Assembly (NCBI GenBank): GCA_035622275.1
Contig: DASPVQ010000024.1
Coordinates: forward strand, 1-64,000
DNA: 64,000 bases
DNA from: Thermoplasmata archaeon
Lineage (GTDB): Archaea > Thermoplasmatota > Thermoplasmata > Lutacidiplasmatales > UBA184
Direction of reading: 5' to 3'
The translations under genes and the position numbers were made by a program. The notes below the pieces were generated by a model that saw nothing but the letters and a program-made list of their open reading frames with translations, searched no databases and had not been told where the DNA came from. Each line of letters starts with the position of its first letter. The stretch's first letter is position 1. Below are positions 1 to 64,000 of this stretch, one piece after another.

Positions 1-1
1 C

Positions 2-223
2 GAGTCGACCTCGATCGTGGGACCGTTCGGCGGCAAATCGAGCAAGGCGGGCCCGGGCCCCGACCTACCGGCCGCGGACGATATCGCTCCGCCTCCGACC
101 TCGAGCGCCCCCGTGCATCAGCCCGCCACGCCCCCGGGGACCGCGCCCGCGCCGGGAGCGCCCCCAACGGACGCCCGCCGCCGCCGACCGAACCCCGACG
201 CGTCCCCGTCCCCGAATCCGTAG
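2..223 (+). CDS. C-terminal tail of an unidentified protein (partial)
   Basis: The frame is open from the left edge of the window to a TAG at 221-223, so this is probably the 3' end of a gene that begins outside. The visible 73 residues are low-complexity, rich in Pro, Ala and Gly, with a short Arg cluster, and look like a disordered tail. A GTG at position 17 could serve as a start but nothing favours it. No domain is recognisable and no function is proposed. Proline-rich tails also appear by chance in GC-rich frames, so the call is tentative. Confidence 0.35.
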   Translation, partial: ESTSIVGPFGGKSSKAGPGPDLPAADDIAPPPTSSAPVHQPATPPGTAPAPGAPPTDARRRRPNPDASPSPNP

Positions 224-245
224 GGGGCCCTCCCGCGCCGACGCC

Positions 246-476
246 ATGAAGGTCGTGTCCGAACGCTGGGCGATCAAGTACCTCCTCTCGGACCACGGAC
301 TCTGCCTCGGCGTCGACCTCAAGGACCGCTCGTATCTCTTCCTCCTATCGAGTTCGGGCGTCGTGCTCGAGCGACGGCCGCTCGGCGACCGGGTCGTGGA
401 GGACCTGGACTACGAGATCCCCGCGATCGCCCGCGCGCTCGCCGCGGAGCACGCGACCCCGCCGGACCGCCCCTAG
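246..476 (+). CDS. Small hypothetical protein, 76 aa
   Basis: ATG start at 246 and TAG at 474-476, converging with the glycosyltransferase gene on the other strand (3' ends overlap by a few bases). The N-terminal 55 residues have a mixed, non-repetitive composition with alternating hydrophobic residues (for example YLFLLSSSGVVLERR), compatible with a small alpha/beta fold. It resembles no family I can name. The balanced composition and tight packing against the neighbour support a real gene; the opposite-strand frame here belongs only to the long shadow of the glycosyltransferase. Confidence 0.55.
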   Translation: MKVVSERWAIKYLLSDHGLCLGVDLKDRSYLFLLSSSGVVLERRPLGDRVVEDLDYEIPAIARALAAEHATPPDRP

Positions 477-1246
477 GGGATCGGCCGGGTCACGCGGCGG
501 TCCATGGTCCCCCACCGATCCGGTGCGAGGTATCCGCGCAGCAGTTTTCCGAAGACCGCCGGGGCGAGGAGCACGCTCCGGGGCCGACGGGTGTTGAGCG
601 CGATCAGGAGGACGACCGCGAGCGCGTTCGTGAGCTCGTAGGGGCTCCACCCCGCCGCACGCCGGAGCTGCGCTCCCTGCCATTCGGGCCAGTTCCGTAC
701 CCGGTAGATCGACCGGTGCTCCATCGCGTCCGGCACGTAGGCGACCCTCAGATGCTGCGCGCGGAGAGCTCGCCGCAGGTAGTACGTCTCCGCCCCCTGC
801 GCGGTGGGGGCGATCGCGACTCCCCGGGCCCACGCGCGGCGGAGGAGGGTGAGCCCCAGCGGAAGCCCGTAGAGGAAGCGATGCCCGACGCCGCACCCCA
901 CCACCGCCGCGACGCGGGGCGACCGCAACGCGCCGAGCGCGCGCTCGTAGAAATCCGCGCGGCGCAGGATCACGTCGCTGTCGAGGAACAGGACGTTCTC
1001 CGTCGTGGCGAGCGAGAGAGCGAGCGAGCGCGCGTAGCCGAGCCCAACCTCCTCGAACCGTACCTCGGCGCCGTGCCGCCGGGCGATGTCGACCGTCGCG
1101 TCCGTGCTGTTGCGGTCGACGACGATGAGTCGGGCGACCGGCAGCCGCGCGCGCGCCTCCGTGAGACACTCGTCCAGGTCCCGGGCGGAGTTGAAGGTCG
1201 CCATGAGCACGTCCACCGGCGGGAGCGTCTCGGAGGGGGCCGGCAT
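473..1246 (-). CDS. Family 2 glycosyltransferase
   Basis: 257-residue GT-A fold enzyme predicted to transfer a sugar from a nucleotide- or lipid-linked donor. The N-terminus carries the GT2 pattern VDVLMATFNSARDL, then IVVDRNSTDAT (nucleotide-binding acidic residues near 44-48) and the metal-binding motif LDSD at about 88-91. The hydrophobic segment near 205-217 (ALAVVLLIAL) could associate with the membrane. It is shorter than dolichol-phosphate-mannose synthases with membrane domains and lacks their long C-terminus. A role in the lipid-linked oligosaccharide used by the AglB homologue of this window is possible but not shown. ATG at 1246 is the first start in frame with family-like sequence. 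Confidence 0.85.
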   Translation of the reverse strand: MPAPSETLPPVDVLMATFNSARDLDECLTEARARLPVARLIVVDRNSTDATVDIARRHGAEVRFEEVGLGYARSLALSLATTENVLFLDSDVILRRADFYERALGALRSPRVAAVVGCGVGHRFLYGLPLGLTLLRRAWARGVAIAPTAQGAETYYLRRALRAQHLRVAYVPDAMEHRSIYRVRNWPEWQGAQLRRAAGWSPYELTNALAVVLLIALNTRRPRSVLLAPAVFGKLLRGYLAPDRWGTMDRRVTRPIP

Positions 1247-1315
1247 CGATCGACTTCCCGGGCCCGTCGAGGGAGCCCGGGCGTTTACGCCTTCGCGCCC
1301 GCTCGCGCGCGGCAG

Positions 1316-1323
1316 CTATAAGC
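1316..1323 (+). promoter_or_regulatory. TATA box of the enoyl-CoA hydratase gene
   Basis: The sequence ctataagc lies about 29-36 nt before the ATG at 1352. This spacing puts the transcription start at or within a few bases of the start codon, as in leaderless archaeal mRNAs. No Shine-Dalgarno sequence is present between them. Confidence 0.6.
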
Positions 1324-1351
1324 GGCCCGACGAGCTCCGCCGCCCTCGACC

Positions 1352-2143
1352 ATGGCGGAGACGGTCCGTACCGCGCGACGGGGCGCCGTGCTCGAGATCC
1401 GGATCGACCGACCGGACCGGCTGAACGCGATCGACGTGCCGACCTTCGTTCGATTCCGCTCCGAACTGCAAGCGGCGGCGCTCGACCGGGCGGTCCGAGC
1501 CGTCATCCTCACCGGCGAGGGGCGCGCGTTCTCCGCCGGCGGCGATGTCGCAACGATGGAGGAGCACCGCCAGAAGGGTACGCTCCCGCTCCTCTTCCAC
1601 GACCTGACCGCCGGCCAGGAGCTCGCGGTCCGGGAGATCGTGGGGATGCGCAAGCCCGTTCTCGCGTCGCTCCCCGGGGTCGCGGCGGGAGGAGGGTTCT
1701 CCCTCGCGCTGGCGGCCGACTGGCGCATCGCGTCCGAGGAGGCCGTGCTCGTGCCCGCGTTTCCCGGGCTGGGAGCGGTCCCGGACGGCGGGCTCACGTA
1801 CTTCCTTCCCCACTTCCTCGGGATCGGACTCGCCCAGGAGATCCTCTTCTCGAACGCGAAGATCCCGGCCGCCCGGGCCCGGGAGCTGGGGTTGGTCCAC
1901 GAGGTGGTGCCCAGCGCCGAGCTCGAGGGCCGCGCATGGGCGCGCGCCGAGGAGCTCGCGAACGGGCCGACGTTCGCCTACGGGTGGATGAAGCGTCTCA
2001 TGACCGCGGCGTTCAGCGAGAGCCTGGAGAGCCAGATGATGCTCGAGCGACGGGGAGCGGTCGAGGCGGCGGAAGGGCCGGAGCTCCCCGAAGGGATTCG
2101 TGCGTTCCGGGAGAAGCGACCACCGCGATTCCCGAGTCCCTAG
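1352..2143 (+). CDS. Enoyl-CoA hydratase/isomerase family protein
   Basis: 263-residue crotonase-fold protein, the usual length of the family. The CoA/oxyanion-hole motifs are visible: AFSAGGDVATM near residues 65-75 and LPGVAAGGGFSLALAADWRIA near 105-126. Members hydrate trans-2-enoyl-CoA or isomerise enoyl-CoA in fatty-acid oxidation. The catalytic glutamate of true hydratases is not obvious (the region after the second motif reads FPGLGAVPDGG), so an isomerase or other crotonase activity is also possible. A dienoyl-CoA-reductase-like SDR elsewhere in the window fits unsaturated acyl-CoA oxidation. Start chosen from a leaderless TATA box. Confidence 0.88.
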   Translation: MAETVRTARRGAVLEIRIDRPDRLNAIDVPTFVRFRSELQAAALDRAVRAVILTGEGRAFSAGGDVATMEEHRQKGTLPLLFHDLTAGQELAVREIVGMRKPVLASLPGVAAGGGFSLALAADWRIASEEAVLVPAFPGLGAVPDGGLTYFLPHFLGIGLAQEILFSNAKIPAARARELGLVHEVVPSAELEGRAWARAEELANGPTFAYGWMKRLMTAAFSESLESQMMLERRGAVEAAEGPELPEGIRAFREKRPPRFPSP

Positions 2144-2763
2144 GGGGCTTCGGACCCACCCCAGGGACGCTCGAGCGCACGGGTCAATCGATCACGCACC
2201 GCCGGCCATTCGGGCGCAAGGATGCTGAAGTACACCGACGATCGTCGGTATCCGTCAGGTAGCCGGACGTCCTCCCGGAGCACGCCTTCGCGCTGGGCGC
2301 CCAGTCGAGCGATCGCGCGTTGGGAGCGCTCGTTCCTCAGGTCCGTCTGGAGCTGCACGCGATGCGCGTGCTCGACCTCGAACGCGTGGCGCAGCAGGAG
2401 CAGCTTCGTTTCGGTGTTGACCGGGGTCCGCCAGAACTCCCGAGCGAGCCAGGTGCCCCCGACCTCGACCGACTCGTCGGCGCGGTCGATCCGGAGGAAG
2501 CGGGTCATGCCGATCGGCCGGCGGTCCGGCAGGAGGCGGGTGGTGAACGGGAGGTCGGTGCCGGCGGCTTGCGCCGCGAGTAGTCCCGAGATGATCACGT
2601 CGAGCTCGGACGGGTTTTCCACGGGACCCGTGCGCAGGTAGCGGAACACTTCGGGGTCGCGCGAGGCGGCGAACAGCGCATCCCGGTCGGACGCGGCGAG
2701 CGGGCTGAGCTCGGTGTAGCGCCCCCTCAGCGTGAGCGGCGTTCGAAAGCTCGATGCGTCCAT
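2140..2763 (-). CDS. GNAT N-acetyltransferase, RimJ/RimL-like
   Basis: 207 residues with the layout of the ribosomal-protein-alanine acetyltransferase type of GNAT enzymes. It starts with LRGRYTELSPLAASDRDALF, has the GNAT core TRFLRIDRADESVEVGGTWL, and then LLLLRHAFEV followed by QLQTDLRNERSQRAI (the RimL-like acetyl-CoA loop, where N-x-RS-x-RAI is typical). It would acetylate an amino group of a protein or small molecule; the substrate cannot be read from sequence. Its 3' end overlaps that of the enoyl-CoA hydratase gene by 4 bp. A TATA-like gttaaggt lies about 26-32 nt upstream of the ATG. Confidence 0.85.
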   Translation of the reverse strand: MDASSFRTPLTLRGRYTELSPLAASDRDALFAASRDPEVFRYLRTGPVENPSELDVIISGLLAAQAAGTDLPFTTRLLPDRRPIGMTRFLRIDRADESVEVGGTWLAREFWRTPVNTETKLLLLRHAFEVEHAHRVQLQTDLRNERSQRAIARLGAQREGVLREDVRLPDGYRRSSVYFSILAPEWPAVRDRLTRALERPWGGSEAP

Positions 2764-2845
2764 CCCGCGCGAACCAGCCGGAGCGGCACCTTAACGCCAA
2801 CGAACGTCGGAAAACCGACCGGCCGGAGTTCGGCGCCGGTCGAGG

Positions 2846-2853
2846 TTAAATAA
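2846..2853 (+). promoter_or_regulatory. TATA box of the nuo operon
   Basis: ttaaataa, preceded by purines, lies about 50 nt before the GTG of nuoA. The predicted transcript therefore has a short leader of roughly 25-30 nt, which contains the strong Shine-Dalgarno aggagg at 2891-2896. This is the only clear promoter before the 13-gene run ending at 15500. Confidence 0.7.
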
Positions 2854-2901
2854 CGTCAAGCGGTCCTCAGAGGTGTCACCGGCGAGCGGCAGGAGGATTC
2901 G

Positions 2902-3267
2902 GTGGAAGCGGGCACCACGACGTTCCTGGTTTTCGTTGTCGTCGCTGCCGCGTTCGGCAGCGGATCGATCCTCGCGAACCGTCAGCTAGGAGCCAAGCGG
3001 CGTCAGTCGTACCTCCAACTCACGACCTACGAGTGCGGCGAGGAGGCCGAGGGGGAGGCCCAGATCGATTTTCCGACCCAGCATTACACGTTCGCGATCG
3101 TCTTCGTCGCGGTCGACGTGCTCGGGTTCATCCTCGCCCTCTGGGCGCTGACGTTCCGCGGCGCGAACTCCGCCTGGTATCCTGTCTTTATCGCGGTCGG
3201 GTTCACCGCCCTCGCGATCACCGGCATCTACTACGCGTTGAGCGGGGAGAAGAAGTGGGTGATTTGA
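2902..3267 (+). CDS. nuoA: NADH-quinone oxidoreductase-type subunit A
   Basis: 121-residue membrane subunit of respiratory complex I with three predicted transmembrane helices (about 5-25, 60-80 and 90-112). The loop after helix 1 carries the family signature [13 protein letters not shown], the conserved Cys-containing loop at the quinone cavity, and helix 2 starts in [17 protein letters not shown] start at 2902, supported by aggagg five bases upstream. It is the first gene of the operon, and its stop overlaps the start of nuoB. Confidence 0.95.
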
Positions 3268-3884
3268 CGACCCCTCCCACGCAGGTGCTGTCCGGCAAGC
3301 CCGCGGCTCCCGACGACCTCCGGCTCTCCGGGGAACTTCCGGTCGTCGGCCAGCCCGCGGTGCCGTTCATCGAGATCGAGACGCTCCGGGCGAAGGAGTT
3401 CGTTCCCGCCGCGCGCGAGGCGCTGACCTCCCTCATCGCCGAGCAGGGCCACGCGAAGGTGATCCGCCCCGTGTTCAACTGGGCGGGGCGGAACTCGCTC
3501 TTCCCCCTGCACTGGGGGCTCGCCTGCTGCGCGATCGAGTTCGCGGCGGCGTTCGGGGCGCGGTGGGACGCCGAGCGTTTCGGGATCGTCCCGCGCTCCT
3601 CGCCCCGGCAATGCGACCTCATGATCGTGAACGGGACGGTCACCTGGAAGGTCGCGCACAAGCTCGTCACGCTCTACGAGCAGATGCCCGAGCCCAAGTG
3701 GGTGATCGCGATGGGCAACTGCGCGACCGGCGGCGGGCCGTTCCGGACGGCCTACTCGGTCGTCCCCGGCGTCGACAAGCTCGTCCCCGTGGACGTGTAC
3801 ATCGCCGGCTGCCCGCCCCGCCCTGAGGCGATGCTCGACGGGATCCTGAAGCTCGAGGAACTGATCCGGGAGCGGAAGGAGTAG
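3255..3884 (+). CDS. nuoB: Complex I subunit B, cluster N2 subunit
   Basis: 209-residue peripheral-arm subunit that carries the last iron-sulfur cluster (N2) before quinone. All four ligands are visible: C91-C92 (GLACCAIEF), C156 (GNCATGG) and C186 (GCPPRPE), with spacing like characterised homologues. GTG at 3255 is chosen because it lies just downstream of ggggag and overlaps the end of nuoA by 13 bp; a TTG at 3264 is the alternative. The first 40 residues are a non-conserved extension. Confidence 0.92.
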
Positions 3885-3905
3885 GCGGACGCCCGCCGAC
3901 TGCGC

Positions 3906-3916
3906 GAGGAGGGAGG
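3906..3916 (+). promoter_or_regulatory. Shine-Dalgarno before the non-standard nuoC start
   Basis: gaggagggagg ends three bases before the ACG at 3920. No ATG, GTG or TTG in the nuoC frame follows it for 90 bases. A strong ribosome binding site positioned exactly before an ACG supports ACG initiation. Confidence 0.6.
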
Positions 3917-3919
3917 GCA

Positions 3920-4396
3920 ACGCAGCCGGAGGACCTCTCCCGGGAACTCGTCCCCAAGCTCGGGGACCGCATCCTGGGCATCGAACCGTTCCCCGGGACC
4001 GCCGGGCGGGTGCGATTCCGCCCCGAGGCCGCGCTCGACCTCTTCCGCGCGGTTCGGGACGACCTCCACTTCGGTCACCTCTCCACGGTCGGCGGGATCG
4101 ACTGGGTCGACCACCGCGAGGTGTTCTACGTCGCCTGGTCCGACGACGCCCGTCAGTACCTCCTGCTCTCCGCCGACCTGCCCGCCGAATCCGCCCACAT
4201 TGAGAGCGCTTCGGCCGTCTGGCCGAGCGCGAACTGGCACGAGCGCGAGACCTGGGAGATGGTCGACATCGCTTTCGACCATCACCCCGACCTCCGCCAC
4301 CTGCTGATGCCTGACGGGTACACGTTCCATCCGTTGCTCCGCTCGTTCAAGCTCCACGAGCCCGAGGAGCTGGAGGTCAAGCAGCGCCGTGTCTGA
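3920..4396 (+). CDS. nuoC: Complex I subunit C (30 kDa), apparent ACG start
   Basis: Peripheral-arm subunit that packs against NuoD. The usual signature is present: HLSTVGGIDWVD, then SANWHERETWEMVDIAFDHH (the conserved W-x-ERE-x-x-DM region) and LLMPDGYTFHPL. The first standard start (GTG 4010) would cut off LVPKLGDRILGIEPFPG and the first beta strand, which look like genuine family sequence. The frame is open upstream with no ATG, GTG or TTG, but has an ACG at 3920 behind a strong Shine-Dalgarno. From there the protein has 158 residues, a normal length. Start assignment is inference; the body of the gene is certain. It overlaps nuoD by 8 bp. Confidence 0.85.
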   Translation, partial: TQPEDLSRELVPKLGDRILGIEPFPGTAGRVRFRPEAALDLFRAVRDDLHFGHLSTVGGIDWVDHREVFYVAWSDDARQYLLLSADLPAESAHIESASAVWPSANWHERETWEMVDIAFDHHPDLRHLLMPDGYTFHPLLRSFKLHEPEELEVKQRRV

Positions 4397-5534
4397 GATG
4401 TGGATCAACATGGGGCCGCAGCACCCCATGACGCACGGGCTGTGGAACCTGCGCGTGAAGATCGACGGCGAGATGATTCTCGACGTCGACCCGGAGATGG
4501 GGTACCTCCACCGCGGCATCGAGAAGATCAGCGAGGACCGGCACTACAACGAGGTGATCACGCTCATGGACCGGTGCTGCTACGTCGCCGGGTTCTCCTG
4601 GGAGCACCTCTACATCCTCGGGGCGGAAGAGGCGCTCCACGTCGACCCGCCCGAGCGGGCCGAGTACCTGCGCGTGATGTGCGACGAGTTCCAGCGGATC
4701 GGCTCGCACCTCATGTGGTACGCGGCGTTCGTCCAGGACCTGGGGCTGATGAGCCCGTTCCTCTACGGGATGCGGGACCGCGACCTCGTCCTCGACCTCT
4801 TCCAGGCGTACACCGGCGCCCGGATGACGTACGAGTACATGCGGGTCGGCGGCGTGCGCAACGACCTCCCGCCCGGGTTCATCGAGCAGGCCCGCGAGGT
4901 GCTGAACTGGCTGCCCGCCCGCTTCGAGGAGTACGACCAGCTGTGCGTCGGCTCGACCATCTTTCGCGAGCGGTGCGATGACCTGGGGATCCTGAAGGCG
5001 GCCGACTGCGTCCGCCACGGGGTCACCGGCCCGATGCTGCGCGCCGCGGGCCTCAAGCGCGACCTGCGCAAGGACCGGCCGTACTCGGCCTACGACCGGC
5101 TCGAGTTCGACGTCGCGGTCGCGGACGGCGCGGACGTCACCGCGCGCTACCTCGTCCGGATGGAGGAGATGCGCCAGTCGGTGCGCATCCTGCGCCAGGT
5201 CATGGACTGGCTCGAGCGAAACCCCGGACCGGTCATCGCCGAGCACCTGCCGCGCTGGCTCGGGGCGCCGTACGCGCCGATCGGCAACGAGGGGTACCTC
5301 CTCAAGCGCAGCTACCCCAAGGGGGTCGGCTTCTCCGCGGTCGAGGAACCGCACGGGGAGGCGCTGGCGTACGTCGTCAACGAGGGCGGCGAGCACCCGT
5401 ACCGGGTGAAGTTCCGATCCCCGGTCTTCGCGAACATCAGCGCGGCGCGACAGTACCTCGTGGGATACCACGTCGCCGATATCCCGCCGATCATGGGCAG
5501 CGTCGACGTCTGCGTGGGGGAGGTCGATCGGTAA
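4389..5534 (+). CDS. nuoD: Complex I subunit D (49 kDa), quinone-site subunit
   Basis: 381 residues, homologous to the large subunit of NiFe hydrogenases. The N-terminus has MGPQHPMTHGLWNL, where the His-containing loop lines the quinone pocket, and then DPEMGYLHRGIEK. The C-terminus MGSVDVCVGEVDR matches the conserved end of the family, where hydrogenases have their nickel cysteines. The start is a GTG overlapping nuoC. It works with NuoB to pass electrons to quinone. Confidence 0.95.
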   Translation: MSEMWINMGPQHPMTHGLWNLRVKIDGEMILDVDPEMGYLHRGIEKISEDRHYNEVITLMDRCCYVAGFSWEHLYILGAEEALHVDPPERAEYLRVMCDEFQRIGSHLMWYAAFVQDLGLMSPFLYGMRDRDLVLDLFQAYTGARMTYEYMRVGGVRNDLPPGFIEQAREVLNWLPARFEEYDQLCVGSTIFRERCDDLGILKAADCVRHGVTGPMLRAAGLKRDLRKDRPYSAYDRLEFDVAVADGADVTARYLVRMEEMRQSVRILRQVMDWLERNPGPVIAEHLPRWLGAPYAPIGNEGYLLKRSYPKGVGFSAVEEPHGEALAYVVNEGGEHPYRVKFRSPVFANISAARQYLVGYHVADIPPIMGSVDVCVGEVDR

Positions 5535-5540
5535 GCCCCC

Positions 5541-6671
5541 ATGGCCGTGGTCACTCTCTACTCGGTCTCCTTCGACCTCTCGAGCGTCCTCCTGAACGGC
5601 CTCGGCTCGATCCTCCCGGGCCCGGTCCGCGCCGTGATCACGAACGCCGACGTGATCGTCGGTCTTTCGGTCCTGATCTTCGCCGCCATCCTCCTCGCGG
5701 CGAGCATGCTGAACACGATCGTACTGATCTGGTTCGAGCGCAAGCTCCTGGGCCGGTTCATGGACCGGCGCGGGGCGATGCACGTGGGGTACGCCGGGTT
5801 GCTCCAGAACTTCGCCGACGGGCTCAAACTGTTCCGGAAGAACACGTTCCAACCGCGCGCGGCCGACTCGCTCGGATTCTACAGCGGCCCGTACGCCTAT
5901 CTGGTCACGAGCCTCGTCATCTTTGGGATCCTTCCCATCTCGACCGGCTGGAATTCGGGGCCGCTCCCGCTCACCCTCCTCCTCGCGCTCGCGATCTTCT
6001 CGTTCGCCCCGCTCTTCATCTTCATCAGCGCCTGGTCGAGCAACAACAAGTACTCGCTGATGGGCGGGATGCGCTCCGCCGCCCAGATGATCGCCTACGA
6101 GGTCCCGATCCTCCTCGCGGTCGTCGCGGTCGTGATCGTCGCCGGGAGCTTCAACCTCACGACGATCGTCTACGAGCAGCAGAACTACTGGTTCTGGGGA
6201 CCGCTCGTCGTCGCGCTGGTCGTCTTCGTCGCCGGGATGCTGGCCGAGATGGAGCGGATCCCCTTCGACCTGCCGGAAGCGGAGGCCGAGCTGGTCGAGG
6301 GCTGGAACACGGAGTACGGCGGGATGCTGTTCGCCTTCTTCATGCTCGCCGACTACCTGCGGGCGCTGGTCGGCAGCATCCTGGTCGTGCTCCTGTTCCT
6401 CGGCGGCTGGACGTTGCCCTCGTGGGTCCCGAGCGCGGCGACCTCCTTCCCCTTGGCCGGGATCGTGTGGTTCATGGTGAAGACCTACCTCGTCTTCGGC
6501 CTGTTCGTCTGGGTCCGCGCGGCGCTCCCCCGCGTGCGGACCGACCAGCTCCTGCGGGTCGGATGGAACCGCATGATCCCGCTCAGCCTGCTCGCGGTGT
6601 TCCTCGCGGCGGTCCTCGTCACCGTGAAGTGCGTACCGGTGCTCGGTTGCGTCCCCTCGATGGGGATGTGA
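5541..6671 (+). CDS. nuoH: Complex I subunit H, membrane linker of the two arms
   Basis: 376-residue membrane protein with about eight transmembrane helices. Conserved motifs include the quinone-chamber loop ERKLLGRFMDRRG near residue 70 and ERIPFDLPEAEAELVEGWNTEYGG near 240-262, whose acidic residues couple quinone chemistry to proton pumping. ATG at 5541, six bases after nuoD, and the next gene starts 10 bases on with an aggagg ribosome site. Confidence 0.96.
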   Translation: MAVVTLYSVSFDLSSVLLNGLGSILPGPVRAVITNADVIVGLSVLIFAAILLAASMLNTIVLIWFERKLLGRFMDRRGAMHVGYAGLLQNFADGLKLFRKNTFQPRAADSLGFYSGPYAYLVTSLVIFGILPISTGWNSGPLPLTLLLALAIFSFAPLFIFISAWSSNNKYSLMGGMRSAAQMIAYEVPILLAVVAVVIVAGSFNLTTIVYEQQNYWFWGPLVVALVVFVAGMLAEMERIPFDLPEAEAELVEGWNTEYGGMLFAFFMLADYLRALVGSILVVLLFLGGWTLPSWVPSAATSFPLAGIVWFMVKTYLVFGLFVWVRAALPRVRTDQLLRVGWNRMIPLSLLAVFLAAVLVTVKCVPVLGCVPSMGM

Positions 6672-6681
6672 GGAGGGGTCG

Positions 6682-7461
6682 ATGGCAGCTCCGATCACCG
6701 CCAAGGAGAAGCCCGACGAGAACCCCGTGCTGTTCGTCGCCCGCCCGATGGCGACCGCGGCCCGGCAGTTCGCAAAGAGCCTGCGGCGTCCCTCGACGAT
6801 CCTCTACCCGTTCGAGCGGCTCGAGGACCCCCAGTTCCGCGACGAGGTGAGGGTCGCGGCCGGTAAGCCGCTCGGCGTGGGCCACGTCTGGGACAACTAC
6901 CGCGGGGTCCACGCGCTGAACATCGCTACCTGCATCAGCTGCAACCTCTGCGCGTTCTCCTGCCCGGACCTGTGCATCGAGATGGTGAGCGTCCCCGGTG
7001 GCGATCCGAAGCACCCGAAGAAGTGCCCGGAGATCGACTACGGCAAGTGCAGCTACTGCGGCTTCTGCTCCGACGCCTGCCCCGAAGGGTGCCTCACCAT
7101 GACGACGCGCTACGAGCTCGCGACGCCGAAGCGCTCGGAGATGGTCTACTCGCCCGAGAAGCTGTACGCCGTCTTCCAGCACAAGCTCCCGATGAACCCG
7201 ATCCGGCTGGAGCGGCCCGAGAACGAGGACGCGATCCTCCTCGACCCGCCGCTCTGCATCGGCTGCAACGCCTGCTCGCGCGATTGCCCGACGCAGTGCA
7301 TCACGATGCTCGACATCCCCCGACCGGAGGCGAAGCCCGGGGAGAAGCTCCCGAAGCGGATCTGGAAGGAGCCCGTCGTGAACGACTCGGACTGCGTCCG
7401 CTGCGGCACGTGCATCAGCGTGTGCCCCAAGGACTGCCTCTTCTGGGGGACGCGGAAGTGA
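6682..7461 (+). CDS. nuoI: Complex I subunit I with four [4Fe-4S] motifs
   Basis: 259 residues, longer than typical NuoI (about 160-180). The NuoI signature YRGVHALN precedes the first motif. Four complete C-x2-C-x2-C-x3-C-P motifs are present: C84-C94, C123-C133, C192-C202 and C238-C248, whereas the family normally has two (N6a and N6b). Each is followed by a fifth Cys four residues later (C98, C137, C206, C252). The second pair forms a ferredoxin-like C-terminal module after a linker at about 145-185. With NuoE, F and G absent from the operon, this module may accept electrons from a soluble ferredoxin; that is inference. Its stop overlaps the nuoJ start (GTGA). Confidence 0.93.
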   Translation: MAAPITAKEKPDENPVLFVARPMATAARQFAKSLRRPSTILYPFERLEDPQFRDEVRVAAGKPLGVGHVWDNYRGVHALNIATCISCNLCAFSCPDLCIEMVSVPGGDPKHPKKCPEIDYGKCSYCGFCSDACPEGCLTMTTRYELATPKRSEMVYSPEKLYAVFQHKLPMNPIRLERPENEDAILLDPPLCIGCNACSRDCPTQCITMLDIPRPEAKPGEKLPKRIWKEPVVNDSDCVRCGTCISVCPKDCLFWGTRK

Positions 7462-7946
7462 GCCTCGAGGAACTCGCGTTCCTCGCGCTGGCGCTCGTCG
7501 CCATCGTCACGGCGTTGCTCGCGCTCCTCGTCCGCGAGCTCGTCCACACGATCCTGTGGATCGCGATCTTCTTCGTGGACCTGTCGGCGATCTACTTTCT
7601 GCTCGAGGCGCCGTTCCTCGGCGTGCTCCAGCTCGGCGTCTACGCCGGCGCGGTCACGGTCCTGCTGCTGTTCGGGATCATGCTCACGCGCAAGCGGATC
7701 TTCTCGCGCGAGGCCGCGACGGGGATCGGCCCCGTCCCGCTCGCCCTCGCCCTCGTGACGTTCATCTTCCTCGTGAGCGCGGTCGGCCAGCTCCCCCAGA
7801 ACGAGCTCGCGATCCAGACCTACGATCCGAGCGCGCTGAGCGTCAACCTGTTCGGGCCGAACGGCGCCTGGCTCATCCTGCTCGGGCTGATCATGCTCTC
7901 GGGCGTGAGCGGGGCGATCTATCTCGTCCGGGAGGGGCGCGATTGA
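7458..7946 (+). CDS. nuoJ: Complex I subunit J
   Basis: 162-residue membrane subunit with five predicted helices. Helix 3 carries LGVLQLGVYAGAVTVLLLFGIML, the conserved glycine/tyrosine helix that forms a pi-bulge in characterised complexes. GTG start inside the GTGA overlap with nuoI; its own stop overlaps the TTG of nuoK. Confidence 0.93.
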   Translation: MSLEELAFLALALVAIVTALLALLVRELVHTILWIAIFFVDLSAIYFLLEAPFLGVLQLGVYAGAVTVLLLFGIMLTRKRIFSREAATGIGPVPLALALVTFIFLVSAVGQLPQNELAIQTYDPSALSVNLFGPNGAWLILLGLIMLSGVSGAIYLVREGRD

Positions 7947-8263
7947 CCGACCTCGCGCTCACCGGCTTCCTGGGCCTCTCCGCGGCCCTGCTCGGCATCG
8001 GCCTCTTCGGCATCCTGACGCGCCGCAACTTCATCCTGCTCCTGATCGCGGTCGAGATCGCGATGAACGCCGCGATCCTGAACTTCGTGTACTTCGCGGC
8101 GTTCCCCGCGTCCGGGACGAGCGGCCTCAACGGCCAGGCGATCGCGGTCGTGCTCGTCGGCTTCGCGGCGACCGAGGTCGCGGTCGGCCTCGCGATCGTC
8201 CTCGCGCTCAACCGGCTCAAGGGAACCATCAACGTCGCCCAGGCGACCGATCTCAGGCTGTAG
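7943..8263 (+). CDS. nuoK: Complex I subunit K
   Basis: 106-residue, three-helix subunit of the proton channel region, homologous to MrpC. The conserved membrane glutamates are visible in LLLIAVEIAMNAAILNF and VGFAATEVAVGLAIVLAL. TTG start at 7943 overlapping the nuoJ stop, with ggaggggcg upstream. Its stop TAG at 8261-8263 is in the same frame as nuoL, which fixes the upstream limit for the nuoL start. Confidence 0.93.
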   Translation: MTDLALTGFLGLSAALLGIGLFGILTRRNFILLLIAVEIAMNAAILNFVYFAAFPASGTSGLNGQAIAVVLVGFAATEVAVGLAIVLALNRLKGTINVAQATDLRL

Positions 8264-8271
8264 GGGGGAGG
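8264..8271 (+). promoter_or_regulatory. Shine-Dalgarno before the non-standard nuoL start
   Basis: gggggagg directly follows the nuoK stop and ends four bases before the ACG at 8276, the only plausible initiator in the nuoL frame between the in-frame stop and the first ATG at 8423. Confidence 0.6.
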
Positions 8272-8275
8272 CGCG

Positions 8276-10267
8276 ACGGTCGGACTCAGCGCGCTGTTCG
8301 ACTGGGCGTTCCTGGTCCCGCTCTTCTCGGTCGCCGGGTTCGTCACCGTCGGGCTCGCCGGCCCGCGCCTCGCCCGCCTGGAATGGGGCGGCTGGCTCGC
8401 CGTCGCCTTCGCGGGGGCCGCGATGGTCCTCGGGGTGCTGATCGCCCTCGGCGAGATGCTGAACCCGGGGACGTACGCGAACGTCCAGTTCACCTGGCTG
8501 CACCTCCCGCCGTCCCCGGGCCTGTTCCCGCACGGCTTCTCGCTCGTGATGGGGACCCTCGTCGACCCGCTGAGCTCGCTGATGCTCGTCGTCGTGACGG
8601 TCGTCGGCTTCCTCGTGCTGCTGTACTCGATCGGGTACATGCACCACGACCGCGGCCTGCCCCGCTACTACGCGGAGCTGTCGCTGTTCCTCGCGTCGAT
8701 GAGCGGGCTCGTGCTCGCCAACAACCTGCTCGAGTTCTTCCTGTTCTGGGAGCTCGTGGGGGTCTGCTCCTACTTCCTCATCGGCTTCTACTATGAGAAG
8801 CCCAGCGCGGCGAGCGCCGCGAAGGAGGCGTTCCTGGTCACGCGCGTCGGCGACATCCTGTTCCTCGCCGGGATCTTCCTCTACTTCGCGACGCTGGGCC
8901 AGGTCGGGCCGAACGGGGGCTGGGCCGCGAACGGCTTCGTCTTCGCGAACGGGAGCGCCCCGTTCCTGCCCGCCGTCACCGGGGCGAACCCGACGATCCT
9001 CACGATCGCCGGCCTCTTGATCCTCGGCGGGGCCGCGGGCAAGAGCGCGCAGTTCCCACTGCACGTCTGGCTGCCGGACGCGATGGAGGGCCCGACGACG
9101 GTCTCGGCGCTGATCCACGCCGCGACGATGGTCGCCGCCGGTGTCTACCTGCTCGCGGTCACCAGCGTGTTCATCGGGTTCACGGCGACCGACCAGCTCG
9201 TCATCGTCGCGGTCGGCGGCTTCACCACGTTCTTCGCGGCGACGATGGCGCTCGTCCATCCGGACATCAAGCGGGTGATCGCCTACTCGACGATCAGCCA
9301 GCTCGGCTACATGGTGCTCGCCGTCGGCGCCGGCTTCGCCATGGTCGGCCTCTACCATCTGTTCACGCACGCGTTCTTCAAGGCCCTGCTGTTCCTCGCC
9401 GCCGGCTCGGTCATCCACGCGGTCGGCACGCAGGACCTGTTCCGGATGGGCGGCCTGAAGAAGCCGATGCGGCTCACCGCGATCGCCTTCGCGATCGGCG
9501 GGCTCGCCCTCGCCGGCATCCCCCCGTTCGCGGGCTTCTGGAGCAAGGACGACATCCTCGGTTCGGTCTACGGGACGCTGGGTGCGCATCCGGACTACTG
9601 GCCGTTCTTCCTGCTCGCGTTCGCCACCGTGTTCCTGACCGCCTACTACATCTTCCGGGCCTGGTTCCTCGCCTTCTCCGGGTCCGCGCGGCGGGACCCG
9701 GGCCTCCCCGAGGCGCACGAGGCGCCCTGGGTGATGCGGGTGCCGCTCCTCGTGCTCTCGGCCTTCGCGGTCGTCGGCGGCCTGTTCGTCTTCGTGCCCG
9801 GCTTCGACGCGCTGTTCGTCACCGGCGCCCCCGGCATCCCGCCCGCGCTCGGACCCGCGGACCTCACCCTCTCGGGGATCAGCGTCGCCCTCGGCGCGGG
9901 CGGGATCCTGCTCGCCTGGTCGATGTGGGGCAACGGGCGCGTCTTCGTGCTGAGCGAGACGAGCCCGCTGCAGTCGGCCCGCCGGCTGCTCCTCAACCGC
10001 TACTACTTCAAGGCCGCCTACGACGCGATCGGCCTGCGGCTCGTCTACTCGGCCGCGCGGGCGGCCGACTTCTTCGACCGGTTCGTGATCGACGGCACGG
10101 TGCGGGGCCTCGAGCGGATGTTCGCCGCCGCGAGCGACCGGCTGCGCCGCCTGCAGTCCGGGGTCGTCAGCGACTACGCGGCCTACGTCGTCGCGGGCCT
10201 GCTCGCGGTGTTCGTGCTGCTGCTCATCGTCGGGCCGTACCTGCTCGCGCGGGTCGGAGGCGCCTAG
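8276..10267 (+). CDS. nuoL: Complex I subunit L, antiporter-like, apparent ACG start
   Basis: 663 residues from the ACG. Proton-pumping membrane subunit homologous to MrpA. Key features: FLFWELVGVCSYFLIGFYY (conserved Glu in helix 5), AAGKSAQFPLHVWLPDAM with the pumping Lys, IHAATMVAAGVYLL, and IPPFAGFWSKDDIL. The C-terminus ends in a hydrophobic helix. The first ATG (8423) would delete helix 1 and part of helix 2. An in-frame TAG (nuoK stop) lies at 8261, and between them there is no ATG, GTG or TTG, so initiation must be non-standard. ACG at 8276 is correctly placed behind gggggagg. Gene identity certain, start inferred. Confidence 0.92.
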   Translation, partial: TVGLSALFDWAFLVPLFSVAGFVTVGLAGPRLARLEWGGWLAVAFAGAAMVLGVLIALGEMLNPGTYANVQFTWLHLPPSPGLFPHGFSLVMGTLVDPLSSLMLVVVTVVGFLVLLYSIGYMHHDRGLPRYYAELSLFLASMSGLVLANNLLEFFLFWELVGVCSYFLIGFYYEKPSAASAAKEAFLVTRVGDILFLAGIFLYFATLGQVGPNGGWAANGFVFANGSAPFLPAVTGANPTILTIAGLLILGGAAGKSAQFPLHVWLPDAMEGPTTVSALIHAATMVAAGVYLLAVTSVFIGFTATDQLVIVAVGGFTTFFAATMALVHPDIKRVIAYSTISQLGYMVLAVGAGFAMVGLYHLFTHAFFKALLFLAAGSVIHAVGTQDLFRMGGLKKPMRLTAIAFAIGGLALAGIPPFAGFWSKDDILGSVYGTLGAHPDYWPFFLLAFATVFLTAYYIFRAWFLAFSGSARRDPGLPEAHEAPWVMRVPLLVLSAFAVVGGLFVFVPGFDALFVTGAPGIPPALGPADLTLSGISVALGAGGILLAWSMWGNGRVFVLSETSPLQSARRLLLNRYYFKAAYDAIGLRLVYSAARAADFFDRFVIDGTVRGLERMFAAASDRLRRLQSGVVSDYAAYVVAGLLAVFVLLLIVGPYLLARVGGA

Positions 10268-11743
10268 ATGGTGCCGCTGATCAGCCTCATCCTCGCCACG
10301 CTCGTCGTGGGGACGCTCGCCACCTTCGCGGCGGGCACGCGCGCCCGCTGGGTGGCGCTCGCTACCTCCGCCGTGTTCCTGGCCGAGGTCGCCTTCTTGT
10401 TCCTCGGCTATCCGGGCTGGCCGGGCTACTCGAGCGCGCTGGTGCCGGGCTTCTCCGACACCGAGACCTACACCTGGATCCACCTGTCGTGGCTCACGAT
10501 CAACTACTCGGTCGGCGTCGACGGCATCTCGCTCGTCCTGATCCTCCTGACCGCGATCCTCCAGATCGTCACGGTCGTCTACTCCTGGGGCGAGTCACGT
10601 CGCCCGGGCGCCTGGTTCGGGCTCGTCCTGCTCACCTGCCTCGGCTCCTTCGGCGTCTTCGTCGCGCTCGACATCCTGCTGTTCTTCCTGTTCTGGGAAG
10701 CGGTCCTCGTGCCGATGTTCTTCATCATCGGTTACTGGGGGGGGCCGAACCGGCGCTACGCGGCGCTGAAGTTCTTCGTCTACACCCACGTGGCGTCGAT
10801 CGTGATGCTCGTCGGGCTGCTGGCGCTCGCCTTCTACTCCGGCGCGACGAGCTTCGACTTCTCGAGCGTCTACGCCGCGGCCCGGTCGCTCGCGCCGGTC
10901 ACCCAAACCTTCCTGTTCCTCGCCCTCTTCTTCGGCTTTTCCGTCAAGTTCCCGGTCGTCCCGTTCCACACCTGGCTGCCCGACGCGCACGTCGAGGCGC
11001 CGACCGGAGGCTCGGTGCTGCTCGCCGGCCTCTTGCTCAAGCTCGGCGGATACGGGCTGATCCGCTGGGCGGTCGAGGTGCTGCCCTCGGCCGTGCACTC
11101 CCTGCAGCCGCTGTTGTTCCTGATCGCGTTCGTCTCGATCCTCTGGGGCTCGCTGGTCGCGCTCGCGCAGCGGGACCTCAAACGTCTCGTTGCGTTCTCC
11201 TCGATCAACCACATGGGCATCGTGCTCCTCGCGATCGCCCTCGACTCGTCGCTCGGCCTCCTCGCCGCGGTGCTGCTGATGTTCGCGCACGGGATCGTCT
11301 CGGCGCTCCTGTTCATGACGAGCGGGAGCGTGCACCACCAGTACGGCACGCGGGACCTCCAGAGCCTCGGCGGCATCACGCCGAGCGGCCCGGCGCTCGC
11401 CACGATGATCATGGCCGGCGCGCTCGCGTCGCTGGGCCTCCCCGCGCTCATCGGCTTCCCGGCGGAGTTCACCGCCTTCTTGGCGACGTACAACGGGCTC
11501 GGCTACTGGGTGCTGATCCCGCTCGCCGTCCTCGTGGTGACCGCGGCGTTCTACCTGTGGATGATGCAGCGCATGCTCTTCGGGCCCCCGCGCGGGCTCC
11601 CGGTCGAGTCCCATCCGCTACCGTGGTACGAGGGGGCCGCGATGGGCATCCTGGTCGCGATGACCGTCCTGTTCGGCATCCTGCCGGGCCTGCTCGTGAA
11701 CGTGATCGTGAACTCGCCGGTGAAGGGCTTCCCCGGGACGTGA
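10268..11743 (+). CDS. nuoM: Complex I subunit M, antiporter-like
   Basis: 491-residue proton-pumping membrane subunit with about 14 helices. The conserved helix-5 Glu (FLFWEAVLVPMFFIIGYWGG), the channel Lys region (FGFSVKFPVVPFHTWLPDAHVEAPTGGSVLLAG, spanning about 215-250) and LKRLVAFSSINHMG are clear. ATG directly after the nuoL stop. Confidence 0.95.
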   Translation: MVPLISLILATLVVGTLATFAAGTRARWVALATSAVFLAEVAFLFLGYPGWPGYSSALVPGFSDTETYTWIHLSWLTINYSVGVDGISLVLILLTAILQIVTVVYSWGESRRPGAWFGLVLLTCLGSFGVFVALDILLFFLFWEAVLVPMFFIIGYWGGPNRRYAALKFFVYTHVASIVMLVGLLALAFYSGATSFDFSSVYAAARSLAPVTQTFLFLALFFGFSVKFPVVPFHTWLPDAHVEAPTGGSVLLAGLLLKLGGYGLIRWAVEVLPSAVHSLQPLLFLIAFVSILWGSLVALAQRDLKRLVAFSSINHMGIVLLAIALDSSLGLLAAVLLMFAHGIVSALLFMTSGSVHHQYGTRDLQSLGGITPSGPALATMIMAGALASLGLPALIGFPAEFTAFLATYNGLGYWVLIPLAVLVVTAAFYLWMMQRMLFGPPRGLPVESHPLPWYEGAAMGILVAMTVLFGILPGLLVNVIVNSPVKGFPGT

Positions 11744-11747
11744 TCGC

Positions 11748-13343
11748 GTGAACGTCCTCGGCTTCGCCGCCCCGTTCCTCCCCGAGCTCGTCCTGCTCGC
11801 CGGGGCGCTCCTCGTCTTCCTGCTCGACGTGCTGGGACGCCGCCGCGTGGAGCTCGTGGGCGCGATCGCGCTCGGCGCGACGGCCGTCGCGCTCGTGCTG
11901 GTCCTCGCGGACCTCGGCGCCTTCCCGCTCGGCGCGCTCGCGACGATCGGTGCGGGCCAGATCGACGCGGCGCCCGCGGTCGGCAGCGCCCCGCTCTACG
12001 CGTTCACCTCCTTCGGCCTGATCTTCCAGGCGATCTTCCTCCTCGCGGCGCTCCTGGTCGCGCTCGCCTCGCTGAGCCGCCCCTCGGGCGAGCGCGGCGC
12101 GCCGATCTTCTTCGGCCTGCTGCTGCTCGCCACGCTCGGGATGCTGCTCGTCGCCGTGGCGAGCGACCTCATCTTCCTCCTCCTCGCGATCGAGGTCGTC
12201 AGCATCCCGAGCTACCTGCTCGCCGGCTACACCCGCCGGGACGTGCGCGGCCTGGAGGCCGCGATGAAGTTCTTCATCATCGGCGCGCTCTCGAGCGTGC
12301 TCAGCTTCTTCGGCGCCTCGCTGCTCTTCGGCGCCTACGGCACGACGAACCTCTATCTGATCCGCGCCGCGGGCTCCGCGGTCGGCGACCCGACGCTGGT
12401 GCTGCTCGGCTACGCGTTCCTCGTCGCCGGCCTCGGATTCAAGGTCACGCTGGTGCCGTTCCACGCCTGGGCCGTCGACGTGTACGACGGCGCGCCGAAC
12501 GACGTGAGCGCCTTCCTCGCCGGCGGGACCAAGAAGATCGGGATCTTCGCCTTCTTCCTCGTCTTCCTCGGCCCGGTGCTCGTGGTCGAGGCGGGCAGCG
12601 GCAGCAGCTACGGTCTCTTCGGGGGCGCGGTCGCGCTCGGTCCCAGCGTCCAGGTGACGCTCGGGGTGCTCGCCGTCCTCACGATGACCCTCGGCAACGT
12701 CCTCGCGCTCCTGCAGAAGGAGATGAAGCGGATGCTCGCCTACTCCTCGATCAGCCAGGCCGGCTACATGCTGATCGGCATCACGATCGGCACCGCGCCG
12801 GCGCTCGCCGGGGCGACCCTCCAGGTGTTCGCCCACGTGCTGATGAAGACCGGCGCCTTCCTCGTGGTCGGCGCGGTCGCCGCGCTCGGGGTCGGCCCGC
12901 TGATCGAGGACTGGCGGGGGATCGGCGCTCGCCGACCGCTGCTCGGCGTCTCCTTCGGGCTCATGCTGCTGAGCCTCGCCGGCGTCCCCCTCACCGTCGG
13001 CTTCGTCTCCAAGTTCATCCTGTTCAGCGCCGCGGTCGAGGCCAAGGGCTGGTTCCTGTGGCTCGCGGTCGCGGGCCTGCTCAACAGCGCGCTGAGCGTC
13101 TTCTACTACGCGCGCGTGCTGAAGGTGATGTTCTTCGACGCGGCTGCCGCGCCGGCGGCCGCGCTCGGCGCGGTCGAAGGCGCGAGCGGACCGCCGATAC
13201 TGCCGCTGGGGGGCCTCGGCTACGGCCGGGCCGCCTCGATCGGCCTGATCGCCGCGCTGATCGTCCTCTTCGGCGTCTACCCGCAGCCGGTGATCGGGGC
13301 GATCCAGAGCGCGGCGGCGCACTTCGTCCAGGTGGGGGCGTGA
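11748..13343 (+). CDS. nuoN: Complex I subunit N, antiporter-like
   Basis: 531-residue proton-pumping membrane subunit. Typical sequences are LLLAIEVVSIPSYLLAGY (helix-5 Glu), GFKVTLVPFHAWAVDVYDGAP and MKRMLAYSSISQAGYML. GTG start at 11748, four bases past the nuoM stop. It is the last complex I gene; the two genes that follow are isoprenoid enzymes with only a 4-bp gap and then an overlap, so they are probably co-transcribed. Confidence 0.95.
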   Translation: MNVLGFAAPFLPELVLLAGALLVFLLDVLGRRRVELVGAIALGATAVALVLVLADLGAFPLGALATIGAGQIDAAPAVGSAPLYAFTSFGLIFQAIFLLAALLVALASLSRPSGERGAPIFFGLLLLATLGMLLVAVASDLIFLLLAIEVVSIPSYLLAGYTRRDVRGLEAAMKFFIIGALSSVLSFFGASLLFGAYGTTNLYLIRAAGSAVGDPTLVLLGYAFLVAGLGFKVTLVPFHAWAVDVYDGAPNDVSAFLAGGTKKIGIFAFFLVFLGPVLVVEAGSGSSYGLFGGAVALGPSVQVTLGVLAVLTMTLGNVLALLQKEMKRMLAYSSISQAGYMLIGITIGTAPALAGATLQVFAHVLMKTGAFLVVGAVAALGVGPLIEDWRGIGARRPLLGVSFGLMLLSLAGVPLTVGFVSKFILFSAAVEAKGWFLWLAVAGLLNSALSVFYYARVLKVMFFDAAAAPAAALGAVEGASGPPILPLGGLGYGRAASIGLIAALIVLFGVYPQPVIGAIQSAAAHFVQVGA

Positions 13344-13347
13344 GGGC

Positions 13348-14448
13348 ATGGAGCGGTTCGACGTCGTCGTGGTCGGGGCCGGTCCGGCCGGCGCGCTCGC
13401 GGCGCGCGCGGCGGCCGAGGCGGGCGCGACGACGCTCGTCCTGGACCGCCGCCCCGAGCTCGGTCACCCGGTCCAGTGCGGCGAGTTCGTCCCGGCGCCC
13501 CAGGAGCTGCTCGACCTGTTCGGCGCGCGGGAACTGATCGCGGACGCCTACGAGATCCCGCCGGGAACGGTCCTGCGCTCGACGCGCTGGATGACCTGCG
13601 TGTCGCCCTACGGCCATCGCTTCCGCTTCCCGCTCGCGGGCATGACGCTCTCGCGCCGGGCCTTCGACAAGGCGCTCGCCTTCCGCGCCGAGGGGGCCGG
13701 CGCCCAACTGCGCTTTCCCGCCGGCGTCGTAGGGCTGCGGGGCGACACGCTTCGCCTCGCGAGCGGCGCGTCGGTGCAGGCGGGCGCGGTCGTCGCGGCC
13801 GACGGGCCGCTCTCCACGATCGGCCGCGCGCTCGGCTTTTCCCCAGCCCGCGAGATGTTCCGGATGGTCACGGCGACCAGCGACGGCCCGCTCTCCGACG
13901 GCATCGATCTGCACTTCGGCCGCGCCGCGCCCGGCGGCTACGCCTGGTCGTTCCCGCGGGCGCACGACCTGAACGTCGGCCTCGGGGTGAGCGCGCTGTC
14001 GCCCGGCCGATCCCTGGACGGCCTGCTCGACGCGTTCGTCGCGCGGGAGGGGATCGGGCCGGTCCGGGAGCGGACGCACTGGTGGGTCCCGATCGGGCCG
14101 CCGCCCGAGAGTCTCGTGCGCGGTCGGGCGCTGTTCGCCGGGGACGCCGCGAACCTCGTCATGTCCACGAACGGCGCCGGCATCCCGACGGCCATGCTCA
14201 GCGGCTGGCTCGCGGGCCGCGCGGCGGCGCGCTTCGCCCGGGAGGGCCGTCCGCTCGCCGAGTACGACACCGCGTGGCGGACCGCCCTCTACGCGCCGCT
14301 CGCGCGCGCGGCGCGGATCGAGCGCCTCGGCGAGCGGTTCGCCCGGCCCGATCCCCTGCTCGCCCTGGGCATGCGCTTTATCGGCTCCTCGGGTCTCGAT
14401 GCGATGATGCGGCTGCGCTGGCCGGGGCGACTCGGAGGCCGATCGTGA
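13348..14448 (+). CDS. Geranylgeranyl-reductase-family flavoprotein
   Basis: 366 residues. N-terminal FAD-binding Rossmann motif DVVVVGAGPAGALAAR, the family-specific QCGEFVPAP near residue 45 and the second FAD motif GRALFAGDAANLVMSTNGAG near 258-277. Archaeal members reduce double bonds of geranylgeranyl chains in membrane lipids; others reduce the prenyl tail of menaquinone. Here the gene follows nuoN and overlaps a long-chain-type prenyl synthase gene, which makes a quinone-tail reductase an attractive alternative to lipid saturation. Substrate is not decided by sequence. ATG at 13348. Confidence 0.85.
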   Translation: MERFDVVVVGAGPAGALAARAAAEAGATTLVLDRRPELGHPVQCGEFVPAPQELLDLFGARELIADAYEIPPGTVLRSTRWMTCVSPYGHRFRFPLAGMTLSRRAFDKALAFRAEGAGAQLRFPAGVVGLRGDTLRLASGASVQAGAVVAADGPLSTIGRALGFSPAREMFRMVTATSDGPLSDGIDLHFGRAAPGGYAWSFPRAHDLNVGLGVSALSPGRSLDGLLDAFVAREGIGPVRERTHWWVPIGPPPESLVRGRALFAGDAANLVMSTNGAGIPTAMLSGWLAGRAAARFAREGRPLAEYDTAWRTALYAPLARAARIERLGERFARPDPLLALGMRFIGSSGLDAMMRLRWPGRLGGRS

Positions 14449-15500
14449 GCCCATCGGCGGCCCGGGAGCCGCTCGAGCCGTCGCTCGAGGCGCTCGTCAC
14501 CGAGACGTTCGGCGCCGAGGCGCTCGGACAGGTCGCCGAGCTGATCCCGGCGCTCGCGCGCGATCTGGCCGACATCGACTGGCGCCTGAACGAGGTGCTC
14601 GGCTCGACGTACGCCCAGCTCACGGAGGCCGCGCGCTACGCCTGCGCGACCGGCGGAAAGCGGGTCCGCCCGCTCCTGATGGCGGTCGCCGCGCGCGCCC
14701 TCGGGGCGAGCTCGACCGGCCGGGTCCAATCGCTCGCGGCGGCCTTCCAGCTGATCCACACGGCCACGCTCGTCCACGACGACGTCATCGACCACGCCGA
14801 GACCCGGCGCGGGCGCCCGTCGATGCCGCGCGCCTTCGGGGTGCCGCTCGCGATCGTCTCGGGCGACTACCTGTTCGTGCGGGCGTTCGAGCTGGCGGCC
14901 GAGTACCCCCGCTCGATCATCCTGCGCTGTGGCGAGGCCTGCGCCGACCTGGTCGAGGGGGAGGTCCTCCAGGAGTCGTCCCGGTTCGACCTCTCGGCCG
15001 GCCGCGAGCACTACTTCCGCATCGTCGAGCGCAAGACGGCGGCGATCATCGCCGCGGCGCTCGCCTCGGTCGGCGAGATCGAGGCGGCCGCCGCACCGGT
15101 GACCGACGCGCTCGCGAGCTACGGCCGCGCGCTCGGCATCGCCTTCCAGATCCGGGACGACCTGCTCGACGTCTACGGCGACGCCGACCTGCTCGGCAAG
15201 CCGCTCTACACCGACCTCCGGGAGGGGAATCCGACGCTCGTGAGCCTGGAGGCGTTCGCGCGCCTCGACCCCCGCCACCAGGCCGAGTTCGAGGGGCTCT
15301 TCCAGCTCCGCCGCAAGCGCACGAAGCACCTGCTCCGGCTGCGCGAGCTCTGCGACCTGGCCGAGGCGGCGCCCGCGGTCGCGCTCGCGGCGCGCGAGTG
15401 GGCCGACCGGGCGGTCCGCGCCCTCGAGCCCGTGCCACCGGGGCCGCACCACCAGCTGCTCGAGCTGCTCGCCCGGGGCGCGGCGGAGCGGCGCTTCTAG
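14445..15500 (+). CDS. Polyprenyl diphosphate synthase, long-chain type
   Basis: 351-residue trans-prenyltransferase that condenses IPP onto allylic diphosphates. First Asp-rich motif DDVID at 112-116 (context IHTATLVHDDVIDHAETRRG), second motif RDDLLDVYGD near 240-249. The fifth residue before the first motif is Ala107, not the aromatic residue usual in archaeal geranylgeranyl diphosphate synthases, and the IHTATL context resembles bacterial octa- and heptaprenyl synthases. It is therefore probably a long-chain enzyme, for example for a quinone tail. GTG start overlaps the reductase stop (GTGA). Confidence 0.87.
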   Translation: MSPSAAREPLEPSLEALVTETFGAEALGQVAELIPALARDLADIDWRLNEVLGSTYAQLTEAARYACATGGKRVRPLLMAVAARALGASSTGRVQSLAAAFQLIHTATLVHDDVIDHAETRRGRPSMPRAFGVPLAIVSGDYLFVRAFELAAEYPRSIILRCGEACADLVEGEVLQESSRFDLSAGREHYFRIVERKTAAIIAAALASVGEIEAAAAPVTDALASYGRALGIAFQIRDDLLDVYGDADLLGKPLYTDLREGNPTLVSLEAFARLDPRHQAEFEGLFQLRRKRTKHLLRLRELCDLAEAAPAVALAAREWADRAVRALEPVPPGPHHQLLELLARGAAERRF

Positions 15501-15561
15501 CGCCCGTCGAACGAAAGCTACAAGACCGACCGCGCGGCTCGATGCCCCCACCGCGCGACCG

Positions 15562-15999
15562 ATGAGCCCCGCGTCCTCCTCCGAACCGGTCGCCTTCGAC
15601 CATCTGCCGCCGCCGTGGGAACCGACCCCGGTGGTGCCGCGCCGCCCCCTCGGCGTCGCGGTGATCAGCGTCCTGATCGCGCTGCTGGGGCTCGTCCTGG
15701 TCCTGGCCGGCCTGCTCTACCTCCTCGGCGCCTACCTCGGCCCGTTCGTTCCCGCGTCGCTCGTGCTGGTCTCGTCGATCGACGTCTGGGGCGCGCTGAT
15801 CATCGTGATCTTCGGCGCGGCGCTGCTCGGGATCGCGACCTCGCTCTGGCGCCAGGAGACCTGGGCCCTGTGGACGACGGTCGTGCTCGTCTTCGCGACG
15901 ACGGCCTACCTGTTCTTCACGGGCTCGATCAACGTGCTCCTGCTCGTCCTCGTCGTCGTCTTCGTCTACCTTATCTCGGTGCGCCGATACTTCTACTGA
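15562..15999 (+). CDS. Four-helix membrane protein of unknown function
   Basis: 145 residues. A Pro-rich cytoplasmic N-terminus of about 30 residues is followed by four hydrophobic segments (about 33-58, 64-92, 102-118 and 122-140), ending in RRYFY. No family recognised. A TATA-like gctacaag about 40 nt upstream could also serve a seven-codon reading frame at 15541-15564 whose stop overlaps this ATG. The stop TGA overlaps the ATG of the nitrilase gene, so the two are probably co-transcribed. Confidence 0.75.
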   Translation: MSPASSSEPVAFDHLPPPWEPTPVVPRRPLGVAVISVLIALLGLVLVLAGLLYLLGAYLGPFVPASLVLVSSIDVWGALIIVIFGAALLGIATSLWRQETWALWTTVVLVFATTAYLFFTGSINVLLLVLVVVFVYLISVRRYFY

Positions 16000-16817
16000 T
16001 GCGGGTCGTCCTCGCCGAGCTCGCCCCGCGGCCCGGCGACCTCGCCTCGAACCTGGATCGGGTGCGCGCGGTCGCCGCCGCCGCGACCCCGGCCGATCTC
16101 CTGGTCTTCCCGGAGCTGTTCCTCTCGGGCTACCGCATCGGCGACCGCGTCCATCGGCTCGCCCTGCGCGATGGGGACGCGAGCGCGGCCGCCCTGCGCG
16201 CCATCGCGCACGACTCCCGGGCGACGCTCGTCGTCGGGGCGCCGTTCGCCTCGCCCGCGCGGGCCGGCGAGGTCCACAACGCCGCGATCGCGGTGCGGCC
16301 CGACGGCGACGTCCACGTCCAGGTCAAGCGCTACCTGCCGACGTTCGGCCCGTTCGAGGAAGGGGCCCAGTTCACCCCGACCGACGCGAGCGAGCCGATG
16401 CCCCTCGCGGCCCACTCCGTCGGTCTCGAGATCTGCTACGACGTCTTCTTCCCGGAGGTGTCGCGCGGCCTCGCGCTCGCCGGGGCCGAGCTCCTGGTCG
16501 TCCTGTCCGCCTCGCCGGTGACCAGCGGCCGACTGTTCCAGCGCCTGCTGCCGGCCCGCGCGATCGAGAACGCGGTGCCGGTCGTCTTCGTGAACCGCGT
16601 CGGGGTCGAGGACGGCCTCGTCTTCGCCGGGGAGTCCGGCGCTTGGGACGCCCGCGGCGAACCGATCGCCCGCGCGCCGGTCGACGGCGTCGCGCTCGGG
16701 CCGGACGAGTCACTGACCCGCGCCGAGATCGACCTCGCCGAGTCGGCCCGCTGGCGGCCGTTCCGGCCCGTGCTGCGCGACGTCGCGACCCGTCCGGCCG
16801 CGTCCCCGTCGGCCTAG
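15999..16817 (+). CDS. Nitrilase-superfamily carbon-nitrogen hydrolase
   Basis: 272 residues with the complete catalytic triad of the superfamily: E39 (VFPELFLSGY), K110 (VQVKRYLPTFG) and C146 (LEICYDVFFPE). These enzymes hydrolyse amides or nitriles, or act as glutaminases. The NadE of this window lacks a glutaminase domain, and some family members supply ammonia to NAD synthetases, but the genes are 41 kb apart and nothing here proves a link. ATG overlaps the preceding stop. Confidence 0.88.
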   Translation: MRVVLAELAPRPGDLASNLDRVRAVAAAATPADLLVFPELFLSGYRIGDRVHRLALRDGDASAAALRAIAHDSRATLVVGAPFASPARAGEVHNAAIAVRPDGDVHVQVKRYLPTFGPFEEGAQFTPTDASEPMPLAAHSVGLEICYDVFFPEVSRGLALAGAELLVVLSASPVTSGRLFQRLLPARAIENAVPVVFVNRVGVEDGLVFAGESGAWDARGEPIARAPVDGVALGPDESLTRAEIDLAESARWRPFRPVLRDVATRPAASPSA

Positions 16818-16848
16818 GGGGGTCGCACCCATCGACTCGAACGTCGGC

Positions 16849-16856
16849 CTTATAGC
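16849..16856 (+). promoter_or_regulatory. TATA box of the topoisomerase VI operon
   Basis: cttatagc, about 25-32 nt before the GTG at 16881, predicts a leaderless transcript for top6B-top6A. Confidence 0.65.
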
Positions 16857-16880
16857 GCTGCGGCACCCGCAGAACGCTCG

Positions 16881-18899
16881 GTGGCGCCGTCGGCCTCGAT
16901 CGCCCAGCAGCTTGCCGCGAAGCAGCGGGAGATCTCCGTCGCCGAGTTCTTCGAGCGGAACCGCCAGATCCTCGGCTTCGACAATCCCCAGCGCGCGCTC
17001 CTCACGACCGTGAAAGAAGCGGTCGACAACGCGATCGACGTGGGCGACGAGGCGCGCCTCCTGCCCGAGGTCGTGGTCGAGATCGCGAAGGAGGGCGAGG
17101 ACCGGCTCCGGGTCGCGGTCACGGACAACGGGCCCGGGATCCTGCGCCGGGAGATCCCCAACGTCTTCGCCCGTCTCCTCTACGGCTCGCGCTTCCACTC
17201 CAACCGGCAGGCCCGCGGCCAGCAGGGGATCGGGATCTCGGCGGCGGTCCTCTACGCGAACCTGACGACCGCGCGCCCGGCCCACATCGTCTCCAAGGTG
17301 GAGGAGGAGGAGGCGGCGCACGTCCTCGATCTGTTCATCGACACCCAGAAGAACCAGCCGCGGATCGCCGCCGAGGACCTCGTGCTCTGGGACCGCCCGC
17401 ACGGGACCCGCGTGGAGCTCGTCCTCAAGGCCCGCTACCAGCGCGGCCGCCAGTCGCCCTACGAGTACCTGCGCGGCACCGCCATCGTGAACCCCCACGC
17501 CCGGCTCGTCCTCGTCGAGCCGGACGGCGCCCGCGTCACCTTCGAGCGGGCCGCTCAGGAGCTGCCGCCGCTCGCGAAGGAGACGCTGCCCCATCCCTAC
17601 GGCCTCGAGCTCGGCGAGCTCGGCTACCTGCTCAAGGCGAGCCGGCGTCCGAGCCTCGGCGAGTTCCTCGCGAAGGACCTCGCCGGGGTGAGCCCGCGCG
17701 CGGCGAAGGAGGTCCTCGCGCGCTCGGGCGTGGCGGCGCGCGTCGCCCCGGCGTCCATCCAGGGCGAGGCGCAGGAGCGCCTGCTCGCCGCGCTGCACGC
17801 GGCGCCGCTCGTGGCCCCGTCGTCCGACTGCCTGTCGCCGATCGGATCGCTCCTGATCAAGCGCGGCCTCAAGAACGTGCTCGGCGAGCTCAAGCCCGAG
17901 TTCTTCGCGCCGCCGGTGAGCCGCCCGCCCAAGGTCCACGCCGGCTTCCCGTTCCTGGTCGAGGTCGGCCTCGTCTTCGGCGGCGGGCTGGCGGCCGACC
18001 AGCCGGTCCAGATCCTGCGGTTCGCGAACCGGGTGCCGTTGCTCTTCCAGCAGGGCGCCTGCGCGATCACGAGCGCGATCGCGAGCATGGACTGGCGGCG
18101 CTATGGCCTCGAGCAGAAGGGCGGGGCGGGTCTGCCGGTCGGCCCGGCGGTGATCCTCGTCCACCTCGCCTCGACGAAGGTCCCGTTCACCAGCGAGGCG
18201 AAGGAGGCGGTCGCCGAGGACCCCGAGATCGACCGGGAGCTGACGCTCGCCCTGCAGGTCGCCGCCCGCCACCTGCGCACCCACCTGTCCCGGCGGAGCC
18301 GGCGCGACTTCGCCGGCGAGAAGTTCGCGATCATCCAGCGCATCCTGCCCAAGCTCGCGGAGAAGACGAGCCACCTTCTCGGTCGGCCGACGCCCGACCT
18401 CACTCCGGTGATCACGCGGATCATGGACGTCGTGAACCTGGAGCCGCGCGTCGCGCGCTCGCCCGACGCCGTGCGCCTCGAGCTCGAGGTGACCAACTAC
18501 ACGCCCCGCGCCCGCATCCTCGAGCTGTTCGTCGAGGTCCCGCCGGAGGCGTTCGCGCTCGCCGGCTTCGCGCCAGCGCCCGACGGCACCGAGCCGGCGC
18601 TCGGCCGCGCGTGGTGGACGCTCGAGAAGCTCGCCCCGAACGGCCGGACCCGCCTCGCCCTCACGTTCCCCCCCACCACCGACCTCGAGGCGACCGACCT
18701 CGACTGGTACGTCGCCGGGATCGACGAGGCCCACCTCCTCGGGGCGGATCCGCTGCCCGGGGACTGGGACGTCCGGCTGCCGCGCACGATCGTCGAGGCG
18801 GCCGAGGCGGCGGCCGCCGAGGGCGCGGCGGGGAACGGGGACGGGGAGGTGGACTACGATGCCGCGGAAGCGGGCGAAGGGCGCAGCGACGACGACTGA
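16881..18899 (+). CDS. top6B: DNA topoisomerase VI subunit B (ATPase)
   Basis: 672 residues. The GHKL ATPase motifs are clear: TTVKEAVDNAID near 42-53 (catalytic Glu and Mg-binding Asn), VTDNGPGI at 80-87, and ARGQQGIGISAAVLYA near 110-126. The transducer domain follows, with a C-terminal Ig-like extension and an acidic tail. With subunit A it forms the type IIB topoisomerase that relaxes and decatenates DNA. GTG start supported by a leaderless TATA box. The gene overlaps top6A by 41 bp. Its presence distinguishes this organism from Thermoplasmatales, which rely on gyrase. Confidence 0.96.
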   Translation: MAPSASIAQQLAAKQREISVAEFFERNRQILGFDNPQRALLTTVKEAVDNAIDVGDEARLLPEVVVEIAKEGEDRLRVAVTDNGPGILRREIPNVFARLLYGSRFHSNRQARGQQGIGISAAVLYANLTTARPAHIVSKVEEEEAAHVLDLFIDTQKNQPRIAAEDLVLWDRPHGTRVELVLKARYQRGRQSPYEYLRGTAIVNPHARLVLVEPDGARVTFERAAQELPPLAKETLPHPYGLELGELGYLLKASRRPSLGEFLAKDLAGVSPRAAKEVLARSGVAARVAPASIQGEAQERLLAALHAAPLVAPSSDCLSPIGSLLIKRGLKNVLGELKPEFFAPPVSRPPKVHAGFPFLVEVGLVFGGGLAADQPVQILRFANRVPLLFQQGACAITSAIASMDWRRYGLEQKGGAGLPVGPAVILVHLASTKVPFTSEAKEAVAEDPEIDRELTLALQVAARHLRTHLSRRSRRDFAGEKFAIIQRILPKLAEKTSHLLGRPTPDLTPVITRIMDVVNLEPRVARSPDAVRLELEVTNYTPRARILELFVEVPPEAFALAGFAPAPDGTEPALGRAWWTLEKLAPNGRTRLALTFPPTTDLEATDLDWYVAGIDEAHLLGADPLPGDWDVRLPRTIVEAAEAAAAEGAAGNGDGEVDYDAAEAGEGRSDDD

Positions 18900-20001
18900 C
18901 GAGGCGGACCTGCCCGCGATCCGGGCCGACGCGCTCGCGCCGACCCTCGGCCTCGCCGAGCAGATCTACGGCCAGCTCGCCTCGGGCGAGATCCCGCGGA
19001 TGCGCCTGCCGCTGCGCACGAAGCAGAACCTCGCCTTCCAGTCGCGCGAGGGCGTCTGGCGGCTCGGGAAGGCGATGGGCACCCGCAGCGCGCGCAAGCT
19101 CGACGGCGCGCTGATGCTGCTGCGCACGTTCTACCTCGTCGACTTCATCAACGAGATGGCCCGGGACCGCAAGACCTCGACCCTGCGGGAGCTCTACTAC
19201 ATCAGCGAGGCGTGGGAGGATGCGAAGTTCCACAGCGAGGACGAGTCGAACCTCCTGATCGAGGACCTCGAGGTGATGTGCACGCGCCTGCGCGAGGACT
19301 TCCGACTGCACCCGGAGGAGAACGGGGCGAGCGTGATCGGCGACCTCACGATCAAGGAGCGCAACCGCAAGGGCGTGGTCAAGACGATCAACTGCCGCGA
19401 CGACGTCGGCGACGGCGGCTACTCGCTGCCGTTCAACGTCGAGAAGGAGAAGATCGAGTTCGTCGGCACGAACGCGAAGTTCGTGATCGCGATCGAGTGC
19501 GGCGGCATGGTCGATCGCCTCGCCGAGAACGACTTCGACGAGCAGCGGGACGCGATCCTCCTCCACCTCAAGGGCCAGCCGGCGCGCTCGACCCGCCGGT
19601 TCCTGCGCCGGATCACCGAGGAGCTCCACCTGCCCGTCGTGGTCTTCACCGACGGCGACCCCTGGTCGTTCCGCATCTACGCGAGCGTCGCGTACGGCGC
19701 GATCAAGACGGCGCACCTGTCGAACTACCTCGCGACCCCGAGCGCCGAGTTCCTCGGCGTCACGGCGAGCGACATCGAGAACTACGACCTCCCCTCCGAC
19801 CGGCTCAGCGAGCAGGACGTCCGCGCGCTCGAGGCCGAGCGGACCGACCCGCGCTTCTCGACGGCCGAGTGGCGCTCGGAGATCGAGCTGATGCTCAAGA
19901 ACGGCAAGAAGGCCGAGCAGCAGTCGCTCGCGAAGTACGGCCTCAACTACGTGACGGACCACTACCTGCCCGAGAAGCTCACCGAGATGGGGATCCTGTA
20001 G
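18859..20001 (+). CDS. top6A: DNA topoisomerase VI subunit A (Spo11-like)
   Basis: 380 residues. The winged-helix domain contains the active-site tyrosine motif STLRELYYISEAW at about 107-119. The Toprim domain shows the catalytic Glu in FVIAIECGGMVDRL and the DGD acidic pair in VVVFTDGDPWSF. It cuts both strands with a covalent 5'-phosphotyrosine link. ATG at 18859 lies inside the end of top6B, consistent with translational coupling. Confidence 0.96.
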   Translation: MPRKRAKGAATTTDEADLPAIRADALAPTLGLAEQIYGQLASGEIPRMRLPLRTKQNLAFQSREGVWRLGKAMGTRSARKLDGALMLLRTFYLVDFINEMARDRKTSTLRELYYISEAWEDAKFHSEDESNLLIEDLEVMCTRLREDFRLHPEENGASVIGDLTIKERNRKGVVKTINCRDDVGDGGYSLPFNVEKEKIEFVGTNAKFVIAIECGGMVDRLAENDFDEQRDAILLHLKGQPARSTRRFLRRITEELHLPVVVFTDGDPWSFRIYASVAYGAIKTAHLSNYLATPSAEFLGVTASDIENYDLPSDRLSEQDVRALEAERTDPRFSTAEWRSEIELMLKNGKKAEQQSLAKYGLNYVTDHYLPEKLTEMGIL

Positions 20002-20028
20002 GCCCCCCGCGCGGGCGCCGTCCGGCAG

Positions 20029-20036
20029 CCTTAAGG
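20029..20036 (+). promoter_or_regulatory. TATA box of the aquaporin gene
   Basis: ccttaagg lies 24-31 nt before the ATG at 20060 and predicts leaderless transcription. This argues for the ATG over the in-frame TTG at 20045. Confidence 0.55.
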
Positions 20037-20059
20037 CCCCCCGGTTGGGTGCGGCCGCG

Positions 20060-20806
20060 ATGATGTGGACCCGCGCCCAGCGCTACGTGGCCGAGTTCGT
20101 CGGGACGTTCGGCCTGCTCCTGTCGGTCACCGGAGCGGCCCTGCTCTCGCTCAACGTCGACGCCGGTTTCTACTCGGCCGACGCGCGCGTGCTGCTGATC
20201 AGCCTCGCGCTCGGGCTCGGCGTGATCGGCATGGTCTACGCCTTCGGCGACGTCTCGGGCGCCCACCTCAACCCCGCGGTCACGGTCGCGATGTGGGTCA
20301 GCGGGCGGACCAAGGCCGGCGACGTGGTCCCGTACATCGTGGCCCAGCTCGCGGGCGGCCTGCTCGCCGTCGGCGTGATCGCGGGCGTCGCCTACGGCTC
20401 GGCGCCGCTGTGGTCGGCGGCCCAGTCGGCGGCGCTCGCCTCGCAGGGCTACCGCGGGAACGGCGCGCCCTACGGCGTCGCGGTGGGCTCGGTCTTCCTG
20501 CTCGAGGTCGTCCTCACGCTGTTCCTGGTCCTCGTGATCCTGCGCTCGACCCAGCGCGAGAACTTCTCGAAGAACCTCGCCCCGGTCGGGATCGGCCTCA
20601 CGCTGATCATGACCAACCTGGTCGCGATCCCGATCGACGGCGCCTCGGTCAACCCCGCCCGCAGCTTCGCGCCCGCGCTCCTGTCGGCGATGTGGCCCGG
20701 CGACCGCTGGGCGATCCAGCAGGACTGGTTGTTCTGGGTCGCGCCGATCGTGGGCGGCGTGCTCGCGGCCCTGATCGACCGCTACTACTCCGGCCGCGGC
20801 GGGTAG
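20060..20806 (+). CDS. Aquaporin / glycerol facilitator (MIP family)
   Basis: 248-residue channel with six transmembrane helices and two half-helices. Both NPA boxes are intact: SGAHLNPAVTVAMW and GASVNPARSFAPALL, the second followed by the selectivity-filter Arg. It conducts water or small neutral solutes across the cytoplasmic membrane. The longer N-terminus from TTG 20045 is disfavoured by the TATA spacing. Single gene, convergent with the next. Confidence 0.93.
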   Translation: MMWTRAQRYVAEFVGTFGLLLSVTGAALLSLNVDAGFYSADARVLLISLALGLGVIGMVYAFGDVSGAHLNPAVTVAMWVSGRTKAGDVVPYIVAQLAGGLLAVGVIAGVAYGSAPLWSAAQSAALASQGYRGNGAPYGVAVGSVFLLEVVLTLFLVLVILRSTQRENFSKNLAPVGIGLTLIMTNLVAIPIDGASVNPARSFAPALLSAMWPGDRWAIQQDWLFWVAPIVGGVLAALIDRYYSGRGG

Positions 20807-20812
20807 TCCGCG

Positions 20813-21229
20813 CTAGGCGATCCCGAACGCCCCGAAGGCCGCGGGAGCGAGGAGACGGTCCGCGAGCTCGCGGGGAGCGTAGACGAGCGAGCCCGACGGG
20901 CCCGCGACCCGGCGCCAGGCGATCCCCTGCTCGGAGAACTCGGCGCGTTCGGCCCCGACCTCCACCACGGGCTCGCTGAGCCGGACCGGCACGGTCGCGC
21001 CGTCGCGCGCGATCGCGAGGACCTCGTGGGGCTCGTCGAGGACGATCCAGGAAAGGGGGACGAGGAGCTTGAGGTGGACGAGGCGCGGCCGGAACTGGCT
21101 CTCGGACTCGGTCTCGGTCCGCGAGAACAGCGCGACCTCCTCCCCGTCGACCGGCGCGAGCCGCTCGAACTGGAAGGAGCGCTGGCGGAACTCGAGGACG
21201 TTGACCTCCAGGTCGGCCGCGTCGAGCAC
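20813..21229 (-). CDS. Hypothetical protein, 138 aa
   Basis: GTG start at 21229 with a TATA-like gcttatgt at about 21252-21259, consistent with leaderless expression. The sequence alternates charged and hydrophobic residues (HLKLLVPLSWIVLDEP, VPVRLSEPVVEVGAERAEF), suggesting a beta-rich soluble protein without membrane segments or cysteines. No family recognised. It sits between aquaporin (convergent) and the eL41 gene (divergent). Confidence 0.65.
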   Translation of the reverse strand: MLDAADLEVNVLEFRQRSFQFERLAPVDGEEVALFSRTETESESQFRPRLVHLKLLVPLSWIVLDEPHEVLAIARDGATVPVRLSEPVVEVGAERAEFSEQGIAWRRVAGPSGSLVYAPRELADRLLAPAAFGAFGIA

Positions 21230-21303
21230 GACGCGCCGAGCGGCCCGGCGTACATAAGCGGGCGAGACGCGCGCGTGGCGCGCCGCCGTTTGCCGGGGCA
21301 GCG

Positions 21304-21310
21304 TTATAAA
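21304..21310 (+). promoter_or_regulatory. TATA box of the eL41 gene
   Basis: ttataaa lies 38-44 nt before the ATG at 21348, predicting a leader of roughly 10-18 nt. Confidence 0.6.
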
Positions 21311-21347
21311 CCGCGGACCGTACCCGCGCCGGTTCGGACGCTCTCGG

Positions 21348-21455
21348 ATGAAACGCTCGTCGCGGGTCTGGAAGAAGCGCGGTCACATGCGCTGGAAGTG
21401 GCGCAAGAAGCGCATGCGACGGCGCATGCGGGCCCAGAAGATGCGACAGCAGTAG
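21348..21455 (+). CDS. rpl41e: Ribosomal protein eL41
   Basis: 35 codons from ATG 21348 to TAG 21453-21455, too short for usual gene calling. The peptide is almost entirely Arg, Lys, Met, Gln and Trp. Its core MRWKWRKKRMRRRMRAQKM matches the pattern of eL41, the tiny single-helix protein of the archaeal and eukaryotic large subunit (typically MRAKWRKKRxRRL...). A second in-frame ATG at 21387 would give a 22-residue form closer to the usual 25. The upstream TATA box and isolation between two minus-strand genes support a real gene. Confidence 0.82.
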   Translation: MKRSSRVWKKRGHMRWKWRKKRMRRRMRAQKMRQQ

Positions 21456-21467
21456 GCGCGGCGGTCG

Positions 21468-22130
21468 CTAGGCGGTCGCGCGCCCGGGCTCTCGGGCGAG
21501 GAAGAGCGCGACGAGCAGGATCCACAGCAGCACGCTGCCGAGGAACAGCCGTTCCAGCAGGCCGCCGGCGACCGCGCTCACCCGCGGCGTGAACACCCCG
21601 AGGGCGAGTTCGCCGACGACGAACACGATCACCAACAGCGCGAGCAGGGTGGCCCACCCCTGGGCCGGACGCAGGACGGGGGAGGACGCAAAGTGCGAGG
21701 ACAATAGGTAGACGCCGATCGCGCCGCCGAGGAACGCGAGGAGCGCGACGACGAGGTGGATCGCTCCGTGCCAGGAGATCGGCGTCGCCGGCACGTCCGT
21801 CGGGAAGATCGCGAGGAGGATCGCCCCGACCCCCCAGATCGCCAGCGCGACCGCGCCTCCCCGGTACTCCCCCCACCCCCGGCCCTCCGGACGCACCGTG
21901 CGGTAGAATGCCCAGAGGAACAGCAGCGAGAGCGCGCCGCGCACGACGAAGTTGATCGTCATGATCCAGCCGTACGGGCCGACCGCGAGATCGCTCTCGG
22001 CGTCCTGGATCGCGCTGTAGTGCGGCGGCAAGAGCTGGACGACGATGTCCAGCACGGCGTAGACCGCGACCAGCAGCGCGACGAGGGCGAAGGCGCGGCG
22101 CGCGGAGAGCGGGACCGTCGTCGCCGCCAC
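21468..22130 (-). CDS. DUF998-type six-helix membrane protein
   Basis: 220 residues with about six transmembrane helices. The first loop carries SAIQDAESDLAVGPYGW, the conserved S-x-SDL-x-x-GPYG-type signature of DUF998, and the following helix starts MTINFVVRG. The biochemical function of the family is unknown. The gene follows the small zinc-binding protein gene by 3 bp and probably shares its transcript. Confidence 0.8.
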   Translation of the reverse strand: MAATTVPLSARRAFALVALLVAVYAVLDIVVQLLPPHYSAIQDAESDLAVGPYGWIMTINFVVRGALSLLFLWAFYRTVRPEGRGWGEYRGGAVALAIWGVGAILLAIFPTDVPATPISWHGAIHLVVALLAFLGGAIGVYLLSSHFASSPVLRPAQGWATLLALLVIVFVVGELALGVFTPRVSAVAGGLLERLFLGSVLLWILLVALFLAREPGRATA

Positions 22131-22133
22131 GGC

Positions 22134-22361
22134 TCACCGGCCGAGCCGGTCGAGCCGGCGGGCCGCCTTCGTCGTCTTCTTCCACTCCCGGTAGTGGTCG
22201 CGGCAGAGCGGGGCGCGCCGGCCTCGCTCGGGCAGCTGAGCGAACGCCTTGCGCGCCTCCGTGAGCGCGAGCCGGCGGACGGACGGCGCGCCGCAGCCCG
22301 GCACCAGGCACGGCTCCGCGGCGGCGGCCTCGGGGTCGGGCCCGCCCTCCCGATCGCTCAT
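22134..22361 (-). CDS. Small zinc-finger-like protein, 75 aa
   Basis: A disordered acidic N-terminus precedes C-x4-C (CLVPGC, near 18-23) and a second ligand pair LCRDHY (C-x2-H, near 52-55), followed by the basic helix [18 protein letters not shown]. The arrangement looks like a treble-clef or short zinc finger; nucleic-acid binding is a guess from the basic tail. Its ATG overlaps the stop of sucD (4 bp), so it belongs to the sucCD transcript. Confidence 0.7.
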
Positions 22362-23242
22362 CGGCGCCCCGAGCGCTCGGCGATCCCCTGGACGATCTCG
22401 GGGATCTCGTAGGGAAAGCGGGCCACATGGGCCCCCGAGGCCTCGAGCGCGGCGACCTTGGTCGCCGCGGTTCCGCGCCCGCGCGAGATGATCGCGCCGG
22501 CGTGGCCCATCCGCTTGCCCGGCGGGGCGCTGCGCCCGGCGATGTAGGCGACCACGGGCTTCGTGACGTGGTGGCGGAGGTACTCGGCGGCGTCTTCCTC
22601 GGCGGTGCCGCCGATCTCGCCGACCATCACGATGAGGTCCGTCTCGGGATCCGCCTGGAACAGGGGGAGCGCGTCGACGAACGACGTCCCGACGACCGGG
22701 TCGCCGCCGAGGCCGATGCAGGTCGACTGGCCGAGCCCGTGCTCGGTGATCCCGTTCACGATCTCGTAGGTGAGGGTCCCGCTCCTTGAGATCACGCCGA
22801 CCCGGCCCGGACGGAAGACGACGTTGGGAATGATCCCGACCTTGGAGGCACCGGGGGCCGCGATCCCCGGGCAGTTGGGCCCGATGATGCGCGCGCCCCT
22901 CGCGCGCGCGTAGTGGTACATCACGAGCATATCGTGGAACGGGATGTGCTCGGTGACGATCACCGCGAGTCGGAGGCCCGCGTCGACCGCCTCGAGCAGG
23001 GCATCCTTGGCGAAGGGCGCCGGCACGAAGATGCAGGAGGCGTTCGCGTGCGTCTCCCGAACGGCGTCCGCCACCGAGTCGAACACTGGGACGCCCTCGA
23101 CCGCCGCGCCGGCCTTGCCCGGAGTGACCCCCGCGACGACGGCCGTCCCGAACAGCTTCATCTGCCGCGTGTGGACGGTGCCCTGGTGGCCGGTGATGCC
23201 CTGGACCACGACCCGGGTGTTCGCGTCGACGAGGACGGTCAT
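22358..23242 (-). CDS. sucD: Succinyl-CoA synthetase (ADP/GDP-forming) alpha subunit
   Basis: 294 residues, normal length. CoA-binding Rossmann start [20 protein letters not shown], central [13 protein letters not shown], and the phosphohistidine loop [12 protein letters not shown] near 245. With SucC it interconverts succinyl-CoA and succinate with substrate-level phosphorylation in the citric acid cycle. ATG at 23242 overlaps the sucC stop by 4 bp. Confidence 0.95.
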
Positions 23243-24372
23243 GCAGACCCCCGCGCGGCCGCCACCGCGGCCTGCGCGGACTCCTTGAGGCTCGGGATCG
23301 ACGTGATGCCGCTGCGTCGCAGGATCTCGATGCCCTCGGTCTCGTTGTTCCCGCGGATCCGCGCGACGAGCGGGAACCGGTCCGCGGGCGGTACCTGCTG
23401 CATGGCGGCCACCAGGCCGTTCGCGACCGTGTCGCACCGCGTGACGCCGCCGAAGATGTTGAGGAAGACGGCCTTGGGCCGCGCCCGGGCCATCAGCAGG
23501 AACGCCTCGGTGACCTTCTTGGGGTCGTCGGTTCCCCCGAGGTCGAGGAAGACCCCGGGCTCGCCCCCGAACTCCTTCAGCACGTCGAGGGTCGCCATCG
23601 TGAGACCGGCACCGTTCGCGATCACGCCGATGTTGCCGTCGAGCTGTACGAACGCTATCTCCTTCTCGCGGGCGATCTCCTCGAGCGGCGTCCGATCGTC
23701 GCGGATCTCGGCGTACTCCGGATGGCGGAACGCCGCGTCGTCCTCGATGACCACCTTCGCGTCCAGCGCGACGAGTCCCTCCCCCACGACCGCGAGCGGA
23801 TTGATCTCGACGAGCTCCGCGTCCTCCGCGACGAAGAGCCGCCACAGCGACGAGAGCAGCGCGTCGAGGACCGTCGCCGGACCTCCCGACAGCCCGAGCG
23901 ACCGAGCGATCTTCCGGCGCTCGTAGGCGGCGAGCCCGGGGAACGGGTCGACGGGGGTCCGGTCGATCGCCGCGTCGTCGACCGACTCGATCTCGACGCC
24001 TCCCTGCGGGCTCGCGATGACGATCGGAACGCGCAGTGAGCGATCCAGCGTGATCGAGAGGTAGAGTTCCTTGCCGATCGCGAGCTTCTCCTCCAGGAGG
24101 AGCTCGCGGACCTTCTCGCCCTTGAACTCGAGGCCGAGGATGGCGGCCGCGGCGTTCCGCGCCTCCTCGGGCGTGGACGCGAACCTCACCGCACCGCCCT
24201 TGCCGCGGCCCCCGGCGAGCACCTGCGCCTTGATCACGCAGGGGAGCGGGACGGCCCCGCGGCGGATCAGCGACTCCGCCTCTTCGGCGGAGCGGGCGAC
24301 CTCGCCGCGGGGCAGCGCGATCCCGTAGTTCCGGAAGAGACGCTTACCTCGCCACTCCGCGAGCTTGACCAT
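23239..24372 (-). CDS. sucC: Succinyl-CoA synthetase beta subunit
   Basis: 377 residues. N-terminal ATP-grasp domain beginning [16 protein letters not shown], with [20 protein letters not shown] (nucleotide loop), VEINPLAVV (metal ligands) and the C-terminal ligase domain [20 protein letters not shown] at 24372 preceded directly by ggagg. A TATA-like cttattat at about 24405-24412 is the likely promoter of sucC-sucD-zinc-finger-DUF998. Confidence 0.94.
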
Positions 24373-24434
24373 CCTCCGATGCTCCGGCGCGCCGATGCGG
24401 GGCCGATAATAAGAGCGGCGGTCCGGCGAACGAC

Positions 24435-25748
24435 TCAGTGGCCCCGAACGCGACGTCGCGCCGTGCGGTGGCGGGGAGCGGCCCCTCGCGGAGTGGCCGG
24501 CGACACCGGGTCCAGGTTCGCGAGATCCCGTCCGACCTCGTCGAGCAGGAGGCCGGCAAACTCGATCTTCGGCCCGCGGATCCAGTGGGGGACCGTGCCC
24601 CGCCCGATCACGAGCGCCTCGGTGCTCGTGCTCCCCATCGAGGCGATGTCGTTCGCCACGACCCAGTCGACCCCGGACTCCGCCCGCAACGCCTCGCCCT
24701 CCTCCTCGAGCCGGCGGGCGGCCTCCCCCGCGAGCAGCTTGAAGCCGACCAGCCGGGTCGGGGGCGGGGCCCACCGGCGCAGTTCGGTGAGAACCTTGGG
24801 CGCTCGCGTGAGCGTGAGGGCCAGCTGCGGCTGGCCCCGGGAGGCGATCTTGCCGGAGCGGGGCTCGAGAGTGAAGTCGGAGAGCGCTGCCGGCACGAAG
24901 ATCGCCGCGGCCGAGGCGAGGGCCGAACGGTGCTCGCGCGCGAGCGCGACGAGATCCCCGACGCTTCTCCACGAGCGCCGGGCCAGGTATGGCGGGACCG
25001 GCACCTGCATCGCGCCGGCCCAGAGCTCGACCTCGGCGCCGCGGAAGTGTGCCTGGGTCGCGAGGGCGACCGCCGTCGTTCCCGAACTCTCGTTGGTGAT
25101 CGACCGGACGGCGTCCAGCGGCTCGCGCGACGCTCCACCGATCACGACCACCGATCGGCCGGTCCACGGACCCCGGCCCAGCCGGTGCAGCACCGCGGCC
25201 GCGACCTCCTCGGGGCTCGCGATCTTCTCCTCTCCCTCGGCGCTCGCGCCCGGGATGATCCCGACGCCCCAGCGGCGGAGCTTGTCGAGGCTCTCGGCGA
25301 CCGCCGGGTTCTGCGCCATGTGCGCGTGCATCGCCGGGGCGATCAGGATCGGCACCCCGCCGCCGAGCGCCACCGACGCGCACGAGGTCACCGGGGTGTC
25401 GTCAATGCCGTGCGCGACCTTGCTGATCGTGTTCGCGGTGGCCGGGGCGATCAGGTAGAGGCTGACCCGGTCCTCCCCGGGCCCGAGCAGGGTCACGTGC
25501 TCGACATTGCCGGTCAGCTGCGTGACCGCCGGGTGGCCCGTGGCGAACTCGAGCGCCTCGGGAGTCACGATGCGGGTCGCCTCGGCGCTCATGACCGCGT
25601 TCACGTCGGCGCCGTGGCGGATCAGCTCCCGAACGATCTTCGGGACCTCGACCGCGGCGATCGAGCCCGACACGCCGACGAGGACCCGGCGCCCCTCGAG
25701 AAGGCGCGTTGTCCGGCCACGGATGACCCGACTCGGATGCACCGCCAT
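24435..25748 (-). CDS. coaBC: Bifunctional phosphopantothenoylcysteine decarboxylase / phosphopantothenate-cysteine ligase
   Basis: 437 residues performing two consecutive steps of coenzyme A synthesis. The N-terminal flavin-dependent decarboxylase (CoaC, about 20-200) shows GVSGSIAAVEVPKIVREL, LIAPATANTISKVAHGIDD and PAMHAHM (the PXMNXXMW-type motif, here with His at the Asn position). The C-terminal ligase (CoaB, about 205-400) shows VVVIGGASREPLDAVRSITN and a VGFKLLAGE segment, with VVANDIASMGS as in the family. The final 30 residues are a basic, low-complexity tail. ATG at 25748. Confidence 0.93.
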   Translation of the reverse strand: MAVHPSRVIRGRTTRLLEGRRVLVGVSGSIAAVEVPKIVRELIRHGADVNAVMSAEATRIVTPEALEFATGHPAVTQLTGNVEHVTLLGPGEDRVSLYLIAPATANTISKVAHGIDDTPVTSCASVALGGGVPILIAPAMHAHMAQNPAVAESLDKLRRWGVGIIPGASAEGEEKIASPEEVAAAVLHRLGRGPWTGRSVVVIGGASREPLDAVRSITNESSGTTAVALATQAHFRGAEVELWAGAMQVPVPPYLARRSWRSVGDLVALAREHRSALASAAAIFVPAALSDFTLEPRSGKIASRGQPQLALTLTRAPKVLTELRRWAPPPTRLVGFKLLAGEAARRLEEEGEALRAESGVDWVVANDIASMGSTSTEALVIGRGTVPHWIRGPKIEFAGLLLDEVGRDLANLDPVSPATPRGAAPRHRTARRRVRGH

Positions 25749-25812
25749 CGCCCCCGGTAGGACCCCCGCGAGGATGCCCGCCCGTAAAAGAGCGCCCCGG
25801 GGCGCCGCGGTC

Positions 25813-25820
25813 CTTTATCT
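25813..25820 (+). promoter_or_regulatory. TATA box of the HAD hydrolase gene
   Basis: ctttatct lies 23-30 nt before the ATG at 25843; leaderless transcription predicted. The region 25749-25842 carries divergent promoters for coaBC and this gene. Confidence 0.6.
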
Positions 25821-25842
25821 CCCCGCGGACTTCGAGCGCCGC

Positions 25843-26727
25843 ATGGGCGAGCACCGGCCGTCCGGGGAGGACCCGCCCTCGGCGCCACCCGACCTCCCGT
25901 TGCTCGAGGGGCTCGAGCTACCCGTTCTCACCGCGACGAGCCAGTTCGCGGAAGTGGGCCGCGGGGTCGGTCGACCCAGGGCACCGGTGGCGCCGCGGGC
26001 CGTGCGTCGAGGGGTGGTCGTGTTCGATCTCGATGGCACGATCCTCGATGACCTGCACCGGATCAGCGAGGTAGCGGCCGACGTGATGCGGACCGCCTTC
26101 GGCACCCCGCGGGACGAGGCGCGGGTGCACTACCTCGCGACGACCGGGATGCCGTTCGAGGCCCAGCTGGCCCAGCTCTACCCGTCGGCCCCGGCGGCGC
26201 TGCGCGCCGCCACCGCGCGCACGTTCCACCAGCGCAAGGTCGCCGAGGCGTACGCGAAGGCGAAACCATTCGGCGAGGTCTCGAAGCTGTTGAAGCGCCT
26301 CGATGCCGAGAGTTGGACGCTCGCGATCTCCACGGGTGCCGAGACCGAGATGGCGGAGCTCTTGCTCGAACGGGAGGGCCTGCGCTACTGGTTCGACGAG
26401 GTACTCGGCTCGGCCGACGGCACCAAGCGCGAGCACCTGACCGAATATCGTCGTCGCTACCCCGGCGTCCCGATCTTCCTCGTCGGCGATTCGCGCTTCG
26501 ACATGGAGGCCGCGGCGTCGACCGACGGGGTCATCGCGATGGGGCGGGCGTCGAAGCTGCCCGGTTGGACCCTCACGCCGCTCGACCTTCGCCGCTGGGG
26601 GGCGCGCTGGGCCGACTACTCGCTCTCCGCACTCCCTGCGGCGCTCGCACGGCTCGCGCGACCCCGCGCCCCGCGGACGCGGCGGGCATCGCCGACGCGC
26701 TCACGCGGGCCCCGACGGGCGCGTTAG
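25843..26727 (+). CDS. HAD-superfamily phosphatase
   Basis: 294 residues. All HAD motifs are visible: VVVFDLDGTILDD near 57-69 (nucleophile Asp), AISTGAETEM (motif II Ser/Thr), and VGDSRFDMEAA (motif IV acidic pair). The cap is helical and inserted between motifs I and II, as in phosphoglycolate-phosphatase-like enzymes. Substrate unknown. A 55-residue non-conserved N-terminus and a very basic C-terminal tail flank the domain. The stop is immediately followed by the 3' end of the tRNA-His gene on the other strand. Confidence 0.88.
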   Translation: MGEHRPSGEDPPSAPPDLPLLEGLELPVLTATSQFAEVGRGVGRPRAPVAPRAVRRGVVVFDLDGTILDDLHRISEVAADVMRTAFGTPRDEARVHYLATTGMPFEAQLAQLYPSAPAALRAATARTFHQRKVAEAYAKAKPFGEVSKLLKRLDAESWTLAISTGAETEMAELLLEREGLRYWFDEVLGSADGTKREHLTEYRRRYPGVPIFLVGDSRFDMEAAASTDGVIAMGRASKLPGWTLTPLDLRRWGARWADYSLSALPAALARLARPRAPRTRRASPTRSRGPRRAR

Positions 26728-26834
26728 GGCCGGGACCGAGACTCTCACGGCCCGGGGGTCGTCCCCGCGCCGCTTTGAACCCGGGTCGAGGGATCCACAG
26801 TCCCCCAGGATAGGCCAAGCTACCCCATCCCGGC
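26728..26834 (-). tRNA. tRNA-His (anticodon GTG) with a T-loop intron
   Basis: Minus-strand reading from 26834: acceptor GCCGGGA pairs 7/7 with TCCCGGC at 26735-26729. D-arm GGGTAGCTTGG...; anticodon stem GGGGA/TCCCT (one G-T) encloses the loop CTGTGGA with anticodon GTG at 26798-26796. T-stem CCGGG (26784-26780) pairs with CTCGG (26740-26736). The T-loop TTCAAA|T is interrupted between positions 59 and 60 by a 32-nt intron (26773-26742). An encoded G-1 at 26835 pairs with discriminator C73 at 26728, the identity hallmark of tRNA-His. CCA is not encoded. The mature molecule folds completely only after intron removal. Confidence 0.9.
26742..26773 (-). other. 32-nt intron in the T-loop (position 59/60) of tRNA-His
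   Basis: The boundaries form a canonical bulge-helix-bulge. The exon T-stem CCGGG/CTCGG is the outer helix. Four central pairs follow: TTCA (26779-26776) with TGAG (26747-26744), including one T-G. The two three-nucleotide bulges are AAG (26775-26773) and AGT (26743-26741). The inner intron helix is CGGC (26772-26769) with GCCG (26751-26748), and a GGGG/CCCC hairpin closes the intron. Cleavage two bases into each bulge restores the seven-base loop TTCAAAT. Confidence 0.88.
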
Positions 26835-26877
26835 CGCGACCGTTGGAGGTCGGAGCGGTACGAAAAGGTTTCCCCGC

Positions 26878-27123
26878 TCACGGCGGCGGGTCGCCGGCGC
26901 CTGGCCGGTTGGGATCGTAGCCGGCCAGCCAGCGACGCCGCGACCGGCGCTCCTCGGTCCCGACGTAGACGAAGAAGGCTCCGAAGCCGATGGCGAGCGC
27001 CGAGGCGAACCAGGCGCCGGCGTAGTACCACCCCGCACCGGCCCAAGCGAGCCCCACGGCGAGGGCGGCCCCGAGCCCGACGACGAGCGCTCCGCCCACG
27101 AGGAACGTCGTGTCCCGCATCAT
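26878..27123 (-). CDS. Small two-helix membrane protein, 81 aa
   Basis: Two hydrophobic segments (about 6-29 and 33-53) connected by a short aromatic turn (GWYYAG), followed by an Arg-rich cytoplasmic tail and a Pro-rich end. No family recognised. The gene ends about 40 bases upstream of the tRNA-His gene on the same strand, and a weak T-rich element (aaccttttcg) between them may be the tRNA promoter. Confidence 0.6.
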   Translation of the reverse strand: MMRDTTFLVGGALVVGLGAALAVGLAWAGAGWYYAGAWFASALAIGFGAFFVYVGTEERRSRRRWLAGYDPNRPGAGDPPP

Positions 27124-27163
27124 GTCCGATGCCTCGACCGGCGCGCCCGCGCGCGCCCCGCGC

Positions 27164-27865
27164 TCATCGGTAGGCCCACACGACGGCCTGGCCGAAGAAC
27201 CGCCAGGGGACCCCGACGTGGGGGAATCCCGCGCGCTCCAGCGCGGCGACCTCCGCCGTCAAGGTGGAGGGACGGTCGAACCGCTCGTGATCGTGCCATA
27301 CCTGCTGGGGGCTCGACCAGCTGCGGGCCCGCACGTGCGCGCCCTGGAAGCGCAGCGCGATCTCGGCGTACCGACTGTCGAAGACGGGGTCCTCGGGCAG
27401 GTGGTCGTCCGCGTCCCCGAAGTACCCACCGGGAGGAAGACACCGGTAGATGCGGCGGAACAGCCGCCGCTTTTCCGGCTCCGTCAGGTGGTGGATCGCG
27501 AGCGCGGAGACGACCGCATCGTAGCCCCGAAGCGGGAACCGACCCAGGTCCCCGGCGATCAGCTCGACGCGCTCCCGGTAGGGACGTAGCTTCGCCCGAG
27601 CGCGCTGGATCATCCGGGGGGACAGGTCGATGCCCGTCAGGCGCGCGTGCGGAAAGCCGCCGAGGAGCTGCGCGGTGAGGGTCCCCGTGCCGACGCCCAG
27701 CTCGAGGATGCGGAACGAGCGCGTCGCCACGAACGGGATCCCCCACAGGAGCGTCCGGTGGAGGTCGCTGTAGGCGGGCATCGACGCCCGCGCGGCGCGG
27801 TCGTACTCGCGCGCCTCCCGATCGAACTCGCGGCGCATGCCGCTCGCCGTCGCGCGTCGGGCCAT
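27164..27865 (-). CDS. SAM-dependent methyltransferase, class I
   Basis: 233 residues. Rossmann-like methyltransferase with motif I ILELGVGTGTLTAQLL near 52-67, the acidic residue of motif II in LTGIDLSPRMIQRA, and SALAIHHLTEPEKRRLFRRI (motif IV and following helix). The pattern is that of small-molecule methyltransferases of the UbiE/trans-aconitate type; substrate unknown. A TATA-like acctaagc about 21-28 nt upstream of the ATG suggests leaderless transcription. Confidence 0.87.
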   Translation of the reverse strand: MARRATASGMRREFDREAREYDRAARASMPAYSDLHRTLLWGIPFVATRSFRILELGVGTGTLTAQLLGGFPHARLTGIDLSPRMIQRARAKLRPYRERVELIAGDLGRFPLRGYDAVVSALAIHHLTEPEKRRLFRRIYRCLPPGGYFGDADDHLPEDPVFDSRYAEIALRFQGAHVRARSWSSPQQVWHDHERFDRPSTLTAEVAALERAGFPHVGVPWRFFGQAVVWAYR

Positions 27866-27971
27866 CGCCCCCGGCAGCGGGTTCGGGGCTTAGGTTTCTC
27901 GGGTCCCGTCCAGCGCGTCGCAACGCTAATGACGCTCCCCGTCCCGGAGGGCGCCCCGGCACGAGGACCCC

Positions 27972-28337
27972 GTGAGCGCTCGCGGAGACCGAGACATCGC
28001 GTTCATCCTGGGAGCGCTCGCCGCGCTCCTCCTGATCCTCGCCGGGGGCCTGCGTCTCGTGCTTGGCTTCGCGTTCCTCGCAACCGGGACTCCGCACCTC
28101 GGCCTCGGGGAGCTGGGCAGCGCGCTCGTCTTCATCGTGCTCGGACTGCTCGTCGGCTTCTTTGCCATCCTGGGGCGCAGCCGGGGCGCCGAGCGCAGCC
28201 TCGCGGTCGGGGTGGTCCTGATCGTGCTGGCGATCGTGGGCTGGCTCGGTCTCGGATTCGCCGGCAGCATCCTCGCCCTCCTGGCCGCGGTGCTGGCGCT
28301 GGTGGCCGGGATCCTCTTCGTGGTCGCGGGACGCTAG
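27972..28337 (+). CDS. Four-helix membrane protein, 121 aa
   Basis: GTG start. Four hydrophobic segments (about 9-35, 43-63, 73-93, 96-118) separated by short loops with few charges (RSRGAERS between helices 2 and 3). Composition is typical of small integral membrane proteins; no family identified. Possible TATA element acgctaat about 45 nt upstream. Confidence 0.65.
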   Translation: MSARGDRDIAFILGALAALLLILAGGLRLVLGFAFLATGTPHLGLGELGSALVFIVLGLLVGFFAILGRSRGAERSLAVGVVLIVLAIVGWLGLGFAGSILALLAAVLALVAGILFVVAGR

Positions 28338-28374
28338 CGCCGAGCGGCGCCGCGGATGCGTCCCGTCGGGGGAC

Positions 28375-29013
28375 CTACGGGCAGGTGGTGGCCGTCGTGC
28401 AGTCGTTGATCGTCACGATGACGTTCGAAACCGACGGCGGGATCGTCGACGGCGTCCCGAGGCCGATGTAGAGGAAGACGGAGATCGCGGAGGTTCCGCT
28501 CGAGAGCAGGGTCGTAGAGGTGTCGAAGTAACCCGTGCCGAACGCGTAGTAGACCGTGGCCGGCGATCCGCTCGTCGGCAGGGTGAAGACGGTCTCGACC
28601 TGGACGTAGAATCCCGTGGCGTGCTGGCCCTGCGTCGCATTGAGTACCAGCTGGAGGGCCGCGTCCTCCGCGACCACCGCGTAGGTCGGGTCGACCGCAG
28701 AGAAGTAGTCGGCGCAGGCGCTGGTCGCGCACTGGTTGATCATCGCGTTGGTCCCGGCGTCCGAGCCGCCGGAGCCCGTGTTCTGAGTCCCCGCGACCGA
28801 GAGGGCACCCATCAGCTCGCTCGAGGGGGTCACGAGCGTGGTCGACTGCACCGTCTCGAGCGCGTTGCCCGGAGTGACGACGGTGATCCCGGAACTCTGG
28901 GGCGGCGGACTTTGGTTGACGAACGTCGCAGCGAACGCCCAGCTGGCAGAGATCGCGAGCAGCGAGACGATCGTGATCGCATAGACGGTCCTTCTCTCCA
29001 TTTTGCCGGACAT
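28375..29013 (-). CDS. Secreted or membrane-anchored hypothetical protein
   Basis: 212 residues from ATG 29013; a TTG at 29022 and another ATG at 28998 are alternatives. Residues 5-30 (MERRTVYAITIVSLLAISAS) form a signal anchor. The rest is polar, Ser/Thr-rich and beta-prone, with three cysteines before residue 105 plus a pair in DCTTATTC at the end, consistent with an extracellular domain with disulfides. No domain recognised. GAGAGGG lies about eight bases before the ATG. Divergently transcribed from the next gene through a palindromic TATA element. Confidence 0.65.
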   Translation of the reverse strand: MSGKMERRTVYAITIVSLLAISASWAFAATFVNQSPPPQSSGITVVTPGNALETVQSTTLVTPSSELMGALSVAGTQNTGSGGSDAGTNAMINQCATSACADYFSAVDPTYAVVAEDAALQLVLNATQGQHATGFYVQVETVFTLPTSGSPATVYYAFGTGYFDTSTTLLSSGTSAISVFLYIGLGTPSTIPPSVSNVIVTINDCTTATTCP

Positions 29014-29051
29014 CGTCGCCAACCCTCTCGGTAGGGAATGAATTCTCGAAC

Positions 29052-29067
29052 TACGTATTTATACGTA
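29052..29067. repeat. Perfect inverted repeat containing a two-way TATA element
   Basis: tacgtat-tt-atacgta: seven-base arms with a two-base spacer, unusually AT-rich for this DNA. On both strands it reads as a TATA box (ttata / tataaa), 39 bases from the ATG of the secreted-protein gene and 54 bases from the ATG of the opposite gene. It may be a shared promoter, an operator, or both. Confidence 0.6.
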
Positions 29068-29120
29068 TTGCGTCCGTGGGTACGGTCGGAGGCGCTCCGG
29101 CACGAGCGAACCGCGGGTCG

Positions 29121-29696
29121 ATGGCCGACACGGCGCACCTCCGTGCGACGGCTCGGGCCCGTATGCCGACTGAGGCGGCCCCCGCGGAGTCGTTGGGCGA
29201 CGGCCTCGCCGCGAGCTGGCCCCTTCTCGCCGCTGCCGCGGGCCTGTTCGTCGGGGCCGCGGTCGTCTTCGAGCGGGCCCCGCACGTGGGCCCGAGCGAC
29301 TTTCCGCTCTGGGGCCTGCTGATCGCGCTCGGGTTCATCGCGGGCATCGGCGCCACGCTCTCCTGGTTCTACGCGACGAGCGCGACGACCGTCGCCCCGG
29401 AGGTGGCCGCGCCGAAGGCCGAGCTCGCCGGCGCGACCCGCCGTGCGCCGGCGGGCGAGGGAGGCCGGCCCGTCCCCGAGGCCCGTCGGGCAGACGACGG
29501 GGCGGCGGGAGCCGGGGCGTGGGACGAGACCCTTCTCGTGGCGCCGGCCGTGAGCCCGCGGGTCGTCCGGCCCCCGCCCGCGCTGTCGGAGGAAGAGGTC
29601 GATCGCGCGCTCAACGAGATCGACCGTATCGAGGAGCAGCTCTCCCGGCGGCCCGAACCGAAGCGGCCGCGCGGCGAGCCGAACGGACGCGCTTAA
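29121..29696 (+). CDS. Two-helix membrane protein with a coiled-coil tail
   Basis: 191 residues from ATG 29121 (a GTG at 29076 is also in frame but too close to the TATA element). Two transmembrane segments (about 33-50 and 62-84) are followed by a Pro/Ala-rich linker and a C-terminal helix with heptad-like spacing (LSEEEVDRALNEIDRIEEQL), ending in a basic tail. No family recognised. Confidence 0.65.
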   Translation: MADTAHLRATARARMPTEAAPAESLGDGLAASWPLLAAAAGLFVGAAVVFERAPHVGPSDFPLWGLLIALGFIAGIGATLSWFYATSATTVAPEVAAPKAELAGATRRAPAGEGGRPVPEARRADDGAAGAGAWDETLLVAPAVSPRVVRPPPALSEEEVDRALNEIDRIEEQLSRRPEPKRPRGEPNGRA

Positions 29697-29699
29697 GAA
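29692..29699 (+). promoter_or_regulatory. TATA box of the 185-aa hypothetical gene
   Basis: cttaagaa, 22-29 nt before the ATG at 29721, overlapping the end of the preceding gene. Leaderless transcription predicted. Confidence 0.55.
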
Positions 29700-29720
29700 C
29701 GACGGGCCCTCGCTCCGTCG

Positions 29721-30278
29721 ATGGCGCTGGTCCCGCTCGCCGGTGTCGATCGCACCACCCTGCGCTGGCTCCGCCGGACCGAGCGGCCGGCGGCCTTCGC
29801 GCTGCTCGCGGGCGAGTCGGCGGTCGCGGAGCTCGAGTGGAGCCGGGTCGACGGGAGCCTGGCGAGCGGTCGGACCGCCGATGCGGCCTGGACGCTCAAG
29901 CGGATCGGCTTCCTCCACCCCCGACTGACCGTGCGCGCCGCCCCGGGCGGCCCGGACGTCGCCCGGGTATCGATCCACTTGAACTACCACCGCATCGAGC
30001 TCGCCGACGGCGGCGCGTTTCGGTTCCATCGCGCAGGCCTCCTCGTCCCGGCCTGGAAGGTCAGCACGGAGGATGGGGCGGAGCTTCTCCACGTGGAGCC
30101 GGTCCGCGAGGGGCGCCGCCTCGTCGGCGGGGCCGTGATCGCGAGCGACGCCGGCGCCCGCGCCCCGGAGCTCCCGCTGCTCGCGATCGTGAGCTGGTAC
30201 GTGATCGTGTTGGCGTGGTTCGAGGACGAGGCACTCGTTCCGTTCGAGGGCCCCGACGCCCCCGCGGGCGCCGGCTGA
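29721..30278 (+). CDS. Hypothetical protein, 185 aa
   Basis: Soluble, beta-rich N-terminal region (AAFALLAGESAVAELEW, RVSIHLNYHRIEL, FRFHRAGLLVPAW) with a single hydrophobic stretch near 152-168 (LLAIVSWYVIVLAWF) that may be a membrane anchor or core strand. The pattern of a lipid-associated beta-barrel is possible but unproven. No family assigned. Convergent with the zinc-ribbon gene, 5 bp apart. Confidence 0.65.
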   Translation: MALVPLAGVDRTTLRWLRRTERPAAFALLAGESAVAELEWSRVDGSLASGRTADAAWTLKRIGFLHPRLTVRAAPGGPDVARVSIHLNYHRIELADGGAFRFHRAGLLVPAWKVSTEDGAELLHVEPVREGRRLVGGAVIASDAGARAPELPLLAIVSWYVIVLAWFEDEALVPFEGPDAPAGAG

Positions 30279-30283
30279 CCTCG

Positions 30284-30430
30284 TCAGCGCTGGACCGACG
30301 TCGAGCGCAGCTGCGCGAAGCAGGCCGAGCAGAGGTTGTGCAGGCGCTCCCAGCCCTCGGCGGGAACGTCGGTGATGCGCGAGATTGGCGTCCCGCACTG
30401 GTCGCAGACGAGCTTGCCGTCGCGGATCAT
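30284..30430 (-). CDS. Small zinc-ribbon protein, 48 aa
   Basis: Two CxxC knuckles (CDQCGTPI near 9-16 and CSACF near 34-38) are separated by 21 residues, giving a four-cysteine zinc site that makes up nearly the whole protein. ATG at 30430; TATA-like cctttagt about 40-48 nt upstream. Role unknown; proteins like this often bind nucleic acid or act as adaptor subunits. Confidence 0.72.
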   Translation of the reverse strand: MIRDGKLVCDQCGTPISRITDVPAEGWERLHNLCSACFAQLRSTSVQR

Positions 30431-30474
30431 CGAGCGCGCCCCGGTTCGGGCGGCTCGGCCAGTCCGAACCCCTA

Positions 30475-31551
30475 CTAAAGGGGAGGGCCGGGCGCGGGGA
30501 AGCCGAGCGCGCTGAGGAGCCGCGGGAACATGAGGTCGTAGCGGTGGCCGCGATCGAAGTGGGTCCCCTCGTACTCCTCGAAGTCGACGGCGGCGCCCTG
30601 CTGGCGAACCGCGGCGGCGAAGATCCGGGCGCTCACGTCCAGGCCGAACTCGTCCTGCGCGCCGGCGTCGACGTAGAGGAGGCGGATCCGGCGGGCCGCG
30701 CTGGCGAAGCGGGGCTCGGCGACGAAGCGCACGGGATCGCGCGCGAGCCACCGCGCCCAGACCTCGGGCCGTAGCGCGCCGGTCTCCAGGTCGAACGGGA
30801 GGTCGAAGCGTCCGGGCTCGTCCTCGATGGGAGAGTAGGCGGAGGCGTAGGCCATCGTGGAGAGCGCGCGAGCGCGCGGGTTGGAGGGGACGAACGGCCC
30901 GAGCGAACCTTCGAAGGCCTGGCGAAGGAACGCCTCGGGTCCGCCGGCTCGGCGGATGACCCGGAAGGCGATCGGAAAGTCGGGAGGATAGCAGTACTCG
31001 AAGTACGCGTCCCCCGCGTTCGACGCGAGCGCGCCGAAGACCTCGGGGAATCCCAGCCCTAGCGAGATCGCCCCGTATCCTCCGCTCGAGGTGCCGAGCA
31101 CGGCGGTCGGACCCGTCCCGTACCGTCGCCGGACCCACGGAACAATCTCGTCGGTCACGTAGTCGGCGTAGCGACCGGTCGCGGAGGAGTTGAGGTACTG
31201 GCTGCCCCCGAGCGAGGTCAGGCAGTCCGGGCCGACCATGAGCGCCGGAGGCGCCGCCCCGGTGCGGATCAACCGGTCGAGTCGGCCGACGAGAGAGTCG
31301 TCGAGGAACTTGCCGCGCTGGAAGTGCTGGTGGCCCGAGCCGGAGTAGCCGCTCAGGAGCACCAGCAGCGGCAGTCCGTCGCGCGCCCCTCCCGGCGGGA
31401 GGTAGACGGGCAGGTCGCGGTCGGTCGGATCGTCCCACGGGTTGCCGCGCAGGACGGCGCTCGCGTGGCGGTGGATCTCGACCGTGCCCGCCAGGCGACG
31501 GGGGAACTGCACCTCGCTGCGGGCCTCGACGGGGACGCGCCAGGCCGGCAT
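30475..31551 (-). CDS. Esterase, alpha/beta hydrolase of the esterase-D / antigen-85 type
   Basis: 358 residues. Nucleophile elbow GTSSGGYGAISLGL (G-x-S-x-G) at about 185-192, and a C-terminal histidine in GTHFDRGHRYDLMFPRLL. The N-terminal beta domain and PLLVLLSGYSGSGHQHFQRG (oxyanion-hole region) are typical of putative esterases of this family. Hydrolyses an ester; substrate unknown. ATG at 31551 supported by an upstream actttaac at -25 to -32. Confidence 0.87.
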   Translation of the reverse strand: MPAWRVPVEARSEVQFPRRLAGTVEIHRHASAVLRGNPWDDPTDRDLPVYLPPGGARDGLPLLVLLSGYSGSGHQHFQRGKFLDDSLVGRLDRLIRTGAAPPALMVGPDCLTSLGGSQYLNSSATGRYADYVTDEIVPWVRRRYGTGPTAVLGTSSGGYGAISLGLGFPEVFGALASNAGDAYFEYCYPPDFPIAFRVIRRAGGPEAFLRQAFEGSLGPFVPSNPRARALSTMAYASAYSPIEDEPGRFDLPFDLETGALRPEVWARWLARDPVRFVAEPRFASAARRIRLLYVDAGAQDEFGLDVSARIFAAAVRQQGAAVDFEEYEGTHFDRGHRYDLMFPRLLSALGFPAPGPPL

Positions 31552-31576
31552 CTCGCGGGTTATCGACTCCCCGCGA

Positions 31577-31583
31577 GTTAAAG
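31577..31583. promoter_or_regulatory. Shared TATA region of esterase and thioredoxin genes
   Basis: gttaaag, read as ctttaac on the other strand, sits 26-32 nt from the esterase ATG on the minus strand and 20-26 nt from a GTG (31603) or 47-53 nt from the ATG (31630) of the thioredoxin-like gene on the plus strand. Confidence 0.5.
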
Positions 31584-31629
31584 TCCGTGCGGTTGATGCG
31601 ACGTGGCGAGGAGGGGCCCGGACGCGGGA

Positions 31630-31968
31630 ATGACCGACGTGGAGCGCCTGGGCCGCTCGGCGTTCGAGGGAGAGCGCCTGCAGCGACCGGGAACCTGGGC
31701 GGTGGCGTTCCTCGCGGACTGGTGCCCGTTTTGCCGATCGTTCGGGCCGGAGTTCGAGGGGCTGGGAGGCCCGGGGGCCCACCGGCTGGCGATCGCGGAC
31801 ATCTCGGAGGTGGACGACCCCCGCTGGGAGACGTTCCACATCGACGTCGTTCCGACCGTGATCGTCTTTCGCGACGGCGCGAGCACCGCGCGACGGGATG
31901 GGGTCCTCGGTCGCGGTCTCGCGGATGCCGACCTCGCCGCCCTCCGCGCGGAACTCGAGCGCGCCTAG
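31630..31968 (+). CDS. Thioredoxin-fold protein
   Basis: 112 residues from ATG 31630; GTG 31603 would add nine residues and fits a leaderless start. The redox site is ADWCPFCRSFGPEF (CPFC, near 31-34), followed by a cis-Pro region FHIDVVPTVIVFRDG typical of thioredoxins. The CPFC dipeptide differs from CGPC and suggests a specialised oxidoreductase. No dedicated reductase is adjacent. Confidence 0.85.
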   Translation: MTDVERLGRSAFEGERLQRPGTWAVAFLADWCPFCRSFGPEFEGLGGPGAHRLAIADISEVDDPRWETFHIDVVPTVIVFRDGASTARRDGVLGRGLADADLAALRAELERA

Positions 31969-32004
31969 GCTAGGGCGGCCGGGCGCGCCGAGGGAGGGCG
32001 CGCG

Positions 32005-32012
32005 GGTAAAAG
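32005..32012 (+). promoter_or_regulatory. TATA box of the SDR gene
   Basis: ggtaaaag, 22-29 nt before the GTG at 32034; leaderless GTG start predicted. Confidence 0.5.
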
Positions 32013-32033
32013 GCGGCGCGGACTGGCGCGGGC

Positions 32034-32894
32034 GTGACGACTGGGCCCGCGCCCCCGCCCGACGCCGGCCGACCGGTGGCCCTCGTGACCGGTGGCGGGA
32101 CCGGCATCGGCCGCGCGATCGCCGCCGGCCTGGCCGCCGACGGCTACGATCTCGCCATCGCAAGCCGCTCGCCCACCCACCTCGCGGACGGCGCCGGCGA
32201 GCTGCGGAAGGGCGGGGCCCGCGTGCTGGCGATCCCGACGGACGTGCGCGTTGCCGAGCAGGTCGACCGGATGGTCGACGCGGTCCGGGCCGAGTATGGT
32301 CGGCTTGACCTGCTCGTGAACAATGCGGCCGGCAACTTCCTCGCCCCCGCCGAGAAGATCTCCCCGAACGGCTGGCGCGCGGTCGTCGGCATCGTGCTGG
32401 ACGGAACGTTCCTGTGCTCGCGGGCCGCGTTCCCGCAGCTCGCCCGCGCGCCGCGTCCCTCGATCGTCAACATCGTTGCCGCCTACGCCTGGATGGCCGG
32501 TCCCGGCACCGCGCATTCGGCCGCCGCGAAGGCCGGCGTGCTCGCGCTCACGCGCACGCTCGCGGTCGAATGGGCCCGCCACGGCATCCGGGTGAACGCG
32601 GTCGCGCCGGGGCCGGTGCGCACGGAGGGCACCGACCGCCAGCTCTGGCTCTCCGAACCCCTCGTCGAGGCGATCCGGCAGGCGATCCCGCTCGCTCGCT
32701 TCGGGACGGTCGACGAGATCGCGGACGCCGTGCGCTTCCTCGCGAGCCCCCGCGCGAGCTACATCACCGGGCAGGTCCTCGCGGTGGACGGCGGCCAGTG
32801 GCTGGGCAAGGGCGTGCTCCCGCTCGTCGATGAGCTCGAGCAGCTCGCGCGTGCCGGGCCCGATCGGCGCGGGGGCGACGAACCCGTCAGGTGA
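32034..32894 (+). CDS. SDR-family reductase resembling 2,4-dienoyl-CoA reductase
   Basis: 286 residues. NADP(H)-binding glycine motif VTGGGTGIGRAI at 18-29 and NNAAGNF at 96-102, the characteristic dienoyl-CoA reductase variant of NNAG. The usual catalytic Tyr is replaced: the segment reads AHSAAAK with Lys166 present but Ser162 at the Tyr position, and the usual Ser is Ala. Peroxisomal-type dienoyl-CoA reductases lack this Tyr too. Probably acts in oxidation of unsaturated acyl-CoA; other reductions cannot be excluded. Leaderless GTG start. Overlaps the end of the next (convergent) gene by 8 bp. Confidence 0.85.
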   Translation: MTTGPAPPPDAGRPVALVTGGGTGIGRAIAAGLAADGYDLAIASRSPTHLADGAGELRKGGARVLAIPTDVRVAEQVDRMVDAVRAEYGRLDLLVNNAAGNFLAPAEKISPNGWRAVVGIVLDGTFLCSRAAFPQLARAPRPSIVNIVAAYAWMAGPGTAHSAAAKAGVLALTRTLAVEWARHGIRVNAVAPGPVRTEGTDRQLWLSEPLVEAIRQAIPLARFGTVDEIADAVRFLASPRASYITGQVLAVDGGQWLGKGVLPLVDELEQLARAGPDRRGGDEPVR

Positions 32895-33717
32895 CCGGAA
32901 CGTTCCGCTCGAGCAAGTAGGTGAGCACCACCCCGACGAACTGCTGGGGTCGCGTCAGGTGGGGCACGTGGCCCACGTCCGGCAGCTCGCGTACCTGGCC
33001 GTTCCGCAACAGCCGCGCCAGCGCCGCGGTGATCCGGTGGAGAAACGGCGGGCTCTGGCTTCCCTCGGTGAGTAGCACTGGGATCAGGAGCTCGGCGAGC
33101 GGCGCGGGCGCCGGTGAGAGGGTCTCGGGGTCGTCGAACTCCTCGACCCAGCGCGGTGCGTTCGCCCGGAAGCGGGCGCGGACGAGCTCGGGGAGTCGGT
33201 CCCAGGCGCCGGGCTCGCTCGAGAACTGGTCGACGAACTGGGCCGCGGCGGTCTCCACGTCCCCGGCGCGGACCAGCCGCTGGAGCGCCCGAATCCCGTC
33301 GAGCAGCCGTTCCGCCTCGGGCGCGGTCGCCGCGTCACCCGCGAGCAGCCCGACGTACGTGGGCTCGTGGGCGACCACGCTGCGGACCATCTCCGGCCGA
33401 TCGACGGCGAGCCGGAGCGCGACCGCCGCGCCGTAGGAGTGGGCGACGACGTGGGCGGGGTACAGGTCGAGCGCCTCGAGCAGCCCGGCGAGGTCCGCCG
33501 CGTCGTCGTGGACCGGGCGCGTCCTCGGCACCGCAGGACTCGCCCCGTGGCCGCGCCGATCGTAGGCGACGACCTGCATCGACTGCTCGAAGCCCGGCAC
33601 GACCTCCGACCAGCTAGAATGGTCGACCCAGGAACCGTGCACGAGGACGACCGGGTCCCCGGAGGTCCCGTGCAGCTCGTAGTAGAGCTGCGTCCCGTTC
33701 GCCTGCGCGCTCGGCAT
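32887..33717 (-). CDS. Alpha/beta-fold hydrolase
   Basis: 276 residues from ATG 33717, which follows GGAGGGCGACG (good ribosome site). Oxyanion region VVLVHGSWVDHSSW, nucleophile AHSYGAAVALRLA (A-x-S-x-G) and catalytic His in DVGHVPHLTRPQQF. The family includes haloperoxidase-like and ester/lactone hydrolases. Substrate unknown. Further in-frame codons upstream give a 40-residue basic extension with no family character and were not used. Confidence 0.87.
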   Translation of the reverse strand: MPSAQANGTQLYYELHGTSGDPVVLVHGSWVDHSSWSEVVPGFEQSMQVVAYDRRGHGASPAVPRTRPVHDDAADLAGLLEALDLYPAHVVAHSYGAAVALRLAVDRPEMVRSVVAHEPTYVGLLAGDAATAPEAERLLDGIRALQRLVRAGDVETAAAQFVDQFSSEPGAWDRLPELVRARFRANAPRWVEEFDDPETLSPAPAPLAELLIPVLLTEGSQSPPFLHRITAALARLLRNGQVRELPDVGHVPHLTRPQQFVGVVLTYLLERNVPVT

Positions 33718-33872
33718 CGTCGCCCTCCGAGGGCGACGGGCGCCGTCGGCCCCTGCCGAGACCGCGTCGCGAGATAGCTTCGCGGTGGCGGCCCGGCGGC
33801 CTATATCCCGCGAGGGCCTCTTGCGCCCGAGGAGCAATCCTGAGCGCGATCTTCCAGCGGCCGCTGTGCGAC

Positions 33873-34133
33873 ATGGGGGCCGCGTACGACTTTGCGTTCC
33901 GGCCGCGAGTCGGGGACGCCGACACCGGGGCCGGCGGTCCGTGCGACGACCGTCCGCACCGGGTGGAGCTGTTCGCGGCGACCGCCGAGCCGGGGGCGAC
34001 GGACGCCGCCTGGCGCGCGTTCTCGCTCTGCCCCGAGCACGAGGCCCAGCTGCGCGTCTACGACGGCCGGCTCGTCGCGCGGGGAAGCGCGAGCCGGTTC
34101 CGGGCCGCGTCGCCGCCGCAGGGGGCGCGGTGA
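33873..34133 (+). CDS. Small Cys/His protein, start uncertain
   Basis: 86 residues from ATG 33873. The frame continues open upstream and there reads SAIFQRPLCD before this Met, after TATA-like ctatat at 33801-33806, so the real start may be earlier, with no ATG, GTG or TTG available (CTG at 33840 fits). Possible zinc ligands are the upstream Cys, GGPCDDRPH and SLCPEHE. Function unknown. Its stop overlaps the GTG of the aldo-keto reductase gene (GTGA), so they are co-transcribed. Confidence 0.55.
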   Translation: MGAAYDFAFRPRVGDADTGAGGPCDDRPHRVELFAATAEPGATDAAWRAFSLCPEHEAQLRVYDGRLVARGSASRFRAASPPQGAR

Positions 34134-34981
34134 CCGACCTGCCGCTCGACGGACTCCAGAGCCGGGTCCGGCTGAACCAGGGGCCGGAGATGCCCGTTCT
34201 CGGGCTCGGGGTCTTCCAGACCGAGCCCGGCCCGACGACCCGGCACGCCGTCGCCTGGGCCCTCGCGGCCGGCTACCGGCTCATCGACACCGCGGCGCTC
34301 TACGGCAACGAGGCCGACGTCGGGGCGGCGGTCCGCGAGAGCGGGATCCCCCGCGAGGAGATCTTCGTCACCACGAAGCTCTGGCACACCGAGCACGGTC
34401 GCGACCGCGCGCGACGCGCCTTCGCGGCAAGCCGGGAGCGGCTCGGTCTCGATTACGTCGACCTCTACCTCATCCACTGGCCGCGGGCCGAGACGCCCGA
34501 GGCGCGCCTCGCGTCCTGGGAGGCGCTCGAGGAGATCCACGCGGAGGGCCTCGCGCGCGCGGTCGGCGTCAGCAACTATGCGATCCGGCACCTCGAGGAG
34601 ATCGTCCACCGCTCCCACCTCGTCCCGGCGGTGAACCAGGTCGAGTTCCACCCGTTCCTGTACGACCCGACCGTACTCCGCTACGCCGCCGAGCACGGGA
34701 TCCGGGTGCAGGCGTACAGCCCCCTGACCCGCAACCGGCGGCTCGATGACCCCCGGATCGCCGCCATCGCTGAGGAGGTCGGACGGACGCCGGCGCAGGT
34801 CCTCGTCCGCTGGGGTCTCGAGCACGGCGTCGTCGAGATCCCGAAGTCGACGCACCGCGAACGGATCGAAGAGAACGCCCGGGTCTTCGACTTCGCGCTC
34901 TCCGGGGCGCAACGCGCGGCGCTCGACGCGCTCGCGGACCGCCGTCGCGTCACGCAGTGGAACCCGGAGGAGATCCCCTGA
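34130..34981 (+). CDS. Aldo-keto reductase
   Basis: 283-residue (beta/alpha)8 NADPH-dependent oxidoreductase. Catalytic tetrad in place: Asp and Tyr in LIDTAALYGNEADVG (about 50-55), Lys in VTTKLWHTEHG (about 80) and His in YLIHWPRA (about 113). C-terminal coenzyme motif VEIPKSTHRERIEENARVF. It resembles the 2,5-diketo-gluconate reductase/AKR5 group; physiological substrate unknown. Confidence 0.92.
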   Translation: MTDLPLDGLQSRVRLNQGPEMPVLGLGVFQTEPGPTTRHAVAWALAAGYRLIDTAALYGNEADVGAAVRESGIPREEIFVTTKLWHTEHGRDRARRAFAASRERLGLDYVDLYLIHWPRAETPEARLASWEALEEIHAEGLARAVGVSNYAIRHLEEIVHRSHLVPAVNQVEFHPFLYDPTVLRYAAEHGIRVQAYSPLTRNRRLDDPRIAAIAEEVGRTPAQVLVRWGLEHGVVEIPKSTHRERIEENARVFDFALSGAQRAALDALADRRRVTQWNPEEIP

Positions 34982-35033
34982 CCGGAGCCCGCGCGGGGCG
35001 TTCCGCCCGCCGGGCGCGGTCGTGGCGACCAGA

Positions 35034-35042
35034 CTTAATATA
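35034..35042 (+). promoter_or_regulatory. TATA box of the ferredoxin gene
   Basis: cttaatata, 33-41 nt before the ATG at 35075, predicting a leader of about 5-12 nt. Confidence 0.6.
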
Positions 35043-35074
35043 CCCTGCCTCGGTCAGTCGTACCGAGCGCGCCC

Positions 35075-35353
35075 ATGGTCAGCGTTGAGGTCGCCCACGA
35101 GAAGTGCACCGGGTGCACCCACTGCCGCGACGTCTGCCCGGTCACCGTCTTCGAGATGCAGCCTCGCGAGAACTGGCCGAACGTCGTCGACGATCCCCAG
35201 GTGGCGGCGAAGTTCCAGTTCCGGGCGGAGAAGTCGGCGGTGATCCACGGGCCGGACTGCATCATGTGCGAGGCCTGCCTGTTCGAGTGCGAGGGCGAGT
35301 GCATCACGATCGTCGACGACGAAGGGACCGTCCACCACTCGACGTACAAGTAG
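35075..35353 (+). CDS. Ferredoxin with two [4Fe-4S] sites
   Basis: 92 residues. First motif C-x2-C-x2-C-x3-C-P (CTGCTHCRDVCP, residues 11-22). Second motif CIMCEACLFECEGEC lacks the usual Pro after the fourth Cys and has a fifth Cys four residues on, like the extra cysteines of the NuoI of this window. About 40 residues separate the motifs, more than in a classical 2[4Fe-4S] ferredoxin. Plausible electron carrier between the 2-oxoacid:ferredoxin oxidoreductase and complex I (inference). Confidence 0.87.
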   Translation: MVSVEVAHEKCTGCTHCRDVCPVTVFEMQPRENWPNVVDDPQVAAKFQFRAEKSAVIHGPDCIMCEACLFECEGECITIVDDEGTVHHSTYK

Positions 35354-35366
35354 GGCGACCCGCCCG

Positions 35367-36350
35367 CTAGAACGCGGGGTGCTTCGGCCGGTAGAAGGCG
35401 CTGCGCACCTCCGGGGGATGCCCGTCCGCCGGGAAGCGGACGCGCACCGCGCTCGAGCGCCCGAACGCGGTGAACTCCAGCGAGTACCAGACCGCCACCC
35501 AGTCGCCGGCGGCCGAGCGGAACGCCTCGCCGAAGTGGTACGTCCCGTCCAGCACGCGGCTGAATCGACGCGCGAGCCCGTACGACCAGTCGAGCGCCTC
35601 GCCGGCCGAGCTCGGGGCGCCGGAGTGGGGGGGAGGGTCGAGCGGGGCCTCGATCGAGTTCGGCCCGTCGACGATCCCCCGGCCGAGCCGGTACCGCGCC
35701 CAGGTCGTGCGGACCCGGCCGTCCCGGGCCGTCTCGTTGAGGAGGACCCAGGAGAACGGGTTCCCCGTCGGCACGACCGCCCCGTACTCCCCGAGGCGCG
35801 TCCCGCGCCGGCCGACGACGAGGCGCCCGGCGACGCGGATCGCGAAGTACGCGGCGAAGAACGCGGTGATCGCCCAGAGCGTCCCGAGGTACCAGGCGAA
35901 GGGAACGTGGTTGCGCTCGACCCCGAGGAGAAGGTAGAACGAGGCGACCGACACGATCAGCGTCGCGAAGTTGATCGCCCGGTCCGCATCGAGGTGCACC
36001 TCGCGCCGGGAGAACGGGAGCAGCGGCGGGACGGCGAAGTTCGTGAACGCGTCCTGGAGCACGTGGCAGAGCCCGCCGATCCACATCACCGCGAAGTAGA
36101 TCCACGGCGAGCCCGGGGCGAGGAGCGGCGCGACCAGCGCGCCGGCGACCGCGAGGACGGTGATGCCGGTCAGCGAGTGGGTGATGCCGTGGTGGCGCAG
36201 GATCGGGAAGCGCCGCGCGATCGGGAGGAACAGGGCGTCCGCGTCCGGCAGGCCGCCCGCGAGCGCGCCGGCGGCGAGGTACTGCGGCTGGAAGCCGACC
36301 AGCCCGTAGGTGACGAGGTAGGCGACCAGGATGTGGGTGAACAGGTCCAC
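35367..36350 (-). CDS. DUF457-type membrane-bound metal-dependent hydrolase
   Basis: 327 residues. The N-terminal membrane domain has the conserved acidic/His pattern: MDLFTHILVAY, GGLPDADALF, HHGITHSLTG and LCHVLQDAFTNF, spread over four to five helices as in the YdjM/DUF457 family. The His/Asp set implies a metal-dependent hydrolase at the membrane. The C-terminal 130 residues form a soluble, beta-rich domain without a recognised match. Convergent with the ferredoxin gene. Confidence 0.83.
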   Translation of the reverse strand: MDLFTHILVAYLVTYGLVGFQPQYLAAGALAGGLPDADALFLPIARRFPILRHHGITHSLTGITVLAVAGALVAPLLAPGSPWIYFAVMWIGGLCHVLQDAFTNFAVPPLLPFSRREVHLDADRAINFATLIVSVASFYLLLGVERNHVPFAWYLGTLWAITAFFAAYFAIRVAGRLVVGRRGTRLGEYGAVVPTGNPFSWVLLNETARDGRVRTTWARYRLGRGIVDGPNSIEAPLDPPPHSGAPSSAGEALDWSYGLARRFSRVLDGTYHFGEAFRSAAGDWVAVWYSLEFTAFGRSSAVRVRFPADGHPPEVRSAFYRPKHPAF

Positions 36351-36368
36351 GGTCGCCGGGGGCGCTTA

Positions 36369-36635
36369 CTACAGGAGCCCCTCTTCCATGACCTCGACCG
36401 ACTCGACGCCGGGGACCTTGGCGAGGGCGTGCTCGGTCGACTCGAGGACGCCGCCGGCGTCGTCCATCACGACCGAGACGAGCAGCGAGCGCAGCCCGTA
36501 GGCGATGTCCTTCGCCTGCATCCCCCGGATCGTGACGCCGGCCGGGATCGACGCCGGGATCGCCCGCGCGACCGCGGCGAGATCGGTCTCGACGCCGTGG
36601 GGCATCAGGCGGAACAGGACGGCGACCTTGCCCAT
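36369..36635 (-). CDS. ef1b: Translation elongation factor aEF-1-beta
   Basis: 88 residues, the full length of the archaeal protein, which is just the EF1 guanine-nucleotide-exchange domain. GKVAVLFRLMPHGVETDL and the C-terminal VPGVESVEVMEEGLL match the family ferredoxin-like fold. It exchanges GDP for GTP on aEF-1-alpha. ATG at 36635 with AGGAGG nine bases upstream, overlapping the end of the zinc-ribbon gene. Confidence 0.93.
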   Translation of the reverse strand: MGKVAVLFRLMPHGVETDLAAVARAIPASIPAGVTIRGMQAKDIAYGLRSLLVSVVMDDAGGVLESTEHALAKVPGVESVEVMEEGLL

Positions 36636-36645
36636 GCACCCTCCT

Positions 36646-36825
36646 CTAGGGACCGTGGAAGTCGCACTTCGGGCAGTGGTAGCCGACGCTCTGGTCGCGG
36701 CAGCGCGCGCACCGGGCGATCGTCACCTCGCCGCAACTGGGACAGGAGAACTGCGTCGCGCCCGGCGCCGGCACGACCCGACCGCACGAGGTGCAGTGCA
36801 CCACGACCACCGCGGCGGAGGCCAC
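36646..36825 (-). CDS. Zn-ribbon RNA-binding protein linked to translation (COG2888 type)
   Basis: 59 residues with a GTG start, too short for usual ORF calling. Eight cysteines in four CxxC pairs: CTSC (11-14), CPSC (28-31), CARC (39-42) and CPKC (51-54), ending in DFHGP, which is the pattern of the small archaeal zinc-ribbon protein encoded next to aEF-1-beta in many genomes. The gap to ef1b is 10 bp, so the pair forms an operon. The family is thought to act in translation; mechanism not known. Confidence 0.88.
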   Translation of the reverse strand: MASAAVVVVHCTSCGRVVPAPGATQFSCPSCGEVTIARCARCRDQSVGYHCPKCDFHGP

Positions 36826-36834
36826 GCGAACGAC

Positions 36835-37662
36835 TCACTTCCTCGCCGTCGGCCGACGGCGCGCGGCCACCCGGGTGGCGAATATAAAGAGTGCCCCGAA
36901 GAAGGCGATCGCGCCGGCGATGTACCAGACCGTGTCGTCCGGCGCGGGGCCGGCGACGTAGAACGTGACCGAGTACGACGTCGCGCCGCCGGCGAACGTG
37001 ACGAGACCGTGCTGGTCCGAAAGCGAGGCCGTGAACGTGTGGTCGCCCGAGGCGAGCCCGAGCGTCGGGTAGCGGAAGGTCGCGGTGTAGTTCGCGCCGG
37101 CCGCGAGCCTCGGGATGGCGAGCGTCCCCACCGGCGCGCCGTCGAGGTCGATCGTGAGGTTGAACGGCGCGACGGCCGCGTTCGAGCCCGCCACCAAGAA
37201 CAGCGTGAGCACGAACGGCTGCGCGACGTTCACCCGCAGCGTGACGTTCAGCGTCTGGTTCAGCGTCGCGTTGCGCGAGCTGATCATCACGAGGATCGTC
37301 ACCAGCTCGGCGATCGACCCGACGGTGAGCTTCGTCGTGCCGGCGATGCCGTTCGTGATCGTTCCGGTCGTCGGGCTCAGCGAGATGCCGGTCGTGTTCG
37401 TCTCGCTGGTCGACGCCCACCAGGTCACGTTCCCGATCAGCGTGCCGTTCGCGCTGAACGCCGGGCCGCCGGTGCCGTTGACCGCGTAGGAGGCGTTCGA
37501 CTGCGTCGAGATCAGCGACGGGCCGGTGACGTTCCCCCGCACCGGCGTCGTCGCGAACGCGACCGGGTGCGCGCTCGCGGCCCCGCTCCCGACCGGGCCG
37601 AGGGCGAGCGCGAGAGCGAGGAGGACGAGCACCACGGGGGCCCGGCGCAGTGGGGTCGTCAC
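36835..37662 (-). CDS. Secreted, C-terminally membrane-anchored surface protein
   Basis: 275 residues from GTG 37662, which overlaps the aglB stop (GTGA); longer starts lie inside aglB. N-terminal signal peptide (about 8-30: APVVLVLLALALALG), beta-rich extracellular part with about ten N-x-S/T sequons (NVT, NAS, NGT, NTT, NAT, NQT, NLT, NYT), and a C-terminal transmembrane helix near 245-264 followed by RRRPTARK. Its translational coupling to the oligosaccharyltransferase suggests a glycosylated partner or substrate. Ends 10 bp before the zinc-ribbon gene. Confidence 0.75.
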   Translation of the reverse strand: MTTPLRRAPVVLVLLALALALGPVGSGAASAHPVAFATTPVRGNVTGPSLISTQSNASYAVNGTGGPAFSANGTLIGNVTWWASTSETNTTGISLSPTTGTITNGIAGTTKLTVGSIAELVTILVMISSRNATLNQTLNVTLRVNVAQPFVLTLFLVAGSNAAVAPFNLTIDLDGAPVGTLAIPRLAAGANYTATFRYPTLGLASGDHTFTASLSDQHGLVTFAGGATSYSVTFYVAGPAPDDTVWYIAGAIAFFGALFIFATRVAARRRPTARK

Positions 37663-40600
37663 CGGCGCGTCCACCTCCGGGTCCGCCACCACCGGTAGGC
37701 GAGCACTCCGACGACGAGCGCGATCGCCGGCACGAAGCTCACGAGCGGCACGAACCAGTCGGGCAAGCCGCTCGGCGGCGAGGTGACGCCCGGCCCGGTG
37801 ACGAGGATCGGGGCGGTGCCGTTCGTCGTCGACGCCTTGACGCTCGCGAGCGGCACGTTGAGCGCGGCCGCGGCCTGGTAGGCCCCGCTCTCGTTGACGA
37901 CCGAGGCCTGCACGGTCACGAAGCCGGCGGGGACGAAGACGGCGGCGCTCGCGCTCAGGCTCACGTTGTAGCTCGCGTTCTCGAACGGATCGAGCGAGAC
38001 GTTCGCCCCGAGCGGGCCGCTCGCCGAGAGGAACGTCGCGCTCCAGCCGTAGGCCTCGAGGCGCGGCAGGTCGACGATCGAGAGCCGGACGGTCTCGAGG
38101 CTGTTGCCGGTGTTGGCCAGGTAGAACGGCACGAGCGCGCTCGTCGGACCCACGGTCGGCCGGCTCGCCACGGCCGCGCCCACGGCGACGCCGAAGGTGG
38201 GAACGATCCGCACGGTCGGGGAGAACGCACCGACGACGGTGCCGTTAGCGAGGGCGAGTTCGATGACGACCGGCGGGTGGAGCGTGCTGGTCGCGCCCGG
38301 GACCGCGATCGAGACCGCAGCGCTCGTCGTGCCGGCGCCGGCCCCGGGCGCGAGCGTCGCGTTCGCGAACGAGAAGGTGAAGCCCCAGGTCGACGGGCTG
38401 CCGACCGGGTGCACGAGCAGGGGGGCGTTGCCGGTGTTGACCATGGCGAAGGCGAAGACCGCGGTCCCCGGCGAGGTGATCGTGGCGGTCGACGATCCCA
38501 CGGGCGTGACGGCCGCCGTGAGGACGCTCTCGTAGGCGAGCGCCAGCGTCACCCCCACGTTGCCGTTCGAGACCGAGAAGGAGACGAGCGCGGTCGCGGT
38601 CGTCGCGACGCCGTAGGGCACGCCGAAGGAACTCGCGCGCGCGCTGTAGGTCCCGGCGGGCAACGCGACCGTGAACGGGACGCCCGGCGCGACGCCCGGA
38701 TAGACGACCGAGACCCCGAAGGAGTTCGTGAGGGTGACGTTCGCCGGCCCCAGGAGCGGGGCGGCGGCGCTCGGTGAGACGACCAGGACCGTCGCCGTCC
38801 ACGTCGGGGTCAACGCGAGCGCGAGGCTGGACGGCGCGCTCAGCGAGGCCGGTGCGCTCGCGAACCCGGCGAGGGGCTCCGAGCCGCCGCCCCCCGACGC
38901 GTAGATCGAGTAGGTGCCCGGCAGCACCTGCGTCGAGAACGTGCCGCTCGGCGCGGCGACGATCGTCAGGTTGTCGTAGGGGAAGGGACCGAGGAGCCGG
39001 ACCGTCCCGCTCACCAGGCCCGGGACGCCGGTCGCCGACAGCGTGCCGTTGAGCCAGACGAGATCGGTCGTCGGCACCATCGGTACCGGGCAGCGGGTCG
39101 AGTTCGTGCCGATGCTGCACGTCGTGCCGGGACGCGCGGTCCAGGAGACGGTGTAGGCCCCCGCGCTCGAGAGCTCCGAGGTGAGCGCGCTCGCGCCGAC
39201 GCTGAACGTGGTGTTCGTGGGCAGATCCGCCGAGAACGTGCCGCTCGCCGTCGTGAGCGCGACGGTCGCGCCGCTGGTCGACGTGAGCGTGAGCGGCACC
39301 GCGACCAGGAGCGTCGTGTTCGTCGAGCGCTGCAGCGAGCCCGTTACCTCGACGCCGCGGCCCGTGACGCTCAGCGTGGGCGTCGCGGTTCCCCCGGCGC
39401 CGATCGTCAGCGGGACGAGGCTCGCGTACTGGACGCCGCCGGCGGAGAGCGTGGCCAGCGCGCTGTAGCGACCGGCGGGCGCGTAGAAGCCGTGGGTGAA
39501 GGCCGTCCCGTTGACGGTGGCGTTGAACAGCGGGGAGGAGAGCGCGACCGTGACGTTCGCCGCCGCGCCGCCGCTCGGCAGCGCGAGGGTCCCGGTCGAG
39601 TTGCGGGCGTTGACCAGCAGCATCGTCAGGTTCGCCGACGCCGCGCCGATCCCGAGCGCGACGTTCAGTGTCCGCGACGGGAGGTAGAGCGTCGACCCGT
39701 TCCCCGTCGGAGCCCAGCCGGTCACCGAGTAGAGGCCCGGCGACAGGCCGGTCGTGAACGAGGGGCCGCCGACCAGGCTCGTGTTCGTCCCGGTCTCGGT
39801 CGTCGCGGTGAAGTTGACCCGGATGCCGCCCGGCGGGCCCCCGACGATGCGCAGGTTGACGGTGACCGGGCTCAGCGCGACCGGGTAGACGGTGATCGCG
39901 CCGAGCCCGTTGGGCGAGAGCCCGCACTCGCTCGTGGTCGCAAAGCCAGCGGCGGCGACGGTCAGGCAGTACGTGGTCGCCGGGGCCGGGACCACCGACG
40001 GGACGTAGGCGATGAGCGTGCCGGAGGCCGTGCTGAGGGCGGTCGCGTTGGCGCCGCCGGAGCCGGCCGACACCGTGGCGGTCGCGGCCGCCGGGTGGAA
40101 GAGCTTGCCGTTCGCCAGGCGGCTGCCGATCGAAAAGTGCGCGGCGACCGCCACGGACGGGACGAGCGGCAGGTTGGTCGGGGCGCTCAGGCTCACGGAG
40201 GTCAGCGCGGCGTAGACGGTCGAGCCGGCGGTCGTGGTCCCACCGAGGCCGAGGACGCTGTAGCTGCCGCTGGGCAGGTAGAACGCGTACGTCCCGTTGA
40301 CCGCCCACGTGTAGGACGGGGCTCCGGCGGCGCTGGTCGCGCTGACGAAGAACGTCGTCTGGTTGGTCACCGGTCCGACCGGCACGATCGCCCCCGCGAG
40401 TCGGATCGCCCGGGACAGGGGGACCGCGAGCCCGACGCTCGGGCTGAGCGCGCTGGTCGTCACGCTCGCCAGCCCGCTATCGAGCGTCGTCCCCACGTAG
40501 CCGATCACCGAGACCGAGTAGTTCCCGAACGGTAGGCGCGCGGTCGCGACGCCGTCGGCCCCCGTCAGCACGACCGTCCCGTTCGTGGCCGCTCGGCCGG

Positions 40601-43600
40601 CGATCGTGAGGGGGGAGATCGTGGTGTTCGTGAACACCGGCACCGGCGTGAACCGGACGGGAAGGCCGGCGATCGGTGTGCCCGCGGCGCTGACGGTCAC
40701 CGCGACGGAGACCGTCGGGCGCACGGTGAGGTTGCCCGCGAAGCCCGACCCGGCGTTCGCGATCACGACCGGTACCCCGGCCGAGACGTTCGCCGTCCCG
40801 GGGACCGCCGCGCTGAGCGTGTAGTTGCCGGGCGCGTAGGCGGTGAACGAGAAGCCGCCGGAGGAGTTCGTGGTCTCGGAGGCGACGGTCCCCGACGCGT
40901 TGCCGAGCGTGACGAACGCCCCCGAGACCGTGTTGCCGAGGGGGTCGAGGACGGTCCCCTTGATCGCTCCGACCGCAAGACCGGCGCTCGCGTTGGTCGC
41001 GCCGCCTGGCGTGATCGTGAGCGCCGACTGCGTGAAGTTGTGGCCGGCGTAGAGGACGTCGTAGTCGTAGATGCCCGGCGGCACGTTCGCGAGATCGAAG
41101 GACCCGCTCGCGTCCGTCGTCGCCGTGATCTTCGACAGGTTGCCGGCGCCCCAGAGGACCACCTGCGCGCCCGGGACGACCCGGTCGGTCGACGGCTCGT
41201 AGGTGGTCGAGTTCGCGGTGTTCCAGTAGACGAGTCCCGACACCGTCCCGCCGCGCAGCGTGATCGTCATCGGGAGGTTCGGCGGGGTGAACGACAGCGC
41301 GAGGGCGCTGGGCACCGTGATCGGGATCGACTGGAGGAGCGTCGCGCCCTGCTGCGTGAGCCCCTGAAGGGCCCCGGTCGTGACGTTGAGCGTGTCGTTC
41401 CCCGGCGGCAGCACGATCGAGAAGGATCCGTCCGGCGCGGTCGTGACGCTCATGTGCGGGATGCCCCACTGATCGAAGACGGTCACCCGCGCGCCGCCGA
41501 CGGGTGCGCCGTTCGGGAGCACGAGGTTGCCCAGCACGGTCTGGCCGGGGTAGTACTCCAGGATCGACTCGCCGCCGGAGAAGTAGCGGTAGGCGCTGGT
41601 GTTCGCGATGCCGCCGACGGTCTTCTGCAGGTTGAGCGCGCTCGGCTGGTTCATCGCCGTGTAGCAGCCCGAGTTCACCGCGGCCTCGGCGGCGGAGGGG
41701 CAGTAGTAGGCCGTCTTGTAGACGACCATGAAGTGCTGCAGCATCCATCCCGGCTCGACCGGGTCGCTCGCCACGGCGCCCTCGAGGCCCGGGATGCCGA
41801 ACCCCTGTCCGATGTCCGTCCCGTTGTAGCCGAAGTAGGTGCGGTAGATGATCGAGTTGAAGAACGGGGCGAAGTAGTTGACCGTGTAGCTCACGGCGGC
41901 GACGTCCGCCGGCACGTCGCCGAGCGGGTAGGTGTTGCCGTCGGAGCCCAGGACGGTGACGTTGAAGTACGTCTGGGGATCGCCCGCCGCGTTGATGATG
42001 CGACCGGTGAGGTCCGCCGGCGCGTAGTAGATTCCCGTGTCCTGGCCGCTGAACGGGATCAGCCGGCTGTCCGCCATGTCGTAGCGGATCGACCAGCCCG
42101 TGTAGGCCTGGATGTCGTTGTAGAGCGACGCGACCCCCGAGAGGGGCAGCGAGGAGGCGATGAAGTAGGAGACCGCCATGTACATCGCGTTGTCGAGCGT
42201 GAGCGTCGTCGGGTCGACCGGCAGGTAGCGCTCGGGGTGCGCGACGACGAGCGCGTAGTCCATCGACTCGTTGACGAGGTAGTTGTGCAGCTGCGTGACG
42301 TTGAGGCCATCCCGCGCGAGGATCGTGTTCAGCGCCGCGGGCAGGTAGGATAGCCCGGTCTTCAGTTGCTCGGCCTGCAGCAGCGTCGTCGCGAGGACCG
42401 CGATGGCGCTCGACTCGTTCTGCGCGAGCAGGAACTGGCCGGCCGGATCGATCCCGTTCTGGAAGTTGTCGGCGACGCTGGGATGCTGGCCCTGGTCGAT
42501 CGCCTGGAAGCCGTAGTCCCACCAGCTCACGAAGGCCGGACGGTCCTGCGGGGCGGCGCTCGTATCCTGGGTCGCGAGCCAGTTGTAGCCGGCGCTGTCG
42601 TACTGGTTCGAGGTGTCGAGCGATGTGCCGGCGGCGCCGAAGTAGTTCTGGTCGGTCGTCGCGTTTCCCTTCAGCCAGGACGGCAGGGAGTCGTAGACCT
42701 GTTCGGAGGCCTGGGCCTTCGTGTTGCTGGGGATCCCGGCGTCGATCCCCACCCAGACGTTGGGGAGCACGATGACGAGGATCAGCAGGAAGATCAGCAC
42801 GTGGCGGGCCTTGAACGCCTTGCGGAACGCGGCGAACTGGCTTCCCCGGTCGGAGAGCGAGGCGACCGTGCGCCGAAGGGCGGGGTAGCCGGCGACGTCC
42901 AGCGCGCGCTCGATCGCCTCCGCGGGCAGGAGGGCGAAGGCCGGACTGCCGAGGAGGAAGAACTTGGCGGCCGAGATCGGCAGGTAGATCGACAGGACAC
43001 CGAACACGAGGAAGACGACGTGCTGGCGTCGGAAGCGTCCCCGGATCAGCTTCCAGACGAACAGCCCGATGCCGGCGAAGGCGAGGAAGAACGTCACGAT
43101 CCCGTAGCCGACGACGAGCTGGTCGAACGACGGGGCCTGGGCCTCGGCGACGGTCGAGTAGATCAGCGTCTTGACGAAGTAGCCCTGTCCCGTGACGATG
43201 CTGGTGAAGTAGCGGGGCTCGAAGACGAACAGGAACAGCGCCGCGAGCCCGACGAGGCCGACCAGCGCCGGGATCGAGAAGATCCACGGGACGTCCCGCA
43301 GGAGCAGGAACGGGAGCATCAGCCCGAGCGTCCCGAAGAACAGGATCAGGGGCAGGTCGAACCAGGCGCTGAACTGGTGCTGGACGATGTAGTAGGGAGC
43401 CGCCATCGGGAAGGCGATGAGCCCGGTGATCGCCGTCGCGACGTAGAGTCCGAAGGAGTCGACGCGGCGGATCCGCTCGACGACCATCAGGATCACGAGG
43501 GAGATCCCGATCACGACGATCGCGTAGGTGTAGCCCTGCCAGGCGAGCGCGAGCGCGCCGAGGGAGACGCCGGTGAAGACGGCCCATTTGATCGCGGTGC

Positions 43601-44252
43601 GCTCCGTGCGCCAGAACCCACGCAGCCCGGGCAGGTACTGCTTGGGGTCCCGGTAGCTCGCGACCCACCGTCGGGTCCCGACCGCCTTGACGGTCCGTAG
43701 GTACGCATAGATCGTCACCAGGATGACGAACGTGTAGAACGACAGGTAGTTCGCGTAGCCGAAGATCGAGGAGTCGATGCTCGCGCTCAGGAACGGGAAG
43801 ATGAGGGCCGCGATGAGCCCCATGCGCTTGGAGCTAACCTCGCGCCCGATCAGGTAGATCGGGAACACCTCGAGGGCGGCCCAGAGCGGGGCTTGCAGGT
43901 CGAGGAACCAGGCGCCCGCCACCACGGCGTTGCCGCCGAAGGCGGGCGCGAAGACGAGCCCCAGGATGGCGTTCATCCAGTCGAAGAGCGGCTCGCGCGG
44001 GTTGTAGCCGCCGATCGGGAAGTGAATCAGCGGGTCGAAGACGAGGTTCGCGTGGTTCAGGATGATGTAGGTCGTGACGCGGGAGTGGTAGTAGGAGTCC
44101 GAGCCGCCCGCGTACGTGTAGAGCGGGCCGAACTGCTGGATGATCGGATAGGTCCAGATCGTTCGGATCGCGAAGGCCATGCCGAAGGCGCCGAGCAGGA
44201 TCGCCACGGTCCAGCCGTGACGGCGCCACCAACCGAGCTGCGACCCCTGCAT
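37659..44252 (-). CDS. aglB: AglB-type oligosaccharyltransferase fused to a giant surface domain
   Basis: 2197 residues in one uninterrupted frame. Residues 1-505: 13 or so membrane helices with the catalytic SDSYYH loop (51-56) and the TVAE loop (367-370). Residues 505-960: the soluble domain with the sequon-binding WWDYG (577-581). This is a complete AglB, which normally ends near here. A further ~1,200 residues follow: about ten beta-sandwich repeats ending in LPxGxYS-like turns (carboxypeptidase-regulatory/PEGA style), two NTGN-containing segments like NEW3 domains, then a transmembrane helix near 2160-2187 and tail RWWRTRRWTRR. More than 30 N-x-S/T sequons occur in the extension. It transfers lipid-linked glycans to Asn of exported proteins. 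Confidence 0.9.
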   Translation of the reverse strand: MQGSQLGWWRRHGWTVAILLGAFGMAFAIRTIWTYPIIQQFGPLYTYAGGSDSYYHSRVTTYIILNHANLVFDPLIHFPIGGYNPREPLFDWMNAILGLVFAPAFGGNAVVAGAWFLDLQAPLWAALEVFPIYLIGREVSSKRMGLIAALIFPFLSASIDSSIFGYANYLSFYTFVILVTIYAYLRTVKAVGTRRWVASYRDPKQYLPGLRGFWRTERTAIKWAVFTGVSLGALALAWQGYTYAIVVIGISLVILMVVERIRRVDSFGLYVATAITGLIAFPMAAPYYIVQHQFSAWFDLPLILFFGTLGLMLPFLLLRDVPWIFSIPALVGLVGLAALFLFVFEPRYFTSIVTGQGYFVKTLIYSTVAEAQAPSFDQLVVGYGIVTFFLAFAGIGLFVWKLIRGRFRRQHVVFLVFGVLSIYLPISAAKFFLLGSPAFALLPAEAIERALDVAGYPALRRTVASLSDRGSQFAAFRKAFKARHVLIFLLILVIVLPNVWVGIDAGIPSNTKAQASEQVYDSLPSWLKGNATTDQNYFGAAGTSLDTSNQYDSAGYNWLATQDTSAAPQDRPAFVSWWDYGFQAIDQGQHPSVADNFQNGIDPAGQFLLAQNESSAIAVLATTLLQAEQLKTGLSYLPAALNTILARDGLNVTQLHNYLVNESMDYALVVAHPERYLPVDPTTLTLDNAMYMAVSYFIASSLPLSGVASLYNDIQAYTGWSIRYDMADSRLIPFSGQDTGIYYAPADLTGRIINAAGDPQTYFNVTVLGSDGNTYPLGDVPADVAAVSYTVNYFAPFFNSIIYRTYFGYNGTDIGQGFGIPGLEGAVASDPVEPGWMLQHFMVVYKTAYYCPSAAEAAVNSGCYTAMNQPSALNLQKTVGGIANTSAYRYFSGGESILEYYPGQTVLGNLVLPNGAPVGGARVTVFDQWGIPHMSVTTAPDGSFSIVLPPGNDTLNVTTGALQGLTQQGATLLQSIPITVPSALALSFTPPNLPMTITLRGGTVSGLVYWNTANSTTYEPSTDRVVPGAQVVLWGAGNLSKITATTDASGSFDLANVPPGIYDYDVLYAGHNFTQSALTITPGGATNASAGLAVGAIKGTVLDPLGNTVSGAFVTLGNASGTVASETTNSSGGFSFTAYAPGNYTLSAAVPGTANVSAGVPVVIANAGSGFAGNLTVRPTVSVAVTVSAAGTPIAGLPVRFTPVPVFTNTTISPLTIAGRAATNGTVVLTGADGVATARLPFGNYSVSVIGYVGTTLDSGLASVTTSALSPSVGLAVPLSRAIRLAGAIVPVGPVTNQTTFFVSATSAAGAPSYTWAVNGTYAFYLPSGSYSVLGLGGTTTAGSTVYAALTSVSLSAPTNLPLVPSVAVAAHFSIGSRLANGKLFHPAAATATVSAGSGGANATALSTASGTLIAYVPSVVPAPATTYCLTVAAAGFATTSECGLSPNGLGAITVYPVALSPVTVNLRIVGGPPGGIRVNFTATTETGTNTSLVGGPSFTTGLSPGLYSVTGWAPTGNGSTLYLPSRTLNVALGIGAASANLTMLLVNARNSTGTLALPSGGAAANVTVALSSPLFNATVNGTAFTHGFYAPAGRYSALATLSAGGVQYASLVPLTIGAGGTATPTLSVTGRGVEVTGSLQRSTNTTLLVAVPLTLTSTSGATVALTTASGTFSADLPTNTTFSVGASALTSELSSAGAYTVSWTARPGTTCSIGTNSTRCPVPMVPTTDLVWLNGTLSATGVPGLVSGTVRLLGPFPYDNLTIVAAPSGTFSTQVLPGTYSIYASGGGGSEPLAGFASAPASLSAPSSLALALTPTWTATVLVVSPSAAAPLLGPANVTLTNSFGVSVVYPGVAPGVPFTVALPAGTYSARASSFGVPYGVATTATALVSFSVSNGNVGVTLALAYESVLTAAVTPVGSSTATITSPGTAVFAFAMVNTGNAPLLVHPVGSPSTWGFTFSFANATLAPGAGAGTTSAAVSIAVPGATSTLHPPVVIELALANGTVVGAFSPTVRIVPTFGVAVGAAVASRPTVGPTSALVPFYLANTGNSLETVRLSIVDLPRLEAYGWSATFLSASGPLGANVSLDPFENASYNVSLSASAAVFVPAGFVTVQASVVNESGAYQAAAALNVPLASVKASTTNGTAPILVTGPGVTSPPSGLPDWFVPLVSFVPAIALVVGVLAYRWWRTRRWTRR

Positions 44253-44298
44253 CCGCTCCGGCTCACCCCCGAGCCGGCGGCGCGCGAGACTGGGGGGG

Positions 44299-44306
44299 TG
44301 TATAAA
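44299..44306 (-). promoter_or_regulatory. TATA box of the aglB operon
   Basis: Minus strand tatttata, 47-54 nt before the aglB ATG, giving a leader of about 20-25 nt. It lies directly downstream of the T-run that ends the preceding minus-strand operon. Confidence 0.6.
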
Positions 44307-44315
44307 TAGGCTGCC

Positions 44316-44322
44316 CCAAAAA
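44316..44322 (-). terminator. Oligo-T terminator of the chain-elongation operon
   Basis: Seven T on the minus strand within ggcgttttttt, 44 bases after the DUF35 stop. Such T-runs terminate archaeal RNA polymerase, and one this long is rare in this GC-rich DNA. Confidence 0.6.
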
Positions 44323-44365
44323 AACGCCCGATGCCGCCGTCAGCAGCTCGGCCGGCGCGTCGGGC

Positions 44366-44860
44366 TCAGCCGACGACCCGGAAGCGGTAGAAGTACCGCC
44401 CGTCGCCGACGTCGTACGGTTCGACCCGGACACGGTCGCCGATCCGCAGCTCCGACCATGGCCGGCCCTCGATGCGCCCGAACAGCCGCAGGGGAGCGCC
44501 ATCGAGATCGACGAGGCCGACCGCGAACGGGACGTCCGACTCCATCCCGAGCGGGGCGCCGCCCAGCACGGCACTGAAGGCGTAGATCCGGCCCTGCTCG
44601 GGAAGGTCGACCCAAACGAGCTCCTCCTGGTGGCACTTCGGGCAGGCGAGACGCGGCGGCCAGTGGAGCTCGCCGTCGCGCGGACATCGGGTCGTCGCGA
44701 GGCGACCCTCGCGCAAGCGCTCGAAGAAGCGGGCGAGCCGGGTCTGGTCCGGGCCCTCGAGCGGCACGAAGTCGAGCAGGAACGGGCGTTTCGGGCGCGG
44801 CTCGCTCGGCGCGGGCGGCGCGACGACCTCGGGCCGGGAGGCCACCCGCTCCTCGGGCAT
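44366..44860 (-). CDS. DUF35 OB-fold protein, partner of thiolase
   Basis: 164 residues. A rubredoxin-like zinc ribbon (CPRDGELHWPPRLACPKCH, about 59-77) precedes an OB-fold domain (GRIYAFSAVLGG to the C-terminus). Archaeal DUF35 proteins form a complex with acetoacetyl-CoA thiolase (and HMG-CoA synthase) and help channel acyl-CoA intermediates. Here it directly follows a thiolase gene and is the last gene of the operon. The 45-residue N-terminus is disordered. Confidence 0.87.
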   Translation of the reverse strand: MPEERVASRPEVVAPPAPSEPRPKRPFLLDFVPLEGPDQTRLARFFERLREGRLATTRCPRDGELHWPPRLACPKCHQEELVWVDLPEQGRIYAFSAVLGGAPLGMESDVPFAVGLVDLDGAPLRLFGRIEGRPWSELRIGDRVRVEPYDVGDGRYFYRFRVVG

Positions 44861-44889
44861 CGTTCCCCGGCGCGGGCGCACGCCCGCGC

Positions 44890-46074
44890 TCACGCGGCCG
44901 CCTCCCGTCCGTAGACCATGACCGAATGCACGTTCGCGCTGCCCGAGAGATTGTGAACGAGCGCCCAGTTCGGCGCGGGCGCCTGGCGGCTCGGCGGGAC
45001 CGCGTGGGCGAACTGCGCCTGGATCTCGACCGCCTGGGCGATGCCGGTCGCCCCGAGCGGGTGGCCGCAGCCGAGCAGACCGCCCCGCGGGTTGACGACG
45101 AGGTCCCCCCCCACATCGCCCCGGCCGTCGGTCGCGAACCGCCCGCCCTCGCCGCGGCCGCACAGCCCGAGCGCCTCGTACTCGAGGATCTCCGAGATCG
45201 AGAAACAGTCGTGGACCTCGGCCAGGTCGAGGTCGCGGGCCTCGATCCCCGCCTGCCCCATCGCCTCGCGCGCCGCCCGGGTGAGGCCCGGCCACTCCGA
45301 GAGCGAGCCGGCGTGAGCGAGATTGTGGAAGTTCGAGAACTGACCGGAGCCCCGGACCCAGGCCGGCGCGTCGGTGTACTGCGCGGCCCGGTCGCCGGCG
45401 ACGAGCACGACCGCGGCCGCGCCGTCCGTCATCGAGGAGCAGTCGCCGAGGCGCAGCGGCGGGGCCACGAGCGGGAGCCCGAGGAGCTTGTCGCGCGCGA
45501 AGCGCTTGGAGTAGAACTGAGCGTGCGGGTTCGAGTTCGCGAAGCGATGGTTCTTCTCGGAGACGGACGCGAGCGCCTCGGGCGTGGTGCCGAACTCGAG
45601 CATGTGACGCTGGGCGACCATCGCGAAGAACGGCGGGGCGGTCGCGCCGTGCGGGCCGTCCCACGGACGGTCCATCACGCAGCCCATGGCGCTGTTCGCC
45701 TCGGCCATCGAGGGAAGGTTCATCTTCTCGATCCCGACGGCGACGGCGACGTCGCTGAGCCCGACCGCGATCGCCGCGTACGCCGAGCGGATCGCCGATT
45801 GGCCCGAGGCACACGCGAGCTCGGTGCGTTGCAGGATCCGCCGCGGGGCGAGGCCCATCTGCTCGGCCGCGAGCGGGGCGACGTGCGACTGGAAGGCGAA
45901 GCGCTCGGGCTCGGCCGCGCCGACGAACAGCGAATCGACGTCCTCCGCCCGCAGCGCCGGTACGGCGCGGAACAGCGCGGCGCCGACCTCCTGGGCCATC
46001 TCCGCCCAGGTCGTCGGCCGCACCCCGAAGGGAGTCGTCGTTCCGCCGACGAGCGCGACCGGACGACCGCTCAT
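44890..46074 (-). CDS. Thiolase (acetyl-CoA acyltransferase family)
   Basis: 394 residues. Nucleophilic Cys in ELACASGQSAIRSA near 88, and the C-terminal GCGHPLGATGIAQ with the catalytic His; the HDCFSISEILEYE segment is typical of archaeal and SCP-x-like thiolases that work with DUF35 proteins. It condenses or cleaves acyl-CoA. No HMG-CoA synthase is adjacent, so it is not necessarily the mevalonate-pathway enzyme. ATG overlaps the stop of the dehydrogenase gene (ATGA). Confidence 0.9.
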   Translation of the reverse strand: MSGRPVALVGGTTTPFGVRPTTWAEMAQEVGAALFRAVPALRAEDVDSLFVGAAEPERFAFQSHVAPLAAEQMGLAPRRILQRTELACASGQSAIRSAYAAIAVGLSDVAVAVGIEKMNLPSMAEANSAMGCVMDRPWDGPHGATAPPFFAMVAQRHMLEFGTTPEALASVSEKNHRFANSNPHAQFYSKRFARDKLLGLPLVAPPLRLGDCSSMTDGAAAVVLVAGDRAAQYTDAPAWVRGSGQFSNFHNLAHAGSLSEWPGLTRAAREAMGQAGIEARDLDLAEVHDCFSISEILEYEALGLCGRGEGGRFATDGRGDVGGDLVVNPRGGLLGCGHPLGATGIAQAVEIQAQFAHAVPPSRQAPAPNWALVHNLSGSANVHSVMVYGREAAA

Positions 46075-47204
46075 CGGACCTCCCCGCGGACCGCGTCCGC
46101 GACCGCGTCCCCGGCAGCGGCGGTCGACGCCGTCCCGCCCTGATCGTAGGTCCGCACATGCCCCTCGCGCAGCACATGGGCGATCGCCCGGTCGAGACGC
46201 TCGGCCTGCCGGGTCAAGCGACCGTCGGAGTGGCGGTCGCCGAGCCAGCGCAGCATCTGCTCGACCGCCAGGAACGTCGCCATCGGATTGACCTGGTTCT
46301 TGCCGGCGTACTTGGGGGCGCTCCCGTGGACCGGTTCGAACATCGCGTGCTCCGCGCCGATGTTCCCGCCGGCGGCGAAGCCCATGCCTCCCTGGAGGAC
46401 GGCCGCGAGGTCGGTCACGATGTCGCCCATCATGTTCGTCGCCACGGCCACGTCGTAGCGCTCGGGATTGCGGACGAGCCACTGGGTGAAGGCGTCAACG
46501 TACGCGTAGTCGCGTTCGATCTCGGGGAACTCGGCGCCGATCCGGTCGAACGTCTCGCGGAAGAAGCGGCAGCCCTCCATGACGTTCGACTTGTCGATGC
46601 ACGTGACCCGCTTGATGCCATCGGCCGGCGCGCCGCGCTCCCGGGAGCGGGCGAGCTCGAACGCATAGCGGATCACGCGCTCGGAGCCTTTTCGCGTGAC
46701 GATCCGGGTATCGATCGCGACCTCGGTCTCGCCGGCCCGGCGCAGGCGACCGCGCGCGGGCGTGTACAGATCCTCGGTGTTCTCCCGGACGATCACCAGA
46801 TCGACGTTGCGCGGCGACCAGACCTCGCGGTACTCGCCGCTGATGCGGTGCTGAACGCCCGGGTACAGCCGGCAGGGGCGCACGTTCGCGAAGAGATCGA
46901 GCGACTCGCGGAGCCCGAGGACAAGCGCGCGGCCGGCGAGGTCCCCGTTCGGCAGCGTCACGCCCGGCCAGCCGACCGCCCCGAGCAGGACCGCGTCGGC
47001 GTGACGGGCCGCCGCCTCGCCGTCCGGCTCCCATTCCCGACCGGTCCGCTGGTAGTACTGCGCGCCGCCGGGATGTTCCTCGACGTGCCAGGGCGCGGGG
47101 CCGCCCTCGGCGAGCGCCCCGAGCACCTTGAGGCCTTCCCGCACGACCTCGGGTCCGGTGCCGTCGCCCGCGAAGACCGCGATCTCGTACCCGGCGTCCT
47201 TCAT
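46071..47204 (-). CDS. Isopropylmalate / homoisocitrate / isocitrate dehydrogenase family
   Basis: 377-residue beta-decarboxylating dehydrogenase. Visible: IAVFAGDGTGPEVV, the substrate-binding region DLFANVRPCRLYPG, VIVRENTEDLY, IDKSNVMEGCRFF (catalytic Lys), NMMGDIVTDLAAVLQGGMG (metal Asp) and FEPVHGSAPKYAGKNQVNP (cofactor loop). By context it oxidises the product of the aconitase-type LeuCD pair: 3-isopropylmalate, homoisocitrate or a related acid. Specificity cannot be settled by eye. Confidence 0.88.
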   Translation of the reverse strand: MKDAGYEIAVFAGDGTGPEVVREGLKVLGALAEGGPAPWHVEEHPGGAQYYQRTGREWEPDGEAAARHADAVLLGAVGWPGVTLPNGDLAGRALVLGLRESLDLFANVRPCRLYPGVQHRISGEYREVWSPRNVDLVIVRENTEDLYTPARGRLRRAGETEVAIDTRIVTRKGSERVIRYAFELARSRERGAPADGIKRVTCIDKSNVMEGCRFFRETFDRIGAEFPEIERDYAYVDAFTQWLVRNPERYDVAVATNMMGDIVTDLAAVLQGGMGFAAGGNIGAEHAMFEPVHGSAPKYAGKNQVNPMATFLAVEQMLRWLGDRHSDGRLTRQAERLDRAIAHVLREGHVRTYDQGGTASTAAAGDAVADAVRGEVR

Positions 47205-47728
47205 CCGCGCGTCCCGCCGGGGGTCGTCGTCCCCTCGAGCTCGCGCCGGACGTGCTCGACGAGCCCGCCGGCCTCGAGGATGCGCAATAGGTGGGGCGGG
47301 ATCGGCGGGAAGGGCACCGAGGCCTCCGTCCGGAGGTTCGTGATCTGGCCGCGACGCATCTCGATCCGGGCGCGGTCGCCCCGCTCGAAGATCGCACGCA
47401 CCCCCCGCGCTTCGATCGTGGTCAGTCCGAGGTTGATCGCGTTGCGGAAGAAGATACGGGCGAACGAGTCGGCGACGATCGCGCTGACGCCGGCGGCCCG
47501 CATCGCGGCCGGTGCGTGTTCCCGGCTCGAGCCCGAGCCGAAGTTCTCCCCCGCGATCAGGATGTCACCGGGCCGGGACTCGGCGGCGAATTCGGGCAGC
47601 GCGATCTCGAAGACGTGATTCTTCAGTTCCTCGGGGTCGATGATCGTGAGGTACTTGCCCGAGATGATCTGGTCGGTATCGACGTCGCGGCCGAGCGTCC
47701 AGACGCGGCCCTCGATCACCTCCTGCAC
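47201..47728 (-). CDS. 3-Isopropylmalate dehydratase / homoaconitase small subunit
   Basis: 175 residues. DVDTDQIISGKYLTIIDPEEL carries the substrate-specificity loop (YLT, neither the YLV of typical LeuD nor the YLR of the characterised methanogen homoaconitase), followed by GENFGSGSSREHAP and NAINLGLTT. With the large subunit it isomerises a 2-alkylmalate or homocitrate type substrate. ATG at 47728; its stop overlaps the next gene. Confidence 0.88.
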   Translation of the reverse strand: MQEVIEGRVWTLGRDVDTDQIISGKYLTIIDPEELKNHVFEIALPEFAAESRPGDILIAGENFGSGSSREHAPAAMRAAGVSAIVADSFARIFFRNAINLGLTTIEARGVRAIFERGDRARIEMRRGQITNLRTEASVPFPPIPPHLLRILEAGGLVEHVRRELEGTTTPGGTRG

Positions 47729-47738
47729 GCTGCCTCCG

Positions 47739-49022
47739 TTACAGGTACGGTCGCGGGTCGGCGATCTCGCCCTCGATCGCCGCGGCCACCGTCGCGGCCG
47801 GGGACATGAGGTAGATGCGCGCCTGCTTCGCGCCCATGCGGCCGGGGAAGTTGCGGTTGGAGGAGGAGGCGCACACCTCGTCGGGCGCCAGGAGGCCCAT
47901 GTTGCCCCCGAAGCACGCGGAACAGCTAGAGTTCGTGAAAACGGCCCCCGCCTGCGTGAACGTCTCGATGATCCCCTCGCGCAGGCACTGCTCGTAGATC
48001 TTCGTGGACGCCGGCGAAACGATGAACCGGACGCCCCGGGCGACCTTGCGGCCCCTCATCAGCGCGGCCCCCTCGCGCAGGTCCTCGATCCGCGCGTTGG
48101 TGCAGGAGCCGAGGAACACCTGGTCGACCTTGACGTGCTCGTGCACGACGTCGGTGAGGGGTCGCACGTTGTCGGGGGAGTAGGGGCACGCGACCATGGG
48201 GGGCATGCCGTCGACGTCGATGTCGATCACGCGCTCGTACTCGGCGTCGGGGTCCGGCGCCAGCGGGTGCATCGGGTGCTTGGCGATCCCGGCGAGGTAG
48301 TCGTACGTCGTCTGGTCGGGCGCGACCATGCCGCACTTCGCGCCCATCTCCGTGGTCATGTTGCAGATCGTGAAGCGCTCGGGCATGGACAGGCCTGCGA
48401 TCGTCGGGCCGGTGAACTCGACCGACTTGTAGGTCGCCCCGGTCGTCTTGATCTCCCCGAGCACGCGGAGGACGAGGTCCTTCGCCGTCACGCCGCGACC
48501 GAAACGGCCCCGGACCCGGACCTGGAGCGTCGACGGAACCTTGAGCCAGAGCCGACCGAGCGCCAGCACGGCGGCCATCTCGGTCGGCCCGATGCCGGCC
48601 GCGACCGCGCCCATCGCCCCGAGCATGTTCGTGTGCGAGTCGGTGGCGACCGCGAGGTCTCCCGGGACCACCCAGCCGTTCTCCGCGAGGATCTGGTGGC
48701 AGATCCCGTGCTGGCCCACGTCGTAGAAGTGCTCCAGATGCGTCTCGGCCGCGAACTTGCGCAGGATCCGATGCAGGATCGCCGCGGTCTCGGTCGGCGC
48801 GGGCACCCAGTGGTCGATCGCGATCACGACCCGGTCCGGGTCCCAGACCCGCTCGGCGCCCATCTGATGGAACGGCGCGACGGTCTGCGCCCCCTGCTCG
48901 TGCATCATCGCGAGATCGACGTGACCGTCGATGATCTCACCGGGGACGACGCGCTCGTTACCGGACGCCCGGGCCAGGATCTTCTCGGCGAGGGTCATGC
49001 CGTGGCCGTTGGCGGGGCTCAT
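47739..49022 (-). CDS. 3-Isopropylmalate dehydratase / homoaconitase large subunit
   Basis: 427 residues, aconitase-fold large subunit with one [4Fe-4S] cluster. Ligand cysteines: GSCTNARIEDL and SCSACFGGNMG. ATDSHTNMLGAMGA and FHQMGAERVWDPDRV are family motifs. ATG at 49022 overlaps the stop of the synthase gene by 4 bp; the gap to the small subunit is 10 bp. Confidence 0.9.
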   Translation of the reverse strand: MSPANGHGMTLAEKILARASGNERVVPGEIIDGHVDLAMMHEQGAQTVAPFHQMGAERVWDPDRVVIAIDHWVPAPTETAAILHRILRKFAAETHLEHFYDVGQHGICHQILAENGWVVPGDLAVATDSHTNMLGAMGAVAAGIGPTEMAAVLALGRLWLKVPSTLQVRVRGRFGRGVTAKDLVLRVLGEIKTTGATYKSVEFTGPTIAGLSMPERFTICNMTTEMGAKCGMVAPDQTTYDYLAGIAKHPMHPLAPDPDAEYERVIDIDVDGMPPMVACPYSPDNVRPLTDVVHEHVKVDQVFLGSCTNARIEDLREGAALMRGRKVARGVRFIVSPASTKIYEQCLREGIIETFTQAGAVFTNSSCSACFGGNMGLLAPDEVCASSSNRNFPGRMGAKQARIYLMSPAATVAAAIEGEIADPRPYL

Positions 49023-50266
49023 GCGCTCACCGCCGTGATCCCGAGGGCATCGACCATCGCCCAGAACTCGTCGTCGGAGAGCCCCGGTCGCTCGAACAGA
49101 CGGCGGTACTCCATAAGGAAGCGGTGGAGGTCCTCCTTGGACCGGGCCTCGGTCTCGGCCTTGATCCGGCGCAGTAGCTCGAGCAGGAGGGGATCGGGAG
49201 CGCTGAGCCCGCGCTCCTTCAGCTTCTCGACGACGGCGGCCTTGCCCGTGTGCTTGCCGAGGATCATGTGGCGCCGGGCGCCGACGAGGCTCGGCTGCAG
49301 CGGTTCGTAGGTCAGCGTGTGGGCGAGGATCCCGTGCGTGTGGATGCCGGCCTCGTGGGAGAAGGCGTTGTAGCCGACCAGCGCCTTGTTCGCGGCGACG
49401 GGGATCCCGGAGAGCTCCTCGACGAGCCGCGAGAGCTCGGTCAACCGCTCGGTCTGGATGCCGGTCCGGACGCCGTAGAGCGCTTCGAGCAGCATCACGA
49501 CCTCCTCCAGGGAAGCGTTCCCGGCGCGCTCCCCGAGGCCGTTGACGCAGACGTGGGGGGCCCGGGCCCCGCACTCCAGCGCCGTGAGCGTGTTGGCGGT
49601 CGCGAGCCCGAAGTCGTTGTGACAGTGCACCGAAAGGTCGTGGGGCTGGACGCGACGCTGGAACTCCCCGAGGTACCACCGGAACGTGAGCGGCGTCATG
49701 ATCCCGACCGTGTCCGCGACGACCAGCCGATCCGCACCCGCCTCCTGTACCTCCCGGTAGAGCCGCTCAACGAAGTCGAAGGGGGCGCGGACCGTGTCCT
49801 CGGTCACGAACGCGACGTGAAGGCCCGCGTCCTTCGCCCGACGGACGCTGGCGATCGAGGCCTCGCGCACCTGGTCCGGGGTCATCTTGAGCTTGAAGCG
49901 CAGGTGGACCTGGCTCGCCGCGACGAAGATCGCGATGTGCGTCGCGCCGCTACCGATGACCGCGTCGACGTCCGCAGGCACGGTCCGCGCCGCCGCCAGG
50001 ATCTTCGACTTAAGGCCGGCGCCCGCGATGAGTCGGACCGCCCGGGCCTCCTCGTCCGAGACGACCGGGATCCCGGCGTTGATGAGCGGCACGCCGATCT
50101 CGGCGAGCAGCGTGGCCACGCGGAGCTTTTCCTCGGGGGTGAAGTGAACCCCGGGCGTCTGCTCCCCATCGCGGAGCGTCTCGTCCCACAGGACAACGGA
50201 TTCCGGGACGTGCCGCTCCCGCGCGGTCTCCGAATGGAAGTTCTCGACCAGGCGCGGCTCGGCCAT
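49019..50266 (-). CDS. 2-Isopropylmalate / homocitrate synthase family (LeuA-like)
   Basis: 415-residue TIM-barrel acyl-CoA condensing enzyme. Metal and substrate motifs: WDETLRDGEQTPGV, VHCHNDFGLATANTL and GERAGNASLEEVVM. It lacks the C-terminal regulatory (LeuA dimer) domain of classical isopropylmalate synthase and ends in a helical segment like homocitrate synthases. It starts the chain-elongation operon by condensing acetyl-CoA with a 2-oxoacid (2-oxoisovalerate, 2-oxoglutarate or pyruvate). Confidence 0.87.
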   Translation of the reverse strand: MAEPRLVENFHSETARERHVPESVVLWDETLRDGEQTPGVHFTPEEKLRVATLLAEIGVPLINAGIPVVSDEEARAVRLIAGAGLKSKILAAARTVPADVDAVIGSGATHIAIFVAASQVHLRFKLKMTPDQVREASIASVRRAKDAGLHVAFVTEDTVRAPFDFVERLYREVQEAGADRLVVADTVGIMTPLTFRWYLGEFQRRVQPHDLSVHCHNDFGLATANTLTALECGARAPHVCVNGLGERAGNASLEEVVMLLEALYGVRTGIQTERLTELSRLVEELSGIPVAANKALVGYNAFSHEAGIHTHGILAHTLTYEPLQPSLVGARRHMILGKHTGKAAVVEKLKERGLSAPDPLLLELLRRIKAETEARSKEDLHRFLMEYRRLFERPGLSDDEFWAMVDALGITAVSA

Positions 50267-50289
50267 CCCGGCTTCTACCCGTCGGCGGG

Positions 50290-50297
50290 CCTTTAGG
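50290..50297 (-). promoter_or_regulatory. TATA box of the chain-elongation operon
   Basis: Minus strand cctaaagg, 24-31 nt before the ATG at 50266; leaderless start predicted. The region 50267-50425 is a divergent intergenic stretch shared with the 2-oxoacid:ferredoxin oxidoreductase promoter. Confidence 0.55.
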
Positions 50298-50365
50298 ATT
50301 TAGGCGCCCGAGGGCGCCGTCGCACCGGACTCCCGTGCCGGCCGCCACGTCGCGTGGATGACCTC

Positions 50366-50372
50366 TTAAATA
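50366..50372 (+). promoter_or_regulatory. TATA box of the 2-oxoacid:ferredoxin oxidoreductase operon
   Basis: ttaaata, 54-60 nt before the ATG at 50426; the leader of about 30 nt carries the ribosome site gagaggga at 50415-50423. Confidence 0.6.
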
Positions 50373-50425
50373 GGCCCCAGTCCTCGAACGGATACAAGTA
50401 GCGCCCGGCTTCGCTCGAGAGGGAG

Positions 50426-52225
50426 ATGACCACACCCGCCGCTCGCACCACACCCGCGCCCATCGCCGGAGACGCCGGCCCGGGCGAACGCCATCGACCG
50501 CTCGAGCTCACCGACCTCTCCGTCATGATCGGCGGCCAGGGCGGCGACGGAACCCTGACCGTCTCGGACCTCCTGGGCCGCTACTTCCGCAAGTGCGGTC
50601 TCTACGTGTATACCTCGCGCAACGTGCTCTCGCGCATCCGCGGTGGCCACGCGGACGCCTCGGTCCGGGCCTCCCGCGACCCGGTCGCCGCGGTGAAGCC
50701 CCAGGTGGACGTGCTCGTCGCCTTCGACAACGAAGCCATCGAGATGGGACGCCCTGAGCTCGCCGGCCACGGCTTCGTCCTCTACGACTCGACGGGCTTC
50801 CACACCGACCTGCCGAACTCCGCGGGCTTCCCGTTCGCGACACTCGTGGGCGGGCCGCTCGGGCAGCCGATCTTCAAGAACACGGCCGCCTACGGCGCGC
50901 TCTCGGTGCTCCTCGGCTTCGATCCGACGCGCACGCGCGCGGTCATCGAGGAGCGCTTCAAGCGTCGGAGCGCGGAGGCGCTCGAGAAGAACCTGAAGGC
51001 GCTCGAGATCGGCCGCAAGGCCGCGCTGGAGGCGCCCGGCGTGCCCGAGCGTTACAGCGTCGTCGAGGGGGAGGCGAACGACCTGGTCCTGACGACGGGG
51101 AACCAGGCCGTCGCGCTCGGCTTCGTGGTCGGCGGGGGTCGGTTCTTCGCCGGTTACCCGATCACGCCGGCCACCGAGGTCATGGAGTACTTGCAGCGCT
51201 ACCTGCCGCCGTTCGGGGGCGTCGTGCGGCAGGCCGAGGACGAGCTCGCGGCGATCAACATGGTGATCGGCGCTTCGTACGCCGGCGCCCGCTCGATGAC
51301 GTCCACGAGCGGGCCGGGCCTGTCGCTCATGACCGAGGGGATCGGCCACGCGGGCACCGCCGAGATCCCGGTGGTGGTCGCGGACTGCCAGCGCGTCGGC
51401 CCGAGCACGGGACAGCCGACGCGCCACGAGCAGTCGGATCTCTCCCACCTCGCCAACCTGGGCCACGGCGAGTACCCGCGGTTCGTGATCGCACCGGCCA
51501 CGCCCGAGGATTGCTTCTCCATGACGGTCGACGCGCTCAACCTCGCCGACCGCTGGCGCCTTCCGGTCATCCTCCTGCTCGACCAGGCGCTCTGCCAGAA
51601 CACGACGACGAGCCCGCCGTTCGACCTCGCCCGGGTCCGCGTCGAGCGCGGGGCCCGCGTGACCGGGGACGAGCTGGCCCAGATGACCGAGTACCGGGCC
51701 TACAAGTTCACCGACACGGGGGTGAGCCCCTACGCTCCCCCGGGCACCCCCGGCGTGTGGGCCGAGATCACCGGTAACGAGCACGACGAGTGGGGCCACG
51801 TCTCGGTGAACCCGACGAACCGGGTCCGCATGATGAAAAAGCGCATGGAAAAGCTCGTCCGTGCGCGCGACGAGCTCCCCGCGGGCCGCCTCTTCGGCGA
51901 TCCCGCCGCGAAGCTGGGCCTGATCGGCTACGGCTCCACCTCCGGGCCGATCCGCGAGGTGCAGTCGATCCTGTCGACCCGGGGGCTCGCCACCCGCTAC
52001 TTCCAGGCGCGCACGCTCTTCCCGGTCCCCGTCCACGAGCTCGACCCATTCCTTTCCTCGGTGGACGTCGCCTACGTCGTCGAGCACAACTACACCGGCC
52101 AGTTCGCGAGGCTGATCCGCGAGCACCTGCCCTGGCACCACACGAAGCTGCGCTCGATCCTGAAGTACGATGGGGCGTCGTTCCGCGCGCCGCAGATCGT
52201 CGCCGAGCTGAAGGAGGCGGCCTGA
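50426..52225 (+). CDS. 2-Oxoacid:ferredoxin oxidoreductase, fused gamma-alpha subunit
   Basis: 599 residues. The N-terminal gamma domain (about 30-205: MIGGQGGDGTLTVSDLL) is fused to the alpha pyrimidine-binding domain, which carries FAGYPITPATEVMEYL near 250 and a STSGPGLSLMTEG loop. This gamma-alpha fusion is usual for archaeal KorA-type enzymes. The complex oxidises 2-oxoacids (2-oxoglutarate and/or pyruvate) with CoA to acyl-CoA and CO2, reducing ferredoxin. ATG supported by an upstream ribosome site; the beta gene starts 3 bases after its stop. Confidence 0.93.
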   Translation: MTTPAARTTPAPIAGDAGPGERHRPLELTDLSVMIGGQGGDGTLTVSDLLGRYFRKCGLYVYTSRNVLSRIRGGHADASVRASRDPVAAVKPQVDVLVAFDNEAIEMGRPELAGHGFVLYDSTGFHTDLPNSAGFPFATLVGGPLGQPIFKNTAAYGALSVLLGFDPTRTRAVIEERFKRRSAEALEKNLKALEIGRKAALEAPGVPERYSVVEGEANDLVLTTGNQAVALGFVVGGGRFFAGYPITPATEVMEYLQRYLPPFGGVVRQAEDELAAINMVIGASYAGARSMTSTSGPGLSLMTEGIGHAGTAEIPVVVADCQRVGPSTGQPTRHEQSDLSHLANLGHGEYPRFVIAPATPEDCFSMTVDALNLADRWRLPVILLLDQALCQNTTTSPPFDLARVRVERGARVTGDELAQMTEYRAYKFTDTGVSPYAPPGTPGVWAEITGNEHDEWGHVSVNPTNRVRMMKKRMEKLVRARDELPAGRLFGDPAAKLGLIGYGSTSGPIREVQSILSTRGLATRYFQARTLFPVPVHELDPFLSSVDVAYVVEHNYTGQFARLIREHLPWHHTKLRSILKYDGASFRAPQIVAELKEAA

Positions 52226-52227
52226 GG

Positions 52228-53094
52228 ATGGTCCAGTCCGCCAAGCCCGTCCCGCCGATCTGGTGCCCGGGCTGCGGCGACTTCGGCCTGCTCGCCGCGG
52301 TCAAGCGCGCCGCGGCCGACCTCAAGGTGCCCGCCCACGACCTCGTGCTGGTCGGTGGGATCGGCTGCTCGGGCTCCATCCACAACTTCCTCGAGGTCAA
52401 CGGCATCCACGCCCTGCACGGGCGCCTGCTGGCGCAAGCGGTCGCCGTGAAGCTGGCGAACCCGCACCTCACCGTCGTCGCGGCCGGCGGCGACGGCGAC
52501 GGTTACGCGATCGGGATGGGCCACTTCATGCACGCGTTCAAGAAGAACGCCTCGATCCTCTACCTCGTCATGAACAACGAGACCTACGGACTGACGAAGG
52601 GCCAGCCGTCGCCGACGAGCCAGATCGGCTTCGAGGGGAACATCGAGCAGCCGTTCGATGCGATCCTGAGCGCCCTCTCCATCCCCGCGCCGAACTTCAT
52701 CGCGCGGACGTTCTCCGGCGACCCGAAGACGATGACCCAGGTGCTCGAGGAGGCGATCCGCTTCAACCACGAGAACCGTGGATTCGCCTTCGTCGAGGAC
52801 CTCTCGCCGTGCGTGACCTACAACGACACGTACAAGCTCTGGCGCGAGAAGGTCCAGGACCTCTCCAAGCTCCCCGGCTACGACCCGACCGACCGCACCG
52901 CGATGTTCCGGCTCTACCTCGACACCGTCGACGCGGGGAAGATCCCGATCGGCGTGATGCACCGTCCCAGGGACTCTGCCAAGGCCGGTCTCGAGGCGAA
53001 GCTCCTCGGCGAGGCGGTCGGGCCCGCGCGCGCCGAGATCGCGCTCGAGCCGAACCTTCCGGCGTACCAGAAGCTCCTCGCCGGCGTGACCTAG
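52228..53094 (+). CDS. 2-Oxoacid:ferredoxin oxidoreductase beta subunit
   Basis: 288 residues. Thiamine diphosphate/Mg site GGDGDGYAIGMGHFMHAF and VMNNETYGLTKGQPSPT. Cluster-binding cysteines are CPGCGDFG (13 and 16), GIGCSG (about 47) and SPCVTYN (about 196), the four-Cys set of the beta subunit with its single [4Fe-4S] cluster. No separate delta ferredoxin-like subunit is adjacent, so electrons go to a free ferredoxin such as the one at 35 kb. Confidence 0.94.
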   Translation: MVQSAKPVPPIWCPGCGDFGLLAAVKRAAADLKVPAHDLVLVGGIGCSGSIHNFLEVNGIHALHGRLLAQAVAVKLANPHLTVVAAGGDGDGYAIGMGHFMHAFKKNASILYLVMNNETYGLTKGQPSPTSQIGFEGNIEQPFDAILSALSIPAPNFIARTFSGDPKTMTQVLEEAIRFNHENRGFAFVEDLSPCVTYNDTYKLWREKVQDLSKLPGYDPTDRTAMFRLYLDTVDAGKIPIGVMHRPRDSAKAGLEAKLLGEAVGPARAEIALEPNLPAYQKLLAGVT

Positions 53095-53141
53095 GCGCCG
53101 TTCGACTCATCTAAGCCTGCCGGCTGCTCGCGCCGGGTGGG

Positions 53142-54449
53142 ACGATCTGGATCGGGATCGACGACACCGATAGCCCCCGGGGCGGCTGCACGACCTGGGT
53201 GCTCACCGAGCTCCTGCGCGGCGCCCGGGCGGAGGGAATCGATCTCCTCGGCGAGCCGCGGCTGGTCCGGCTCAACCCGAACATCCCGTGGAAGACGCGC
53301 GGGAACGCGGCGCTGGCGGCGCGCTTCGGGCACGGTACCGGGCCGCGCCGCCGCCTGGGCGAGATCGACGGTGCGCCGGTGTGGTCGTTCCCGGCGGGAG
53401 CCCCGCTCGCCGTCGCCGACGCGTGGGCCGACCGCGCCTGGCGCATCGTCCGCGAGGCCGCCGAGTCCGGGGCGCCGGGCACGGACCCCGCGCTGGTCGC
53501 CAGCCGCCGACTCCTTCCTTCCGAACTCTACTGGGACGCCGTTCGGGAGGTCGTATCCGTCGGCGCGGTCCGTGCCGCCCTCGAGCGCTCGGGAGCGATC
53601 GTACGGACGCTCGGCTCGGATCGCGGCATCGTCGGCGCCGCCGCCGCGATCGCCTGGCGGGGTCGGCATCCGACGTGGGAGCTGATCGCCTACCGATCCC
53701 CCGCGCGCTACGGACGACCACGCTCGGTCAGCCGGGAGAGCGTCCGGCGGGCGGTGCGCGAGGTCCCGGGCCTGTTCTTGTGCGAGGACCCGCGGACCCG
53801 GCGCCTGATGGTGGCTCCGCACACCGCGTGCCCCATCCTCTTCGGGCTCCGCGGGACCCGGCGAGGATCGCCGCTCGCCGCGCGGCGGCTCGTCCAGTCC
53901 GAGCCGGTGGACCGGTGGACCCTCTTCCGCACCAACCAGGGCTCGGGCGATCATCTGCGGATCCGCGCGGCCGGCGCGCTCGGCCCGTACCGCTCGGGCA
54001 TCGTCCGAGGCCGGGTCTCGGCGCCGCCGGCGCGACTCCCCGGGGGCCACGTGCGCTTCGCGATCGTGGACGCGAGCGGGACCGCCCTCGATTGCCTCGC
54101 GTTCGAGCCGACCAAGACGCTGCCGCCGGTCGCGCGCGACCTCGTCGCGGGCGACTCGGTCCGGGTCTGGGGCAGCCGAGGCGCCGACACCGCCTTCCGG
54201 CTCGAGGGGATCGAGATCGTTCGCCGGGCGCCCCGCTTCGGTCGCCCCCGGCCGCCCCGTTGCGCGGACTGCGAACGGACCTCCACGTCGCTCGGCCGGC
54301 AGCGCGGATTCCGGTGCCCGGGCTGCCATCGACGCTGGCCCCCGGAGGCCGCCATCCCGCGGCCGCTCGCCGCGCGGTTCGCCCCCGGGGTTTACCACCC
54401 CACCCCGTCCGCGCGCCGCCATCTCGCCCCGCGGGGCCCCGAGCCCTGA
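53142..54449 (+). CDS. tiaS: tRNA-Ile2 agmatidine synthase TiaS, apparent ACG start
   Basis: 435 residues from ACG 53142. The enzyme attaches agmatine to C34 of tRNA-Ile(CAU) so that it reads AUA. The signature IWIGIDDTDSPRGG opens the protein and the C-terminus has an OB-fold and a zinc ribbon (CADCERTS... CPGC). The first standard start (GTG 53199) would remove the whole IDDTD motif. A TAA lies in frame at 53112-53114, and between it and 53199 there is no ATG, GTG or TTG, so a non-standard start is required unless the sequence contains an error. ctaagc 26-31 nt upstream of the ACG may be its TATA element. Confidence 0.9.
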   Translation, partial: TIWIGIDDTDSPRGGCTTWVLTELLRGARAEGIDLLGEPRLVRLNPNIPWKTRGNAALAARFGHGTGPRRRLGEIDGAPVWSFPAGAPLAVADAWADRAWRIVREAAESGAPGTDPALVASRRLLPSELYWDAVREVVSVGAVRAALERSGAIVRTLGSDRGIVGAAAAIAWRGRHPTWELIAYRSPARYGRPRSVSRESVRRAVREVPGLFLCEDPRTRRLMVAPHTACPILFGLRGTRRGSPLAARRLVQSEPVDRWTLFRTNQGSGDHLRIRAAGALGPYRSGIVRGRVSAPPARLPGGHVRFAIVDASGTALDCLAFEPTKTLPPVARDLVAGDSVRVWGSRGADTAFRLEGIEIVRRAPRFGRPRPPRCADCERTSTSLGRQRGFRCPGCHRRWPPEAAIPRPLAARFAPGVYHPTPSARRHLAPRGPEP

Positions 54450-54573
54450 GGCGCGAGAGCGCGCCCGAGGTCTTTTGAACCCACCCCTCGCTATCTACCG
54501 ACGTACCGAGCGATCGTCCGCTACCCTCCCGCGGAGCGGGCCGTCGACGGATCCGGGGAGGCGGAGGCGGCGG

Positions 54574-55689
54574 ATGGCAACGTGCCCGGCGTGCGGCGCC
54601 GAGACCGATGGCGCCGCCGACTGCCCCGACTGCCACCTTTCGGCGGCCCTGTTCGACGCCGTCCGCGAGGCCGCCGGGCCGAACGCGACGTCCGACGCGA
54701 CCTACCTGCGCACGATCGGCGAGCTGCTCGGGACGCTCGACCCCGGGGCCGCCGGGATCGCGCCGACGGGCTCCGACCGAGCGGCCGGCCCGGGCGCGAG
54801 CCGGGGCGTGGTCGTCGACGCGCGCGTCACGGGCGCGACGCGCTCGAGTCCCCCGATCTCGGCTTCCCTGGAGCTGCCCGCGGTGCCGACCGTGCCGTCC
54901 GCGGTCACCGAGTTGAAGCGGCGCGTCGGCGACTACTTCGAGCTCGGTCGCCGGCTCGGGCTCGACTTCACGGACTTCTCCTCGCGCGCCAACTCCGCAG
55001 CGCTCGTCGACGACGTCGACTCGCTCGAGGTCCTGGCGCGCGAGATGTTCGTCCACCTCTCCAGCTCGATCGCCGAGGAGTACGAGGCGTGCCTCGCCCG
55101 CCGCAACGAGCTCGCGCAGACGGTGCGCACGCCCAGCGCCGACGTCGAGCTGACCGCGGTGCGCCGCGCGATCGGGGTCGGCGACCTCGCCGGCGCGCAG
55201 CGGCGCCTTGCCCACGTCCGGGACGCCCTCGCCCGCATCGAGGAGGAGTGGGAGGTCGGGCGGATCCTGGTCACCGAAGGCGAGATGATGAGCGAGGCGA
55301 TCCGGGACCTCGGCGGGGATCCGTCGCCCGCCGCTGGTCCGATCGAGGAGGGCCGGCGGCTCTTCGCCCGGGGCCGACGCGCCGACGCCGAGCGAGTGCT
55401 CGCGCGGGCGGCGATCGCCCTGTGGACGGTGCTCGAGCCGCGGCTGATGGCGGACCTGAAGCGGCTGCGCGACCGGATGGTCGAGGAGCGCGCGGCGGGC
55501 CTCGACATCGATCCGGCGCTCCGCGAGCTCAAGGCGCTCTCGATCGAGCTGAGCCACCGCAACTTCGCGGGGACGGTCATCGCCTACCGGCGTCTCCGCT
55601 CGACCGTCGAGCGCATCGCCCCGGCCGGCGTCGAGGCCCTCGCCGCCGGGCTCGGCGCGCCCGAGTCGGGCCGGGTCCGCCCGGCCTGA
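54574..55689 (+). CDS. Zinc-ribbon and helical protein, 371 aa
   Basis: ATG 54574 follows ggaggcgg. N-terminal zinc ribbon CPACGAETDGAADCPDC (about 4-20), a disordered linker to about 105, then a mostly helical region of about 260 residues rich in Arg, Glu, Ala and Leu with coiled-coil character (KRLRDRMVEERAAG). No family recognised; the layout suggests an adaptor or structural protein. A 32-codon in-frame upstream extension (start 54475) lacks character. Confidence 0.72.
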   Translation: MATCPACGAETDGAADCPDCHLSAALFDAVREAAGPNATSDATYLRTIGELLGTLDPGAAGIAPTGSDRAAGPGASRGVVVDARVTGATRSSPPISASLELPAVPTVPSAVTELKRRVGDYFELGRRLGLDFTDFSSRANSAALVDDVDSLEVLAREMFVHLSSSIAEEYEACLARRNELAQTVRTPSADVELTAVRRAIGVGDLAGAQRRLAHVRDALARIEEEWEVGRILVTEGEMMSEAIRDLGGDPSPAAGPIEEGRRLFARGRRADAERVLARAAIALWTVLEPRLMADLKRLRDRMVEERAAGLDIDPALRELKALSIELSHRNFAGTVIAYRRLRSTVERIAPAGVEALAAGLGAPESGRVRPA

Positions 55690-55726
55690 CCGGCGCGAGC
55701 GACCCGTCTCGCCGAAACGAAGAAGC

Positions 55727-55734
55727 GCTAAAGG
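55727..55734 (+). promoter_or_regulatory. TATA box of hisS
   Basis: gctaaagg, 23-30 nt before the ATG at 55757; leaderless start predicted. Confidence 0.55.
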
Positions 55735-55756
55735 GACGGACCCTTCTGCCCCGCGC

Positions 55757-57058
55757 ATGGGCCTCCAACCGCTCCGAGGGTTCCGCGACTACCCTCCCCC
55801 CGAGGCGGGGACGCGCTCGGAGCTGCGGCGCCGGATGCGCGCGGCCGCGCGTCGCGCCGGCTACCAGGAGCTCGAGACCCCGAGCGTCGAGAGCTTCGAG
55901 CTCTACCAGACGAAGAGCGGCGAAGGGATCGCGGCCCAGGCCTGGCTGTTCCGCGACAAGGGCGACCGGCCCGTCGCGCTCGTCCCGGAGACCACCCCCT
56001 CGCTCGCGCGCGTCTTCGTGGAACGCGCGAAGTCCGAGCCGCTGCCGGTCAAGTGGTTCACCGTCTCCAAGATCTGGCGCTACGAGGAGCCGCAGACCGG
56101 CCGCACGCGCGAGTTCGCCCAGTTCAACCTCGACGTCCTCGGCGTGCCCGGCATCGAGGCCGAGGCCGACCTGTTGAGCGCCGCCGCGCTCGTGCTCGAC
56201 GAGGTCGGCGCCGACGGCCTCTACGCGTTCCGCATCAACGACCGCGCGATCAGCGAGGGGATCGGACGGCTCGTCGGCGCCGCCGAGCCCTCCCGCTTCT
56301 TCCGCGCGGTCGACCAGTTCCGCAAGCTGTCCTCGGCCGAGTTCGCGATCGAGCTCGCGGGCGCGGGGGTCGCGCAGGACAAGGCCGGGGAGCTGATCGA
56401 GCTCTTGTCCGCCGCGCCGAACGGCGTCCCGCCGCCCGAGCTCGAGCGCTTCTTTCAGCGTCTGGTGGACCGGGGCCTCGACGCCGCGGCGCAGGAGGGG
56501 ATCGCGAGGATGCGCCGGCTGTTCCCGCTGCTCGAGCGCGCCGGCCTCGGCGACCGCATCGTCTTCGATCCCACGGTCGTCCGCGGCCTCGCCTACTACA
56601 CCTCGACCGTGTTCGAGGCGTTCGCGCGCGAGGGGTCCGGCCGCTCGCTCTTCGGCGGGGGCCGCTACGATCACCTGATCGAGCTGTTCGAGGGCCCGCC
56701 CACGGCCGCCGTGGGCCTCGCGATCGGCGACCAGATGCTCGAGCTGCTGCTCAAGCGCGCCGGCCGTTGGCCCGACGGAGAGCCGCCCCTCGATTCCTAC
56801 GTCGTCGTCGTCGAGGCGGCGCTGCTCCCCGACGCGGTGGCGATCGTGCAGGAACTGCGGCGCGCCGGGCTCAGCGCGGACTGCGACCTGCTCGGCCGCT
56901 CGATGTCGCGCCAGCTCAAGGAGGCCGCGCGACGGCGCTCGCGGCGGGCGCTGATCCTGGGTCTGCGGGAGGCCGCGCCGGGGGCGGTCGTCGAGCGGGA
57001 TCTTTCGAGTGGTGCGCAGCGTGAGATCCCTCGGAGCGAGGTGGCACGATCGGGGTGA
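55757..57058 (+). CDS. hisS: Histidyl-tRNA synthetase
   Basis: 433-residue class II synthetase. Starts with the family LRGFRDYPPPEA. Motif 2 RYEEPQTGRTREFAQFNLDVLG, histidine-binding signature VVRGLAYYTSTVFEAF (Ala where many bacterial enzymes have Asp) and motif 3 GGRYDHLIELFEGPPTAAVGLAIG. The C-terminal anticodon-binding domain begins near 345. It charges the tRNA-His also encoded in this window, whose G-1:C73 pair is the main identity element. The last 143 bp overlap, antisense, the gene on the other strand. Confidence 0.95.
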   Translation: MGLQPLRGFRDYPPPEAGTRSELRRRMRAAARRAGYQELETPSVESFELYQTKSGEGIAAQAWLFRDKGDRPVALVPETTPSLARVFVERAKSEPLPVKWFTVSKIWRYEEPQTGRTREFAQFNLDVLGVPGIEAEADLLSAAALVLDEVGADGLYAFRINDRAISEGIGRLVGAAEPSRFFRAVDQFRKLSSAEFAIELAGAGVAQDKAGELIELLSAAPNGVPPPELERFFQRLVDRGLDAAAQEGIARMRRLFPLLERAGLGDRIVFDPTVVRGLAYYTSTVFEAFAREGSGRSLFGGGRYDHLIELFEGPPTAAVGLAIGDQMLELLLKRAGRWPDGEPPLDSYVVVVEAALLPDAVAIVQELRRAGLSADCDLLGRSMSRQLKEAARRRSRRALILGLREAAPGAVVERDLSSGAQREIPRSEVARSG

Positions 57059-57800
57059 TCCCCTCGAACGTGTCGCCGTCCCAGAGCAGGATGCCGTTCG
57101 GCGACTCGGCGCCGTCGACGTAGCCGTACCAGTAGACGACGGCCCCCTCGCCGAAGAGCTCGGTGTACGGGGCGAGCTGTCGCCGCAGGTTGCGACGCAG
57201 CTCGACGTCGTCCCCGAAGTTTGCCTTCGACTCGATCCAGGTGAGCTTCTGGCCGTAGAAGATGATCGGCTCGTCCAGGAGCGCGTCCGGCGTCTTCGCG
57301 TACTTGCCGCGGAGGTCCTTCTCCGTCCGGTAGCCGATGCCGTGCTTCTCGAGCCACCGCTGGAGCCGCTCCTCCCCCTTGCGGCCCCGCTCGCGCTGCA
57401 GCTCCATGCCGCGCGGCGAGTAGATCATGTCGTGGGCGAGGAGATCGCCGACCTCCTTGCGGAGCCGCGCGTCCGGCGCGGTCTCGGGATGGAGGAACGT
57501 GCCCCAGACCTTCTTGCGCGGGATGCCGAGCTCGCCCAGCATCTGCTGGCCGAGCAGCACCGGCGGGAACCGGAGCTCCCGCGCGATGTCGAGCATCGGG
57601 CGGCCGTGCCGCCACTGGCGAACGAACCCGGGGATCTGGCGCTTCACCGGGTAGAAGCGGCGCGTCGCGTCGCGCGTCACGCGGTGGGTGTGGATCACGA
57701 AGAGGAGCTCCTCGTCGAAGTGCTCCTGGTGCGCGAGCCGGTGCACGTCCTCGTAGGTGCCGAGCCGTTCGAACAGCCGCTGGTACGTCGCGCGGTCCAT
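56916..57800 (-). CDS. CDIN1 (C15orf41)-like TPD-motif nuclease
   Basis: 294 residues. Two N-terminal helix-turn-helix-like segments (about 15-60 and 65-105: GRPMLDIARELRFPPVLLGQQML) are followed by a PD-(D/E)xK fold with GKYAKTPDALLDEP (TPD at 170-172) and WIESKANFGD (Glu190, Lys192). This is the arrangement of the TPD family that includes human CDIN1. Predicted DNA or RNA nuclease, structurally akin to archaeal Holliday-junction resolvases. The C-terminal 45 residues are low-complexity and antisense to the end of hisS, so they may be non-conserved read-through. Confidence 0.82.
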   Translation of the reverse strand: MDRATYQRLFERLGTYEDVHRLAHQEHFDEELLFVIHTHRVTRDATRRFYPVKRQIPGFVRQWRHGRPMLDIARELRFPPVLLGQQMLGELGIPRKKVWGTFLHPETAPDARLRKEVGDLLAHDMIYSPRGMELQRERGRKGEERLQRWLEKHGIGYRTEKDLRGKYAKTPDALLDEPIIFYGQKLTWIESKANFGDDVELRRNLRRQLAPYTELFGEGAVVYWYGYVDGAESPNGILLWDGDTFEGITPIVPPRSEGSHAAHHSKDPARRPPPARPPADPGSAPAASAVARPP

Positions 57801-57881
57801 GGGGCGTTGAACGGGTCCGCGGGCACCGAGCGCCGGCGGCGGATAAGCTTGCGCCGGCGGCCGGGCCGCGGCGGGTCCCGC

Positions 57882-58691
57882 TCACTCGCGCCAGTCCAGA
57901 CCCACCGTTCGAAGGCCGACCTTGGCCACCGGCGGCGGCCGACGCTTGTGGCGACTCGCGTGGACCCGCTGGACGATCGCGCGGACCACGTCGGCGGACA
58001 GGCCGGTGCGCTCGACGATCTCTCCCTCGTCGCGCAGCTGCTCGAGCCCGACGAGGATCCGGTCGATCTCCGCGTAGGGCAGTCCGAGCTCGCCCTCGTC
58101 GGTCTGGCCCTCCCATAGGCCGGCGCTGGGCGGCCGCTCGCGGATCGCGGCCGGCAGTTCGAGCTCCCGCGCGAGCGCGAGCACCTCGGTCTTGTACAGA
58201 TCGCCGATCGGCAGCAGATCGACACCGCCGTCGCCGTACTTCGTGAAGTAGCCGAGCAGGAGCTCGGACTTGTTGCCGGTACCCGCCACCCGGCGGCGGC
58301 GCTCGCGGGCGAGCGCGTAGAGGACCGTCATGCGGACGCGGGCCACCTCGTTGCCGAGCGTCACCCGGTCGGCGATCTCGGGGAGGAGCTCGCGGATCGC
58401 CCGGACCGCGCCGTCGATCGGCACCGTTCTCACTTCGATGCCCAGCGACCGGCCGAACGCGTCCGTCTCGGCGATGATCTCGGCCGGGAACCGCTCGTCG
58501 GGGAGCTGGACGCCGAGGACGTGCGCCGCGCCGAGCGCGTCGCGGGCGAGGCGCGCGGTCAGCGCGCTGTCGATGCCGCCGGAGAGGCCGACCACGACGC
58601 CGGTGGCACCCTCGGCGAGCGCGTGCGCTCTCACGAACCGCAGGATCGTCCCGAGCGCGTGCGCGGGCAGCCGGGGCTCGAGGCCGCTCAT
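57882..58691 (-). CDS. nadE: NAD+ synthetase (ammonia-dependent)
   Basis: 269 residues, no N-terminal glutaminase domain. PP-loop VGLSGGIDSALT (S37-S42) for ATP, then AGTGNKSELLLGYFTKYGDGG (the NAD-adenylate site) and LYKTEVLALARELELP. It converts nicotinic acid adenine dinucleotide to NAD+ with ammonia. ATG overlaps the stop of the RaSEA gene (ATGA), so the genes are co-transcribed. Confidence 0.95.
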   Translation of the reverse strand: MSGLEPRLPAHALGTILRFVRAHALAEGATGVVVGLSGGIDSALTARLARDALGAAHVLGVQLPDERFPAEIIAETDAFGRSLGIEVRTVPIDGAVRAIRELLPEIADRVTLGNEVARVRMTVLYALARERRRRVAGTGNKSELLLGYFTKYGDGGVDLLPIGDLYKTEVLALARELELPAAIRERPPSAGLWEGQTDEGELGLPYAEIDRILVGLEQLRDEGEIVERTGLSADVVRAIVQRVHASRHKRRPPPVAKVGLRTVGLDWRE

Positions 58692-59710
58692 GCCTCGACC
58701 CCCAGCGGCTCGAGCGCAAGGCCCTCGGCCCACGTCGCGCGGCAGTCGCAGTCGAGGGCGTCGAGGGCATCGAACTCCTGCGACAGCGAGGCCTCCTCGA
58801 TCGCGGCGAGGACCGGCGCATCGCACGCGCCGCAGTTGTGGGGTCCCCGGGGGCGGCCGCCGGCGGTCGGGAACGATACGAGGCGGGCGGCTTCTCGCCG
58901 TCGCGCTCCCGCGCGCAGCGCCGCCACCAGGCTCCACAGCCACGGCGGACGGTAACGGGCGCGATGGTAGAGCCACTCGACGACCGTGCCGCCTTGGATG
59001 TGGACCGGGTTGATCGATAGGGCGTCGAAGTGCCGCGCGGCCACGCCCACGCTCGCCACGACGTCGTCGATCGCCTCCTGCTCCGTGAGGTACGGCGGCT
59101 TCAGCAGCAGGTAGGCCTTGGCCCGCAATCCGAGCGCGCGGACGCGATCCGCGGCCGCGAGGTACTCGGACGGCGGAGCGTTCTTGTGGACGTAGTGGCC
59201 GAGGACCGTCGGGTCGGTGGTCTCGAGGCCGAGGGCGACCTCGAGCTCACCGGAGAACGACGCCCGGAGCGGCGCGAGGGCTTCCGGGGTGGCGAACTCG
59301 GGCAGCGTCTCGAACAGGAGCCGCCGCGCCCGCCCCGCGAACGCCGAGACGAAGCGGCGGCGGCTCTCCGGGTCGACCTCCCGGTCGTCGAGGAAGCTCC
59401 CGGAGGTGTACACCTTGACGTACGGCTCGTCGCGGTAGCGCGCCAGGGCGCGAGCGGTCTGCTCCGCGAGCTCCTCGGCGGACGCGGATCGGCCGAGCGT
59501 GTCCTTCGCGTAGCCGCACATCGAGCAGCCCTTCTGGTCCGCCCAGTAGCAACCCCGGGTCCGCAGGATGACGACGAACGCGCTGACCCGCTCGGCGCCG
59601 ATCGCCTCGGCCTCGACCCATTGGTTCACGAACCGCCGGGCGGAGCCCCCGTCGGCCGGGGGAGGTCGGCGGTCGTGGGCGACCGCCCGCGCCAGAGAGA
59701 CCGGCGTCAT
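58688..59710 (-). CDS. Archaeosine synthase radical SAM subunit RaSEA
   Basis: 340 residues. Radical SAM cluster motif with unusual spacing, RTRGCYWADQKGCSMCGY: C54, C62 and C65 (C-x7-C-x2-C). The core continues VKVYTSGSFLDDREV and LETLPEFATPE-like segments, and HNCGACDAPV plus LDCDC form a Cys-rich C-terminal part. This matches the COG1244 family that converts lysine-modified preQ0 at position 15 of archaeal tRNA to archaeosine together with ArcS. ArcS is not in this window. Overlaps the riboflavin kinase gene by 4 bp. Confidence 0.88.
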   Translation of the reverse strand: MTPVSLARAVAHDRRPPPADGGSARRFVNQWVEAEAIGAERVSAFVVILRTRGCYWADQKGCSMCGYAKDTLGRSASAEELAEQTARALARYRDEPYVKVYTSGSFLDDREVDPESRRRFVSAFAGRARRLLFETLPEFATPEALAPLRASFSGELEVALGLETTDPTVLGHYVHKNAPPSEYLAAADRVRALGLRAKAYLLLKPPYLTEQEAIDDVVASVGVAARHFDALSINPVHIQGGTVVEWLYHRARYRPPWLWSLVAALRAGARRREAARLVSFPTAGGRPRGPHNCGACDAPVLAAIEEASLSQEFDALDALDCDCRATWAEGLALEPLGVEA

Positions 59711-60438
59711 GCCTCCTCCACCTCCACCTCGACCGGGTCGTCGTCCTTCAGGCGGAGCGCGTCGCGCAGGAACTCGGCGGCGACGAACTCGACGACATCG
59801 CGGTAGTGCGAGCGGTCGGGATGGATCAGGTGGCAGGGGTGGCCGTTGAGCCGCGCGGGAAAGCAGGTCGCGCCACCGAACGTCCGCCCGCTCGCCTCGA
59901 AGCCGTCGATCCGGATCCCCCGGCCCGCGCCGATCATCTCCACCTTGCGCAGGGCCGCGCCGTTGATGCGCACGTTGAGGGTTCCGGGGTACGGCCGGTA
60001 GCCGAGCCGCTCGGTGAACTGCACGACGTAGCCGGGCTGGCTGAGGTAGTAGCGTCCCTCCCCGAGACCAGAGACGACGGCCCCCGGGAAGGAGACCCGC
60101 GCCGGGCCCTCGAAGATGCGTCGATAGGACTGGTATTCGGTCCGCAGCAGCGCCATCGCCTCCCCCGTGAGACCCAGGCGCTGGCGCCGCTGGGCGAGCG
60201 AGCGGGTAATCAGACCCCGACGCTCGAGGGCGACGAGGTAGCGGTCCGCGGCCTGCTGACTGACCCCGATCCGCTCGCCGAGCTCGCGCGAGGTGAGGAC
60301 GACCGGGGTGTGGTCCGCGCCGGCGGCCGCGAGCGCCTTGAGCACCGCGAGCGCGTCGCCCCGGGACCGGGGCCGCTCGGACGCGGGCGTCCGGGCGCGC
60401 GGCTCACGCGGGCTTCGCGGGGGGACCCTGCGGGGCAT
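59707..60438 (-). CDS. RbkR: HTH regulator fused to CTP-dependent riboflavin kinase
   Basis: 243 residues. A winged-helix domain (about 28-90: TSRELGERIGVSQQAADRYLVALERRG) is followed by the archaeal riboflavin kinase domain (about 105-240) with GLGEGRYYLSQPGY, YPGTLNVRI and CHLIHPDRSHYRDV. The kinase uses CTP to make FMN; in characterised archaea the same protein represses riboflavin genes. ATG at 60438 lies inside the end of the LSm gene (35-bp overlap). Confidence 0.93.
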   Translation of the reverse strand: MPRRVPPRSPREPRARTPASERPRSRGDALAVLKALAAAGADHTPVVLTSRELGERIGVSQQAADRYLVALERRGLITRSLAQRRQRLGLTGEAMALLRTEYQSYRRIFEGPARVSFPGAVVSGLGEGRYYLSQPGYVVQFTERLGYRPYPGTLNVRINGAALRKVEMIGAGRGIRIDGFEASGRTFGGATCFPARLNGHPCHLIHPDRSHYRDVVEFVAAEFLRDALRLKDDDPVEVEVEEA

Positions 60439-60646
60439 GGAGCGTCACGACGTTCGATCCGCGTAGCACGACCCGACCGAGATGGCGGGTCACCTCGGCG
60501 GTCGCCTCGTCCGCATCGTCGAGCACGAGGTTCATGTGCTCGTCGAGCCCGAGCAGCTTGCCGGTGAGTTGGCGCGAGTCCTTGAGGATCAGCGTGACCC
60601 GCTGGGCGAGGACCCGCTCGAGGAGATGCGTCGGCGCGTCGGGCAT
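60404..60646 (-). CDS. LSm / Sm-like archaeal protein
   Basis: 80 residues with the Sm fold. Sm1: LILKDSRQLTGKLLGLDEHMNLVLDDA (the conserved Gly and D-x-x-MNL pattern near 29-43) and Sm2 VVLRGSNVVTLHAP (R-G-x-N/D). It forms a ring that binds U-rich RNA. First gene of the run LSm - riboflavin kinase - RaSEA - NadE. TATA-like gctatctc about 22-29 nt upstream of the ATG. Confidence 0.93.
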   Translation of the reverse strand: MPDAPTHLLERVLAQRVTLILKDSRQLTGKLLGLDEHMNLVLDDADEATAEVTRHLGRVVLRGSNVVTLHAPQGPPAKPA

Positions 60647-60701
60647 CGCGTTGACCACGGAGCGCGAGAGATAGCGTTTGCCTCGACCCGGGGCCGCTGA
60701 C

Positions 60702-60709
60702 GCTAAGCG
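60702..60709 (+). promoter_or_regulatory. TATA box of the citrate synthase gene
   Basis: gctaagcg, 25-32 nt before the ATG at 60734; leaderless start predicted. The 87-bp gap to the LSm gene carries both divergent promoters. Confidence 0.5.
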
Positions 60710-60733
60710 GGCGGGCTCGCTCGCCGACCGCGC

Positions 60734-61867
60734 ATGAGCGGACCATCGGCCCACATCTCGAAAGGCCTCGACGATGTGGTGGTGGGGCGCTCCACGATCT
60801 CGTTCGTGGGCGGCGAGACCGGCGCGCTCGTGTACCGGGGCTTCGACGTTCGCGACCTCGTTCCCGGCGTGCCGTACGAGTCGATCGTCCACCTGTTGCT
60901 GTTCGGCGATCCCCCGAGCGCGGACCCGTCGCACGAGGTGGGCCGCGAGCTCGCGGCCCGCCGCTCGCCGCCCGCCGCGCTCGAGCGCGTCGTCGACGCG
61001 TTGCCCTCCCGCCTGCCGCCGCTGGAGGCGCTGCGCACAATCCTCTCGGTCCTCGGGGACGGATCGTACGGTTACCCGCCCACGCGCGAGCAGGGATTCG
61101 ACCTGATCGCGCGCACGCCCGTGCTCTTCGCCCGGCACGTCCGGCGGGCCCGGGGCGCGGACCCCGTCCCCGCGCGGGCCGACCTCGGCCATGCCGCGAA
61201 CTACCTGTGGATGCTCACCGGCAGTGCGGCGGCCCCGGCCAAGGTGGCGGCGCTCGAGGGCTACCTCGATCTGCTCGCCGACCATGGCATGAACGCGTCG
61301 ACGTTCGCCCTGAGGGTGGCGATCTCGACCCAGTCCGACCTCTTCAGCGCGGCGACCGCGGCGCTGGCGACGCTCAAGGGACCGGTCCACGGCGGCGCTC
61401 CGAGCCGGGTGTCCGACATGCTCGATGCGGTGGGCACGCCGGACCGCGCGGCCGCCTGGATCGCCGACCGCCTCGCCCGCAAGGAAGTGCTCTACGGCTT
61501 CGGCCACCGGGCTTACAAGACCGACGACCCGCGCGCCCTCGTGCTCCACCGCATCGCCCGGACGGTGGCCGACCCGCACCGGCTGGCCCTCGCCGAGGCC
61601 GTGGAGACCGCGGCGCTCGACGCGCTCCACCGTGCCAAGCCCGGCGCGCGCCTCTACACGAACGTGGAGTACTACAGCGCCGTCGTGCTCGAAGGGGTCG
61701 GGCTGCCGCGCGAGCTGTTCACCCCGACCTTCGCGGTCGCCCGGACCGCGGGCTGGACCGCGCACGCGCTCGAGCAGGCGGCCGACAACCGTCTGATCCG
61801 GCCCGACGTCGAGTACGTCGGGCCACCGGCGGGACGCACCTGGCCGCGGGCCCTACCGGGCCGCTAG
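60734..61867 (+). CDS. Citrate synthase
   Basis: 377 residues, normal for the archaeal/Gram-positive type. Catalytic His residues are H219 (KGPVHGGAP) and H258 (GFGHRAYK). The third catalytic position, normally Asp in NVDFYSG, reads Glu312 in NVEYYSA; the following [20 protein letters not shown] is otherwise standard. It condenses oxaloacetate and acetyl-CoA; a 2-methylcitrate role cannot be excluded. Convergent with dnaK. Confidence 0.92.
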
Positions 61868-61888
61868 CGAGCGTGCGGGGGCGCCCGC

Positions 61889-63766
<1,878 letters not shown>

Positions 63767-64000
63767 CTTCTCTTCTTCCCCGGAGGACGGGCGCGCCCGC
63801 GGCGGCTTCCCCTCCGGAATTCGCTATCGGTAGCCCACGGCTCGTATAAAAAGACAGCGGTATCGCCCCTCGAGAGATCGTGCGAGCTCGCCCGGGTGGG
63901 ACGGCCGGACGGCTCCGGCCGGTCCTGCGCGACCCGCGGCCTTGCGCCGAGCCGACGGTGCCCCCGGGCCGCGGGGTTTTCTCCTCGGACCGACTGGCGG
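63767..64000. other. Intergenic region upstream of dnaK
   Basis: 234 bases to the window edge. tataaaaa at 63845-63852 reads as a TATA element on both strands; on the minus strand it probably serves dnaK. On the plus strand a frame starting GTG 63880 stays open to the edge, but its composition is that of random GC-rich DNA, so it is not called. I see no RNA gene or clear operator repeat. Confidence 0.5.

What the first reader, a model, noticed from the sequence alone, without database searches (positions are those of the whole stretch)
26728..26835. tRNA-His split by a T-loop intron at position 59/60 with a complete bulge-helix-bulge
Seen directly: a 7/7 acceptor stem, anticodon GTG, and G-1:C73 are separated by a 32-nt insertion exactly inside the T-loop. 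Removing it restores TTCAAAT between CCGGG and CTCGG. Both splice sites sit in three-base bulges (AAG, AGT) separated by four base pairs (TTCA/TGAG) with helices on both sides. Non-canonical T-loop introns are known mainly from Thermoproteales; most euryarchaeal tRNA introns are at 37/38. The strict two-helix motif should be cut even by a homodimeric euryarchaeal splicing endonuclease. Standard scans may report this locus as a pseudogene or miss it.
Basis: partly seen in the sequence, partly recalled or inferred. Interest (0 to 1): 0.85.

Follow-up and report, generated by a model that had tools for sequence, protein, structure and literature searches.

The report
Archaeal tRNA-His with T-loop intron
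The only histidine tRNA gene found in this acid-soil archaeon is interrupted by a 32-base intron in an unusual place (the T-loop); at least twelve more of its tRNA genes are too, and its whole family shares the pattern, although its tRNA-splicing enzyme is of the type thought to accompany only few, ordinary introns.

Summary
Window 26835->26728 (minus strand) is a complete tRNA-His(GTG) gene split by a 32-nt intron at 59/60. It is the only tRNA-His found in the 1.73-Mb genome. ARAGORN and Rfam both miss it. The intron is real by comparison: nearly all well-assembled family members carry it, and in 81 distinct tRNA-His introns the bulge-helix-bulge pairs are kept while the sequence changes (inner helix 271/324 pairs; shuffled 190 +/- 6).

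The gene is not alone. The same genome has 13 T-loop introns, 3 D-loop introns and 4 anticodon-loop introns among 43 tRNA genes. All 46 sampled genomes of its family (genus of UBA184, Lutacidiplasmatales, Thermoplasmata) have 5-14 T-loop introns; other families mostly have 0-1. The sole EndA is a two-domain alpha'-type protein without a visible Crenarchaea- or ARMAN-specific loop. The literature ties non-canonical introns to (alpha-beta)2 or epsilon2 enzymes and says euryarchaeal alpha4/alpha'2 species have few, canonical ones, so this lineage is a clear exception.

Caveats: no RNA data; only 7 of the 13 motifs have a fully paired central helix; simple folding prefers alternative loops for 10 of 13.

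The parts
26728..26835 (-). tRNA-His(GTG) gene, intron included (G-1 at 26835, C73 at 26728; CCA not encoded)
   Evidence: only tRNA-His found
26774..26835 (-). 5' exon, G-1 to A59 (anticodon GTG at 26796-26798; T-stem 5' strand and TTCAAA at 26774-26784)
26742..26773 (-). 32-nt intron at position 59/60, a GC-rich hairpin
   Evidence: present at this place across the family
26728..26741 (-). 3' exon, T60 to C73
   Evidence: 12/12 stem pairs restored on removing the intron
26776..26779 (-). central helix, exon strand T54-A57 (TTCA)
26744..26747 (-). central helix, intron strand TGAG (intron -6 to -3)
   Evidence: C56-G 81/81, T55-A/G 81/81, T54-G/A 80/81, A57-U 51/81 in relatives
26773..26775 (-). 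bulge 1, A58 A59 | G (inferred 5' splice site)
   Evidence: read from sequence
26741..26743 (-). bulge 2, A G | T60 (inferred 3' splice site); intron -2 is A in 80/81 relatives
26862..26872 (-). conserved upstream element GAAACCTTTTC, about -37 to -27 from G-1; likely archaeal BRE/TATA-type promoter
   Evidence: GAAACCTTT/GAAAGCCTTT-like element at the same distance upstream of tRNA-His in most family members

Best explanation
This is the genome's functional tRNA-His gene, transcribed with a 32-nt bulge-helix-bulge intron in the T-loop. The T-stem forms the outer helix, TTCA of the T-loop pairs with TGAG at the end of the intron, and the intron hairpin is the inner helix. The homodimeric alpha'-type splicing endonuclease EndA would cut after the second base of each three-base bulge (after A59 and before T60); RtcB would join the exons and give mature tRNA-His. 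It is one of at least 13 T-loop introns in this genome, part of an expansion of non-canonical tRNA introns shared by the family (Lutacidiplasmatales). Shown here: gene anatomy, conservation, covariation, copy number, EndA type, presence of RtcB. Inferred: transcription, cleavage, ligation, and that the alpha'-type EndA alone does it.
For: 12/12 stem pairs restored by removal; no other tRNA-His found; full-length match in the family (all f1 genomes without any match are under 90% complete; one 98% complete genome, G080, shows only a paralogue hit) and no intronless tRNA-His seen in it; 81 distinct introns keep the BHB pairs with inner helix 271/324 versus 190 +/- 6 in shuffles and maximum 209; across different tRNAs of the genome G57 goes with C and A57 with U or G at intron -6, covariation score 0.619 versus 0.226 shuffled; conserved upstream element; one EndA with the Tyr/His/Lys triad and one RtcB.
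Against: No RNA evidence. Single-strand folding prefers an alternative register by 4.3 kcal/mol for this gene and puts the BHB at the minimum in only 3 of 13 T-loop introns. Six of the other 12 motifs have A57.G next to bulge 1 and one (Asn) has a C.C mismatch, so the enzyme must tolerate one bad pair. The genome is a draft (97% complete), so a second tRNA-His cannot be fully excluded.
Confidence: 0.9

Rival explanations
1. The locus is a tRNA-His pseudogene disrupted by an insertion; an intact gene lies in the missing part of the assembly.
For: Draft genome, 97% complete.
Against: The insertion is at the same base in dozens of species, is always 29-33 nt, and keeps BHB pairing; both exons are intact; relatives of at least 90% completeness show no intronless copy.
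Confidence: 0.03
2. The intron is real but is removed by an additional or altered endonuclease with broad specificity (an undetected beta subunit, or an alpha' enzyme whose specificity has widened without a recognised loop).
For: 7 of 13 motifs in this genome have one mismatch in the central helix; 16 introns lie outside the anticodon loop.
Against: PF01974 matches only one ORF, twice, in this genome and one ORF in each of 32 class genomes; the catalytic half aligns without gap to M. jannaschii and A. fulgidus EndA through the place where the A. fulgidus variant with the crenarchaeal loop breaks. A degenerate beta subunit lacking a PF01974 match would be missed.
Confidence: 0.15
3. Split or permuted tRNA: the two parts are made as separate transcripts and joined in trans.
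For: BHB motifs also serve trans-splicing in other archaea (PMC3218864).
Against: Both parts lie 32 nt apart in the right order on one strand, with a single conserved upstream element before the 5' exon only.
Confidence: 0.01

Closest known systems
Non-canonical tRNA introns of Thermoproteales (Pyrobaculum and relatives)
   Same: BHB introns in T-loop and D-loop, many per genome, sometimes two in one tRNA (reviewed PMC4033280; tRNAscan-SE 2.0 paper PMC8450103, 0.84 introns per tRNA gene)
   Different: Different phylum; alpha'-type EndA rather than (alpha-beta)2 with the crenarchaeal loop; introns of different tRNAs in this genome show little similarity to each other (mean z 1.2), whereas in Thermoproteales similar introns sit in diverse tRNAs
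Canonical 37/38 archaeal tRNA introns
   Same: Same BHB motif and presumably same EndA and RtcB; four such introns are in this genome (Tyr, Met, Leu-TAA, Trp); the same-order family f2 has a 37/38 intron in tRNA-His (L107, L108)
   Different: Position 59/60, with the T-stem as outer helix
Homodimeric alpha'2 EndA of Archaeoglobus fulgidus and Thermoplasma
   Same: Single polypeptide with two EndA domains, catalytic Tyr/His/Lys in the C-terminal half
   Different: Those enzymes are listed as narrow-specificity (PMC6379350) and go with few canonical introns (PMC4090602); here the genome has 16 non-canonical introns
Korarchaeum alpha2-type EndA
   Same: Homodimeric type in a genome with non-canonical introns (PMC4033280)
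   Different: That enzyme is reported to share the specific loop of (alpha-beta)2 enzymes; none is seen here

Membership tests
Archaeal BHB tRNA intron | Removal restores an intact tRNA | tested here: met
   12/12 acceptor and T-stem pairs; G-1:C73 and GTG present
Archaeal BHB tRNA intron | 3-nt bulge / 4-bp helix / 3-nt bulge with flanking helices | tested here: met
   This gene fully paired; conserved with covariation in relatives, though 4th pair is A.G in 28/81
Archaeal BHB tRNA intron | Cut by EndA and ligated in vivo | not testable with these tools
   EndA and RtcB genes present; no RNA data
alpha'2-type EndA | One polypeptide with two tandem EndA domains, second one catalytic | tested here: met
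   354-aa ORF with two PF01974 matches, the only ones in the genome
alpha'2-type EndA | No CSL/ASL-type insertion near the active site | tested here: met
   No insertion against 1a79 and 1r0v nor against 29 other class sequences; sequence level only, no structure
epsilon2-type EndA (ARMAN) | Three-unit order with catalytic unit in the middle and ASL | tested here: not met
   Catalytic unit is the C-terminal half
Thermoproteales-type intron expansion by transposition | Similar intron sequences in different tRNAs of one genome | tested here: inconclusive
   Pairwise similarity is weak, best z 3.8 for Gln/Asp, partly due to the shared BHB ends
Split or permuted tRNA | Halves separate or in inverted order | tested here: not met
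   Contiguous, normal order

The most novel reading that the evidence does not exclude
A euryarchaeal-type lineage has accumulated Thermoproteales-like numbers of T-loop and D-loop tRNA introns while keeping an ordinary loop-less alpha'2 splicing endonuclease. This would show that enzyme broadening (CSL/ASL, heteromeric subunits) is not needed for spread of introns to non-canonical positions, as long as the introns keep a near-canonical BHB.
Probability: 0.7. Interest if true: 0.7.

Novelty: new variant of a known kind. Interest (0 to 1): 0.62.

Why it matters
Reviews state that alpha4/alpha'2 euryarchaea have under 10% intron-containing tRNA genes, one intron each at the canonical position, and take subunit organisation of EndA as the determinant (PMC4090602, PMC4033280). 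Here about 19 of 43 tRNA genes have introns, 16 of 20 introns at non-canonical positions, next to a loop-less alpha'-type EndA. That makes the coevolution model testable with a single recombinant enzyme. Practically, ARAGORN and Rfam miss these genes, so tRNA-based completeness or codon-decoding inferences for this abundant acid-soil order may be wrong when made with such tools.

Tried and rejected
A first tRNA-His pattern had too short a gap and was uninformative; repeated correctly, where the other 12 hits are not tRNA-His genes. Identity of the genome with the type genome AcS3-62 (97% complete, 29 contigs) was considered and dropped: that genome is listed as 2.2 Mb, this one is 1.73 Mb. Intron transposition inside the genome was looked for by pairwise intron similarity; weak. 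An automatic search for BHBs in the D-loop and anticodon-loop introns used too strict an outer-helix rule and returned only spurious hits; the D-loop motifs were read by hand. Tree of EndA: f1 is one supported clade, and f16/f20/f23, which also have tRNA-His T-loop introns, form a weakly supported group elsewhere; one or two origins cannot be told apart.

Full report
What is there. On the minus strand, 26835 to 26728 reads as a tRNA-His gene with G-1, a GTG anticodon and C73, interrupted by 32 nt between A59 and T60. Removing these restores all 12 acceptor and T-stem pairs.

Is it the only tRNA-His? A covariance model of the tRNA 5' half (D arm, anticodon arm, TTCRA) found this locus and no other GTG tRNA (only the best 150 of 1940 candidates were scored). 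A pattern TGTGG-N11-20-GTTCRA found 13 places; only the window locus is tRNA-His. Four expected tRNAs (Glu-TTC, Pro-GGG, Pro-TGG, Leu-TAG) were not found, so the search or the assembly is not complete.

Relatives. A search of 150 related genomes shows full-length, intron-spanning matches through the genus and family (f1), in f20 and f23; reading the loci adds f16. All f1 genomes without any match are under 90% complete; G080 (98%) has only a paralogue match. Family f2 of the same order has a 37/38 intron instead and no T-loop intron, and f8, f5, f11, f15 and others have a continuous T-loop in tRNA-His. UBA184 belongs to Ca. Lutacidiplasmatales, acid-soil archaea (PMC9287336); that paper's main text does not mention introns.

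Covariation. In 81 distinct tRNA-His introns (29-33 nt) C56 faces G in 81, T55 faces A or G in 81, T54 faces G or A in 80, A57 faces U in 51 and G in 28. The first four inner pairs form in 271 of 324 cells against 190 +/- 6 in 2000 shuffles, maximum 209; intron base -2, the first base of bulge 2, is A in 80 of 81. On a mixed alignment of 20 T arms the structure has 94.4% of cells paired against 71.2% shuffled and a covariation score 0.619 against 0.226; slid registers drop to 23-66%. The shuffles ignore relatedness, so these are not probabilities, but the slid controls keep it.

The gene is one of many. Weak Rfam hits in the same genome, read out with flanks, are tRNA genes with T-loop introns at the same place: Ala-GGC, Ser-GCT, Ser-GGA, Ser-CGA, Gln-CTG, Gly-TCC, Arg-TCG, Asp-GTC, Lys-TTT, Arg-TCT, Asn-GTT, Glu-CTC, plus His: 13. 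Position 57 is G in six of these, each facing C in the intron; it is A in seven, facing U only in His and a purine mismatch in the other six; Asn has a C.C at the next pair. D-loop introns, read by hand, are in iMet, Arg-GCG and Lys-TTT, the last with two introns, with four-pair central helices CAGG/CCTG, GTAG/CTGC, TAGG/CCTA. Anticodon-loop introns are in Tyr, Met, Leu-TAA and Trp. That is 20 introns in 43 tRNA genes, 0.47 per gene; published averages are 0.21 for archaea and 0.84 for Thermoproteales (PMC8450103).

Distribution. A covariance model of the intron-bearing T arm gives 13 matches in this genome, 8-14 in the 29 sampled genomes of the genus and 5-14 in the 17 other sampled family members; 155 genomes of other families give mostly 0 or 1, with 2-6 in a few families (f25, f16, f23, f21, f27), and 109 of 201 genomes give none. 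The phylum-wide sample agrees. The model was trained largely on this family, so counts elsewhere are lower bounds.

The enzyme. PF01974 matches one ORF, twice, in this genome, and one ORF in each of 32 class genomes. The protein (354 aa from a GTG start) is most like two-domain EndA chains (5x89, 1r0v, 2gjw) with Tyr/His/Lys in the C-terminal half. The catalytic half aligns without gap to M. jannaschii and wild-type A. fulgidus EndA through the YG..LSL stretch, while the longer A. fulgidus chain 3p1y (315 against 305 residues; that it carries the inserted crenarchaeal loop is my own knowledge) aligns only downstream of it. So no crenarchaeal-type loop is visible; this is a sequence-level statement. 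RtcB is present.

Against the received picture. Reviews say that Euryarchaeota with alpha4 or alpha2 enzymes have under 10% intron-containing tRNAs, one each at the canonical position, and that subunit organisation determines the substrate range (PMC4090602; PMC4033280); alpha'2 enzymes are listed as narrow (PMC6379350) and lack the loop (PMC12397907). Seven literature searches found no report of such an expansion in Thermoplasmatota; the library is open-access only.

How it most likely works. Transcription starts downstream of the conserved GAAACCTTTTC-like element. The precursor forms the BHB with the T-stem as outer helix; EndA cuts in both bulges; RtcB ligates. Because the T-loop is split, splicing must come before T-loop/D-loop docking and T-loop modification (inference). 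The conserved TTCRA of the T-loop supplies one strand of the central helix in every tRNA, so a hairpin ending in about YGAR or GGAR would make a usable BHB in almost any tRNA. That may be why introns recur at 59/60 without a broad enzyme (inference).

Weak points. Folding energies do not favour the BHB in 10 of 13 cases (gaps 3.2-4.9 kcal/mol), so the case rests on conservation and covariation. No RNA data exist here. One relaxed pair in about half of the motifs means 'strict' should not be claimed for the set.

Noticed in passing
L043 (G000:C13:11300-11800): tRNA-Lys(TTT) carries two introns, one in the D-loop and one in the T-loop.
   Followed up: partly
L034 (G000:C17) and L036 (G000:C20): Initiator-type tRNA-Met and tRNA-Arg(GCG) have D-loop introns with four-pair central helices and three-base bulges.
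   Followed up: partly
L041 (G000:C27:94700-95200): tRNA-Trp has a long anticodon-loop intron with box C/D-like motifs, as in the known archaeal tRNA-Trp introns that nest a C/D RNA; not tested beyond the tRNA match.
   Followed up: no
L104 (G125), L141, L229, L167: tRNA-His T-loop introns also occur in other Thermoplasmata families (f16, f20, f23) and in a MAG labelled Methanomassiliicoccales E29_bin30, with unrelated intron sequence.
   Followed up: partly
window 25507-26727, + strand: An ORF with a HAD-type hydrolase look ends with its stop codon at 26725-26727, directly next to the 3' end of the tRNA gene (convergent).
   Followed up: no
G000 whole genome: tRNAs Glu-TTC, Pro-GGG, Pro-TGG and Leu-TAG were not found; they may have several introns or lie in assembly gaps.
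   Followed up: partly
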